Origin: Cloeon dipterum
Lineage: Eukaryota; Arthropoda; Insecta; Ephemeroptera; Baetidae
NCBI RefSeq assembly: GCF_949628265.1
Contig: NC_088786.1
Span: 6,138,001 to 6,202,000 of the forward strand
DNA: 64,000 bases
Direction: 5' to 3'
The notes beneath the pieces are model-generated. The model was not told the DNA's origin, searched no databases, and was given only the letters and a program-made list of their open reading frames with translations. Made by a program: the position numbers and the translations under genes. This document shows positions 1 through 64,000 of this stretch, in pieces; the first letter of the stretch is position 1, and each line of letters starts with the position of its first letter.

Positions 1-111
1 TTAATTTTAAAGTGGTACATTAAATAAATTGCTTAAGCAAACGCTACAAATACAAGAAACTTAAATAAAACTGAGGCTCTTTACACACACCTAAATTTAA
101 TCATCAGCAAA

Positions 112-2433
112 TCGTCCTGGTGGCGTAAAAATCGCGCATGTGTTCTTGGTGTACCCGTAAAAAGCGCGCACGTGTTCTTGGTGTAACCGTAAAAAGCGCG
201 CATGTATTCTTGGTGTACCCGTAAAAGTTGCGCATAGCTCCAAATCTCAATTTTACAGGAGAGAGAAAAAACTGTTTCCCCACTACAATGCATGGAGCAC
301 ATCGAAGCTGTTGCTGTATTTGAATGCTGTTATTAGATGCAAAAATGGTGGCTTACAATTTTTATCGAAAATTCACGAAGCAAAGCCCAAGTTCCCACTT
401 TTCAAATAGGCTTTCTTCCGAGACCTGCATGTTTTAATAAGAAATTTCATGATTTTTCTTCAAACCTAGTGCCTAATTATATACTTTCCAACATTAGCTT
501 GTACTTTAATCATGAGCGATTAATTTTTAGTTTTCGGAGATTTTGCATTTCAAAAAAACATGACATTTTTTAGGTCAAATGTCGTTGTCATTAAAATAGA
601 TTTTTTAATCTGAACTCAAATTTGAGAATGAATATGTCGACATTTTTAATTTTTTTCATATCCATTTTGTAGAGCACAAAAATTTAAGTTAAAAACGAAA
701 AAATTTAGAATGGCATTTTGTATCATTTTTTTTTTATTAAAAAATGAGAACTTCGAAAAAACTTGTTTTTCGAGGTTAGTAAAAAACGATGATCGACCAA
801 ATCTCGACTTCTAATCATCCGAATTTCAAAAACCACATACCGTTAGACTCGTCTTGACATCCCTAAGTGCAATAAAGTGGTATGATTCCCACCAACCCCC
901 AACCCCCATTTAACCCCCTTAATAACGTGAAATTTAGCATTTTTTCGGCCTTTAAACACCTTAGCACAACGTTGACGAGTAATTGTCTTCTTCAAACCAA
1001 TTTAGTTACTTAGTTCACTTCAATACGAGTCAAACGATACTTAATTTTTGAAAATAGGACCACTACAACCTGATATTTGGGTGGCACAAAGTTTTTTATT
1101 AAGACGCGGATGCATTAAAATGCTCGATGAGCACCAAATCTCGAACTAAACACAAAAAGGTGGTCCTATTTACAAAAATTAAGTACCGTTTGACTCGTAT
1201 TGAAGTGAACTAAGTAACTAAATTGATTTGAAGAAGACAATTACAAGTCAACGTCGTGCTAAGGTGTTGAAACGGACGAATAATGCTAAATTTCAGGTAA
1301 TTAAGGGGTTAAAAGGGGGTTGGGGGTTGGTGGGTACTATACCCCTTTAGTGCACTTGGGGACGTTAAAACAAGTCTAACGGTATTCGTTTTTTTTTCAA
1401 AATCGGATGATTGCAAGTCGAGATTTCATCGATCATCGATTTTTAGCAACCTCAGAAAACAAGATTTTTCGAAATTTTCATTTTTTATTAAAAAAATGAG
1501 GAAAAACGCCATTCCAAATTTTGTCGTTTGCAGCTTAATTTTTTGTGCTCTACAAAATGGCTATGAAAAAAATAAAAAATTTCAATATATTCATTTTCAA
1601 ATTTGAGTTTAAAATCCAAAAGTTAATTTTTATGACCTGATCTTTGACCTACCACTTTGAGGTAAACATAAAAGCTGTTAGCCATGTTGAAACGAGTTAA
1701 ACGTTTATTAAATTTTTGTTATAGTACACCCCTGAGCAAAAAGCTTTGAAGTATGCTCAAATAATTCCCAGATTGTGACCTTTGAACATCCGCGTTGAGT
1801 TTTCGGATTGATTATACCCCCAAATCTCAGGTTCGAACCAACAGAATTAAAAAATAACCACCGCTAAATTCCAACAGTGGTTAGTTTTTTCAATTCTAAT
1901 GGTTAAAACCCGAGATTTGGAGTTGCAAAACTATCTCAGTTTTGTCATCATGCGCGTATGTATGTGGGCATTCTGCAAGAAGTAGTTTTCCTTTCTTTGT
2001 TTCTCATCATCCTTACAAGCTGCTCTAACAGAAGTATTGGTATTACATTTTATTTTACTAGTTTTCATGTATTATACCTTTAACATACTTCATTCACATT
2101 ACCAACGAAATTATAAACAAAATGAATCTTATGAGAGGTGCATGAGAGGTATGCATGTTTACGCGGCTGCCGGCTACTATCCTTACTTATTGGCGTTGTC
2201 ACTAGATGATGTTCCTGCTGTCAGAGGAGCATAATATTTGGATGGGGCATGTAATAGGCGCCAAAAATTTAAAATTTAAAAAAAAATGTGTTTGGTAACC
2301 CACTGTTACTTACGCACTTTTTCAGATGCGCAACTTTACACATGCGCGCTTTTTACGGGTACACCAAAAACACATACGCGCTTTTTACGGGTACACCAAG
2401 AACACATGCGCGATTTTTACGGCACCAAGACGA
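112..2433. mobile_element. Foldback DNA element with terminal tandem repeats
   Basis: The two ends are inverted copies of each other. Each carries about three tandem copies of a roughly 32-base unit containing CGTAAAAAGCGCGCATGTG and TTCTTGGTGTACC (about 112-240 on the left, about 2335-2433 on the right in reverse complement). A second, larger inverted repeat lies inside: about 560-1080 pairs with about 1145-1660, centred near 1112, with many mismatches. The sub-terminal segments (240-560 and 1660-2335) do not pair, so the element is a nested palindrome rather than a simple MITE. No transposase reading frame is visible, so it is non-autonomous. I could not define a target-site duplication. 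It lies downstream of ALG8 exon 8, probably in an intron. Confidence 0.75.
1818..1920. repeat. Imperfect hairpin inside the foldback element
   Basis: About 41 bases on each side pair, with roughly eight mismatches, around a 15-base loop. The left arm starts AAATCTCAGGTTCGAACC and the right arm ends CCCGAGATTT. It lies only in the right half of the larger foldback element, so it may be a smaller insertion. The GGTTCGAACC motif resembles a tRNA B box but is explained by the palindrome. Confidence 0.6.
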
Positions 2434-2563
2434 AATACTCGTTTAACACAACCTTTAACTAGACTTTCCCCTGTATATGCCTTGCAATAACTGGCAGTGA
2501 AGAAATTTCGCACGTGCTGTTAAAAGAAAAAACAGCGGCGGCTGCTTACGAACTAGTGTTTAC

Positions 2564-5500
2564 CTCTAGAGGTGTGAAGAGGAGAGGCGTGAGTGAGTAA
2601 TTGCCGACGGTGGAGAGCAAGAGGTAGATTCTTGCTTCTTTCCTCCACAGCACTGCCAGCAGACTGCAACAGAGATAAAGATTATATTATTTTTTATTTG
2701 TGTGGCCGAGTTGTGATTAGACGCACCTGAGTGGAATGATCATGAGTAGGACAGCTTTCTCGTGCACATGCCAGCCGAACATGAAGGATGAGAAGGCACA
2801 CAGAACAATGCACCGGACAAAGTGCAGAGGGTTGGCCGGGGACAGCCACAGCTTTATCAGCGCTGGCTGAAACATACGTAAATTAACATAAAAATATGTT
2901 TTACAAATGCAAACATTTCCCCCTTCTTTTAATTTGTTGGATACTACATATATGTAGAAACTTTGAACGTCAAATCCTAAGTATTTCATTGTCAGTTAAA
3001 AAAATTAGTACTGCATAGTACTTTTTTTATGAAAAAATTAATAATAAACCTTTAAACGTTGATCGATAATTCATAAAATAAATAAAGAAAGAATAATTAA
3101 ATCAACAGAACCATTACCAGCATGGTTACCACACTGCAGACGAACGTAACTCTTGGTGAGATTGATGGCAGGACCGTGTGCTCGAACTCCTGCACCAGAC
3201 CCCCAGTCATCACAGCAGAATTTGATACTATCGGAAAGCCCAGTCTTTTGCCTTTAAACAAATAACCATACAAATGAGTTCAAAAGGCAAGCGGTTCGAG
3301 TAAAATAATAATTTACCAACAATAACTGCCATTTTGTCAGCGGCGTTGTACAGGGCCCAGAAATTTGGCGCCCAGTATGAGTGGCAAAGACCTCTCTTGA
3401 AGGGGAAAAGCCTCGAAAGCACCTGGGAAAAATTCAAATGATTAAATTAAGCCCCAGGTAAATTATTCTTCCGATCAAAAACTTTGTTTGTGACGTTTGA
3501 AAAGAGGGCGTAAAGCAAAAAACACGTTGCTTTGGCGCGCGCAATGCAAGAACTTTTTGGTCGCTACTGCGCAGGCGTCACCCCTCCAACGTCACAGCTC
3601 TCTCAGCTGCCAATGCTTAGCTTGTAGCATGGCAGTGACGTCAGAGGGATGACGCTTGAGCAGAGCAGCGATCAAAAGGTTCATGCATTGCACGCGCCAA
3701 AGCAACGTGCGTTTTGCTTAGCGCCTCTGCTCGCACGTCATAAATTGTCTTTTGATCGGAAAGAGATTATTTACCCCACCTATTTCGACCCTAAAAAATC
3801 GATTGGAATAGAAAAAATGAAGTTTCAGGAGGTATTTAACGTGACAAGTTTCGGATTGGCTCTAAATGTTTGGTTCAATTTCTAAATTTTAATATTAGCT
3901 GCTAATTTACAAAAATTGTTTTCTTAAAATCTCTGCTTTATGCAGCTCATTAACAAACATTATTTCTTAATAAAAAATAACTCTTGCAATTATTGTTAAA
4001 ATTTAACTTATAAAACCTAGATTATTTTCTTATTTTTTTGGAAAGATTTTATTATCTGTATGAATAAACCTTTGTACCTGTCCAAATTGTCCCGCAAAAA
4101 TGAAAGGCCCAAACGAGGCAAAGCAGATGAGTCCACCAATGCAGGCCAGCTTTGCAACCCTGCTAATGGAGAGTCTTTTGCCGCCCAAAATCCACAAGCC
4201 TCTTGACTCCGGCTCTTCTGGGTCACATAAACAGTAGTTTCGCAGGAGATAAACGCCGTAAGCAGGCGCCACGTAGAGGAACAGGTGTTTCAGGTTCAAC
4301 AGGGCACTGAACCAAGCCGCCGAACTCAGGTACTTGCCCTGAAGTCACAACAACAAAGGAAAAAATAATTTTTGCGGTGCTCTTATGTAATGAAATAATT
4401 ATCAAATTCACGGCGCTGACCTGGAGCATCCTGGCGATGGAGATGAGGAGAATGCCAAGGAGGAACCCGTTGTACTGGAAATGGATGTGGTCGACCATGA
4501 GGAGGCCGGCATTGCCGAGCACGAGGAGGGCCAGCACCGAGATCGGCGAGCCCCACGTGAGGGTCCATCGACTGCTCTTTCGCACCCCGCTCGCTCTAAT
4601 GAAGGAGCAGCACCTGAGAGACAAAATTAAAAATTTGTTATCTTATTTCACTCAAAAATTATCAAAAATTTTGTTCTTTCTTAAGATTTTATTTTGTTTT
4701 AGACGGACAAGGGATTAAAGATTTCTAAAATGTTTTTTTCTAATTCCGGTGATTTTGTTAATTTAAAACCTAGCAAATTATTGCAGGCAGGCCTTTAACA
4801 AGAATAAAAAAAATAAACACAGTTTAGTGTTAAAAATCATTGTAAGTGACAAATTTAAAAAAATCATACTCCTTGGTGCCATAGGCGAGGAAGGCGTCGG
4901 TGATGATCACAGAGAGGCGCTGGAAGAGGACGGTGGCGTTGGAGGCGTAGTTGAGGTTGGAGACGCGCAGCATCTCAGGGTCGAAGAAGGCCGCCACCTG
5001 TGAAAGCAGGTACTCGAACCAGGCGAAAAGTGGCGGGTAGTCGAGCGTCCAGGGCGATGTCTCGTCCGTGTACCATTGTTTCAGGGGCAGCGAGTGCGTC
5101 ACGGCCAGCCAGTTGCGGTGCACTTCAAAGTCAGTTGAACGGCTACGAAGTGTAAAACGGTGAAATTAGCGGAATTTTGACTGAAGCAAGTGGAACAAGG
5201 GTGATTCGTTAGATCGATTTTGAGCTAGCAACAAGGAAACTTCAGTATTTTCTCATTTTTTGTCAATGAATTGAAGGAAATATCGTACAGTTAAATTGTG
5301 ATACGTCAAATTTTAAAATTTATTAATAATTAAAAGTGTTTACAATTTTGAAAACAAATAAAATTCGCAATATCATAAAAATTCTCCCAAGGGAAAACTT
5401 TCGCAGTGTCCGCAAACTGTAATTACACCATTTACTAACACAGGAAATCCGTTTCAAAGGCCTTGATCTAATATTCCCTATTTCAAATTGTTTTTTCAAC

Positions 5501-5616
5501 ACTGATAAATGAAAGGGTTGTGTAAAAGTTTCACGTTTTATGTAAATAAACACTTACTACGCCGGCACGAGCAGCAGTTTGAAGCAGCTGAGCAAGCCGT
5601 AGACGAACCAGATCAT
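2564..5616 (-). CDS. ALG8: Dolichyl-P-Glc:Glc1Man9GlcNAc2-PP-dolichol alpha-1,3-glucosyltransferase (ALG8), 3'-partial
   Basis: ALG8 is the ER-membrane glucosyltransferase that adds the second glucose to the lipid-linked N-glycan precursor. Eight exons on the minus strand splice in frame: 5616-5558, 5142-4870, 4613-4421, 4338-4078, 3422-3317, 3251-3118, 2866-2727, 2663-2564, giving 422 codons. The start at 5616 is the first in-frame ATG after a stop. Family landmarks are [20 protein letters not shown] across exons 1/2, [61 protein letters not shown] and [11 protein letters not shown]. Several hydrophobic segments agree with a polytopic protein. ALG8 proteins are about 520 residues, so roughly 100 C-terminal residues are not found. 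Exon 8 ends with a GTAAAC donor, and no matching exon lies between 2563 and 1. HVHEKA and DYPP separate ALG6/ALG8 from other families; [10 protein letters not shown] favours ALG8. Confidence 0.93.
3452..3778. mobile_element. MITE-like inverted repeat in ALG8 intron 4
   Basis: Almost the whole segment is one imperfect palindrome centred near 3615. The left arm has TTCCGATCAAAA and GCACGTTGC-type blocks (ACACGTTGCTTTGGCGCG), and the right arm mirrors them (CGCGCCAAAGCAACGTG and TTTTGATCGGAA). The loop contains a smaller inverted repeat around GTCAC and GTGAC. It carries no coding capacity. The outer end lies about 30 bases upstream of the exon 5 splice acceptor of ALG8. Confidence 0.7.
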
Positions 5617-6649
5617 GGTGTTGCCGGCCAATTATATCAGGGTAGCATTGCGGAAAAAGCAGCAGGAGAGAGGAACACCCTGCGTCCTTCGAACGAACCT
5701 ACCCTCGAGACCGTGCAGCCTTCTAACACATCATCAAAACAATCTACAACGCACGCTGAGACATGTGAACAGCAGCTGACTGGGGAATTCGAATTCTGGG
5801 GAGGTGACGATTACGTGAGCCGTGAGTGGACAGCTAGCGCCTGATGCGGTTTATAAACGAGTTGCTGAAGCGCGGCAGGATTTAGCAGTCAATGAAAATA
5901 ATTTTTTTATGATTTTATTATATAGATAGCACTAATTACTTTATTCGTTCAGACATGTTTACGAGCGGAAAAGTAGTTTGATTGTTTTGTTTTTATCTGT
6001 TATTACAGAATTTAGACAAAACATTCAATGAATTTTTGACATGGTAGGATTATTTTACGAAAATATACTCCATAAATAACCAGAACTTCCCCTTTCCCCT
6101 TCTTGAGACTGTTTACCCTTTTTTCAGTCAAGTTCTATTGGTGGTTTATAAGTTGAACACTTTATTATAAAAAATTAAAATCATAACAACTATCATTACG
6201 TTCATTTACGGGGACATACGCAGAATTAAGAAAGACCCTTTTCTTAATATCCTTAGTATGTTCGTAATTCGTACCACCGTTCAAATTATCGCAAATTAAT
6301 ACAATTTTCGAGTTTTTGCTCCGCGATATTTAAGATTAAATTTCAAGACTGGCACTTGGCAGACATAAAAGATTTCTTTGAGCTTCTGAGGAAAAATTTG
6401 GAACGATTTGCCAACAATCCAAGTAAAAAAACATTTTGTCACAGAACTCTTGTTGTTTTAGATAAGAAATTTAACTTTAAAATAGATTTCTAACTATTGC
6501 TTGACAATCTATAATTTCCGCCGAAATAAAACCTCCGGTTCTTTTGAAATATATTGTTCATTAGTTGGAATCTTAAATTTCAACATAAACAGATAAAAAA
6601 GACATATAACATTAAAAGATTATTAAATCCATTTTTACGCATTAATATT
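5617..6649. other. Intergenic, ALG8 start to RabGGTA 3' end
   Basis: AT-rich DNA between two minus-strand genes. I see no further exon, RNA gene or repeat. The first 230 bases are less AT-rich and probably hold the ALG8 promoter. An open plus-strand frame of 111 codons overlaps ALG8 exon 1 and has no recognisable product. Confidence 0.5.
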
Positions 6650-6655
6650 TTTATT
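6650..6655 (-). terminator. RabGGTA polyadenylation signal AATAAA
   Basis: An AATAAA hexamer on the minus strand lies 27 bases past the RabGGTA stop codon and is the only good candidate nearby. Confidence 0.6.
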
Positions 6656-6681
6656 TAAAAGGCAATCACATAGCAAATATC

Positions 6682-9562
6682 CTATTTGAAACTAAGAGTC
6701 TGAAGGAGATCTTCAAGGTCTAGCAGGCCATAGCAGGGGTTATCCTGCACACTCAGGCTCTTCAAAGCAGTCAGATTAGCGTTGCGGAGGTTCTTGTCGA
6801 CTCGTCCTGGCTCTTTGGTCAGCTCATTATTGGAAAGGTCAAGCCACTCAAGGGCGGGCAAGCTGGGCATCGAATCCAAGGTGACGAGGCAGTTGTGGCT
6901 CAGGTCGAGTTTGCGGCACATCTGCAACGAGCCTAGTGCAGGTAGGCTTCGGTCCGTCAGCTGGTTCTTCGAGAGGTCCACCTCGCGAACTAGAGCCAGC
7001 TGATTGAAGTGGTACAGGGAGGAAAGGTGGCATTGCGAGAGCGAAACCGACTCCTGCACGCCGAAACTGCCTTCCATCAGCGACAGCTTGAACTCCATCA
7101 CGTATTTACTTCCTGATTAGGACAAAGAGGAAAGGAGTATGACTAATGGGATTTACTGAATTTATATGGTGGTTAAATCCTCTTTGAATTGATTTCTATT
7201 ATACTATATTATTAAATTATATTATACCAGTCCTGATTGTGAGTTTACCTTTTCCCAAAAATCATTTCCCGGGTCCAGCCCGGTGTCGGGAAAAACTCGA
7301 AACGTGAAAACAACTTCCCAGGAAATACCAGCTCGATTTATGTCACTCCTCATTCCATTCAAATGTCTCAAAATTTTTATTTTGGAGTAATAGGTGTCAA
7401 ATTTTTTTTTTAATAATAACCATTTTTCTCTTACTTATTGCTGCGCACTAAGTAGCAGCACGCATGAAAATTAAAACATCTATTTGTTCCCGTCCCGCAA
7501 AAAAAAAAAACACCTGATCCTGGCTTGTTTCTAATATAACTACTTTACTTCTGCTTTTGTTCAAAATTTTTAGAAAATTGATAAAAAAAGGCCACAACAA
7601 TAAACTTACTGAGATCATTATAGTGGCCAGCTCTCAATGGATCGAGTTGTATTAATTTATCCAAGAACTCCATCGTCTCGCCGTGGAACAGTCTGATGTC
7701 GATGGCTTGCATAAGGAAAACGGCAGTGAGATAAGTCCCTGCGAGCCAAATAAAACAAAATATAAAAATATCCTGCTAATATTTATGAATTAATTATTAC
7801 ATCTGCAGTCAGGCGTAAGCGTTAGGAGCAACTTGCAGTTTTTCAGTTGGCCCTTCAAAGTGTCCATCACCACTTGGTTGTGTTCCTGGCCCTCTTCTGC
7901 CACGACAGCAACCAAACCTATGCTGCTGGGCTGCAACTCTAGCCTGCCACCTTCTGTGACGACTTCTGCCTTTTTTATTTGGTCCACGCTGCCAATTTTG
8001 TGCTTCAATACCTGAAGAAATATATAAAAATTTTAAATGACAGAAATGAGGACATTACGAAAATTACTTAAAATGAAAAAAAAAACAATTTTTAATTAAA
8101 AACCACGACCAGTAGATTTGTGACTTAATAGAAAAAGTTAAAACTGCCCAAAAACCTAGTATACCACCAGAATCAAATCAAAATTTATAAAAAACTGATT
8201 TTTTTTAATAAAAACAATTTAATAAAAAATCTATATACCCAGACGTATTTCGACTCCATCAACCACTCTCCCTCGACCGTTTGTCCATCCACGAACAGCT
8301 GGGGCACCAGTCGGGAATGCTTGGAAAAGGAAATGATAGCTTTGTGCGGGCCGAGCCAGCAGAGCAGGGGCTTTGGTGGCTGCCTTTGCGCCACGGAGCA
8401 GTCCCTGCCAAGCAGCCAACGCTGGTAGAACCAGGCACTTGAGTCATTTGGATCGGTGTAAGCAGCGCTCTCCACTTGTCCCAATTCTGTAATTATCAAG
8501 AACATACGCATTTTTAAGGGTCTTCTTTGCGAATCCTATTGTACAGAAAAATTAATGAGACCAGCTAGTAAATTAATTTTTTAAATCAACAAGGGAAAAT
8601 GTGTAAAACTTTTAATATTTGCAGTTAGTTTTGTCTATCCAGCTCCAAATTAAAGCATTTAGTTATTTACCATAGCTGTGCTGTCCAGGCTCAATCAGGG
8701 CATTGCCCTCAGGGTCAGGGTGTGTCAGAGGAAGCAGTTTGGAGCGGTAATGCCAGGCCGAGTAGTTGGAGAAGTTGTCTTTGATTTTTTCATCTGAGAG
8801 TTCGAATTGTTTCAATGGCGAAAATCCGCTTTTCGCAGCCGCCAGGCGCAGGTAATCCCAGCAGTGAACTATGAAAACAATTAATTTGAGAATTGACCTA
8901 ATGATTTGATATTGAAATTACAATTCCGCTCGTCTTGCTTGAGGAACTCGGTGCACAGGGCAAGCTCTTTAGTCCACTTTGGCTCAGGGTGGAGGTCAAG
9001 AACCCAGCCACGGTGGTGCCAAGCGCAGTACGACTTTTGATTGTTCATCAGACAGTTCTCAGTCAGTTTAACTTCATTATCCACCAGCTTTCCCATCTCC
9101 TCGTCGCTTCTAAATTACAATTTTATGGAAGTTGATGCAGTTGGAGCTACTAATAAAATTTACTTTTCTTTTTTGAAATTCAGGAAAATTTCCCTCCGTA
9201 TGTTCCAGAGCGTGTAAATGTCTGGATTTCTTTGCAGCACTTCACGCGTCAGAATAAGCATTTCATCGTTCAGCTCAACATTTCCTCTCTAAAATTAAAA
9301 GTGGTTTAGGATTGACAGTTTTTATAAATTTCTCATGCACACAATTTTCATTATCCTCCCCATGGCAGCTTTGTAAGCTTTGACCTTCTGCTCACGCTCC
9401 TTCCTTTTGATAGCTTGTTCCTGCTCGGTCGTTCGCACTTTTAACCTTCCGTGCTAGAATAATGGAAATAGAAAAAAATAATGTAGAAATATCACACACA
9501 AAATCATGTGCATTAAATTTCCATTTCGTGTCTGGATTATTTTAAAGTTTCTCGCTCACCAT
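6682..9562 (-). CDS. RabGGTA: Rab geranylgeranyltransferase (type II) subunit alpha
   Basis: RabGGTA pairs with the beta subunit and, with Rab escort protein, attaches geranylgeranyl groups to Rab GTPases in the cytosol. Nine exons join in frame: 9562-9560 (the ATG alone), 9453-9343, 9288-9164, 9109-8922, 8868-8671, 8486-8239, 8011-7801, 7738-7610, 7112-6682, giving 547 residues (human about 567). Residues 2-10 are HGRLKVRTT, the usual N terminus. Five prenyltransferase-alpha repeats are seen: [13 protein letters not shown] (about 59-71), [11 protein letters not shown] (105-115), [38 protein letters not shown] (about 220-232). An insert region follows (about 233-400), then leucine-rich repeats (405-547) with [17 protein letters not shown] and WLDLSNNEL. 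The start codon sits alone in its exon. The gene is divergent from MCM3. Confidence 0.95.
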
Positions 9563-10081
9563 TTCGAACTGCAGGATAGACAACAGACGCAAGTAAAAAT
9601 GCTACAAAATTTAGACAAAAATCGGCAAAAACCAGGGCTTTTGGCCGAATGAGAAGTCAGAAGGCACACCCTTGGTTCTTGGATAGGAAGGTAAAATTGA
9701 CTTGGTTGACGGCTGACAGCGATCAGGTGTTTTCAAAGTTACGCCCCCTCTTTGATATATAAACACGCACTAACCAAGTCAAATAATATATATTACTATT
9801 TTAAATTCTTTTGAATTAAACGCAATAAAACACTATTTAATTGCATAAGAATAATTCTTACATATAAATATTTAAGATTTAAACATGAAATAAGAAATTT
9901 TAGTCTCCAAACATTGCTGAATTGACTCTCCATTCGTGTGAATCCGGCCTGCTTTCCCGCCGAAAATTCGCGCCACCATCCGCACCGCATCATATCTACG
10001 CGATAATTCGCATGCCGCATTGTTATCATTTTCCCTAATATTGAGATAAATTGCAATTATTTTAAGTAACATAAATTCACC
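9563..10081. promoter_or_regulatory. Divergent promoter of RabGGTA and MCM3 with E2F-type sites
   Basis: The two start codons are 519 bases apart and point away from each other. At 9953-9960 is TTTCCCGC and at 9967-9974 is TTCGCGCC. Both match E2F/DP consensus forms, lie six bases apart, and are about 110-130 bases upstream of the MCM3 ATG. MCM genes are classic E2F targets at G1/S, so these sites most likely serve MCM3. I see no TATA box. Confidence 0.65.
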
Positions 10082-14040
<3,959 letters not shown>

Positions 14041-14098
14041 TTTCTGTTCAGAGAGGATGATTCTCAGCTATTTGATTGATTTTTGTACGATAATTTAA

Positions 14099-14104
14099 AA
14101 TAAA
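14099..14104 (+). terminator. MCM3 polyadenylation signal AATAAA
   Basis: The first AATAAA after the MCM3 stop codon, 58 bases downstream, in AT-rich sequence. Confidence 0.6.
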
Positions 14105-17100
14105 TAGGTTGTTAAGGTTGCTATTTATACATATATAAATCAAGTCATTTATTATCATTGATTTCCTCATCTAGCCATTGACCCTCTAAATTTATTAAGT
14201 TTATTAATTTCTTTCAATTTAAAGACACTTCTGAGTGATATTATTTCCTGTACATCAGCTTCGCAATTTTCATCTCATTCTTAATTTAACAAGGATTTTG
14301 AATAAGAAATTATTTGGATCAGTTGGATGAAAAAATATATGCTCAAAAAGTCTGAATCTGAATATTTGCAGGATGAATAATTGATTTTTCACACAGCCAG
14401 TCATTTTAGATTTGAAATTATAAAATAAATACTTCTACAAAAGAGGATTTTTCTTGTTCCAAGACGTGAAATATGTAGAAATAAGTCCAGATAATTAAAT
14501 TGCAGGACTTAAGTTGGGAGACACATTGGATAGTTAATCAAATTTTAGGCTACTTTACAAAACCTGATTATTTGCGAGCCTGAAACTATTTTAGAGCTCA
14601 GATTGCATCTTGAGGCTGTGACTTTGAGCGTAACATACAAAATGTTTTTAATATTTTGGAAATAATTCGTCTTATTAAATTTTGATGAGCATAAATTATC
14701 CTCATAATCACGATGAATTTTTCCAGCTGTCTTTCTGGTTTTCTAAATTTCTCGCTCTTTTCGAAATATTGACGAAAAAATGAGCTTCCATTTGGACAAA
14801 ATTTTATTATTTTCCCCAAAATTTAACAAAACAGAGTTGCAGAATCTGTTAATTAATTAGCTCAAAAGCAATTATTCCACACCATTAAAGATCAAGCCAT
14901 ACTGCTATTAGAAATATTTTTGGTCAAATAAAAAAATATTTTTACCAGATTTTGTGTAAACTCTTATATTTATACCATTTTGTTCTGATTTGACATTCAC
15001 CTTTCTTTAAAATTCATCCAACTGAAAAGTAAAATAGAACCCTATCAGAGTTATTTTTTCAGTGAAAGCAGTGGAGTAAATAATTTTCGTAGGCACGGAT
15101 ATTCATTATTTTCATATTTTTTATTTTTATTTTAAAATTATAGTTTGCCTACAGACATATTATAAAATCAAATAGACTCCGCGTTGTTCAATGTCTTTTA
15201 GGGGAATTAGCAAACCCCTTTCTTTACAATAGTTTTTATCTAAAAATTAAGAAAACCACGCAATATTTCACCTGCAATAAATACTTTAGAAATTATCAAA
15301 ACAAAACGTTCTAGAATATTTAAAACTGGTTTTTTATGTACTGACTGTATCTATATCGTCTACAAAAACCAGTCAATTTTTTAAAGGGGAAGGGGGCAAA
15401 ACGGATAACTATTATGCAATTATTTAAAAAAAAAAACTTCTTAGAAGTGAAAAAAATGTGTGGCCTTTTTAGAATATTATTTTTTACATTTAGCAAAAAT
15501 ATATGCATTATTTCTTCAAGAAATCGACAAATGATGCATGAGACAGAGCAATTAAATTCTTCGAGTGTATTTTTTAGTTGAAGTTGCGCAACTGTAAACC
15601 ACCGTGAGAATGAAACAAGTAAAAAAACGTGAATCAGGGGATTTTCTTCAGAGCAGCTAACGGAGAGGGTGAAAATACTGCTCTAAGCTGGTCGCTATCA
15701 GAAATTTCATCTCTCGCATCGTTTTTAAATCAATAAAACATACCGTTCTTCGCCCTTTTACTTCAACCCATTTCTCATCTGCAGGAGACACTCATCTTTT
15801 GTTCCTTTCCTCTCCGATATCCTCCAAATGTCGAAAGGGATGAAGAAGACTGCGCAAAGGGGTGTATTTCCGCACCCCTTTCACGTGGCACCCTTCTCGA
15901 TAAAAACACCTTTTGGCACGGTGCGACAAAAAAGTAACGCGTCAATGTTGATTCACCCCTGCGTGCCCTGCTCCAGAAAGCGGTTTCGACAGAAAAAGAG
16001 GCAATTTAGCACAAAAATCTTCTCGACAAATCGGGGAAATTGAACGAGCGGCACGCGTTAAGTGATCGCGGAATGACGGGGTTTCTCCCCAAAGTGGTGC
16101 GCGCACGAGCCGCATATGTGCAGACGCAGACACGCGCCAGACACGATTGATAAAAGGCTTTTTTACAAGAAAAGGAAAAGGGTACGTCGCTAACACGTGT
16201 TTACGGAAAACTCTTTTATTGGTTTCACCCCAATTAAGCTATTCTGTGGAAAGGTCACAATAAAGGGGCGTTTAACAAATTCTTCAAAAATATATTGATC
16301 ATGAAAATAAATTTATTTCAGGGATAGAATTTTAAAAATTAATGCTTCAGAATAAATTCTTGGTCTGCTAGGCCTCTTTTTTACATCCCTTGGATTTAGA
16401 AGCCAAATTAGTATGATTTGATTCTTGGACTTACAGAGACAATCAATTTTTTGTAATGTTTATTTGTTCGTTTCCTTAAAAGAGGATGGAAATTGCAAAG
16501 CCCCGAAAATCCTTTTAGCGGATGCATATATAAACTATAAAGATTCAGTTAAAGCCAATATCGACCAGTAATTTTTTTTAGATAATTGGTAAAATTTGAA
16601 TGTTACTATTTTTAACTAGCAAGGTATAATATCCTTTGGTTATTTGTAGCATTGTAGAACAAATTTCTGAAATTAATTATTTAATCAACTGCTTTTTGTA
16701 GCCAGCAATTATAATAATTTTAAAGTCTTGCCCTGAATAAATCCAATTTCAGCATATATTCCATTTTACCTGTTCGCTCACAAGGAATTGATGATGGACC
16801 AAAAATTGACAGCACAAATGGAAATATAAATTTTGAAAATTTATTATTATATAATGTGCTGGATTTTGAATTATTCCATTTGCTAATACGGCCGCCAAGC
16901 TAAATTTTTTTTTAAAGTTTTTTACCATAAAAATAGGGAAGAAAAATAAAAAAATTGAAAATTTGATTCACAATCAGCAGCTCTTAATTACACTCAGCAC
17001 GGCCATACATAAGATACTTTTTACAAAAATAAAAGTGTAACAGCAGTCCGTATTTACGTTTCTGAACTTTATACCAAATTATTTTTTAATTTTTATTGCA

Positions 17101-17780
17101 TTTAATACAGGGAAAACAACTTTTGAGCTTGAAAATTCCATACAATGCGCTATAAAGTCTGCACTTTTTCATGAATATTACCCTAGTCGGTACAGGCTGT
17201 TTTGGCAGCTTAACACAAGTGGAGACCAAGAGGAACTAAATTGCACTAATCGTGCATGAGGCCCGTAGTGAGTGGAAAGCCCATAAAACTACTGTCTTAA
17301 ATTCACAATCTTAATGTTTAATTCATTAAAACTATTTTGTGTTTTATATCAAACAGTTGATCTATACTTTGGGCGGAATTGACTAATATGGATTGACAAA
17401 AATGATTCGAATATGAGGAAAAATAGGCATTTTTAACTCTCATGATGTAATTTAATTTTTTCCTCATGACAGACTCTTAAAATCAATGCTGCACAGACCA
17501 TAACAATTTTTTGTATTTTTAGCTATAATTTGTCATGAATTATTTTTAATTTTTATTTTACAAAATGGTTTGTTCTATTAAATGCTAAAAAATTTAATTT
17601 TAATACTATTATAAATTCTGGTCACAATCTTCAAGCATGTAATCTCACGATAAAATCAAAATAGCATCTCCTATACTCTTTTTACTTTTATGTTGGTTAG
17701 TATTCAATGTGCATTTTATCTAAAAAAAAGCTCATTATTCAAAAAGCAAATTTGATACACGCGACGCACGCAACAGGGGA
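14105..17780. other. Long gene-free interval upstream of Hey
   Basis: Mostly AT-rich DNA with no exon or RNA gene that I can support. A GC-richer island at about 15,780-16,160 contains a CACGTG E-box (15,883 region) and several short GC blocks. It is a candidate distal element of Hey, but nothing in it identifies the factor involved. Confidence 0.4.
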
Positions 17781-17885
17781 TTAGCAATAATAAAAAGCGA
17801 GAAGTGCACTGGCGATAAGAGAGAGAAGTGTGCAGTGCAGTCGCTGCGCGGAGCAAACAATTAGAAAAAGACAATCGGCGCACGG

Positions 17886-17894
17886 CGTGGGAAA
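17886..17894 (+). promoter_or_regulatory. Su(H)/CSL-type site upstream of the Hey start
   Basis: CGTGGGAAA fits the Su(H)/CSL consensus YGTGRGAAM exactly. It lies 223 bases upstream of the Hey ATG, at the edge of the GC-rich 5' region. Hey genes are direct Notch targets in insects and vertebrates, so the placement is apt, although a single nine-base match can occur by chance. Confidence 0.5.
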
Positions 17895-18116
17895 GCAAAG
17901 CAAAAGTTGTCGGCGGCCGGCCGTCCAGGGGGGAGGCAGGGTTGCGTCTGTCCGGGCGCTGGCTGGCTGCGTGCAGGGCGGGGGTCGAGGGGTGGTGGTG
18001 GGCCCACCCTGCGTGTCGTGCACGCGGCAGAGCGGCGGCCGAGCGGCGTTCAGAGCACGTGCAGCGCCCGTCGCAGCAACACGTCCGCCGCAGCGCAGCC
18101 GAAAACCGAGAGAATC

Positions 18117-21100
18117 ATGAGGCGAATGGTCATCAGCTACGAGCAGGCGCCGCTCTACCACTACGCACAGCAGCCGCCGCCGCCCCCGCCGCCCCCGGCA
18201 GCCTACCTCCAGCCGTGGCAGCCGCAGCCGCCTCCGCCGCAGACGCACTCACAATCAGCACGCAGCGTCGACGACAGTGATGGCGATGACCTCTTTTCCG
18301 AGAACGACTCCAAGGAACAGTGAGTTTACTTCCCCGATTTTTTATATTTTTCATCAAAAGTCTTGTAATTTTAATATTTTTTTTTTGCAATCGAAGGGTT
18401 TCTTAAAATAATCAGAGTTTTTAAATTACATATATTTATTTTATAACAATCCAGATTTTTTATAAAAAATTTGCAGAATTGTTGAATATTAAATGTTAAC
18501 ATCGCTTTAAATTAGATTTCAAAAAATATTTTAACTTTCAAAATTCTGAGTTTTTTTATCGATTTATACGTCCTTTATTCTAGATTGAATTGTATTTTTT
18601 TCTAACTTTGCTAGAATCGAATAATAATTACGAGATTTTCAAATTTTAACCAGGACTAAAATTAAATGGAGGGTGGGAAAATTGTGATTTAAATGTATCT
18701 AAAATTTGATAAGAATGAAAATATTAAATCTTTTTTTTAGGAAAATTAATAATAAAAAGCAAAAATCTATAGTTTTTTTGGCGATTTATTCTGATAATCC
18801 GTTGTTATAATTATAAATTCAACTTTTTTCACATTTGCTGTTTGAATAAGGATTGAAAAATGCCATACTTCAAAAATTCAAAGCCAAAAACATTTTGTTC
18901 CATAAGAGTTGCAAACAATGCCCTCCAAAAACCCATAAAATAATAGTCATTTTGGCATAAGTTTTTTTCCTTTTAATTTGTATCTTCATTATTAAAAAAA
19001 GTTTCACTCTCATTTAAAGCTGAAATTTCACCTCTTATTTCCATTTTTAAATTTTTATAATAGTTCAAAGAAAAATAAAAAATATACTTGGTTGTAAAAA
19101 TACTGTGTTAAATAATCTTAATGCTGTCGAATTTTACGACTTCAATTGCACAAAGAAAATTAATTTAAAATTCAAATTTCTATTGAAACCAAAAATATCA
19201 TTTTCCTTAAATTTCAGTATCTATTTTACAAAGTTTATAATCATAAAACAAAATTTTGGTACTTGAATTGAAACATCAAGCGTTTAAAATGAAATCGTGT
19301 TATTACTCGCTACCTGCTGGTTTGCACCTTTCCAGCATGCGGTCGTGATTTGGCTTCACGGGACAAATGTCAAGCGTTTCAATGCAGTCCTCGGTGCGGA
19401 GGCAAGTGGCCCTTGAGTGGGCTGGGTTCCTGTGCGGCCTGGTGCGCCCATGTTATCCGTTCGCTGTGTTATTGGGACCCGGGTTGCAGCATTCGTGCTA
19501 GTGCATTCCCGGTCCTCGGACAAGGATAAAAAGAGCAAAAAATAATAATGTTGCATTTTAAATACATTAGTAAAAATCTAAAAATATCCAAATTTGTTTT
19601 AATTGCCATAAATAATACTTTGTGCTAACACTACTGCTCTTTAAATGTAAAACTGAAACATCTGAAAAACTAATTAAAAAGGGCAAATTTAATAGAGATT
19701 CATTTGTTCTATTTCATTTTCACATTGAGAACACGAAAAAGCTACTTATCCAAATTGGCATCCGATTTCGCGGTGCACGCGTGATAACTGACCTGCACTA
19801 ATCCTCCCTTTCCCACTACCCACCCTCACTCACTCACTCGCTCGCTCACAATCAGTCCCGTAACATCATAAAAGCCTCTCCCTCCCCCGCATCCAAGTCT
19901 CCCACGGTGCATTTACTGTTTGTTTATTTGCTCCTCTTTCTCACGGTCTGTGACTTTTGTTGCGCAGGTGTGTGTCACCGACCGAGGGCAGCAGCGGCTC
20001 CAGCTCGTGCGAGACGATGACCAGGAAGCGGCGCCGCGGCGTCATTGAGAAGCGGCGCCGCGACCGCATCAACAACTGTTTGTCCGAGTTGAGGCGCCTC
20101 GTCCCCTCTGCGTTCGAGAAACAGGGCTCCGCCAAGCTCGAAAAGGCCGAAATCCTTCAACTCACCGTCGAACACCTTAAAAATAAAGGTAAGATTTAAT
20201 AAATAGTTTGATTAGTCGTTATTAATTTGATTTTTTCTTTTAATTTTCAAGCAAGAATTTATTCAGTCACTGAATGTTGCTTCTAATTTTTCAAAGTTCT
20301 CCAAAATAAAAAAAAAATTAATTTTATACCTTTAATTTTTTGATCGAGACAGACTTTTTGAATTAATTCAATAATGAACTTCCATATATGAGCAAATTTG
20401 ATATTATTATTTGTTGACTGATTTTGGCTTTGATAAAAGTAAAAACCTCTACTTGTTCTAAACGGCGAAGCAATTTTTTTTTTGTAGATTTACAAATTAG
20501 ATTTATTTAATAACCGGTTTAGAAGCTCGGTAATAGTTATTTTTACGATTTTCTAAAGGATATAGTCCAAGATATCAAATTTATATGACATTATAAAAAA
20601 TTCAGTCTCAAATTCCCGACCAGCAAGACTCATTAAATTTCTTTCCTGGTCGAGCAAAAAAAAAAAAATATCTGGCCAAGTTCTGCGCGAGATTTCTTTT
20701 AAGAGCCCCTCTCGTGAAAGAACCGCTATGCAGAAAAAGGGTTGTTGGAGCTGCAGCTGTACGGCGGCAATTCTCCCACGGTGACCCTGCCTCGCTCTCT
20801 TCCACCCCTCTGACGCGGCTTTTCATTCATTCTCACAATATGATGATCCGCCCGATTAAAAGGCAATCACGCGCGAGCACACCTTTCCTGCTTACACCGC
20901 GTTTACAAATATTTTCATTCAAGAAATTGGAAATTTGCTGTGTAAAGAACCTGCTTTGTGGATTTTATAACAGGAAAAAAGGGGATGAAAACGTATCGTT
21001 TCATTCATTTTATATAGTGCAACCTGCAGCCCTTTTTATGCCAAGTGGATTTTTCTTTCTTAAACCTGTTAATTTTTTTAGCAGTAAAAAATGAAAAAAA

Positions 21101-22280
21101 CATCACGAAGAGTTTTCTATGCCATGACTTGTTAAATTATCTTGATCCGTTATTGCTTGAATATTCTTGGTTTTGCATAAAACTACACTAAAAAGGTTTT
21201 AAAATTAAATTTCTTGGATTCAAAGGATGAGCTAATTTGATTAAATGAGATGTAAAAAATTGTTATTTAAAAAAAATTATAAGAAAAATCGTATTAAAAA
21301 TTAATTGGTGTGGACAATAGTGTTAAAAGCTGACTTTATTTGCTAAAGAATCAAACGCCATTGATACAAATAAAATTCATTTGAACAATATTGTCATGTT
21401 ATCAAAAACTCTCATTTTTTCTAGATATACCAACTGTTTGTGAGTCTTTTTGTGAGTTTAATATCAAATGATTTATCATTTTTACTGACTTCTGTCTAGT
21501 TTGGCACAAAATATGACCACTTTTATTGTTCTGATTATAGAAAGAGAACGGAAAGACGGGTAAAATGTGTTTATTGAGTTTTTTGAATGCTTAAAAAAAT
21601 AATAAAGGTAGTGAAAATTTGATTTTTTTCGAAATGTCTGAATTTTTCCCGAGAGAAACGACTGGCTGTTATTTAAGAAAATTTAAGGTTTTAAAGCAGA
21701 ACAGTCAATTTTTTCCCATATTTAAGGTGTAAAATATTCAATTTAATAAACTTTTTTTTTTAATTCTTTAATTTCAAGATTTTTACATAATCCGTCGTAA
21801 AAAAACTTATTTATAATTTATTTTTAATTTTGTGTTTCAGGTGGCAGTGGAAATGTAGGCAGTGGCGTGGAGGAACGCGTCGCCATGGACTACGTGGGTC
21901 TCGGTTTCCGCGAGTGCGCGGCCGAGGTGGCCCGCTACCTGGTGAGCGTCGAGGGCATGCCCTTGGAGGACCCGATGCGGATGCGACTCATCTCGCACCT
22001 GCACAGCTTCGCCAAGAACCGCGAGATGCAAGTGAAGCAGGCAGCGACCGCGTGGCCCGGCGCCCCCTCCGCCTTCGCGCCCCCGGAGCCCCTGTACGCG
22101 CCGCCGGCGGGGCCGCCGCCCGAGTACTTCTACCAGCCGCCTCCGACCGGCCCCCAGCCGCTCCCGGTCGGCTCCACCGCCCCCGGAGGACCGTACCACC
22201 ACGCCCACAGCAGCCAGGGTCCTCCGCCGCCCTCGGCCAAACCCTACCGGCCCTGGGGCGCGGAACTCGGTGCTTACTAG
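18117..22280 (+). CDS. Hey: Hairy/E(spl)-related with YRPW motif (Hey) bHLH-Orange repressor
   Basis: Hey proteins are Notch-induced nuclear bHLH repressors. Three coding exons join in frame: 18117-18319, 19968-20188 and 21841-22280, giving 287 residues. The N-terminal region is rich in Pro and Gln, with a PPPPPPPP run. The bHLH (about 88-142) starts [17 protein letters not shown]. Glycine 92 replaces the proline found in Hairy and E(spl), which is diagnostic for Hey, and it is followed by [20 protein letters not shown]. The Orange domain (about 157-200) contains [20 protein letters not shown] proline-rich tail ends with YRPW at 277-280, then GAELGAY at the C terminus in place of the usual GTEIGAF. 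The start at 18117 follows a long GC-rich 5' region; a second ATG lies three codons later. Introns are large (1.65 kb each). The gene is convergent with the Bearded-like gene. Confidence 0.96.
19310..19530. other. GC-rich island in Hey intron 1
   Basis: A sharply GC-richer block of about 220 bases stands out from the AT-rich intron. No protein, tRNA or known repeat is recognisable in it. It could be an intronic enhancer or a fragment of a mobile element. Confidence 0.3.
19810..19944 (-). promoter_or_regulatory. Cluster of three Su(H)-type cores in Hey intron 1
   Basis: Three cores matching RTGRGAR lie on the minus strand at 19810-19816 (GTGGGAA), 19899-19905 (GTGGGAG) and 19938-19944 (GTGAGAA, extending to the full consensus CGTGAGAAA at 19937-19945). 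They sit in the pyrimidine-rich stretch before exon 2, which raises the chance of random matches. Confidence 0.35.
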
Positions 22281-22670
22281 ACTTTACGGAATCATTTTTA
22301 GATTTTTTAAATTAATGAAAGGCACGTACGGATTTGTTTAAGACAAAAATTGAGAGTATCGTAACAACTGTAGATTATAATGATAAGGATTTGATTTTTT
22401 TAATAACTCCTTTGCGCAAAAGTCAGACGATAGACAAATTGATTTATTTAAAAATTCCGCTAAGAAAAAATCACCTGTTTTTTATACACGCTATTTTCCT
22501 TATCATAAATCTACAGCTAGTTGTTACCACAGTATATTCAGGGAGGGGTTTTTCGATTATGAAAAAAAATCAGGATAAATCCGGAGTTTGATTTCCTGTC
22601 TTGAATGAAACCACAACATTTAAAAAGAATTAGTTTGCCGTGCCTCACTATTTAATTGACGAGCCAGGTT

Positions 22671-22676
22671 AATAAA
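22671..22676 (+). terminator. Hey polyadenylation signal AATAAA
   Basis: AATAAA 391 bases after the Hey stop codon, the first good hexamer found downstream. It would give a 3' UTR of about 0.4 kb. Confidence 0.5.
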
Positions 22677-24160
22677 AGTTGCCTTTATTGAGTGCTTTTG
22701 ATCACAAAGTGCCTCAACCTGTACAAAAATACCGCCAAAACCGTTTCAATTTCAACCAACAGAGCCAGTCAAATTGAAAAATGACGTTTTTGGCATGCAC
22801 AAAACCTTTTGTTCAGTACTTTATAAAATTGCTTTGACGGGCGTTCCTTGTGTTTCTAGTCATGTTCTTTTTTGAGAATGCGCGTTCATAGTCTGATAAT
22901 ATGCTTATTGCGTTCTCGACAAAAAGTAACACGAAAATATTGTGCGTGATTTAAGCACGTAAGTGATTTTATTGATCGATTGTGCGTGTATCGCATCTGC
23001 ACTTTCAAATTTGTAAATAACAATTTATGGTTAAAAATATTTTTATAACAATGTATTAATTGGTATAAGTCTGTTCCTAAATAAAAAATGAAACTAAACA
23101 ACAGAACACCGTTGGTTTTAATTTTTAAAACAATGCCACACATATTTAGACAGCGCTAAAATAAAGAAATTTGCCATAAAACGTTTTTCGATAAAGCAAA
23201 TGTACAATTTTTTAAATAAACCATTTTTAATGCTCGCTCTAGGAGAAGAACACAAACTTTGCAGCCATTTTCTTTTTAGGGGTAGAAAAAAGTATGAATT
23301 TTTCGTTTTCCATCTGCTTCATCTACAGTTTGTGAACAATAATAATCTCCGAGGATTTGCGGGCTTCTCATCTCCCGCTGAGCCGAAAGCAGATAATGCA
23401 GAAAAACATGTTCCAAATCCCATTGTTGCAAAAACCGGAACAAAATTAACGGACTTTTGCGCATACCGCGCAGAGAAAACTGGTTTTGCAGCAAAAACTT
23501 CGACACTTTTCAGCAGGATTTAACAAAATGGGAGGAGAGAGGGCTATAGTGAGGAAAGAATAGTTGCCAATTAAACTCAAATCGTGCCATTTGGTCGGTA
23601 TGCAATAAGATCAAACGCGAAATCAATCAAATGCTGCGTGACAATCGGTCCACAGACCACATACAGAGAGAGATTTGTAAAATATCATTCTCCTTCCGAT
23701 GGAGTGTGTAATGACGCGGCACTATCGCAAATTTAATCAAAATCAGACGTTGTCAACTTGTCAGCCGATCAATCAATCTCTAAAATGGAAAGAAATAAGT
23801 TTCTCACTTCTGATTCAATAAATCCCTGGCGATTTCAACGCAAGGGTGTATAGCTTTTTAAATTTTCACCAAGCTCCAATGGGCACAAAACTAATCAATT
23901 TCACAAAATATTAAAGTTTTGTATTAAAAGATTCTTAATAATTCAACGGATTTAATAAAATGTACGCATAGAATGAAATTTCACTCGCGTGACACATGTC
24001 TCCCTGAAAAGAGTACTTTAGAAATATGAAAAATGTTAGAACCAAATTTAACCTAGAATCTCAAAATTTTATGCTTGGTTAAAAACTTATTTATTTCCTT
24101 AAAACAATATAAAAAGAAAATTAAACATAAAAAATTCCACAGAAATTAATCCGGCATTCA
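22677..24160. other. Intergenic, Hey to Bearded-like gene
   Basis: AT-rich DNA with short scattered open frames and no supported gene. A Su(H) core TTCTCAC lies at 23811-23817. Confidence 0.4.
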
Positions 24161-24273
24161 CATCATCGCATTGTGTCTCTTTGTAACAGGTCAATTAGCC
24201 CCGATCGGGGGTGGGATCCGCTTTGGCGCGGGGGTGCAAACCCTTGGCGATTATAGCGATTTGATCTCGGCGG

Positions 24274-24304
24274 GTGAGAGTTTAGCTCGGAACGCTTTCC
24301 CACG
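24274..24304. promoter_or_regulatory. Head-to-head paired Su(H) site (SPS-like)
   Basis: GTGAGAG at 24274-24280 faces TTCCCAC at 24297-24303, separated by 16 bases. The second half extends to the exact consensus CGTGGGAAA on the minus strand (24296-24304). Paired Su(H) sites in this orientation with a 15-17 base gap are the known Notch dimer architecture of E(spl) genes. The first half ends in G instead of A. The pair lies in a GC-rich island (about 24,160-24,420) between Hey and the Bearded-like gene, about 230 bases beyond the latter's poly(A) signal. Confidence 0.55.
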
Positions 24305-24531
24305 GCGTTCGTGATCGTGCAACCCTTGCCGTTTAATATGCGAGAGCTCGCAACCAGCCACCCCTCCGTGTCGTGTTTGCTTCGCGGCAACACACTTCAC
24401 CCCTGAAAGCACCTTTTGTAATGCGGCCGTGGGACTTTTTCATCTCCGGCTTTTTATGCTCGCGAGCTTTTGTATGAGGGTAATTAAATCAAAAGACCAG
24501 TCAGTTTAAGTGTTAGAATAATTAGCAATTT

Positions 24532-24537
24532 TTTATT
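24532..24537 (-). terminator. Polyadenylation signal of the Bearded-like gene
   Basis: AATAAA on the minus strand, about 120 bases after the stop codon at 24657. It gives a short 3' UTR. Confidence 0.55.
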
Positions 24538-24617
24538 TGTATATATAAATATTATATAGGTTAGCACAAGACTTAAATTTAAATGATTAGAAAAGATTGA
24601 AATGTCCGAGAAATCGA

Positions 24618-24623
24618 ATCACA
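24618..24623 (-). promoter_or_regulatory. K box (TGTGAT) in the 3' UTR of the Bearded-like gene
   Basis: CTGTGATT on the minus strand, 34 bases after the stop, contains the K-box core TGTGAT. In Drosophila E(spl) and Bearded-family transcripts this box is a target of the miR-2/miR-13 class. I see no Brd box or GY box in this UTR. Confidence 0.45.
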
Positions 24624-24656
24624 GCCTTTTTTTGGATAATTATAATTTTTTTACAA

Positions 24657-25000
24657 TTAAATGAATGTTGCCATTTTCATCTCGATTCTCTCATTGAGCA
24701 CATTGTCATCGTGCTCGAGCCAGGAGACGAGGGTGGCACAGCTGGCGGCCGCGGAGGAGGTCACGGGGCCTCGGTGGCCGCCTCGCAGCATCAATTCGGT
24801 CCAAATGGCCTCCTCGATCGGATCAGCACTCTTCACGCGAAGACGGCGTTTCAAAATCTGCAGAAAAATCAATTTACAATTAAATAACAAATCTCATTAA
24901 TATTAATTTAAATTAAAATTAAACAAAAGAAAATGATTTTTCTCACCATGATCCACTTTCTGATTGTAGACACGCAGACAGTGTTGAAATTCGAGTCCAT
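24657..25000 (-). CDS. Small Bearded-family-like protein (putative Neuralized inhibitor), 84 aa
   Basis: Two exons, 25000-24947 and 24857-24657, are joined by an 89-base intron (donor GTGAGA, acceptor CTGCAG). They encode 84 residues starting MDSNFNTVCV. The unspliced frame stops within the intron. Residues 11-27 (STIRKWIMILKRRLRVK) form a basic amphipathic helix, and residues 69-76 are DNVLNERI. Bearded-family proteins combine such a helix with an NxxNE(K/R)L motif that binds the E3 ligase Neuralized and so blocks Delta endocytosis. The match is to these two motifs only; the rest is not recognisable. Support for a real gene comes from an exact Initiator/DPE promoter, a poly(A) signal and a K box. 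Drosophila Bearded genes lack introns, so the intron is unusual. It could instead be an unrelated short protein. Confidence 0.62.
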
Positions 25001-25023
25001 ATTGCGTTGGAGAGTGTTTGAAC

Positions 25024-25058
25024 ACGTCTGTTTCGTCTGGCGGCTTGGAGAGAACTGA
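25024..25058 (-). promoter_or_regulatory. Initiator plus DPE core promoter
   Basis: TCAGTT on the minus strand (25058-25053) fits the arthropod Initiator TCAKTY, with A+1 at 25056. AGACGT at 25029-25024 occupies +28 to +33, the exact position required of a downstream promoter element (RGWYV). There is no TATA box. It predicts a 56-base 5' UTR for the Bearded-like gene. Confidence 0.7.
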
Positions 25059-25156
25059 ATGCACGACCGCCGAAGTGGAGGATCACCCCTGGACGGCGCA
25101 ATAAGGGAGGGGCGCGCGTTTTATCACGTGGGGAGGTTTGATATCACTGCCAGAGG

Positions 25157-25163
25157 CTCCCAC
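25157..25163 (-). promoter_or_regulatory. Su(H)-type core upstream of the Bearded-like promoter
   Basis: GTGGGAG on the minus strand fits RTGRGAR and lies about 100 bases upstream of the predicted start site. Confidence 0.35.
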
Positions 25164-25259
25164 GCTCGCTTTCCCGATGATATATATTTTATGACACACT
25201 TGAATCAATTTGTGCTCGTTTCGCACGCCACCGGAGAGGAATGAAATTATAATTAATGC

Positions 25260-28200
25260 AGAGAGGGAAAATGTTGCTTAAGATGATTCTTTATCGAATA
25301 TGGGGATAAATATAATTAGAAGAATTGAGATTTTGAATAAATTAAGCTTTGAAATGATAAATTTGAAACTTTTTTATACTTTATTTAATAAATAGTCCAG
25401 CTATTAAAATTTGATACATTTAGTTTGTCTGAAAAGGATCCAAAGACTATTAATATTATAGAGCTAGGATTTTTCCTTGTTTTCGAGTAACTTGTACCCA
25501 AATTTAAAAAAAAAATAGAATGTGTTTTGCACCCCAAAAATCGAGGTGTTTTGCAAATTCCCCGATTGCACGCAGTTTTCGATCAGATTTCTATAGTATC
25601 AATGTTTTTGTGCTTATGACTAATTTCAAGTTTATAAAAGAGGATTGAATACAACCCCTCTCATGATTGAGTTATCGTCGCAAATTCTAAATTGCTGAAT
25701 TAGGCCGTTCTTTTAATGTCAATTCTAATGTTTTTGACACCACAAAACAGAATAAGATTGCTTAAAATATTTTTCGCATGTAAACGGACCCAAACTATTT
25801 CATGTTTTCTAAATTTAGCAGATATGAATTGTTTTATTGCTCTATTTTATTTAAATAATTTCATTATTCTTAATTTAAAATAAATTTTTGTTAATTGAAA
25901 TTATGAAAATAAAAATTTTGTTTCACTTTTAAATAATTTTTATTATAATTATTTAATGTGGTTTCAAAAATTAAAACATTATTATTGAATCATTCACGCA
26001 CTTTTAAGAAATCATAACAATATTTGTAATCATTTTTTTAGTTTTTATTTTTATTAAGGATCGTTTTAGCATTGCAAAATCTCTAAAATAAATATTAAAT
26101 AAAAAAATTAGGATTGAAGAAATACCAAATTAAAAGCAACATATTTAAAGTCGATTTAGGAAGTGTTTGTGGGAAACAGGTGTCGCGCGTCCGCAGAGAG
26201 AATAAATATAGGACGAGAGGACTTTATGTGTTTGCTGATGGGCGCGTGCGGGTCGCGTGGGAACGCGTGTCCGCGCGCGGTCGCACCCGCCCCCACCCCC
26301 CGCCGTTTGCAAATCCATCTGCTGCACCTATTAACACAGCGCGCTCGTCCTCTCCATCCCGGGATGAGAAGCCACTTTTGCGGTCAAATCGGCGCTTCAA
26401 TAGAAAAATAATTCAGTTTTTTGGAAAGCGAAATGCTCGTAAAATTTTATGAGGCGTGAGCGAGTTTCGATTTAAAATGCAAACGCCACACATCTGCACT
26501 GCTTTCCCATCGCCATCGCATAAAACATTGTTAAAAAAAAAATCTTTGTAAGTGAGTGATGATTGGGGCGAGTCCATTTATTAATTTCTGCGTTTCTGAT
26601 TTGACGAGCGTGACCGCTTTTCATCACGTTTCAAATGAAATTGTTGAAACGGCAACTTTTTTGTGAGTGACAGCTGTCGTAGTTAATTTAACAGCGATTG
26701 TGCATTATTAACCGAATCAAATTGCATTTTAAAAACTTCTAGCTGCACATCATAATATATTGTCGAGCTTGTCGGGCCAGTTGCATAAGCTCGCCAGTTT
26801 GCAGGCGCACTCATTTTTTAAATCGTAAAATTAAGAGGAAACTGTTCGAGTCGCTTGTAATTAGAATTGCATTATTTCAATGTTCGCGTTGCATAGTGAT
26901 TAAAATCTATTATTTATCATTTTATGAGATATATAATCTAAATTACAGTGGAGCTCACTTATATTTTTTAATTAGAGCAAAGAATTACGACAAATCAAGG
27001 ACGATGACTTTGTTTACATTTTTCTATAAAAAGAGCACACAATAAACATTTTTAAATATTGACTGACCAATATTCAAATGATTAGAGAAATGTTTTCATG
27101 TGATTTTATGAGTAAAAATTATGATTTTATAAGTAAAAATCATAAAATATTTTTAAAACACAAATATAGCAATATAAAAAATATATTATATTTTAAATAC
27201 ACTATTTAAATTAAAAATACTAATTGACACTACTTGTATCAACAATAAAAATATTAGTTTTGGTTGCAATGCTATTAGTAAAAATCGTTCAAGAAAAATA
27301 AAACAGTATTTTCTTGGACTGATAAGCAGCTGTTTCCACCCCGCAGGCCTCACCAGCAATACTTAATCTCCGAAACAAAATTCAAATACGCAGTATTAGT
27401 ATCAGCTGCAATTTCCGAGTAAGTATATAGGCCAAAGGACGGGAGTTTAACTAAATAACTGTGCAGATATGAGTGCTATTAGAAAGAAAAATTCTTGGGA
27501 TTTTTGAAATTTTTAATTTTATGCTTCGGAAATAATTGTACCTCTCCCAATTTTCCCTGAGAGCCGTTGTGAAAATTTACTTATAACTATCAGCAAGTTA
27601 TTCAACCCACAAAAATGGAAAAATAAAATTCTGCTTCTAGACGTTAAATTTCTGCACGCGATTTTCTGTTTGAAGTACAATTCTTAACATAAAAATAATT
27701 TTTGGCCTTATTTAACAAGAGATTATTAATAACTATTAATTATTTTTTTGGTGAAAGAAGTTCTTGGTAACTTTAAAAGGATTAAATATATACATATAAT
27801 GGACTGTTGTGTTTGGTCAGCGTTGCGAGCGCTAAAACAAGCCAAGAGTGTTATTTCATTTGGACTTTTGGACCCACTCGTAAATGCAAATCGGACGAGG
27901 ATGATTTTATTATTGCAATGCCATCTGCGAGGCGCAGAATCATTTTTTCTGACAGGTGGCCCCGCTCGCGCGCATTTGCATCAGATCGGTTTTATGAGAC
28001 CGCGCGCGCGATGCGCTTCATTTGGCACCCCTTTCCCCGATCATAATATTACTCCCTTCTGGCGTGATTCAAATTGGCGGGTGAAAAATCGAGGTTCGCC
28101 CGCAAAAAGCTGTCTGACACGGGATAAATAATCGGATGATTGTTAAAAAGAGCTGCCTGTGTGCGTCTCGCGGGAGCAAAATATTTACTCAAATAAGAGC

Positions 28201-28437
28201 AACCCTTTTTAACCGAATAATAAAACACAGATGGCAAAAAGAATACACCAGGAAATAAAGGGTGGCTTCCAAATTTGCTTCTGAGAACGAATGTTTATTA
28301 ATTGCAGAAAAAATTGTATCAATTTACATTTTACCAACAGTTATTAATGTTTCATTTTTCAGCGGGATCAATTTGTTTAATTTTAGTCTGAAAATTTAAC
28401 GATTAAAATTACAAATTTGTAAATCTAAATGTATTTC
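25260..28437. other. Upstream region of the Bearded-like gene with GC islands
   Basis: No exon is supported. Two GC-rich islands stand out. At about 26,180-26,370 is a perfect Su(H) consensus CGTGGGAAC (26256-26264), followed after 16 bases by GTCGCAC (26280-26286), one mismatch from an inverted second half site. At about 27,930-28,090 are CAGGTG (E-box) and ATTTGCAT (octamer-like). The rest is AT-rich and featureless. Confidence 0.4.
28433..28437. repeat. Target-site duplication, left copy (ATTTC)
   Basis: ATTTC directly precedes the left LTR and is repeated directly after the right LTR at 34469-34473. Confidence 0.85.
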
Positions 28438-29589
28438 TGTGGTAACCTTTCTCTCTGTAACACCACGAAAAATATTATGCCTGGCTGTTTCCTGTAACTT
28501 ACGGTCCACGCAGAGCCGGGAGGGCTGTCCAACATGCCGAGCAAACCTGCGCCTCCGCCGCCGCCGCCGCCGCGCCGATACTTCTCTATTTAACACTCAA
28601 TCTGCTGCTGGACCAAGCCATTCTCAAAAGCCTCTCCTCAATATTACTAATTCTGCCTCGCTTATTATTATATTATTATATTTGCTCTCTTTAATTATGC
28701 TTCTAACAATAAACTCACTCTCCTTAAACTGTGATCCACTGAACTATATTATTCAACTAGGCTGATTAATAATGCCAACAATCGGTCATAATTATTACCA
28801 ACTCGGCTGCTCATGCACGGCAGCGAGTTGGAATAATTATGAGACTTTAGAAATATTAATTGCCTCACTGCTTGTGAGCAGTCCGAAATCCTTAGAATAA
28901 AATATCTGCGTCTTGCTGGCCTGGCAAGAGCGCGCGACTAAATATTCTCAGCGACTTCTAATCGCAAATAAATAGTCCAGTTTCTCCAAAAATTAGCAAA
29001 AACTATGAAACTTGCAAACTGATTGATAACTTAATCTCCTTTATATTAATTACGTTATTATCTTTGGATTCTCTGTATTTTATCAAATGGAAAAGTAGAA
29101 ATTATACACCGCCAGTTAACTCCTGTCTAACAATAATTTATGATGTGGTTTTATTGGAACGTAAGTGACTCTAACAATTATAAAAAGGCTTTCAATCGCG
29201 ATATTGGCCATATTTACCGTTACGTTAACTATTAAAACGCAGACGAGACTTTGACAAAATGCTTACTTATTACTGTGGCTGGCTGGCGCGTACGCTAGGT
29301 GTTGCTCGGCAGAGGTCGGAAAACCCTCTCAGAGGAAGCCCAAATGCAGCCTCTCCGATAACTCGGGGGAGGGTGCATTTGGCTGCCAGTTTACGCGTCA
29401 GCCAGTGGTTGGTTCAGACAAATCGTGCGCTGAGGGCGCGAAAATCACGTTAAAGTTAAACAGCGCTCGTCTTACGCTTCCAAAATAAAGTGCCAATTCA
29501 TACACATAATACGGTGGTTGGTTACGGTGCTCTGGGCGCCTTGTCATGGCGCCCCTAAGGTCCGTAGCAGGCCAGAACGTTGTACAACA
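28438..29589 (-). repeat. LTR (left copy, 3' LTR in element orientation)
   Basis: A 1,152-base direct repeat with a short CCG-triplet run near its left end (about 28,550-28,575). On the plus strand it also has TATAAAAAGG (about 29,178) and AATAAA (about 29,484), which would suit the opposite orientation. Confidence 0.85.
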
Positions 29590-29846
29590 GATGCTCCCGG
29601 GCGTCCTGCGCTCGTCCCTGAGCGCCCATGCGGCAGCAAATTCAGTTTTGTTGTACTTCTGACTGGCCTGCTCCAAAATCTCAGCTCTCTGGGTGGCGTC
29701 TTGGAGTGGTCTCCGTGACCAATAGTGCTTTTGTGTCCTCTCAAGTGTGCAAAAAGTGTTATTAGAGTGCAAGTCCTACTTTAATAATTATTATTTTTGA
29801 AATACAAATTATGAATGAACGGAGACCGCTGCCTCGGGTTTTAGTT

Positions 29847-29888
29847 TGTGCGTGCGTGCCTGTGTGTGTGTGCGTGTGTGCGTGTGTA
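29847..29888. repeat. TG/CG-rich microsatellite
   Basis: Alternating GTGTGTGCGTGTG sequence of about 40 bases in the interior of the LTR element. Confidence 0.7.
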
Positions 29889-30390
29889 TGGGCCGCTCAA
29901 CCAGGGGGAAAGGGCTGCCCATCGCGCTGCTTCTCTTCGTTCCTTCTCGCTCCCTACTCCGCTACCTGAAGAGCGACCCAGCCTTTTATGTGTGTTGGGC
30001 AGCGGCCTTTTACATCTGGTGCTTGCACTCCTGGTGTCTGTGAACAAATAGCGTGATTATTCCATTGTCTTTCATGTTTGTGTTGGCTACAAAATTATAG
30101 GTTGGATTTTTCTAACAAATTACACATCAATTTTACGCCTAAAATTACTCATCAATTGTTGTAGTCATGGGCCTTAAAATTACACGCTTACAATTAATCG
30201 TCAGCTGTGGGTGTCATGGAACATAAAATTACTGCTTAATTTTAAACGCCATATCGTGTTGTTCTTGAACTAAAACTACAAAGTCGCGACTTAAATTTAC
30301 ATGGTACCAAAAGCGCTTTTATAATTCTCACTGCGATGCCACGACTCGCTATCCTAGGATCGTGCTCCTGCACCATTGTAGCCCTTTTAG

Positions 30391-31080
30391 TATCCGGAAG
30401 ACCAGATCCGCACGCTTCAGAAAAACGTACAACGCGCTTTACAGGAATACCATACGCTCTAAGTTTTGTATCTGGAAAACCGGATCCGCACGCCATAAAG
30501 ACGTACAACGCGATTTACAGGATAAAACATAGTTTTATCCAAACGTTGATGACCCGCGGATCCCACGCCGAGTCTGCGCTCGACGTGACGTGCACATACC
30601 TTTATTTTCGGGCGCCCCACCAAAATTCATTCCTTTTACAGGCCTCAATTCAATTTTCGTTCTTTCTTTCCATTTTTTTTTCTTTTTCACAATTACAGAT
30701 AATATTCTTCGCCAAAGTTGATTGTCATGGAACTTAAAATTCTCTCTGCGATGGTTACAAATCGCTACCCATGAACCGTGTTGTTTTTCCCGTAACCCTT
30801 GCGCTTTTCGGCATAGCATTCCATTACAACGTCTTTTAAAACTAGTGTCCAAAGACCTACGCTCCGGGCATTAAGCCAGCGTACCGGACGCTTTACAGGA
30901 TTTAACCAAAACGCCCGCCATATTTGTCCGAAGACCTACGCTACGGGCATTGAGCCAGCGTACATTTGTCCGAAGACCTACGCTACGGGCATTGAGCCAG
31001 CGTACATTTGTCCGATTCTAGAATCCCACGCCGAGTTCGCACTCGACGCGTGTGCACATATTTTATACCGGGCGCCCATC
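30391..31080. repeat. Nested direct repeats in the LTR element interior
   Basis: Three repeat families are interleaved. A roughly 55-base unit occurs at 30391-30446 and 30469-30522 (TATCYGGAARACC...TTTACAGGA). A roughly 50-base unit occurs at 30554-30610 and 31024-31073 (TCCCACGCCGAG...CGGGCGCC). A 42-base unit occurs at 30925 and 30967, with a partial third copy at 31006 and a diverged copy at 30846 (GTCCGAAGACCTACGCTACG). Confidence 0.75.
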
Positions 31081-33296
31081 CAAACAATCATGATTTCTCG
31101 CAAAATTAACTCGTTCCGTTTCCAAGTATCGAAATTTTCGCAAAATTTCCGCGTTACGTTCAATGCAAAATCAATTAAGTTTCCAATTCATTTCTCGAAA
31201 TTTATCATGAAACTTTCGCGTTACATTCGTATATTCGCAATCAAATCAGTTTCCGCTTACATCAACAGTCATCCTTCATTTAATAACGCATTTCGCAAAA
31301 GGGGGAGTTCCCTAACTACTATTGTGGCAATAAAACATTTTAATCGGTTCAAATGGGCCCCTATCTTTTAATTTTCTTCGCTCTTCTTAGTTGTGCGTGC
31401 TGATTTTCGGCCTTCTGCTTCTTCAGGGGATGGTTCGATTCTCTTGCTGTTTCGACTCTCTCGCTTTTGTCTATTTGCCGCGTCGCTGTGGGGTTTCCGC
31501 GGCGGCGCGGAGTTGGCGTTTCTTCTGCGCAGGGAGCAGGACCCGGATCGTCCTGCTCCCGGGCTGATTCAACGTCGGGGGCGATCGTTTCTCCTTTGCT
31601 GCTCGTTCCGAAGGGCGCCGCGGCCCTGGTGGTCGCTGGTTCATCTCTCAGTGGCACATGTTGTTCGCTTTGTAGGCTGTTTGCTATTTTACTATTGTTT
31701 GATCTTTCTCCGAAAGTTTTCTTCTGTGATACCAGCGTGGTGGTGGCTCCGCTTTGCTTATGTCTCGTTGTATATAAGGGGTCTATATTTTTTTGTTCCG
31801 TGAAAAATACATGTCGAGGGGTTTCAGCTTGGGGGGTGGCGAAGCGTAGTTAATTCGAGTATAGAAAAACTCACTCCTGGGTGGTTAGGCACTCCTCAAT
31901 ATTTTAAGGCCCAACCAAAAGTGTCGTCCATAAATGAACGACGCGCCCTCGTGACTTCCGCTATGTAGTCTGTGTGCATCGAGGGTTTGTTGGTCAGTTC
32001 ATAACCCCGCAAAGGCATAGAAACTGATTCAACAGCAAGCTGAAAACTCTTGGCCGTGTATATTTGCTTTTAATACAGTCTTTGCTTCGCTCTTCGTGCT
32101 TGTATAATTTGTATGTTGTAAGTTGCCGAGGAGTAAAGGCTCGATTTTTAGGTTATTGTTTGAAAATAAAGCAAGTCCTTGAGGAATGGGCAAGCAGCGT
32201 CGGGTGCCCGTGACAATGACTTCCGCCACTTCCAAGAAATGGGTGAAATCAGCTGCTTTCCCGCGTTATTTTAGGCAGAAAAATTCTTAAAGCATTAATG
32301 CGGGGACAATAGCAATAAGTGTAGCCCTATAGAGGCTATGTTGACAAAGGGTCGGCACCCAGGCAGGCAGAACAATACATGCGCTTGATAATAGATCTTC
32401 CGCCCGGCAAAAGGCGGTGGTAAGGGTCGCGCTCAGTATCTCCCACGGCTGTGTGCCAGATGTGTGCTCGGTTTAAAAGTTTCTCTTCTTGAGTGGCGAG
32501 TTTCATGTGAATTTTAAAAAAAATAAAAAAAAATCGGAATCACCTCCGCGCTTGTTAAATATGTATTTCGCCAGCTATCTGGCTAGGCTTCCAAAATTTA
32601 AGTCCATATTATTCGCTCTCGATTACTATTATTTGTGCTTAGCGCAATGTTTACATTTAATCTGTTACTAAGGGACTCAGCAGATAAAATAAATCGTCTT
32701 CTCGCGCGCGTTACGTCGTCTTCTTCATCTTCTATCTTCTTAAATGTTCAAACTTGCATCTTAAAATCTCGGTCATCTTCTTCAAAGGGGGCGTCATGCA
32801 GGATAAAAATTTCTGCCCGAGTCGTTAAATATTTCTCTCCAGAAGGTCGCGAATTTAATTTTCTTTCGTCAGGGTCGCAAAATTTCGTCTTAATCAGCTC
32901 GCAAATGTTTTTCTTGTCCGTTCGCAATTTTTTTCTCGTACGATGGCAAATTTTTCTCGTCAGGGAACCCTCCAAAATGCCACAATAGTTCAACTTTAAG
33001 CTTGACTCAAAATTCACAAATAAATAACGTGCAAAAATCAATTAAATATTCCAAAATGTCCAAATTTCCGACAATTTCAATTATTCTTCTCAATTTTTTT
33101 TAAGTTCACCAACATTTCTCGATTACCGTTGAATGCCATGCAAATTATGAGCCAAACTTACTACCTAAAAGGGTACTACTTATCGTTATAACAGCTCTGC
33201 GTCGGTGAAGTTCTGCTGCTCCAGCGTCCCAAAGCAGCAGCCTACAGGAAACAGAGTACGCGGCCGGTCCATTGGACAAATAGGAATTTGTCCAAG

Positions 33297-33311
33297 CCAC
33301 TTCTGACACCA
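33297..33311 (-). other. Primer binding site, tRNA-Leu type
   Basis: TGGTGTCAGAAGTGG on the minus strand is complementary to the CCA-bearing 3' end typical of eukaryotic tRNA-Leu. It lies five bases inside the right LTR. Confidence 0.75.
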
Positions 33312-33316
33312 AAATC

Positions 33317-34468
33317 TGTGGTAACCTTTCTCTCTGTAACACCACGAAAAATATTATGCCTGGCTGTTTCCTGTAACTTACGGTCCACGCAGAGCCGGGA
33401 GGGCTGTCCAACATGCCGAGCAAACCTGCGCCTCCGCCGCCGCCGCCGCCGCGCCGATACTTCTCTATTTAACACTCAATCTGCTGCTGGACCAAGCCAT
33501 TCTCAAAAGCCTCTCCTCAATATTACTAATTCTGCCTCGCTTATTATTATATTATTATATTTGCTCTCTTTAATTATGCTTCTAACAATAAACTCACTCT
33601 CCTTAAACTGTGATCCACTGAACTATATTATTCAACTAGGCTGATTAATAATGCCAACAATCGGTCATAATTATTACCAACTCGGCTGCTCATGCACGGC
33701 AGCGAGTTGGAATAATTATGAGACTTTAGAAATATTAATTGCCTCACTGCTTGTGAGCAGTCCGAAATCCTTAGAATAAAATATCTGCGTCTTGCTGGCC
33801 TGGCAAGAGCGCGCGACTAAATATTCTCAGCGACTTCTAATCGCAAATAAATAGTCCAGTTTCTCCAAAAATTAGCAAAAACTATGAAACTTGCAAACTG
33901 ATTGATAACTTAATCTCCTTTATATTAATTACGTTATTATCTTTGGATTCTCTGTATTTTATCAAATGGAAAAGTAGAAATTATACACCGCCAGTTAACT
34001 CCTGTCTAACAATAATTTATGATGTGGTTTTATTGGAACGTAAGTGACTCTAACAATTATAAAAAGGCTTTCAATCGCGATATTGGCCATATTTACCGTT
34101 ACGTTAACTATTAAAACGCAGACGAGACTTTGACAAAATGCTTACTTATTACTGTGGCTGGCTGGCGCGTACGCTAGGTGTTGCTCGGCAGAGGTCGGAA
34201 AACCCTCTCAGAGGAAGCCCAAATGCAGCCTCTCCGATAACTCGGGGGAGGGTGCATTTGGCTGCCAGTTTACGCGTCAGCCAGTGGTTGGTTCAGACAA
34301 ATCGTGCGCTGAGGGCGCGAAAATCACGTTAAAGTTAAACAGCGCTCGTCTTACGCTTCCAAAATAAAGTGCCAATTCATACACATAATACGGTGGTTGG
34401 TTACGGTGCTCTGGGCGCCTTGTCATGGCGCCCCTAAGGTCCGTAGCAGGCCAGAACGTTGTACAACA
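33317..34468 (-). repeat. LTR (right copy, 5' LTR in element orientation)
   Basis: Matches 28438-29589 throughout by eye. It is followed at 34469-34473 by the second ATTTC target-site copy. Confidence 0.85.
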
Positions 34469-34692
34469 ATTTCAATTAGAGAAAAATGAATATTTTAAGT
34501 ATTTTTGTTTTCTAAAACAATGAAAATAATACTTGAAAACAAAATTTCACTCGAGACTTTCTGGAAATCGAATCCTCGCAGAGTTGTTATCTATTTTTGA
34601 CTGTCCTAAAGTTATTTAAAAAAAATGACTAAAGCGAGCGAAGATGCGACATATGCGTTGTTCTCGCTTGGAAATTGGGAGTCAAAAAGCAA

Positions 34693-34763
34693 CAACTGAC
34701 GCGCCGAGTCGAGACAAAAGGCGCAATTATGAGGAGGCAAGTGCTGCAAGTGTGTGGTCAGCG
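34693..34763 (-). pseudogene. Fragment copied from an NRF-domain-like exon
   Basis: This 71-base stretch nearly repeats 52741-52814 (same strand, a few substitutions and a three-base gap). It encodes part of the same peptide (HNCAF.LDSARQLLL). There are no splice sites or flanking exons, so it is a dead fragment. Confidence 0.7.
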
Positions 34764-34977
34764 CGCCGTGATCTCTCTCGGGGGATGCATCGAGGGTCGC
34801 ATCTGCGACTGGTCATCCGGGGTCGAGGGTGACCAAAGCAGACCGTAAAATCAGTGACCGCTTGTATTCTACCCAGCGCGAGGTTCAAAATAACAAATCG
34901 TAAAAATGGATCGTAAAAGAAAAGTGAATAATACAACGTTTTCTGAGATGAAAACTGCGCCAATCTGAGTTGTCCGC

Positions 34978-35029
34978 GGCGCCCAGCTTCGCCAGGTATT
35001 TTTTCACCTCGATGCTCGTCTTTCTGGTT
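34978..35029 (-). pseudogene. Fragment of the neighbouring ankyrin gene
   Basis: On the minus strand it encodes KTSIEVKKYLAKLGA, closely matching NTSIEVKKHLVELGA of the ankyrin gene at 35489-36301. The homology is only about 50 bases and the surroundings do not match, so it is a detached piece. Confidence 0.7.
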
Positions 35030-35392
35030 GTTCTTCATCTTCTCCTGGCGGTCGTACCTTCCTGATTTAATCAATACACATTTTTTTAAAGCGTGTCCTG
35101 CAACAATGAGGATGAAAAAATATTTCTGCTTTTTTATCCTTGTCCGAGTATCGAGAAGTTAAAAAGTCGAAACTCGAGGTAAAATTCCCACACAGGACCC
35201 AGGCTATACGCTTGGCGGTTTTATTGGGCTTATTTCGCTGCTGATTGTGAGCAAAGGTTCATAAAATGTCAATTGAAGTGGAGAAAATTTAATTTACCTT
35301 TTTTCTTTAACTGCTTCTATAGATTTTTGGCATGCGATAAGGTAAGGAAATTAAAAAATGTATTTTTGTGTGCCAAATATCATAAACACAAA

Positions 35393-35398
35393 TTTATT
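35393..35398 (-). terminator. Polyadenylation signal of the ankyrin gene
   Basis: AATAAA on the minus strand, about 90 bases past the stop codon. Confidence 0.5.
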
Positions 35399-35488
35399 TC
35401 TTGTAGCTGAAGTAAAATTAACGACACAGTGTCATATTCTTGAAGAGAAACATTCAATAGACACATTTGCAGCCAACCTTAAGATATT

Positions 35489-36301
35489 TTACTTCGCGCC
35501 AAACCTCAGAAGCAGCTCCTCCAAGTGAGTGTAATTTTTCCTCCTCACAATATCCAAGGCTGTCATCCTATGCTTTGTTTTAGCATTCACGTCCACGAGC
35601 CCATTTTCGAGTAAGAATCTCGCCGTGTCCAAGTTTTTGCAGAAACAGGCATGGTGCAATGTGGTCTCCTTCCGATAAGTTAGGACCTTGTGGCTGACGC
35701 CGATTTCAAGCAAATATTTGCAATTTGCAACGTCCGAATGCTTCGCGGCGAACGTCATTGCACCCAAATTGTACCTGTCCGTGGCGTGGATGTTGGCGCC
35801 CAGCTCTACCAGGTGTTTTTTCACCTCGATGCTCGTATTTCTGGCCGCTTTGATCCACGGAGTCATGCCGTTGCTGTTCCTCCGCTCCAAGTTATACTTT
35901 CCAATGTTAACAAGGTACTTCATCAGCTCCAGGTTGCTCGAGTCGGCCGCCCTCATGAAGGCGTCGCCATTCATGTTGTCCACGGCATCGATGTTGGCGC
36001 CGCGCGACTCGAGGAACTGAAAGGTCTTCAGTTTGGAGAAAAAGGCAGCGGCCAGCAGCGGCGTCTGCTGGTAACTGGTGCATTTTCCTTCAATGTCGGC
36101 GCCCATCTCAAGCAGAAACTGTATCACGTCCACGTGATCCCCCATCGTGGCCACTACTAGGAGGGTTTCATCCTTTTTGTTCCTTTTCTCGATGTCGAAG
36201 GTACGGGACGTCATCAGCTGCTTCACCTTTTCCAGCTTTCCTTCAGCACAGGCGCGGAAGAGGTCATCATAGTCCTCATTTTTGGCAGAAGGTTTGTCCA
36301 T
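35489..36301 (-). CDS. Ankyrin-repeat protein, 270 aa, single coding exon
   Basis: An uninterrupted 270-residue frame starts MDKPSAKNEDYDDLFRACAE. From about residue 12 to the end it is made of some seven to eight ankyrin repeats, with characteristic pieces such as ETLLVVATMGDHVDVIQFLL, GADIEGK, TPLLAAAF, LVELGANIHATD and TTLHHACFCKNLDTARFLLE. Ankyrin repeats bind proteins; no catalytic, signal or membrane segment is present, so a cytosolic adaptor or bacterial/transposon-type repeat protein are both possible. A TTTCAG acceptor sits ten bases before the ATG, so a 5' non-coding exon is likely. It lies one kilobase from the LTR element, and part of it has been copied to 34978-35029. I do not recognise the specific family. 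Confidence 0.8.
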   Translation of the reverse strand: MDKPSAKNEDYDDLFRACAEGKLEKVKQLMTSRTFDIEKRNKKDETLLVVATMGDHVDVIQFLLEMGADIEGKCTSYQQTPLLAAAFFSKLKTFQFLESRGANIDAVDNMNGDAFMRAADSSNLELMKYLVNIGKYNLERRNSNGMTPWIKAARNTSIEVKKHLVELGANIHATDRYNLGAMTFAAKHSDVANCKYLLEIGVSHKVLTYRKETTLHHACFCKNLDTARFLLENGLVDVNAKTKHRMTALDIVRRKNYTHLEELLLRFGAK

Positions 36302-39071
36302 GTTTTGATCTGAAATTCGAAAAGCATTTAAAGTAACCAGTCTTGCTCTAACAATGGAAAATATATATTAAATAAAAATATAAATAAATTAATGTAATTG
36401 AATTTTTGCAGAATCAAAAAATTTAATTTTTATTGCAAGACATGGACTAGTATTATTTATTGTATGTAGAAAAAAATAAAAGCTATTATAGACTATATAC
36501 ATTGACTTTTTCAAATGATTTTCCAGTGTACTTATTTTTAAGTTAATTAATCCTCGTGTTGCAACAATTAGGTCAGGAAAATTAGCTACAAAATGTTTAA
36601 CTTCAAGAGGTAGCGTGTGCTCGCCCTGAATTGACGAAAAATGTCAGTTTGAAAATTTAGATTTGAGGTCGAGGTACTGAAAATCAATGTGAGGTTTACT
36701 GAGTAAATTTATGGGGAAACAGACGTTTACGTATTTTCAACAGTGTCTAAATGATCAGAATATTTTGATCAGAGCCATAAAAATGTGTCATGTATGCACG
36801 GCACTGAATGTATATATATCGTATAATATCAAGTACATATTATAGGCAGGGGACTCACGCTTTCCGATCACTCACACTTCTCGCTCTGATGGGAAGAATT
36901 ACTGTTAATCCCTACCCTAGCGCGAAAAATTTGATTTGGCGAAAATGGTGAGTCTACACCATATACATAGAAAAGTATATACTAAATTCACTAATTTGGT
37001 GGCAAGTACATAGTATAGTTTCTGTTATACATTGTACATACATTTACATTTATAATTACCAAAAATGATTCATGTATTTGACGAATTTTAGACATTTTAG
37101 ATAATAAACACACTTTCATGTTTATCAACATAATTATTCTTTATGCAATCCTCATTTATGTGCTTAGGGAAATGTGCTCAAGATGCCGTGCTTTATGACA
37201 CACATGACACTAACTTGGCTCTGGTAAACAATATGTAATAATTATTTTTTGAACTAACATGCATTATAAGTCTACAGCTTTTCGGTATCAAATTCTCAGA
37301 CAGACTCACCACTCAATCCTCTTTCTGCTGCTGCTCTAATGCAATGCAAGCCAAATAATAATGAAGCTGAAGCTGTGCTCTTTCAAACAAAACGTTTCAG
37401 TATTATGTATGTATTATGCGGCGTGACGATCGGCGGAGTTTCTGTTTCTGCTCTGCTCCTCGCATTCCTCTGCTGATCCTATTTTTCTCTTGATCCTTAA
37501 CTTTGCTGTGTCAGCCAATACCCGATCCTTCTCACTCCTCATCATAATTCCAGTGTAACATCATTGAAATGGAAGATGCATTTAAATCATTTGAGTCTGA
37601 GATCCGTAATATAAATTTTAGTTTCTAATTTTTCAATTAAAAATAGAAACATTGATTTTAAAGTTGAATATAATTAAAACCAGGCTTCATCCTCGTTGTC
37701 AAATTAAAGAGAAATTCGTCTTCTTTATTTCTCGACCAGTTTCGACGTCACCAAGTACGTCCTAATCATGAGTTACAATTACAATCAAATAACAAACAAT
37801 TATATTCAACATGAAAACAACCTCGAGTGGTCGCACTTTTCAAATATTGATTTTAAAATTAACTCATAAAATTATATTTCATTTCATTAATTTTAATAAA
37901 GTCATATTATATTACAAGATGTTGAATTTTTCACATTAAATATTAAATTTTAAATGCACAATTAGTAGACCTGATGTTCATTCTAGACAATTGACGATTG
38001 GCTATTTCCTCCTGTATTATTGTTGTTCAAATATTCTGCTCTTTGATAGTATTATGTTTTACAAGTAGATAATATTGCACCTTTTAATCTGAAATAAAGG
38101 TGTATTCTCACCACCGCATTTGATAGAGTTTAATTTAATATAGTTACAGCTTTATTCGGACTATAAATTCACTCAAAATTTTAACAGATTTCAAATAGCC
38201 AATTAAGGTTTCATTTAAAGTTGTGTATTTTTTTGTAATTGCCGCCTAACAACGAATTAAATTTGTACGTTTTTCATACTTTTGGACAAATTTGTGATTA
38301 TTCCAAAAATTTCCAACTGAACAGTGTTCTGCCAAAAAAGCAACTTGCTATAAAGTTTAAATTTCTCCTAACAATAAGATGCAGGTTATCATAAAATGTA
38401 GCTTATAAAAATATTTTTGTGACTTTGCGCATAACTTGCTGGTCAAAACGAGAACATTTTTAAAACATCTCCGTAAAATTGAGGAGCGAGAGGAAAATGT
38501 TTTGCTAGGATATATTGTGAGGTCGCAGTTGACATTTAGCGTGTTTTTAATTGGTGAATATTGAGAGTAAAATATTATTTAGAATTATGTCGAATAATCA
38601 CAGCTTGTGCAGTTTGAAAAAAACAATTAAACTCTCACAAATTTCGGCTCTTTGCCACTTCTGCCTTTTTACTACAATGTCACATAAATTCAGACCACTC
38701 CTGATTTTTATAAATTGAAAAGCGTCTTCTAAATTTCATTAAATCGGTGCGTATTCTAAATTTCCCTTCACACAATCTGATTGACTATTTAATCTCCTCT
38801 TTATTAATGTCGTGACTCGGCCTGATTTGCCCCAACATGTGCCTGTGAAGGCGCGGCCGCCGGCCGCCCCGATCGCTACCCGAGAACCACACCGTTTTAT
38901 GTATATAAAATTGGCCTTTCTATATTTTTCCTTAAACGACAAGCGAGCACTGTTCAACTTAAAGTAGTCCGCGCCCCAAACTGTATTTTTGAATTTTTCC
39001 AATCTCTGACTGGAACGTGACACCCCAAGTGGTGTCAAATCCCCCGAGCTTCGAGGCGGCTCTCGCGGTCT
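36302..39071. other. Intergenic, ankyrin gene to inverted nrf-6-like fragments
   Basis: AT-rich, with no supported gene. It contains the dispersed repeat listed at 38055-38520. A GC-rich patch at about 38,840-38,890 has no recognisable content. Confidence 0.4.
38055..38520 (+). repeat. Dispersed repeat, copy 1
   Basis: About 470 bases similar to 59200-59690 in the same orientation. Shared blocks include CACCTTTTAATCTGAAATAA, GCGCATAACTTGC and GAGCGAGAGGAAAATGTTTT, with indels between. No coding potential is visible. Confidence 0.7.
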
Positions 39072-39200
39072 CGCCGACGAGCACCACATAAAGTGCATGC
39101 GCGGCATCAAGCTCTATTCAATGCCGGCTGCACTCGATTGTAAGAACTGGTGGGCCAACCTGCTTTACATCAACAACTCTATGTCTACACTGACGCAAAG
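39072..39200 (+). pseudogene. Fused fragments of two nrf-6-like exons (inverted copy)
   Basis: The frame reads ADEHHIKCMRGIKLYSM then NWWANLLYINN. The first matches the exon at 62533-62337 of the minus-strand nrf-6-like gene (ADEHHLKCMHGIKLYSM) and the second the end of the exon at 61539-61371. The intermediate exon and most of both exons are missing. A GTTAGA donor follows at 39201, but its phase does not fit the exon copy at 44971, so the copy is broken. Confidence 0.75.
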
Positions 39201-40021
39201 GTTAGAATTATCAAATTATAATTAAAAATGCTTATATTTGTAATAATATAAAACAATGAGTCTTAAGCCTTAGGAGATTTAGAATTGCGGCGTATATTTG
39301 AAATTCTATTGCTGTGTTTGAAATGAATGCTTTCAAAAATATTTTCGGTTTTAAGATAAATACATTTGGTCATTTCGTTTAGGTTTTTTTTAATTTGCAT
39401 ATATTAATTGAAACATACCAATTTTTCATTTGCTCAGGTCATCAAAAACACGAAAAACACTGCACGATATTTTGACTTTTTCGATTTTCACTCGAAATTT
39501 AATAAATTTAAAAGCCCCTTTTTTGAGTTTTGCACTTGGCGGGATAGAGAAGTGCTCGTCCTATACTGCGATTAATTATTCACAAGTGCCGTGTACGTGC
39601 TCTTTGTGCATGCGCCGCCGGCTCATTACGGCTGCTTGGCCGCTTAAGCCGCAGTGGAATTGACGTTGCAACCAAAGTCTGAAAATGCTTTTTTCTTTCT
39701 CTTCTAAATTAGTCGTATGCCAGGATAAATTAGGCGAAAAATGACAAATCCAATAACTTTTCATTTGCCGACATTTCAGCAACTTGATCGCTTGTGCATT
39801 GTGCGCCTTTTTCACTTTTTGATTAGCAATTTTTTTATATAAATTAAGATGTACTGAAAAATGAATGAAATTTTTGTTGCAATAAAATTGTCTGACAAAT
39901 ATTTTTGTTCTCGCTAAGTACTTCCGTACATTATGTTCTCTGCTAACTTAAATATTTAAACAAAATCACTTACATATAAAATATTTTTTAAAATAAAACA
40001 TATAAAAATTTATTGCCGAAT

Positions 40022-40027
40022 TTTATT
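40022..40027 (-). terminator. Polyadenylation signal of the mucin-like gene
   Basis: AATAAA on the minus strand, 63 bases after the stop codon at 40091. Confidence 0.6.
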
Positions 40028-40090
40028 CATCCAATCTGTTTACAGTATGTTTAAACCAAATTATGTCAATCAAAATCATTACCAAGAAGA

Positions 40091-43000
40091 TCATAATGTG
40101 GTGGTCGTAGTTGGGGTAGTAGTAGTAGTAGTAGTGTCAGTGGTCGTGGTAGTTGTCGGCGTGGTCGTGGTAGTGGTTGGGGTAGTTGTAGTAGTTTCGG
40201 TGGTCGTGGTAGTTGTCGGCGTGGTCGTGGTAGTGGTTGGGGTAGTTGTAGTAGTTTCGGTGGTCGTGGTAGTTGTCGGCGTGGTCGTGGTAGTGGTTGG
40301 GGTAGTTGTAGTAGTTTCGGTGGTCGTGGTAGTTGTCGGCGTGGTCGTGGTAGTGGTTGGGGTAGTTGTAGTAGTTTCGGTGGTCGTGGTAGTTGTCGGC
40401 GTGGTCGTGGTAGTGGTTGGGGTAGTTGTAGTAGTTTCGGTGGTCGTGGTAGTTGGGGTAGTAGTAGTAGTGTCAGTGGTCGTGGTAGTTGTCGGTGTGG
40501 TCGTGGTAGTGGTTGGGGTAGTTGTAGTAGTTTCGGTGGTCGTGGTAGTTGTCGGCGTGGTCGTGGTAGTGGTTGGGGTAGTTGTAGTAGTTTCGGTGGT
40601 CGTGGTAGTTGTCGGCGTGGTCGTGGTAGTGGTTGGGGTAGTTGTAGTAGTTTCAGTGGTCGTGGTAGTTGGGGTAGTAGTAGTAGTGTCAGTGGTCGTG
40701 GTAGTTGTCGGCGTGGTCGTGGTAGTGGTTGGGGTAGTTGTAGTAGTTTCGGTGGTCGTGGTAGTTGTCGGCGTGGTCGTGGTAGTGGTTGGGGTAGTTG
40801 TAGTAGTTTCGGTGGTCGTGGTAGTTGGGGTAGTAGTAGTAGTGTCAGTGGTCGTGGTAGTTGTCGGTGTGGTCGTGGTAGTGGTTGGGGTAGTTGTAGT
40901 AGTTTCGGTGGTCGTGGTAGTTGTCGGCGTGGTCGTGGTAGTGGTTGGGGTAGTTGTAGTAGTTTCGGTGGTCGTGGTAGTTGTCGGCGTGGTCGTGGTA
41001 GTGGTTGGGGTAGTTGTAGTAGTTTCAGTGGTCGTGGTAGTTGGGGTAGTAGTAGTAGTGTCAGTGGTCGTGGTAGTTGTCGGCGTGGTCGTGGTAGTGG
41101 TTGGGGTAGTTGTAGTAGTTTCGGTGGTCGTGGTAGTTGTCGGCGTGGTCGTGGTAGTGGTTGGGGTAGTTGTAGTAGTTTCAGTAGTCGTGGTAGTCGG
41201 GGTAGTAGTAGTAGTGTCAGTGGTCGTGGTAGTTGTCGGCGTGGTCGTGGTAGTGGTTGGGGTAGTAGTAGTAGTTTCAGTGGTCGTGGTAGTTGTCGGC
41301 GTGGTCGTGGTAGTTGTTGGGGTAGTTGTAGTTGTTTCGGTGGTCGTGGTAGTTGGGATAGTTGTAGTAGTTTCAGTGGTCGTGGTAGTGGGGGTAGTTG
41401 TAGTAGTTTCAGTGGTCGTGGTAGTTGTCGGCGTGGTCGTGGTAGTGGTTGGGGTAGTTGTAGTAGTTTCGGTGATCGTGGTAGTTGTCGGCGTGGTCGT
41501 GGTAGTGGTTGGGGTAGTTGTAGTAGTTTCGGTGGTCGTGGTAGTTGGGGTAGTTGTAGTAGTTTCGGTGGTCGTGGTAGTTGGGATAGTTGTAGTAGTT
41601 TCAGTGGTCGTGGTAGTGGGGGCAGTTGTAGTAGTTTCGATGGTCGTGGTAGTTAGCGACGTGGTCGTGGTGGTGGTTGGGGTAGTTGTAGTAGTTTCAG
41701 TGGTCGTGGTAGTTGTCGGCGTGGTCGTGGTGCTAGTTGGGGTAGTTGTGGTAGTTGTCGGTGTGGTTGTCGTTGGGGTAGTTGTAGTAGTTTCAGTGGT
41801 CGTGGTAGTTGTCGGCGTGGTCGTGGTAGTGGTTGGGGTAGTTGTAGTAGTTTCAGTGGTCGTGGTAGTTGTCGGCGTGGTCGTGGTGGTAGTTGGGGTA
41901 GTTGTAGTACTTTCGGTGGTCGTGGTAGTTGTCGGCGTGGTCGTGGTAGTGGTTGGGGTAGTTGTAGTTGATTCGGTGGTCGTGGTAGTTGTCGGCGTGG
42001 TCGTAGTTGTCGTTGGGGTAGTTGTAGTAGTTTCAGTGGTCGTGGTAGTTGTCGGCGTGGTCGTGGTGGTAGTTGGGGTAGTTGTAGTAGTTTCGGTGGT
42101 CGTGGTAGTTGGGGTAGTTGTAGTAGTTTCAGTGGTCGTGGTAGTTGGGGTAGTTGTAGTAGTTTCAGTGGTCGTGGTAGTTGTCGGCGTGGTCGTGGTA
42201 GTGGTTGGGGTAGTTGTAGTAGTTTCGGTGGTCGTGGTAGTTGTCGGCGTGGTCGTGGTGGTGGTTGGGGCAGTTGTAGTACTTTCGGTGGTCGTGGTAG
42301 TTGTCGGCGTCGTCGTAGTGGTGGTTGGTGTTGTGGTACTTGTGGTTGGTGTGGAAGTTGTTGTAGTAGGCGTGGTCGTAGTGGTGGTTGGTGTGATAGT
42401 TGTTGTAGTAGGCGTCGTCGTGGTAGTTGTCGGCGTCGTCGTAGTGGTGGTTAGAGTAGTTGTAGTAGTTTCAGTGGTCGTGGTAATTGTCGGCGTCGTC
42501 GTAGTAGTGGTTGGTGTTGTGGTAGTTGTTGTAGGCGTGGTCGTGGTAGTGGTTGGGGTAGTTGTAGTAGTTTCAGTGGACGTGGTAGTTGCCGGCGTCG
42601 TCGTAGTCATGGTTGGTGTTGTGGTAGTTATTGTAGTAGGCGTCGTCGTGGTAGTTGTCGGCGTCGTCGTAGTGGTGGTTAGAGTAGTTGTAGTAGTTTC
42701 AGTGGTCGTGGTAATTGTCGGTGTCGTCGTAGTAGTGGTTGGTGTTGTGGTAGTTATTGTAGTAGGCGTCGTCGTGGTAGTTGTCGGCGTCGTCGTAGTG
42801 GTGGTTAGAGTAGTTGTAGTAGTTTCAGTGGTCGTGGTAATTGTCGGCGTCGTCGTAGTAGTGGTTGGTGTTGTGGTAGTTGTAGTAGGCGTCGTCGTAG
42901 TGGTGGTTGGGGTAGTTGTAGTAGTTTCAGTGGACGTGGTAGTTGCCGGCGTCGTCGTAGTCATGGTTGGTGTTGTGGTAGTTATTGTAGTAGGCGTCGT

Positions 43001-44409
43001 CGTGGTAGTTGTCGGCGTCGTCGTAGTGGTGGTTAGAGTAGTTGTAGTAGTTTCAGTGGTCGTGGTAATTGTCGGCGTCGTCGTAGTAGTGGTTGGTGTT
43101 GTGGTAGTTGTAGTAGGCGTCGTCGTAGTGGTGGTTGGGGTAGTTGTAGTAGTTTCAGTGGACGTGGTAGTTGCCGGCGTCGTCGTAGTCATGGTTGGTG
43201 TTGTGGTAGTTATTGTAGTAGGCGTCGTCGTGGTAGTTGTCGGCGTCGTCGTAGTGGTGGTAGGGGTAGTTGTAGTAGTTTCAGTGGTCGTGGTAGGCGT
43301 GGTCGTGGTTGTTGTTGGCGTCGTCGTAGTGGTGGTTAGGGTAGTTGTAGTAGTTTCAGTGGACGTGGTAATTGTCGGCGTCGTCGTAGTAGTTGTTGGT
43401 GTTGTGGTAGTAGTTTCAGTGGTCGTGGTAGTTGGGGTGGTTGTGGTAGTGTCAGTGGACGTGGTAGTTGGGGTGGTTGTGGAAGTGTCAGTGGACGTGG
43501 TAGTTGGGGTGGTTGTGGTAGTGTCAGTGGACATGGTAGTTGGCGGCGTGGTCGTAGTGGTGGTTGGGGTAGTTGTAGTAGTTTCAGTGGTCGTGGTTGT
43601 TTGGGTGGTTGTGGATGTGTCAGTGGTTGTGGTTGTGTCAGTGGTCGTGGTAGTGTCAGTGCTTGTGGTAGTATCAGTGGTCGTGGTAGGTTCAGTGGTC
43701 GTAGTAGGTTCAGTGGTCGTAGTAGGTTCAGTGGTTGGGGTAGTTGTAGTTGATTTTGTTGTAGATGTTTTACTGGTGGTTGTCGTTGTTGGTTTTTTAG
43801 TGGTTGTGGTTGTGGGTTTTTTAGTGGTTGTTGTGGTTGGTTTCTTGGTTGTTGTCGTGGTTGGTTTTTTGGTTGTTGTTGGTTTCTTGGTTGTTGTCGT
43901 GGTTGGTTTTTTGGTTGTTGTTGGTTTCTTGGTTGTTGTCGTGGTTGGTTTTTTGGTTGTTGTTGGTTTCTTGGTTGTTGTCGTGGTTGGTTTTTTGGTT
44001 GTTGTCGTGGTCGGTTTCTTTGTTGTAGTTGGTTTTTTGGTTGTTGTCGTAGTCGGTTTCTTTGTTGTAGTTGGTTTTTTGGTTGTTGTTGTAGTCGGTT
44101 TCTTTGTTGTAGTTGGTTTTTTGGTTGTTGTCGTAGTCGGTTTCTTTGTTGTTGTTGGTTTTTTTGTTGTTGTCGTGGTTGGCTTCTTTGTTGTTGTTGG
44201 TTTTTTGGTTGTTGTCGTGGTCGGCTTCTTTGTGGTTGTTACGGCATTCGGCTTTGGCACGGGACCAGTTGTTGTCTTATCAACTGGAACACTCGCTGTG
44301 AGCACCAGCTTTGACAAAGTATTTTGTTTAAAAAAGTGAATTTTTAACATAGGAAACAACTTACCTCGTACGCTGCTAGTAAAAATAGCAATGTCCATAA
44401 CTTCCCCAT
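40091..44409 (-). CDS. Secreted threonine-rich mucin-like protein, 1,420 aa
   Basis: Two exons, 44409-44365 and 44308-40091, join in phase 0 (donor GTAAGT, acceptor CAAAG). Exon 1 supplies MGKLWTLLFLLAAYE, and exon 2 continues LVLTASVPVDKTTT, together forming a classic signal peptide. The mature protein begins with KKPTTTTT repeats (about 43,790-44,240), then runs to the stop as Thr/Pro units of 20 residues (TTTTPTTTTTTPTTTTTTET) mixed with 12-residue units. There are no cysteines, chitin-binding domains or membrane anchor. Such sequences are heavily O-glycosylated, as in insect mucins, salivary glue and silk-like secretions; which one applies cannot be told. The frame stays open over 4.2 kb of minisatellite, which argues for selection. 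A TATA box and poly(A) signal fit. It sits between fragments of an inverted nrf-6-like copy. Confidence 0.85.
40101..43780. repeat. Coding minisatellite with 60- and 36-base units
   Basis: Five 60-base units stand in exact register at 40141-40440. Each later block is one or more 60-base units followed by a 36-base unit ending GTAGTAGTAGTGTCAG, giving a higher-order pattern. All unit lengths are multiples of three. Copies from about 42,300 on are more diverged. Confidence 0.9.
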
Positions 44410-44450
44410 GTTGAGAGAACGTATGATATGGAATTGAGTTTTCAAGCCGT

Positions 44451-44457
44451 ATTTATA
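44451..44457 (-). promoter_or_regulatory. TATA box of the mucin-like gene
   Basis: TATAAAT on the minus strand, about 42 bases before the ATG, predicting a very short 5' UTR. Confidence 0.6.
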
Positions 44458-44879
44458 TCGAATCCACCACCACAATTTCTGTTAGTTAAAAATTTAAAAT
44501 CTAATATATATGTGATTTTTATCCAGTCTTCGTTTATCACTTTGGCACATGTCACTCACTGAAAATGTAATGCTTCATGTTTTCGCGTGATGCTCTACAT
44601 ACCAGCGCCAAAAATTTGTACGTGGTGCTCTCACGTTGCTATCAATGACGTATTAAGGTTCTGACTCTTAATAAGTGATGAATTTTTAAATAATTATCTC
44701 CTAAGTATTTATTTTCCTTGACGTAAAGTAACAATGAAAGCTACTAATTTTAAATTGTGTAGCATCGTTTCCGTAAGTTTTATCAAACCAAAAAATGTTA
44801 TGCAATCAAATTTTTACTCTTTTTTCTCACTCGATCACTTTGTGACCCGGCCGTAGGGGCAACCTGCATGACAGACTTG

Positions 44880-45695
44880 ATAAGCCAGTTGCCTAATCTC
44901 AACTCTCTTCTTCGCGTTAAATCTTTCATACCGTCCTTTTTAAAAACACACGTTGATCACTATGTTGCAGTGCATGTTCCAGTCATGGTACCTCTCGTGC
45001 GACATGCAACTCTTCTTGATCTCAGTGCCTATCGCCTCACTTTTGTGGAAGCGCCCCAAAATCGGACAAATCACCCTGGCGGTGGCTATTTTCGCCTTCG
45101 TAATGATTCCCTTCGCGGTCACCCTGCTCTACAAACTGGATGCTCTTCTCCTGCTCTACATGAAGTAAGTGTCACAGAATTAATTTTCTTAAATATTATG
45201 TTCGTCTACACTACAGGCTATAACAGAATTACCATTAATAATTATTTTTGATCAAAATTTCTTAGGGATAATGAATAAAGTTTCTTGTAGAAAATTTTAA
45301 ACGGGTAATTTTCGATAATTTTCATTTGTTTGTGTGCTAGTTTCAGATCCAGAACCATTTTTATCCGAAAAACAATCTCGTGGGCTGTCATGCTTAAAAT
45401 ATTGGTGCTGACGAGAGCTAACTTTTAGAAGTTTTAATTTATCGGTGTGCTTGATTTGAATCTGGTCTGTAAAGTTAATCTAGATGGGGGTTGTCATTTC
45501 AAGTTTAAAATGTTGCAGCTGCTTGGTAATAAATCAGTGGTTGAAATATTGCTAACGCAATCTCACTAGCGATCAGCAGTGGAAAAATATTTGCAAATCG
45601 TCGGCCTAGATCTCAGAGGCTCGAGGTTTTTCCCTACTGGTCAAATATGGTGCCACATGTCTACATTTATGTCGAATCACCTTTTAAAGGTATTT
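44880..45695 (+). repeat. Inverted duplicate of an nrf-6-like exon and its flanks
   Basis: This stretch matches about 60010-61045 in reverse complement. It includes intron sequence on both sides of the exon (for example TTTAAAAACACACGTTGATC before it and GCGATCAGCAGTGGAAAAAT after it). The minus-strand original is about 200 bases longer in the downstream intron. Confidence 0.85.
44971..45164 (+). pseudogene. Intact copy of one nrf-6-like exon, gene context broken
   Basis: The 194-base exon has the same length, phase, acceptor (TTGCAG) and donor (GTAAGT) as 60944-60751 of the main gene. It encodes CMFQSWYLSCDMQLFLISVP and onward with only about one residue changed. No other intact exon of the copy follows or precedes it; the fragments at 39072-39200 are out of phase. 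It is called a pseudogene because of that, yet its own coding sequence is undamaged. Confidence 0.7.
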
Positions 45696-45699
45696 ATTT

Positions 45700-46500
45700 C
45701 TTCAGAAAATATTTATTTCTTCAGAAAAAAAATGTCCTAAATTATTGTGTCAATATATAGTAGTGTTACAGCCAAAAATATCCAGTCTGTGATTCCAATT
45801 TTGTGGAAATTTTGCTTAGAGTAATTTTTTTTTTAATTTCAAATATATCAATATTAGACTCCAACCGGTGAAATCACTAATTATTGCTCCAAGATCATGC
45901 CGGTTGTGCTGGCATCGGTGGCGATGCACCTGCGGCCGCGGCTGCATGCACCGCCGGCACTTCTTGCAAAACTTGCAAAACGGTTCATCCGCTCCAGGTC
46001 GTACCTTCCGACGGTAATATAACTTTAATCAGCTCTACCACTTTCCCAGTGTGCAATTTAAGGAGAGTAAAAGTTTCCTAAGTCCTAAAGCTTGGCAGAT
46101 TTTTTACATATGGATATTCCACGATGCAATCCATCCAAAAAATTGTTTTAACAGCGTGTGTGCTGCAGTAATGAGATGGAGTAAAAATAGTTTGTGAATT
46201 AAAATGTCGAAATTGTTTATCGATCAACTGCTTATCCAACAGTTCAAATAATTTCCAATTGTTGCCCCTGATTCAATCCACTTTAATGGCTTAAAAAGCT
46301 GATACCCTAGATTTTTGACGATTGCAATGTTGATGAAAATTCTAAGTTTTGCAACTTTATTATGATTTGCCAAAAGGCCTATAATCAAAATACGATTGAT
46401 TATTCGGTTTATTTAGTAAGCTTATTTCAATTATAGTTTTTATTTTAAATACAGATGAATATACTCCCAATCATTGACTTAGCTAATAATTCATTTCACC
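45700..46500. other. Intergenic with a small GC-rich patch
   Basis: AT-rich except for about 45,895-46,010, where Ala/Cys-rich short frames are open on both strands. No splice signals or homology support an exon. Confidence 0.35.
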
Positions 46501-46750
46501 AAAATATAAAAGCGGCTCAGCTCGCCGCGAGAAAAGCCAGCAGAGGTGAACCAGAGAAAAGTTTAATCATTGTGTGTGGCTGTGCGCAACTAGGAGCGAA
46601 TTCTCGCGGCCAACATCACAACTTTTTGGAGTAGATTCATCTCTTGGGAATCCCGCAGCATCAACATCAGCTGGAAGGGGGAACGGTTAGGCTGTGTCTC
46701 GCGATTTTCCTTTTAGCCCTTTTAGCAGAATGTAATTAAGAAAGTCGAAC

Positions 46751-46758
46751 TATATAAG
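46751..46758 (+). promoter_or_regulatory. TATA box of the multi-membrane-segment gene
   Basis: TATATAAG 88 bases before the ATG, predicting transcription from about 46,780. A second candidate, ATATAAAAGCGG at about 46,504, could drive a longer transcript through the GC-richer stretch that follows. Confidence 0.5.
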
Positions 46759-46838
46759 ACTGAAAAGTCTTATGTAGTGATGATGTAAAATAACTTCGTG
46801 TTGCTTCACTTTATCACTCATCGCAATCGCACACACTC

Positions 46839-49800
46839 ATGCAATGCTGCGTTTTGGGTAGCTCCAATTTATCAAAACGAAAGAAGTCGTCGGATCATTA
46901 TGTAGGCATGGGCAACAATGTAGCATCCTGGATGGGCAGGGGTGCAGGCCTCAGCAGCGAAGAGTCAGAAAATGAGATGCCGCCTCTTTTCCCAGCTGCA
47001 ACATCAAATCCGGACCACTACAAGGGTAAGTTTTCAATGTTTGCGACATTTTATAAAATTTTGCAAATTAACTCTCAATTCATATTTTCAAAAATTTATA
47101 ATCGACCGCAGGAAATGACGTAAAATATTATACGTTTGATATTATGCCAATATGATGCCATTTCAATTAAATGCGGTCCACGTAGGTACATTGACTTTTT
47201 TTACAACCACAAATGTTACCGTTTAAAATAGTGTTATTAATTTCATATTATAATTTTTTCTAAATTTCTATCTCCATACAATAATTAGTACAAAATGAAT
47301 TTGGTGTATTATTGCTTCAGTTTTTTACTATCTTTCTATCCCATGCAAACAAGCTAGCTGTCCACTCTGATGCTGGGGGGCATTTTTTAATTTTAGAATA
47401 TTTGGTTAATGAACTAAAAATGAATACGAAGGACCATTTGTTGGAAACAAGATGTTCTCTCTGGGAGAGGTGATTCAATTGTAGATCACTTTTTTGGACA
47501 GAAAATTAATTTAGCGGTATAGACATGTATCATTTCCTGAATTGTAAAAATAATACAACTACCTTATTTCAAGCTGCTAAATATAAGAAATTGCAGTTAA
47601 ATAATATCGTTATATAATGTACTCTGTGTTGTACACCGTTGGTGTCTAATATAATAAATAATAATAATAAAATTAATTTAGAGAACAGCACTTTGATCGG
47701 CTCTCGTTAGACTCCTCTGATTAAATATCCGTTTTAAAATAAAGGGCTTGAGAAATCTCGATTTTCCTGGCCTATTTTGTAAAAGATTTGTTTAAGGAAG
47801 CTTTTCATTTTAGTGGGATTATGTTTGAAGGAAATAAGGGAAATAATTTCTCTACCACTATGGCATCTGAATCTGAAAATTAATTAAATATGTCCGAATG
47901 AAATGAAATAATTTTGCTCTCAACTGAGTGATAATCAAAAGAGCAAGGAGGTGAATTTTAATATTTCAGCGGTTGGCTATATTTTCTTCGATTATTCCTG
48001 TACATATACTGTATGGAAATTTTCGGAAAATCAATTTATGAAATTAAATATACATTTTAAATAGAGTTTCAATGATTTTTTCTATTCAGCGGAGTGCGAA
48101 TTTTGAGCTAAATTTTGCTTTTTGCATAATAATTCATTATTTTCAATAAGGAGACGCAATGCTTGATTAGGTTAAACTTATTTGCAACCGATTTTTCAGA
48201 GACTGAAAGAGAGCTGCATAGGAAAATTAACTTCATGACTATTTAATGAGAGTATAATTTATAAATGTTTTATGTACGGGTAAATTTTGCAGTAAGTGCC
48301 TGCTTTTTATGCTTTTAAAGATAAAATTTCCCTTCGTTTGAGGGTTGGAAAAGCAAAATCATACAAACGGCCCAACGATATCCGCTGAACCACGGGTGAC
48401 TGAGCCACAGATAAAAGTTAGTAATGACGTCAAAATGTTTTTGCCGCTCCATTTCTCCAACGCTCGTCTGATAACAAAAAAGACGCCGCCTTACAGATTG
48501 AATCTAGCTTAATGAATAGGGGATATTCGGGATTTTTAACTATCACAAAATAATACAAAATGCGAATTATTTACATCTTTATTAATTTTGTTGAAGTAAA
48601 AGTGTGACATCTTATTTCCTAATTGCTAACAGCGTCAATTTATTTTCCCAACCAGTTTCGACTCAGTATATCTAAAGCTCAATTTTAATTTTCAAACATA
48701 AAAAGTATAGATTTTTTAAAATTTCCCGAGGAATAAAGGAAAGTTTTATTTTAACACATATTTACATGCTAAAATATTTCGAGCCAGCCCCTATATTCAC
48801 AAATTTACAGCTTACAACTTTATAAATATCTGCCACATACTTTTCAGGGTCGGATTCAGCAATGACATATCATAGAAACGAGATGCATGAGCACCCAGCA
48901 GCTAGGTCGGACACGGACAGCACCATGGCGTCATCACCTAAAAATGAAAATACGCTCGTGCAGCGAAACGCACCAGGATTGCAACGGGAAGAGATGTGGG
49001 CTTCGTTTGCGTATTTCTTGTCCCTTTTCAAGAATGCGTATGAGTGGTACCAACAAAAAGCAGGATATTTGGCCAATTCGCTGTTGGCCTTCGTGGGACT
49101 TTCAATCGTGGCGATAATTTACACCTACCAGCTGGACGAGTCGTTCTGCTTCGCCATCCGTGCTCTTCACGCAATCTTCACTTTCTGTTTGCCCGTCATG
49201 TCCAGTTGGAAGTTAGTAAATAATAATTCGATTAAAATTCACCAATTATTAGAATTAAATTGAATGGCATTTTCAATGTCATATACAAGTATTTCTGAAT
49301 GATTTTTGAGTGATTAAAAGTCTATTGTTGGTTGTGCCTTTTTGCACAATGTACAAAATTTAATTTGTTTTTCTCTATTTTAAAATGATTTTTATTTGTT
49401 TTGCCGTCCAGAAACTGCTTTTTTAAGCCCTTCTGGGAAAATATTGAGAATTATGACTTAAACGACATCGTTTAATTTTCTTGATTTATCAAAGAAACTG
49501 CAAATTTACTATGTAATTATTATTGATTATTTGTTGCAGTTGTTTCGTGAAACATCTCAGAACAATAGTACCGGCCACTGGAAAGCATGATGGGGAAAGT
49601 GAAACCTTAACAATCAGAAATGGCTTGTAAGTATAAATTTAATGCACTTCAATAGAAAAATATCATTTTTTCAATTTAGGGTAAATTTATTTTTCCTTTT
49701 CAAAGCCTTAAATAAAAGTTGCCAAAAATAGTTAAATGTTTGCTGGTTTTGTAGGGTTTCAGCAGTTGCAGAGAATGAGTGCGAAAATTTGGAAGATGTT

Positions 49801-51235
49801 CGGACCGATGAAAACAACTGGCCTGAACAGGTTCAAGTGGAAAGTGAAGCAAGCAGCGGAAATCAACGTCAGACTGAACCTCCCGTCAATGAAATAATGC
49901 CTCCCACGTTGACTTTTTCAGAGTAAGTCTATCGTCAGCCAAATGGGAATGTATTATGGTCCCTTGAGGAACAGAGAGTTTTAATTAGAAATGGGTTAAG
50001 TACAAAATCAGTTAACCATTCTTTTGCTTACATTTTTGAAGATATTTTTAAGCAACCAATTTCTTATTTGGTAAATTGATGGAATGATAATGTTTCAGGA
50101 ACAAAGTGATCCATGAACACCTCGGAGCCATTCCAGATTCAAGATCCCCGACCATTGAGGCCGAAGACGCTTGTTCCTCGAAACCACCAACCTACTGGAG
50201 CCCAACATCAGAAACATCTTCACGCTGCTCAAAACAAGATGACAATGCCTCCGCTGAACCTTTACTCCCTTTTGTGGCAACTGAGTAAGTTTTCTTTTCA
50301 AAGCCAAATATTTTTCACAATTTGTTATAACAAACTGGTTACTTAAATATTTATTTTGTATTTAATTTCATATACTTGGAAAAAATACCACAACTTTCAA
50401 ATCTACAAATGCAACGCTTAGAAAAAGTTAATGTTTATTTTATGAATTCTCCAGCAAAAAAGTGGCCACCGAACACCACGGAGCTACGCCGCAGCTTAAC
50501 CCTACCGAATTGAGCCAGATGAATGGCTGCCATCCCAATGACTCAGTCAATGCAACACTGGAAAAACTACCACTTAGCTTGCCATCTGCTGACCTGCAAA
50601 ATTTGGGATCGTGGGCTATTCCCACAATTGCAATTTCAATCCTCGTGATGAATTTTGCGTCCGTAATATATTTCATCTGCTATAGTCGGGATGTTATTAT
50701 CATTTTGAACTTAGTGAATGATATTCTGGGTGTGTATCCCTGGATCAAACGCAAGTTAGCTGACAAACTTGCCTCTCTTAGAAATTTGGTGTCGAACCAT
50801 TGTGAATGGTTAGCAGATCGAATTCTCTGGGCCGAATTGAAACTGTTGGCTTCTGGAGATGAACCGTCTTTCCATGTCTCCCAGCATCTAGTTTTTTCTG
50901 ACGTGCTCCTTTCTCTTTTGTGCGTTGTTTTCTCGAGTCAAAATCCTGTTCCATTTGTTATCAATATTCTCAATTTTTTCTACAAATTGGCAATGCTGGT
51001 GTACCGCATTTTTCCTCATGAAGAATACAAAAAAGCCACAACTGAGTATTGTAGACAGAATTATTGGCTGCCCTTAAAGAGTTCAATTATGGTAATTTGG
51101 GAAAATCTGCTGGAGATGTGGAGCCGGATTCATTGGGCTGATATAAAGAGCAGGATCACTTCTCCCTTCAGGAAATTTTGGGAATATGTGCATGTTCCAA
51201 CTGATAGAGAGCGAAATTTTCTCTCACCAGTGTAA
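46839..51235 (+). CDS. Unrecognised 590-aa protein with several membrane segments
   Basis: Six exons join in frame with canonical sites: 46839-47025, 48848-49211, 49540-49626, 49755-49922, 50099-50284 and 50455-51235. The start is the first ATG after an in-frame stop. The N-terminal 130 residues are hydrophilic and begin MQCCVLGSS. Hydrophobic segments lie near 140-156 and 162-183. An acidic, low-complexity region follows, encoded by three short exons (about 184-383). Further hydrophobic segments lie near 384-407, 470-490 and 492-512, with a Trp-rich helix-like C terminus (WAELKLL, WENLLEMWSRIHWADIKS). The topology suggests an integral membrane protein, but I recognise no family and see no catalytic motif. 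The paired layout, with membrane segments before and after the acidic linker, could reflect an old internal duplication. Confidence 0.75.
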
Positions 51236-52190
51236 AAATGTGCTCCAGCCAGAAGATCGTCATTTTTTGATTTGGCGATTTTAGCGGCTCCCAGAGAGGT
51301 TTGAAACGAAAAACAAAATTTTTAAAATCAAGTTTTTCAATTGGAAATTTTGTTTCAAACAGGAGAAAATTTAAAGAGTTTGTCTAATGTATATCTCAAC
51401 CAAAATATTTAGAAACGATCTGACCTTTACATTAAATTTTCAAGGAAATCAGCAGCAAACTTTGCATGCTAATCAAGCGGCGACTACTGTTTCCTTATTT
51501 AAAATCGTGATTTATTTCGTGATGACAGACATACTTACCTAAAAACTCTCATCGATGGATAGATGACAATGAGAGAAATTGAAATCAAGCGAAAAATCTA
51601 ATGAAATTTTCGAGAAATTTGGCAAACTCTGAAATTCAAGTGTTACTTAACCCATTGAAAAGATGTATACACATAACTGTTGATAGTTAAAGAGTTTGAT
51701 TGTATCGATTCTTTTGATATATATGTTTATATTTTTATAATTTCTCGCGCTAGTTTTCTGTTCCATGAGTAGATTGCCAAATAATGTCTTATAGAAAGAG
51801 CGATTGAATTAATTTTTTAATACTTGTTAAAACTATTTGCAATTTTCCAAACTGAATTTTTAAAACTAATGTGCGATTCTTCTGGCACGCAAACAAATTA
51901 TCGCGTAGCATAATATTAAAGCTGCATGCTTTATTCGATTTAAAGTGTGTCTTTAAAGTTAAAATTCGACATTTTCAAATACATTTAAAATCTTTCTGGC
52001 ATAGTGAACATTCGATCTTGCTAGTTTGTGATTGCTGGGATCAGTGCATATGAGAAATTTTCGCCATTTTTGGACTGTTGTGATTGTAACAATTTGTTTT
52101 GGGCTGTGGTAATAGCTACTTTTAACTCGGAAAATCAATGTTTGTGATTGGAAAACATTCAATAAGTTCTTAAACCCATAATATAGGCTC
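51236..52190. other. Intergenic, no feature seen
   Basis: AT-rich DNA with no exon, RNA gene or repeat that I can support. Confidence 0.4.
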
Positions 52191-52199
52191 AAATTAAAA

Positions 52200-52909
52200 C
52201 GAGACAGTCTTTTAATTTTTTCAAAAAGTAAATTTTATTATTTTAGCACTAACCCACTAACTTTTAAAGTTTACAGGGGCTTATAGCTTTCACTTGGAAA
52301 TATATACTTATAAACCGAAAGCTATATTCATTCAAATTTCTGTATGTCTCTTGACCATTAAACTGAGCTCCGTAAATAATTTTGGTCCACCTATGTCTTC
52401 CTGGTGTAGCAATGTGAATTGATTGATTGGACTGCTCCATTTCATCTGAAATACAAAATATGTTTAAAATTCTTGATAGTATATCATATGCAGTGGATTA
52501 ATAAATAAACGCACTGTGGTACTTTTGTAAAAGCAAATGTCTCAAAGACGGCTAACAATATTTTTGGATGTTGAATCTTGTAGCAAAAACACTAATTTGT
52601 TGAAGTAGTTTGTAGAAATAAAAATGTGAAAATCCACCTGTACCTATAATTTTCTGAACCTTCTCACCGATCAGCACCTTCTCCAGGGCCAGGAAGGTCG
52701 ACTCGAAGATTCGATCAGGTTGAGCCCACCATCCCAGCAGCAACTGACGCGCCGAGTCGAGATAAAAGGCGCAATTATGAGGAGGCAAGAAGTGCTGCAA
52801 GTGTGTGGTCAGCGCCGTTTCCAACTCAACAAAATAATAGAGAAAGAAATTATAATGTCTCGCCGGTGTAAATATGATTTAACCAGAAGCAACTCTTGAA
52901 GCAAGTTAC
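52200..52909 (-). pseudogene. Chimeric nrf-6-like 3' copy
   Basis: The region 52190-52730 is a tandem copy of 53210-53730, the last two exons of the main gene. The last-exon copy starts at 52445 after TTTCAG. It carries a one-base insertion and a compensating deletion, and has lost the stop codon (TAT for TAG). The penultimate-exon copy (52638 to about 52725) keeps its donor and FLALEKVLIG but has a three-base insertion and a frame change at its start. Upstream it runs directly into unrelated sequence encoding TTHLQHFLPPHNCAF and LDSARQLLLG, which resembles an N-terminal NRF-type segment. The result looks like an internally deleted gene copy. Confidence 0.65.
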
Positions 52910-52985
52910 GTTTTCACGGTAGTCGTCCACTTGGCCCTGGACCTCCTCGAAAGCGAGGCCTATGCAGATAGCAATTCGTCCAATA
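52910..52985 (-). pseudogene. Possible upstream exon of the chimeric copy
   Basis: The minus strand is open as IAICIGLAFEEVQGQVDDYR and ends at a GTAACT donor (52908). Its acceptor is unclear. It may be an N-terminal exon retained with the chimeric copy. Confidence 0.3.
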
Positions 52986-53262
52986 CATTTCACGGAGGGG
53001 AATTTGTTTTTTGGTAGTGCTTTGCGCGGGGTAAATTTTTAATCCGCAACCGCACGAAAATCGCTTGAAGCAAAACCGCAACCGCTTCTACTTAAGATTT
53101 CAAAACCGAAACTGCGTCCAAACCGCGCCAATTAAACCGCAACTAAACCTCACAAATATTTTGTGTGCTAAAAAATAAGTAACTGGGAAATTTCCAGTCA
53201 GTTTTTAAACCCATAATTATGCTCAGATTAAAACGAACTTTTTTATTTTTGCTAAGTGTAAT

Positions 53263-53268
53263 TTTATT
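53263..53268 (-). terminator. Polyadenylation signal of the nrf-6-like gene
   Basis: AATAAA on the minus strand, about 65 bases after the stop codon at 53334. Confidence 0.5.
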
Positions 53269-53333
53269 ATAAAAACTTATAAAGTTTACTGGTGCGTATA
53301 GCGTTCACTAGAAATATGTATATAATCTAAAAG

Positions 53334-56113
53334 CTATTCATTAAAATTTCTGTATGTCTCTTCACCATCAAACTGAGCACCTTGATTAATCTTTGGTCCA
53401 CCAATATCTTCCTGGTGCAGCACTGTGATTGGTTGATTCGACAAATCTCGCTGCTCGATTTCATCTGAAATAGTGACATTTATTTGAAATTCCTGATATA
53501 ATGCAGAGCGTAAATAAACAAGAAACTGATGATTTTGTAAAATTGAAGCACTATATATGTCACTGCGTCATACTATCAATATATTTGGATATATTGAAAC
53601 TCGTGTTGCAAACACTAATTTGTTGTAATAGTTTGCATAAAAGAAAAATTTGAAAATTCACCTGTGCCTTTAATTTTCTGGATCTTCTTGCCAATCAGCA
53701 CCTTTTCCAGGGCCAGGAAGGGCGACTCGAAGATCAGATTGAGCAAGCCTCCCACGAAGAATGCCAAGAGGATGTCGCCGAGGGTCATCCAGATCTGGAA
53801 AACAAATTTACAAATGCGATTTTAACGGCATTCAAGTTTGAGCAAAGCAGGACGACCGGCAAAAAAGACATTTCGCTCTCATTCTCTGCTTCATAAAGTT
53901 TTACTGCTGGCGTAGCAAAACACACACAAGTTGCCGCTGCAGGAAAAATACATTGATGGCGACGGGGAGGGCAAAACGCTTTTTGCCGCTCCCAGCATCA
54001 AATAATTAAGCGGCTGAAACAATTTCGTGGTTTTAATCAACTGCCGGAAACAAACTCAGACGAAACGGCACAGAGAAGTTTAAATAACAAATATAACGAA
54101 TCCGCAGTGTGTGCAGCTGCGATAGTTTTCTGGAGTTTCTGCTGGAGGAATGTGCATTCGCATATTCAGCCTCAAAATAAAATTGAAAAAAAACAGTTGG
54201 TATTTTTGGAAATTTAAGATGGTTTGCCAATGACCATCCACATAAACGATCTTATCTGTGCGTAACCAATGCTCATAAAAATTATCATCAAGCCAGATTA
54301 TATGCGGGAAACGTTCTAAAATTTCGGATCAAGAAACTTCAGTGTAGTTAATCTTTAAACTATCCTAAGCTATTTTAACCTGTCAAGCTATGAAGTTGGT
54401 TGATATCTTCTAAAAATCTTTTGGATTAAGAATGGACAATTTTAATAAATCCAATTTGAAAACATTAAAAAGTGTGGCAGATTTATCTTTAAATTAATAA
54501 TTTTAAAAAAGGAGCGATCCCTAATCGATTAATTTTGTTAATTTTAACCGTTTTTAACCGTTGGGTTGTTTCCATAAATTTAATCGCTGGGCATTCCTGC
54601 CATTTTCAGGCAATTACGTCCAAGAGCCGCGATAAAAAATACAACTCTTCAAAACGGCTTTAACCATATTTGTTGGGTTTCCCCGATTTTACAGTTACAT
54701 TTTATAGCTAAAAACTTTGTAATCTCAGATCCGAGAGTCCTGATTAATTTTGAATCTAAAATTTTTACCAGGGTGAATATGCTCATGTAAGCAGGCACTC
54801 GCAAGGTGGCAACCGAGTAGAGCTGGAGGGCGCCGTGGCTGAGGAAGGCGCAGTAGGTCAGTCTGCTCAGCGCGATCACCGGTTTCATGCTAAGCAACAG
54901 CTTCACCACACCTGCGAATTATTCAAAAGAACAAATTATCATTCTGAGGTTTTCAGCAATTGAGAGGGAATTTTTATTTTATTTATTGAACCCGCATAAA
55001 TCAAGGTGTCACGGGCCGAAATTAAAGTGATTCATAAAAGAAAATTATACACAAACGCAGACGAAAAGGAAATCCTTTATAGACTCGCAGACGCTCCTAG
55101 TGCAGGGCCAAGGTTACGCGACCTTGGTATTTTTTTAGAGTTACACAATGCTTTATTCGAATTCAGTTTTGGTTGCTTCTATTTTTAGCACATCGTGAAA
55201 ACTGGTATGCAAACTATTTAATATTTTTGTCACTATACCAAATGTTTTCTTTAAATACCCTATCTGCTTTTATTATTTAATGCGTACATTTTTTAAAGAT
55301 GAAGCCATTTTTAAAATAAAATGTTGAGAATGACACTGACTTAAATTAATGTCGGGGATTTTCCATTATTAAATTTTCCGCTCCTACAGGGTTTCGTTAT
55401 ACCTTTGCCGCCGGTGCAGACGGCGAAAACGACCCAGCTAATGCCGAGACTCCAGCCGACCCTGTGGAGGGCGCCGTAAAAGGCCGCCTCCAACGCAATA
55501 TACTGGCGGCCGGGCAGGTAGAATATCCAGGCTGACAGCAAAGAAATGGCAGGCAAGGCGGACAAAACCCACCAGCAGGCGCGCCGCGTTCGCTGTAACA
55601 CACAATTTGGAATCAGTATATTAATCAAAACAATTGAGAGGAAAAGGCAAAAGGATCAGGTGACATTATAAAAAATATCTGAACAGGAAAAATGTTCTCC
55701 AGACGAGATGAAACTAGCCATACTATATAAAATGAAGGACGGGTGTTTGGTAAATAGAGCGGTCAGCACTGAGTGCTAGTCTGATTGATTGAATGATTGA
55801 TTGCTTATTAAAATTTTAATGTATAATTTATTAACACTAATGGCGTTACTCAAAGTAAATTACAAGGCCGCTCTTTTTTGCCTAGTGCCTATTTGTGCAC
55901 ATGCCATTTTATTTGCGCTCTGCTAGTGTTTTGGTTAAACGTTCCACTCGCTATACAATTATCTCTCCTCTGCCTTTCAAAAATGTTGGCATGTTCATGT
56001 TTTCCAAATAAATCTTTTACGTTTCATAAAAAATATATGATTTCTAAAGACGTTATAAAAACGCATGACTAAATAACTTTAACTATATAAACTAGTTTAT
56101 TGCCATTAAAAAA

Positions 56114-56148
<35 letters not shown>

Positions 56149-59100
56149 AATTTTTTTTTGGAAAATCATGATAAAAGGTTAATTTGAGTCATTGGTAAGG
56201 TTTGACCTAACGCATAATTTTAATGGTAATCAAAATTGTTTATAGAAAAATTAAAAAAAAATAAGTGATTAATTTATTCTCATTTTTGTTTAGTTCAATA
56301 TACATACATATTGTGATTTTAGATGGCAATAAAATAGAAGTAGTTCATTTTTTTTGTAGCTAAAAAATCAGTTTGAGACAGATTTTTATGCACCTCGTTG
56401 TAGCTTAATTTACACATAATTTGGGATTTGAATGGAGTTTTTTCACATTTTTTTTTTAAAGAAAAATGCGCTTTTTTCTAGAGTTAGTTGAATTGATGTA
56501 GAATAAAATGTAAAAATTTAATATTCTTTAATCAGATGCATGTTTAAAAAAATTTAAATCCGAGCGCTGCAAAAAATTAATTTGAAAAAAAAGTAAAAAA
56601 AACCATTTAGTCATATCCAAATCGTTAAATGCAGACACACTTCAACCTTTTAATAAAAGAAAAGATCCTCTTCACATTGAAATATTATCAACATGCATGA
56701 TTTATTGGTATTTTCAATTACGCACTTTTCAAGTGTTTTGCATGTGTGTGAGAGAGACATTATGCGCACGAAGATATTGTAATTGTGGAATCCAGCTGGT
56801 TCTGGTTCTTTGGTTGCTTTATTTATATTTATGTTTTGCGGTGTCGTTGAACGCGCACAACGAACGCATTCAGTCCAAGCCAGTTTGCCGGGGTTTTCCT
56901 TGGCTCGATCTTCGGTCTGGCGTGGGTCAAAGGATGCTGTGTGTGTTCGGATGGATTTTTGCTTTTAGTTTCGTTCGAGACACGCACATTAGTGGAAGAG
57001 GCAATGCCGCGTTTTCTGCTATTCGTTTTCGCCTTATATCTGACGCCAAGGTCGATATCAGCCACAGTGAGTGCCTCATTTTTTTCCTCGATGATTTTCG
57101 TTGAAAATTTTATAATTTGTAGAGGACAAAAATTAGTTTTGATTTTCGAGAATTTTATTTGGCCCAAAAAGTTTAACGATATTTACCTTTCAGGAAACCA
57201 GATATAAAAGTGTGTTTTTTAAATAATTTAATTAATGGTTTTTAGGTAACACAAAACATAAATTCATTTTGTACGCATGGAGGCTAAAAACGCTATTTTC
57301 TACTTGTAAAACACAAGAGAATACAATTAAATGAAAAGTTAGGAAAGGTAAAATCAAAGCACTATTAATTTAATTTTTTTAATACTTTACACGCAATCGA
57401 TACAGATCAGCCACAAGTTGTTTTCTACGTTGAAAAGATGTCTGAATAATTTTATTGAAAAAGTATAGCACGTGAAAAAATATTGGACTTGAAAACCGAT
57501 GAAAAATATTTTTACATAAAATTTCAACAAAAAATAAAATAAATTCCTTACGAGTTACAGATAATTGTGCAATTTTCTCGGACGTTAGACCGATTAAGAT
57601 GATTTTATGCTTTATAAATATGATTTTGAACGCTTTTAAATGAGTTTTGCAGCTTAAGACGATTTAAAAGTATGGTTAAGTTTTTATTCCCATTAACAAC
57701 GTCTTTAAAATTACTTTTTACATATTTTATATTAAAAAAATGTTCATATCTGAAGTTTGAATTAATCGCACTATAAGAAAAATGAGTAAATCCTGATTAA
57801 AAGTTATCCCTGTCTGAAGTAGAGAGCGATCAAGTCGCGATTTATCTCTAGGCAGATGCTTTTTAGAGAAGAAAAATCCCGGCCGGTCGGTCCGACTTTT
57901 TCGCGCACGTTAAGCCAAGCGCCGAAACTCGCGCAATGAACTAGCTAAACTTCTTATCCACGCTGAGCGCCAGAAGACACGGCAAACTTTATTAAGCCTC
58001 TCGGACTGGCTCAGCTTTTGCGCGAGAAACAAAATAGAATGTCTTCAGCAACTAACTAACTAAGAAACTATAAGGGAGAAAAATGTACCTGAGACACTTT
58101 GAGCTGGTCGTTTTGGGCGAGAAACGTGAAGTAGCCGAACGCCATACCGATCAGGTACGGGCTGCCGCGGGAGTGCGTAGGCGCGTACATAAACCGGAAT
58201 GTCTGGTTCACCGTCGGATCCTCGAGCGTGCTGAAAATAGAGAACAAAGGAAATTTAACTACATTCAACAAAGATGGAGCTAGGCAACAGGATAGGATAA
58301 TAATTATGCGTTTTTCTCCAACAACCACAATACCTGCATTTTTAATAATATATTAAAAAGTCCAACGTTTTCAGTGATTGATCTCTAGTTTGAATAATAA
58401 ATCTATAATTTGAAGAACTTAATTAATCCCCCCTATTATCAAAGTTTGCATAAAAATCAGGCTAGAAAGTGTCTCGTTACACGCAAAATGGATGTTGTTG
58501 GCGCGACGTGGATGCTTTAATCAGGCGGAAAGACAGATAGCCAGCCGGCCCATTAATTACCGCCGAAAACCACGCTGCAGGCAGGATTTATTAAGAAAGA
58601 GAGCAACTCCCCGAGGACGAGGAAGGAAGGCAGAAAACGTGCGAATGAATGCAGATGCAGACACGGAAGGAAGGAAGGAAAATTTCGCTCGTCTGGTGGC
58701 ACGCTGATAAAGAGGCTTTTTGAATAGACGCCTTTGCTTTCATTAATTATGGCGGCGCGCCGATAGGATTGAATAAATTCGGAATTGTGGGCGGGCGAAA
58801 AGCAGACGCGAGTGATGACTGAGCTGCGCGTGTCAATCACTCAAACAAAATTACACGCGCCTCTGGCTGCCGGGCATTATATATGTAACTTGACGACACA
58901 TCCCATCCCACAGCGATGACACCGTTTCTTTATGACAACACACACGCCACCACCACCGCCACCGCCCTTAAAATTGATTCCATCAAGGCGGCGGCGAAAG
59001 AGATAAATTATGCATAAGGAAATAGCACCACTTTTGCCTGCGATCCATCACAGCGCATTGAAACTTTCCGTCCTATCGAGAGATTCTAAATAAAAAAGGC

Positions 59101-62100
59101 TCTAATATTTCTACTTTTTGAAGCAAACTCATATCATTTAAAAATTCTAATATTGAAATTTTATGAAACATTGGATATTGCTGCTGCTTTGACGACACGT
59201 TTTACAAGGAGAGTGCATGCACCTTTTAATCTGAAATAATGGTGTTTTCTCACCACCATTTGTTAGGGTTTAATAAAAATATGGTAATTTGCCAATTGAA
59301 TAGTATAGTTGTTGCTTTATTGCAACTAAATTCACTCGAAATTTTAAATTAAAAATTAGAACAAATTTCAAAGGGGCATGGATTCTATAAAAGTGGTCCA
59401 ATTTAAAAGTAGATATTTTCTGGAAATTTGCCATTAAAGACGAATGAAATTTGTACGCTTGTCATACTTTTTGGTAAATTCGTGATTGTTTCAAAATTTC
59501 CCAACTGATACCAGGTAAAATGTAATGCTTTGCAATATAATTTTAATTTTTCCTAAGACGCTATTATAAAATCAAGCTTAATGTTAAATTTTGTGGTTGC
59601 GCATAACTTGCAGGTGAAAACGAGAAATTTTGTAGACTGACTCTCCGTGTAGTTGGGGAGCGAGAGGAAAATGTTTTTCTAGGATGATGTATATTAAAAA
59701 TTGCTGTAAATTCCAAAACATCGTCACTACAGAAATATTTTGAGAAGATAAATCGATTGATGGGTCATTTTAAACAAATGGACAAATTTAAATTTGACAA
59801 GATATGGTTCATTCTATGGGCTCTGTTATAAAAGTGGATCGTATAGAGCAATACATTAGTGATTTCACCAACTAGGGTCCAATTGCATATTGAAATTAAA
59901 ATAAACTCTTCTAAGCAAATTTTCCCAAACATTGGAATTATAACCAGAATATAGTTTGGCTTTAACACTATTAACACAAAAATAAGGACATTTTAGATTT
60001 TCTGAACAAATTAATACTTTTAAACGAAGATTCGACATAAAATGTAGACATGTGGCTCCAAATTGGCCAACTAGGGAAAAACTTGAGCCTGTGAAATCTA
60101 GCTCGTCGATTTGCAAATATTTTTCCACTGCTGATCGCTAGTGAGATTGCGTTAGCAATTTTTCAACCACTAATTTATTACGAAGCTCGCAGCTGCAACA
60201 TTTTAACCTTGAAATGACAACATTCATTTAGATTGTTTTGTAGACCAGATTCAAATCTGGCACATCACAGTGCAATACATTAAAACTTCTAAAATTTAGC
60301 TCTCGTCAGCACCAACATTTTGAGCATGACAGCCACGAGATTGCATTAAGGATAAAAATTGTTCTAGATATTAAACTAGCACACTAAAAATGTTGACACT
60401 TTCTACAAGAGAATTTAGCCACTATTCCCAAGAAATTTTGATCCCAATAAGTAATTCTATTGGCCTTAAGATAAACATAATAAAGATAATTCCATAAATC
60501 GATGTATCTCAATTTCATCACTCTAGCCCAAACATGTCACGAGAAATAAAAATAAGGCACGAAGAAAAAACCTTTAATGCAATGAAGTATTTTAAATTGA
60601 AATGCTTGAGATTTTTCTTTATCAATTATATGTATCAACCATTCAGTGCAGGAATGGCCAATGTTTCTGCATGCATGTATTAGATAGTCTGTAAAATTAG
60701 TGTTTTCGTGATGTCGTTTAAGAAGTAAAACAATATTCTGCGTCACTTACTTCATGTAGAGCAGGAGAAGAGCGTCCAGTTTGTAGAGCAGGGTGACCGC
60801 GAAGGGAATCATTACGGAGGCGAAAATAGCCACCGCCAGGGTGATTTGTCCGATTTTGGGACGCTTCCACAAAAGTGAGGCGATCGGCACTGAGATCAAG
60901 AAGAGTTGCATGTCGCATGAGAGGTACCACGACTGGAACATGCACTGCAACAGAGTGATCAACGTGTGTTTTTAAAAAAGGACGGTATATGGAAGATTGA
61001 ACGCGAAAAGGAATTGAGTTTATGCAACTGGCGTATCTTATCATATCATATGAGCGGTTGTGAAATTTATTACGTTTCGAGCGATTCCATTAATTTAAAA
61101 ACCAGAAAGCAAAAAATTGTTGATATCCTTAGCTAATAAGAATACAGTAAATTTCAATTGAGTCATTTACAAATATCACAAATGAATTGATTAAATATAT
61201 TTGTCACAAATGTTCTGAAATATTTTGGAAGCGTTTATTTGATACATATGCCAGTGACAATTGAAAAAAATCACTTAAGGTACTGTTTGTTTATTTAAAA
61301 TACCGTTTCATCAATCATTGAACAAATTAAAAGAAATATATGATTTGATTTTTATGAAACTCAAACTCACCATTGCGTCAGTGTTGACGTAGTTGTTGAT
61401 GTAAAGCAGGTTGGCCCACCAGTTCTCAGTGCAGCGAGCCACCTCACGGCCCACTTTTTCGGCCCAGATGGGCCCAGAGCCAAGGTGCTGCAGCAGCACG
61501 GCGTACACGCACACTACCACTGCGTACACGGGCGTCAATCTGCACAAAAAATTAATTAAAATTTTTCAAAGACTCAGCCATAAAATACGGGGAATGTTTA
61601 TTCACCTGACGTATCTATGAATGAAAAGGATGGGGATGGGCACGTTAACGTTCTTGCTGTAGGCTGTAAGTAGGAGGAAGCACACCAAGAATCCACTGAT
61701 GGTGAAAAACGTGTCTACAATAATGAATCCGTTGAGCAAAAGCATCGTGTCCAGCCTCTCATAATGCTGCGGAATAAAAAAAGATTCTACCATTATTCAG
61801 GAGAAATAAAATTTCCTTTTATAACAAAAATGCATTACGTTGATGTCAAAATTATTAATAATAAAACAACAATAAGTTGATTTGTGCTTTTTGAATCCAG
61901 AGACAAATATTTGTAAGACTTTCGTAAACCAGATTTTTTTATATTTTTTTATACATTTTTTTATTAATATTTTTAATTAGAGCAATTATTAGTAAATTTC
62001 TTGCTTCAAATTTCGATGTTTCATCGAATTTTAATTTTAATAGGTTTAATAGCAAATCCTGCTCCCTGCTAGAGAAGAGAACGTGTCTCTGATTTGATTG

Positions 62101-64000
62101 AGAAATTTTTTTATTGATCCAAAGTTAAACTAACAATGAGTACAAATATTTATTAAAAAAAATGAATGTGTTTTCTCTTCTTAGATGATTTTAAGCGAAG
62201 TTTAATTTTCATAACAATTCAACGTGGGAAGAAACACCGAAATTCTGAAAATTTTACTCCAACTCCAAGAAATTTTTAAAGCTGGTCAATTGTTCGAAAC
62301 CAAGCATAGAAAAGTGCATTTTTGTGGTTTGCCTACCCCCTCGATGAACTCCGGGTTGTGGATGGGGCTGCCGAGGGAGAACATGAGCCGGTGTCCGAGA
62401 ACAACGCAGGCCATTGAGTAGAGCTTGATGCCGTGCATGCACTTCAAGTGGTGCTCGTCGGCGGTGGTGCTGATCAGTCGTTTCAGGTTGCGATACATCG
62501 AAAAACACAGCAACACCTCCTCCCGGCGTGTCGCTGCACAGAAGATGGGAACGAATAAATAAAAAATTGACCTTGTTTCGATGCCACTCGGCTTATTATT
62601 TCGGCCGCAAAACAAACCCAGATAGAGCTAGAGACGATCCGTCCGCTTTCAATAATGCATGAGACTCTCGGTAAAGGATTTTCGAGTGCTCTGCCCGCAC
62701 TTATTGGATTGAAATGCTCTCGCTACTTTGGTAATAATCTCGCGCAGTGCAAGAAAGTTTTTGACGGCTGATATAAACGATATTATTGCTGCTCGATTGC
62801 AGCGGATGTGAAAAGTTTCGAATGGATAAAATATTCTCTTCACTGCAGCCACTAAAAATTTATTTATGAGTTTCTGCTGGACCAATTCAAAAATGTTCGA
62901 TGCAGCAATAACGGAAAAGTATCTTAATTGCATTTAAAATTTATTGAGATCTATTATCTGTAACTTTGAAAATTAATATAAAAAAGAGAAACCACAAAAC
63001 ATGCTTAATTCACCAGTTGCATAAACCCTAAGTGTTCGAAGCCGCCAACAGATTGCGCCACCGTAGACTTTCGATTTTAAGGCACTTCCGCTGCGATTTC
63101 AGACTCTATCTAGCTACTGTGCATTCTTCAATTAATTTGCTATTTTTTGACGTGCTGAAAACAAAAATCGGTTCAACCAATCGCCGTAGAATCATAAAAA
63201 AATTATTTTTTGAAATAAAAAAATTTTCGAACGTTTCTACGGCGAATGGCTGAACCGACTTTGGTTTTCAGCACGTCAAAAAATAGCAAATTAATTAAAA
63301 AAAGCTAAATAGCTAGATTGAGTCTGAAATCGCACCGGAAATGCCTTAAAACCGCATAAAACAAAATTTTTAATAAACTCTGTGGTTGCGCCATCTGTTG
63401 GCGGCTTCAAACACTAAGGGTTTATGCAAATGGTAAATTGAAAAACAATTTTTGAAGCACTTTATAACATAAATTTTTACGAAAAAAAAACTAATTTTCT
63501 CTTATTTTAATTCGAATATGTATGACCAATTTTTTAATAATTCGAGCAAATTATGATCTTACAATTAGTGTAAGGGAAAAACCCTATCAGAAAATATGTT
63601 AAATTTTACATAAGTTATTTATAATGAAAATCAATTAATAAAGAGAGAAATATTATTTTTTTCTCTTAATTATGTTGTTATAAACAAAATTTTGTTAGTT
63701 TTGTTAAATTTAATCAAGATTTGTAAACAATGAACAGAATTAAAAATAAAATAAATTTCTAAGCTTAACCGTTAGTTAAAATTTAAAGAAGAACAAAGAA
63801 ATGACGAGATTAACTTACGTTGCCAATCAAGGTTTTTACGTCCGTCTTTTATGGAGTGAGTCAGATCGTAGGTCGTTCCGATGGCCACAAACAACACAAA
63901 CACGCAGAGAAAGACGCTGTAAAATAAAAAGATAATTCTTAATCTAAATAATTTACAACAAAACTCACATGAGGGCGATTGCGCCTGGTCTGAGGCTCGG
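53334..64000 (-). CDS. nrf-6-like acyltransferase 3 family membrane protein, 5'-partial
   Basis: Members of this family (nose resistant to fluoxetine) are multi-pass membrane proteins with an acyltransferase 3 domain; substrates are mostly unknown. Eleven exons are visible and join in frame: 64000-63969 (partial), 63916-63819, 62533-62337, 61766-61606, 61539-61371, 60944-60751, 58230-58089, 55592-55403, 54911-54769, 53794-53662, 53464-53334, about 530 codons. Landmarks in order are VFLCVFVLFVAIGTTYDL, GIKLYSMACVVLGHR (conserved His), DTFFTISGFLVCFLL, IHRYVRLTPVYAVVV, ENWWANLLYINNYVN, QSWYLSCDMQLFLISVP, GSPYLIGMAFGYF, ALHRVGWSLGISWVVF and LSRLTYCAFLSH. These follow the family order through its membrane helices. 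The N-terminal NRF domain and start lie beyond the window. Two broken copies lie in this window. Confidence 0.92.
56107..56150. repeat. AAAT microsatellite
   Basis: About ten AAAT units in a row within an intron of the nrf-6-like gene. Confidence 0.9.
58480..59040. other. GC-rich intronic island in the nrf-6-like gene
   Basis: This segment is distinctly GC-richer than the flanking intron, with GATAAAG, GATAGG and GATAAATT motifs, a GGAAGGAAGG run and a CCACCACCGCCACCGCC run. It lies about 260 bases upstream of an exon on the minus strand. It may be an intronic control element; no coding exon is seen. Confidence 0.3.
59200..59690 (+). repeat. Dispersed repeat, copy 2
   Basis: Diverged partner of 38055-38520 in the same orientation, located in the intron between the exons at 60944-60751 and 58230-58089. 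Confidence 0.7.
60010..61045 (-). repeat. Source of the inverted duplicate at 44880-45695
   Basis: Covers the 194-base exon of the nrf-6-like gene and intron sequence on both sides. It pairs in reverse complement with 44880-45695. Confidence 0.85.
63017..63429. mobile_element. Foldback MITE in an nrf-6-like intron
   Basis: Terminal inverted repeats of about 45 bases (TTGCATAAACCCTWAGTGTT, then GAAGCCGCCAACAGAT) continue into arms that pair nearly to the centre at about 63,223. The arms share TTTTTTGACGTGCTGAAAAC and CGCCGTAGAA. It is about 413 bases long and non-coding, with no clear target-site duplication. Confidence 0.8.

Follow-up and report, generated by a model that had tools for sequence, protein, structure and literature searches.

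The Enhancer of split complex (E(spl)-C) of insects and crustaceans contains bHLH-2, her, m-alpha and bHLH-1 (PMC4575448). Bearded-family proteins are small and bear a basic amphipathic N-terminal helix (PMC1310631; PMC4575448), and sequence conservation among Bearded genes is slight (PMC4575448). The core of the Neuralized-binding motif is NxxN (PMC12678834). The Drosophila Bearded genes Bearded, Tom and Ocho (named in PMC3261227) lie outside the E(spl)-C. In PMC10741450, Hey is the Notch target used as a readout for Drosophila CNS lineages; in mushroom-body lineages its expression is described as independent of Notch input. Here we describe a locus in a 64,000-nucleotide stretch of Cloeon dipterum DNA (the window), in which Hey lies beside a small Bearded-like gene within a cluster of Su(H) sites.

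Hey and the convergent small gene

The Hey model has three exons on the plus strand and encodes 287 aa, as obtained by spliced translation of the genomic sequence. The small gene has 84 codons in two exons on the minus strand and is convergent with Hey.

18117..18319, plus strand: Hey coding exon 1, from the spliced translation, donor GTGAGT
19968..20188, plus strand: Hey coding exon 2, bHLH including the basic region
21841..22280, plus strand: Hey coding exon 3, Orange domain and C-terminal YRPW
24947..25000, minus strand: predicted exon 1 of the small Bearded-like gene, MDSNFNTVCVSTIRKWIM, donor ATG/GTGAGA
24858..24946, minus strand: predicted small-gene intron, 89 nt, phase 0, interrupting the basic amphipathic helix
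24657..24857, minus strand: predicted small-gene exon 2 (coding score) with NVLNERIE, stop TAA at 24657-24659
24521..24659, minus strand: presumed small-gene 3' UTR, with K box TGTGAT at base 37 and AATAAA at base 123, counted from the stop codon

Members of the Hey class carry a glycine in the basic region, and the identity marks of Hey were all present, namely the bHLH, the Orange domain, the C-terminal YRPW and this glycine. In a Pfam scan, translated exons 2 and 3 matched HLH (1.7e-15) and Hairy_orange (5.8e-15). No relative of the bHLH region (57 aa) was found in the viral contigs and genome contigs collections. A previous sequence-only reading had placed Hey and a convergent small gene 2.4 kb apart, which we could confirm: the end of the Hey stop codon and the small-gene stop are separated by 2377 bp.

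The two-exon model of the small gene has an open reading frame and good splice sites, with the intron after codon 18 in phase 0. To our knowledge, the Drosophila Bearded genes have no introns. Under a codon model trained on pieces assumed to be coding, the sense frame scored 0.187 against a shuffle mean of -0.12, a score reached by none of 2000 shuffles, and the remaining five frames scored below it. The score of the spliced ORF was equalled by 0 of 204 non-coding stretches. An opposite-strand ORF (24661-24897) was dismissed, as its codon score was lower than that of the small-gene sense frame.

Bearded-type features of the small gene

By its sequence, the small protein (84 aa) appears to show the Bearded trait of small size combined with a basic amphipathic N-terminal helix: its strongest helical moment (0.73, net charge +4) falls on TIRKWIMILKR, residues 12-22. 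The fuller form of the Neuralized-binding motif is NxANE. NVLNERIE retains the NxxN core and the E, with L replacing the alanine of this consensus. The expression N..NE.[LIMVF]E, which was fitted post hoc after the small protein had been seen, arises in 0.04% of 20,000 shuffles of that protein. The 559 bases searched in the 3' region contained one K box, a weak six-base motif, and neither a GY nor a Brd box was found there. Neuralized-domain loci gave 19 matches in the genome.

The small protein had no match in Pfam. One 15-residue match in the viral contigs collection (L029, 67% identity) was taken as chance, and the best hit in the PDB sequence search (E 0.76) as noise.

The same genome carries, on another contig, an E(spl) complex whose members are three bHLH-Orange genes and a single Bearded candidate, the latter identified by motif and location, not homology; the complex appears intact. 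This candidate has 80 aa, an exon 1 of 17 codons and a phase-0 intron inside the helix, and its 3' region contains two K boxes and a GY box. Both candidates follow a common plan, in which the intron is followed by FLK in the E(spl)-C candidate or ILK in the small gene, and then by NAANEALE or NVLNERIE, respectively. The similarity test, a single comparison against this one candidate, gave a local score of 25, which 25.7% of 2000 shuffles reached (21.5% for the global score), and neither protein retrieved the other in the genome search at E up to 10. The Pfam ESM4 profile had zero matches in the genome; this search was uninformative because the controls also gave nothing. A scan of the E(spl)-C Bearded ORF in unspliced form gave no ESM4 match and two weak hits, DUF3637 (0.074) and UIM (0.1).

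A Bearded reading of the small gene is thus plausible from its architecture and motif rather than from significant similarity. The sequence-only reading, which had called the gene Bearded-like, was right that Bearded-like traits are present in the sequence; significant similarity is absent.

Genome-wide, NxANExLE-like patterns had 26 matches, 13 of which were one repeat, with 12 in the reversed control; once the repeat is removed, their frequency is about that of the control. NxLNExIE-like patterns had 15 matches against 6 in the control. The repeat carries reverse-transcriptase-like ORFs on the opposite strand. Among the loci examined (20 of the 26 NxANExLE-like matches, six minus-strand copies of the repeat being set aside, and all 15 NxLNExIE-like matches), no additional clear Bearded gene was found; L031 (NAANEKLE) and L037 (NTANESLE) are motif matches that may or may not be Bearded genes.

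Clustered single Su(H) sites

A scan of the whole window with YGTGRGAAM returned five exact sites, at 17886(+), 19937(-), 24296(-), 26168(+) and 26256(+), all of which lie inside 8.4 kb around Hey and the small gene.

17886..17894, plus strand: exact Su(H) site CGTGGGAAA, 231 bp upstream of the Hey ATG
19937..19945, minus strand: exact site (YGTGRGAAM scan) in the pyrimidine-rich stretch preceding Hey exon 2; may be incidental
24273..24304, no strand assigned: cryptic inverted pair of GGTGAGAG (6/8), a 16-bp gap and TTCCCACG (8/8)
24296, minus strand: exact site within the cryptic pair (YGTGRGAAM scan)
25121..25227, no strand assigned: four weak 7/8 Su(H)-like sites (25121, 25127, 25157, 25220) upstream of the small gene
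26168..26182, plus strand: exact site TGTGGGAAA, overlapping by one base a proneural-type E-box ACAGGTG (26176)
26256..26264, plus strand: exact site CGTGGGAAC (YGTGRGAAM scan)

The sequence-only reading had noticed four exact sites in about 8.4 kb; the clustering stands, and the count is five, the site at 26168 having been missed. Other positions it listed are inexact: 25157 matches YGTGRGAA at 7/8, 24274 falls within the 6/8 half of the cryptic pair, and AGTGGGAAA, on the minus strand near 19810, departs from the consensus at its first base. The 7/8 sites number 152 across the window, or 0.71 per 300 bp. Those at 25121 and 25127 overlap at one CACGTG, and 25127 and 25157 form a head-to-head pair of 7/8 sites with a 22-bp gap.

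Across the whole window there is no enrichment: the five observed sites, against 3.94 expected, were reached in 32 of 100 whole-window shuffles. The 8.4-kb interval holds five sites against a mean of 0.456 in composition-matched shuffles (1-kb blocks), 0 of 500 reaching five, and the window outside it holds none against 3.21 expected (100 shuffles). Because the interval was picked by its own hits, the fair figure is the maximum count in any 8.4 kb, which is five and was reached by 2 of 300 whole-window shuffles. The clustering of the sites is unusual. In the genomic background, a non-random set of 44 loci drawn from gene and motif searches had 11 sites in 130,058 bases (0.71 per 8.4 kb, superseding 0.34 from a smaller set of 33 loci), two of about 3 kb carrying two sites each. 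Including the E(spl)-C flanks, the background was 13 sites in 162,958 bases, or 0.67 per 8.4 kb, against five here.

In all four E(spl)-C genes (4/4), a perfect inverted Su(H) pair is accompanied by a proneural E-box no more than 50 bp away, whereas the Hey locus has no perfect inverted pair. The nearest pair-like arrangements are 6/8+8/8 at 24273 and two 7/8+7/8 pairs (19780 and 25127), each with a 22-bp gap. A partner as good as that at 24273 would occur beside at least one of the five sites with a chance of about 0.14. We thus rejected the Hey locus as a second E(spl)-type (SPS+A) module, as it has only scattered single sites, and the earlier suggestion that it shares the regulatory logic of E(spl) fails on this hallmark.

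Interpretation and comparison with known systems

We give an even chance that the small gene, which is tail to tail with Hey, is a second Bearded-class gene, dispersed from the E(spl) complex, in a locus that is probably Notch-responsive. Hey, the small gene or both would probably be activated by Notch because consensus Su(H) sites are clustered at the locus. If transcribed, the small gene would yield a product that binds the membrane via its basic amphipathic helix, and NVLNERIE would fill the site at which the E3 ligase Neuralized receives its substrates. Neuralized-dependent Delta activity would then fall in the cell making the small protein. Under common control of both genes, a Notch-ON cell would produce the Hey repressor while dampening its own Delta.

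The small gene could also be real and unrelated to Bearded, the helix, motif and intron agreeing by chance and the Su(H) sites serving Hey alone, a known Notch target. We regard this reading as possible, at somewhat below even probability: the similarity to the E(spl)-C candidate is non-significant, a family match is absent, and motif strings occur outside Bearded-like genes in this genome, but size, basic helix, motif, and intron phase and place jointly match the E(spl)-C candidate, and the 3' region has a K box. That the small ORF is no gene at all seems very improbable given its codon bias and splice signals, even with a length of just 84 aa and a codon model trained on assumed-coding pieces.

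The genes may also be as described while the clustered sites play no regulatory role, an explanation compatible with the other readings that we find rather unlikely. One site lies in the pyrimidine-rich sequence that precedes an exon, and the others are isolated singles, some in GC-rich stretches; the absence of a perfect pair, the chance attached to the cryptic pair, the ordinary whole-window count and a non-negligible background all point this way. Against it, shuffles preserving per-kb composition still average 0.46, and either background estimate is far from the five sites here.

Returning to a Bearded-class gene beside Hey, we tentatively suggest a second pairing of bHLH-Orange and Bearded-class genes besides the ordinary E(spl) complex, with unpaired Su(H) sites in control. 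Such a pairing may be an old arrangement, overlooked because Bearded genes diverge beyond the reach of BLAST; our literature search turned up no report that we recognised as describing a Bearded gene next to Hey. A true link between a Bearded-class gene and Hey would suggest more than one origin, or more than one retention, of the pairing between Notch effector and Neuralized inhibitor. Such genes could be sought by the intron position in the helix, the motif and the Su(H) cluster instead of by similarity.

As in the E(spl) complex (PMC4575448), a bHLH-Orange repressor gene adjoins a small Bearded-class candidate with Su(H) sites nearby. Unlike that complex, the locus has Hey as its bHLH gene, two genes, and single Su(H) sites without perfect inverted pairs, and an apparent four-gene E(spl) complex exists elsewhere in the same genome. 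Like Drosophila Bearded, Tom and Ocho (PMC3261227), the small gene is a Bearded-class candidate away from the E(spl) complex; it differs from them in being single, beside Hey and, in the predicted model, interrupted by an intron. The Hey gene itself, with its Su(H) consensus sites, resembles the Notch target Hey of PMC10741450.

Gene models and Su(H) sites at the Hey locus

The window occupies C1:6138001-6202000 in a genome of 190.1 Mb and 10 contigs. Five matches to 7tm_6 (PF02949), an insect-specific family of odorant receptors, were obtained in this genome, consistent with an insect. The Hey locus consists of Hey and a convergent small gene, for which we obtained the following models.

Features of the window
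18117-18319, 19968-20188 and 21841-22280, plus strand: Hey exons, 287 aa, GT-AG introns, YRPW near the C-terminus
25000-24947 and 24857-24657, minus strand: small neighbour gene, predicted two-exon model, 84 aa
35.5-36.4 kb: ankyrin-like ORF, from the ORF list, by eye

Exons 2 plus 3 of Hey matched HLH and Hairy_orange in the Pfam search, and the Hey stop lies 2377 bp from the small gene. In a codon model, none of 2000 shuffles and none of 204 non-coding stretches scored as high as the sense frame of the small gene. Training used 1563 codons in ten presumed-coding pieces from the window and from E(spl)-C, the candidate Enhancer of split complex on contig C3 of the same genome, taking the frame with the fewest stops for each piece. 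Among ORFs of at least 95 codons read by eye, no other clear gene was found between the small gene and the ankyrin-like ORF. The same ORF stretch (VVTFLSVTPRKILCLAVSCNLRS...) occurs as a repeat at 28400-28765 and 33192-33641, in the same orientation and about 5 kb apart, and a minus-strand ORF at 40094-44452 (1453 codons) with abundant TTTKKPTT-type repeats appears mucin-like by eye.

The sequence-only reading had proposed a concentration of exact Su(H) sites (YGTGRGAAM) around the two genes. This density was borne out against shuffled sequence, whereas the window-wide total is ordinary, with five sites against 3.94 expected and 32 of 100 shuffles reaching five. All five fall within 17886-26264, where 0.456 were expected and none of 500 shuffles within 1-kb blocks, which preserve local composition, reached five; outside this interval, the window held no exact site against 3.21 expected from 1-kb-block shuffles. 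Five sites in any 8.4 kb of the window were reached by 2 of 300 whole-window shuffles. The looser YGTGDGAA occurred six times in the interval (1.12 expected, 0/500 shuffles) and seven times in the rest of the window (8.74 expected).

We also counted exact sites in 44 other loci of the genome, a non-random sample from gene and motif searches that excluded the window and E(spl)-C loci. They contained 11 sites in 130,058 unique bases, or 0.71 per 8.4 kb, with a maximum of two in a single locus of about 3 kb; adding the 32.9 kb flanking E(spl)-C gave 13 in 162,958 bases, or 0.67 per 8.4 kb. The cluster at the Hey locus is about seven times the genomic background, which makes it slightly less striking than the shuffles imply.

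Affinity of the small gene

We compared the small gene with the putative Bearded gene of E(spl)-C.

Comparison gene
Between the three bHLH-Orange genes on C3, plus strand: E(spl)-C Bearded candidate, predicted two-exon ORF, 80 aa, basic helix, NAANEALE

The Bearded-like character ascribed to the small gene held for several of its features but not for its similarity to this candidate, which stayed at shuffle level. Size, a K box, a helical moment that peaks within a basic stretch close to the N-terminus, the NxxN core of NVLNERIE and intron placement would argue for Bearded. Among 20,000 shuffles of the small protein, 0.04% contained N..NE.[LIMVF]E and 0.98% contained N..NE. Both predicted introns are phase 0 and inside the helix, after codon 18 and followed by ILK in the small gene, and after codon 17 and followed by FLK in the candidate. 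Other observations would speak against Bearded: 25.7% of shuffles reached the local and 21.5% the global alignment score of the two proteins, searches with either gene did not retrieve the other, and the TI[KR] residues are offset by four places in the intron-based alignment. MAFFT identity was 18%, and the two motifs were not aligned together. The full Neuralized-binding motif is NxANE, and NVLNERIE is without its alanine. Taken together, these features lead us to lean slightly towards Bearded-family membership. According to two papers, Bearded-class genes may occur outside the complex and show little sequence similarity or be hard to find (PMC4575448, PMC5644144).

Two loci from the genome-wide motif search contain ORFs with NTANESLE (87 codons, L037, C2:3599530) and NAANEKLE (47 codons, L031, C1:13055655), either further Bearded-like candidates or chance occurrences.

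Putative Notch response and the paired sites of E(spl)-C

In the simplest reading, the Hey locus would respond to Notch: Hey would repress target genes, and the small protein would meanwhile reduce Neuralized-dependent Delta activity. Hey is a Notch target used as a readout in CNS lineages of Drosophila, except mushroom-body lineages (PMC10741450), and NxxN is the Neuralized-binding core common to Delta, Serrate and Bearded proteins (PMC12678834). Among the matches listed from the open-licence PubMed Central literature, no description of Hey next to a Bearded gene was recognised. Neuralized-domain loci gave 19 matches in the genome, counted exon by exon; 13 of them lie in a row at C4:20816939-20822316, five with an internal TAG, and this region may represent an intron-containing gene with several NHR domains.

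E(spl)-C served as a control. Its 47-kb stretch contained 23 exact Su(H) sites against 2.34 expected (0/100 shuffles), and all four genes had a perfect inverted pair upstream, its two sites separated by 12, 12, 17 and 17 bp respectively, with a proneural box (RCAGSTG) 10-50 bp from the pair. The insect thus seems to follow the standard Su(H) pair code, whose canonical gap measures 17 bp for flies (PMC3261227) and 16 bp in assays of mouse Notch (PMC7685452). The 12-bp-gap pairs of two genes (C3:30342392-30342419 and C3:30350949-30350976; loci L011 and L012) differ from a 16-17-bp gap by about half a helical turn.

In contrast to the four E(spl)-C genes, the pair scan of the Hey locus recovered no perfect pair and did not show the standard code, and the suggestion that the same E(spl)-type logic operates there was not upheld in its characteristic paired-site form. 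The best pairs were one at 24273, combining 6/8 and 8/8 matches across a 16-bp gap (chance about 0.14), and two at 19780 and 25127, in which both sites match at 7/8 and stand 22 bp apart; the window has three pairs of this latter kind.

Of the eight Hairy_orange matches in the genome, three fall in a 45-kb stretch of C3, with two on the minus strand and one on the plus strand. Read by eye, every one of these three ORFs contains a bHLH stretch; a terminal WRPW is present in two, and the third has a WRPW-ending piece just downstream. The ancestral four-gene E(spl) complex, as described in PMC4575448, has two bHLH genes opposite to m-alpha and one on the same strand. The candidate C3 genes fit this ancestral complex in gene content and orientation.
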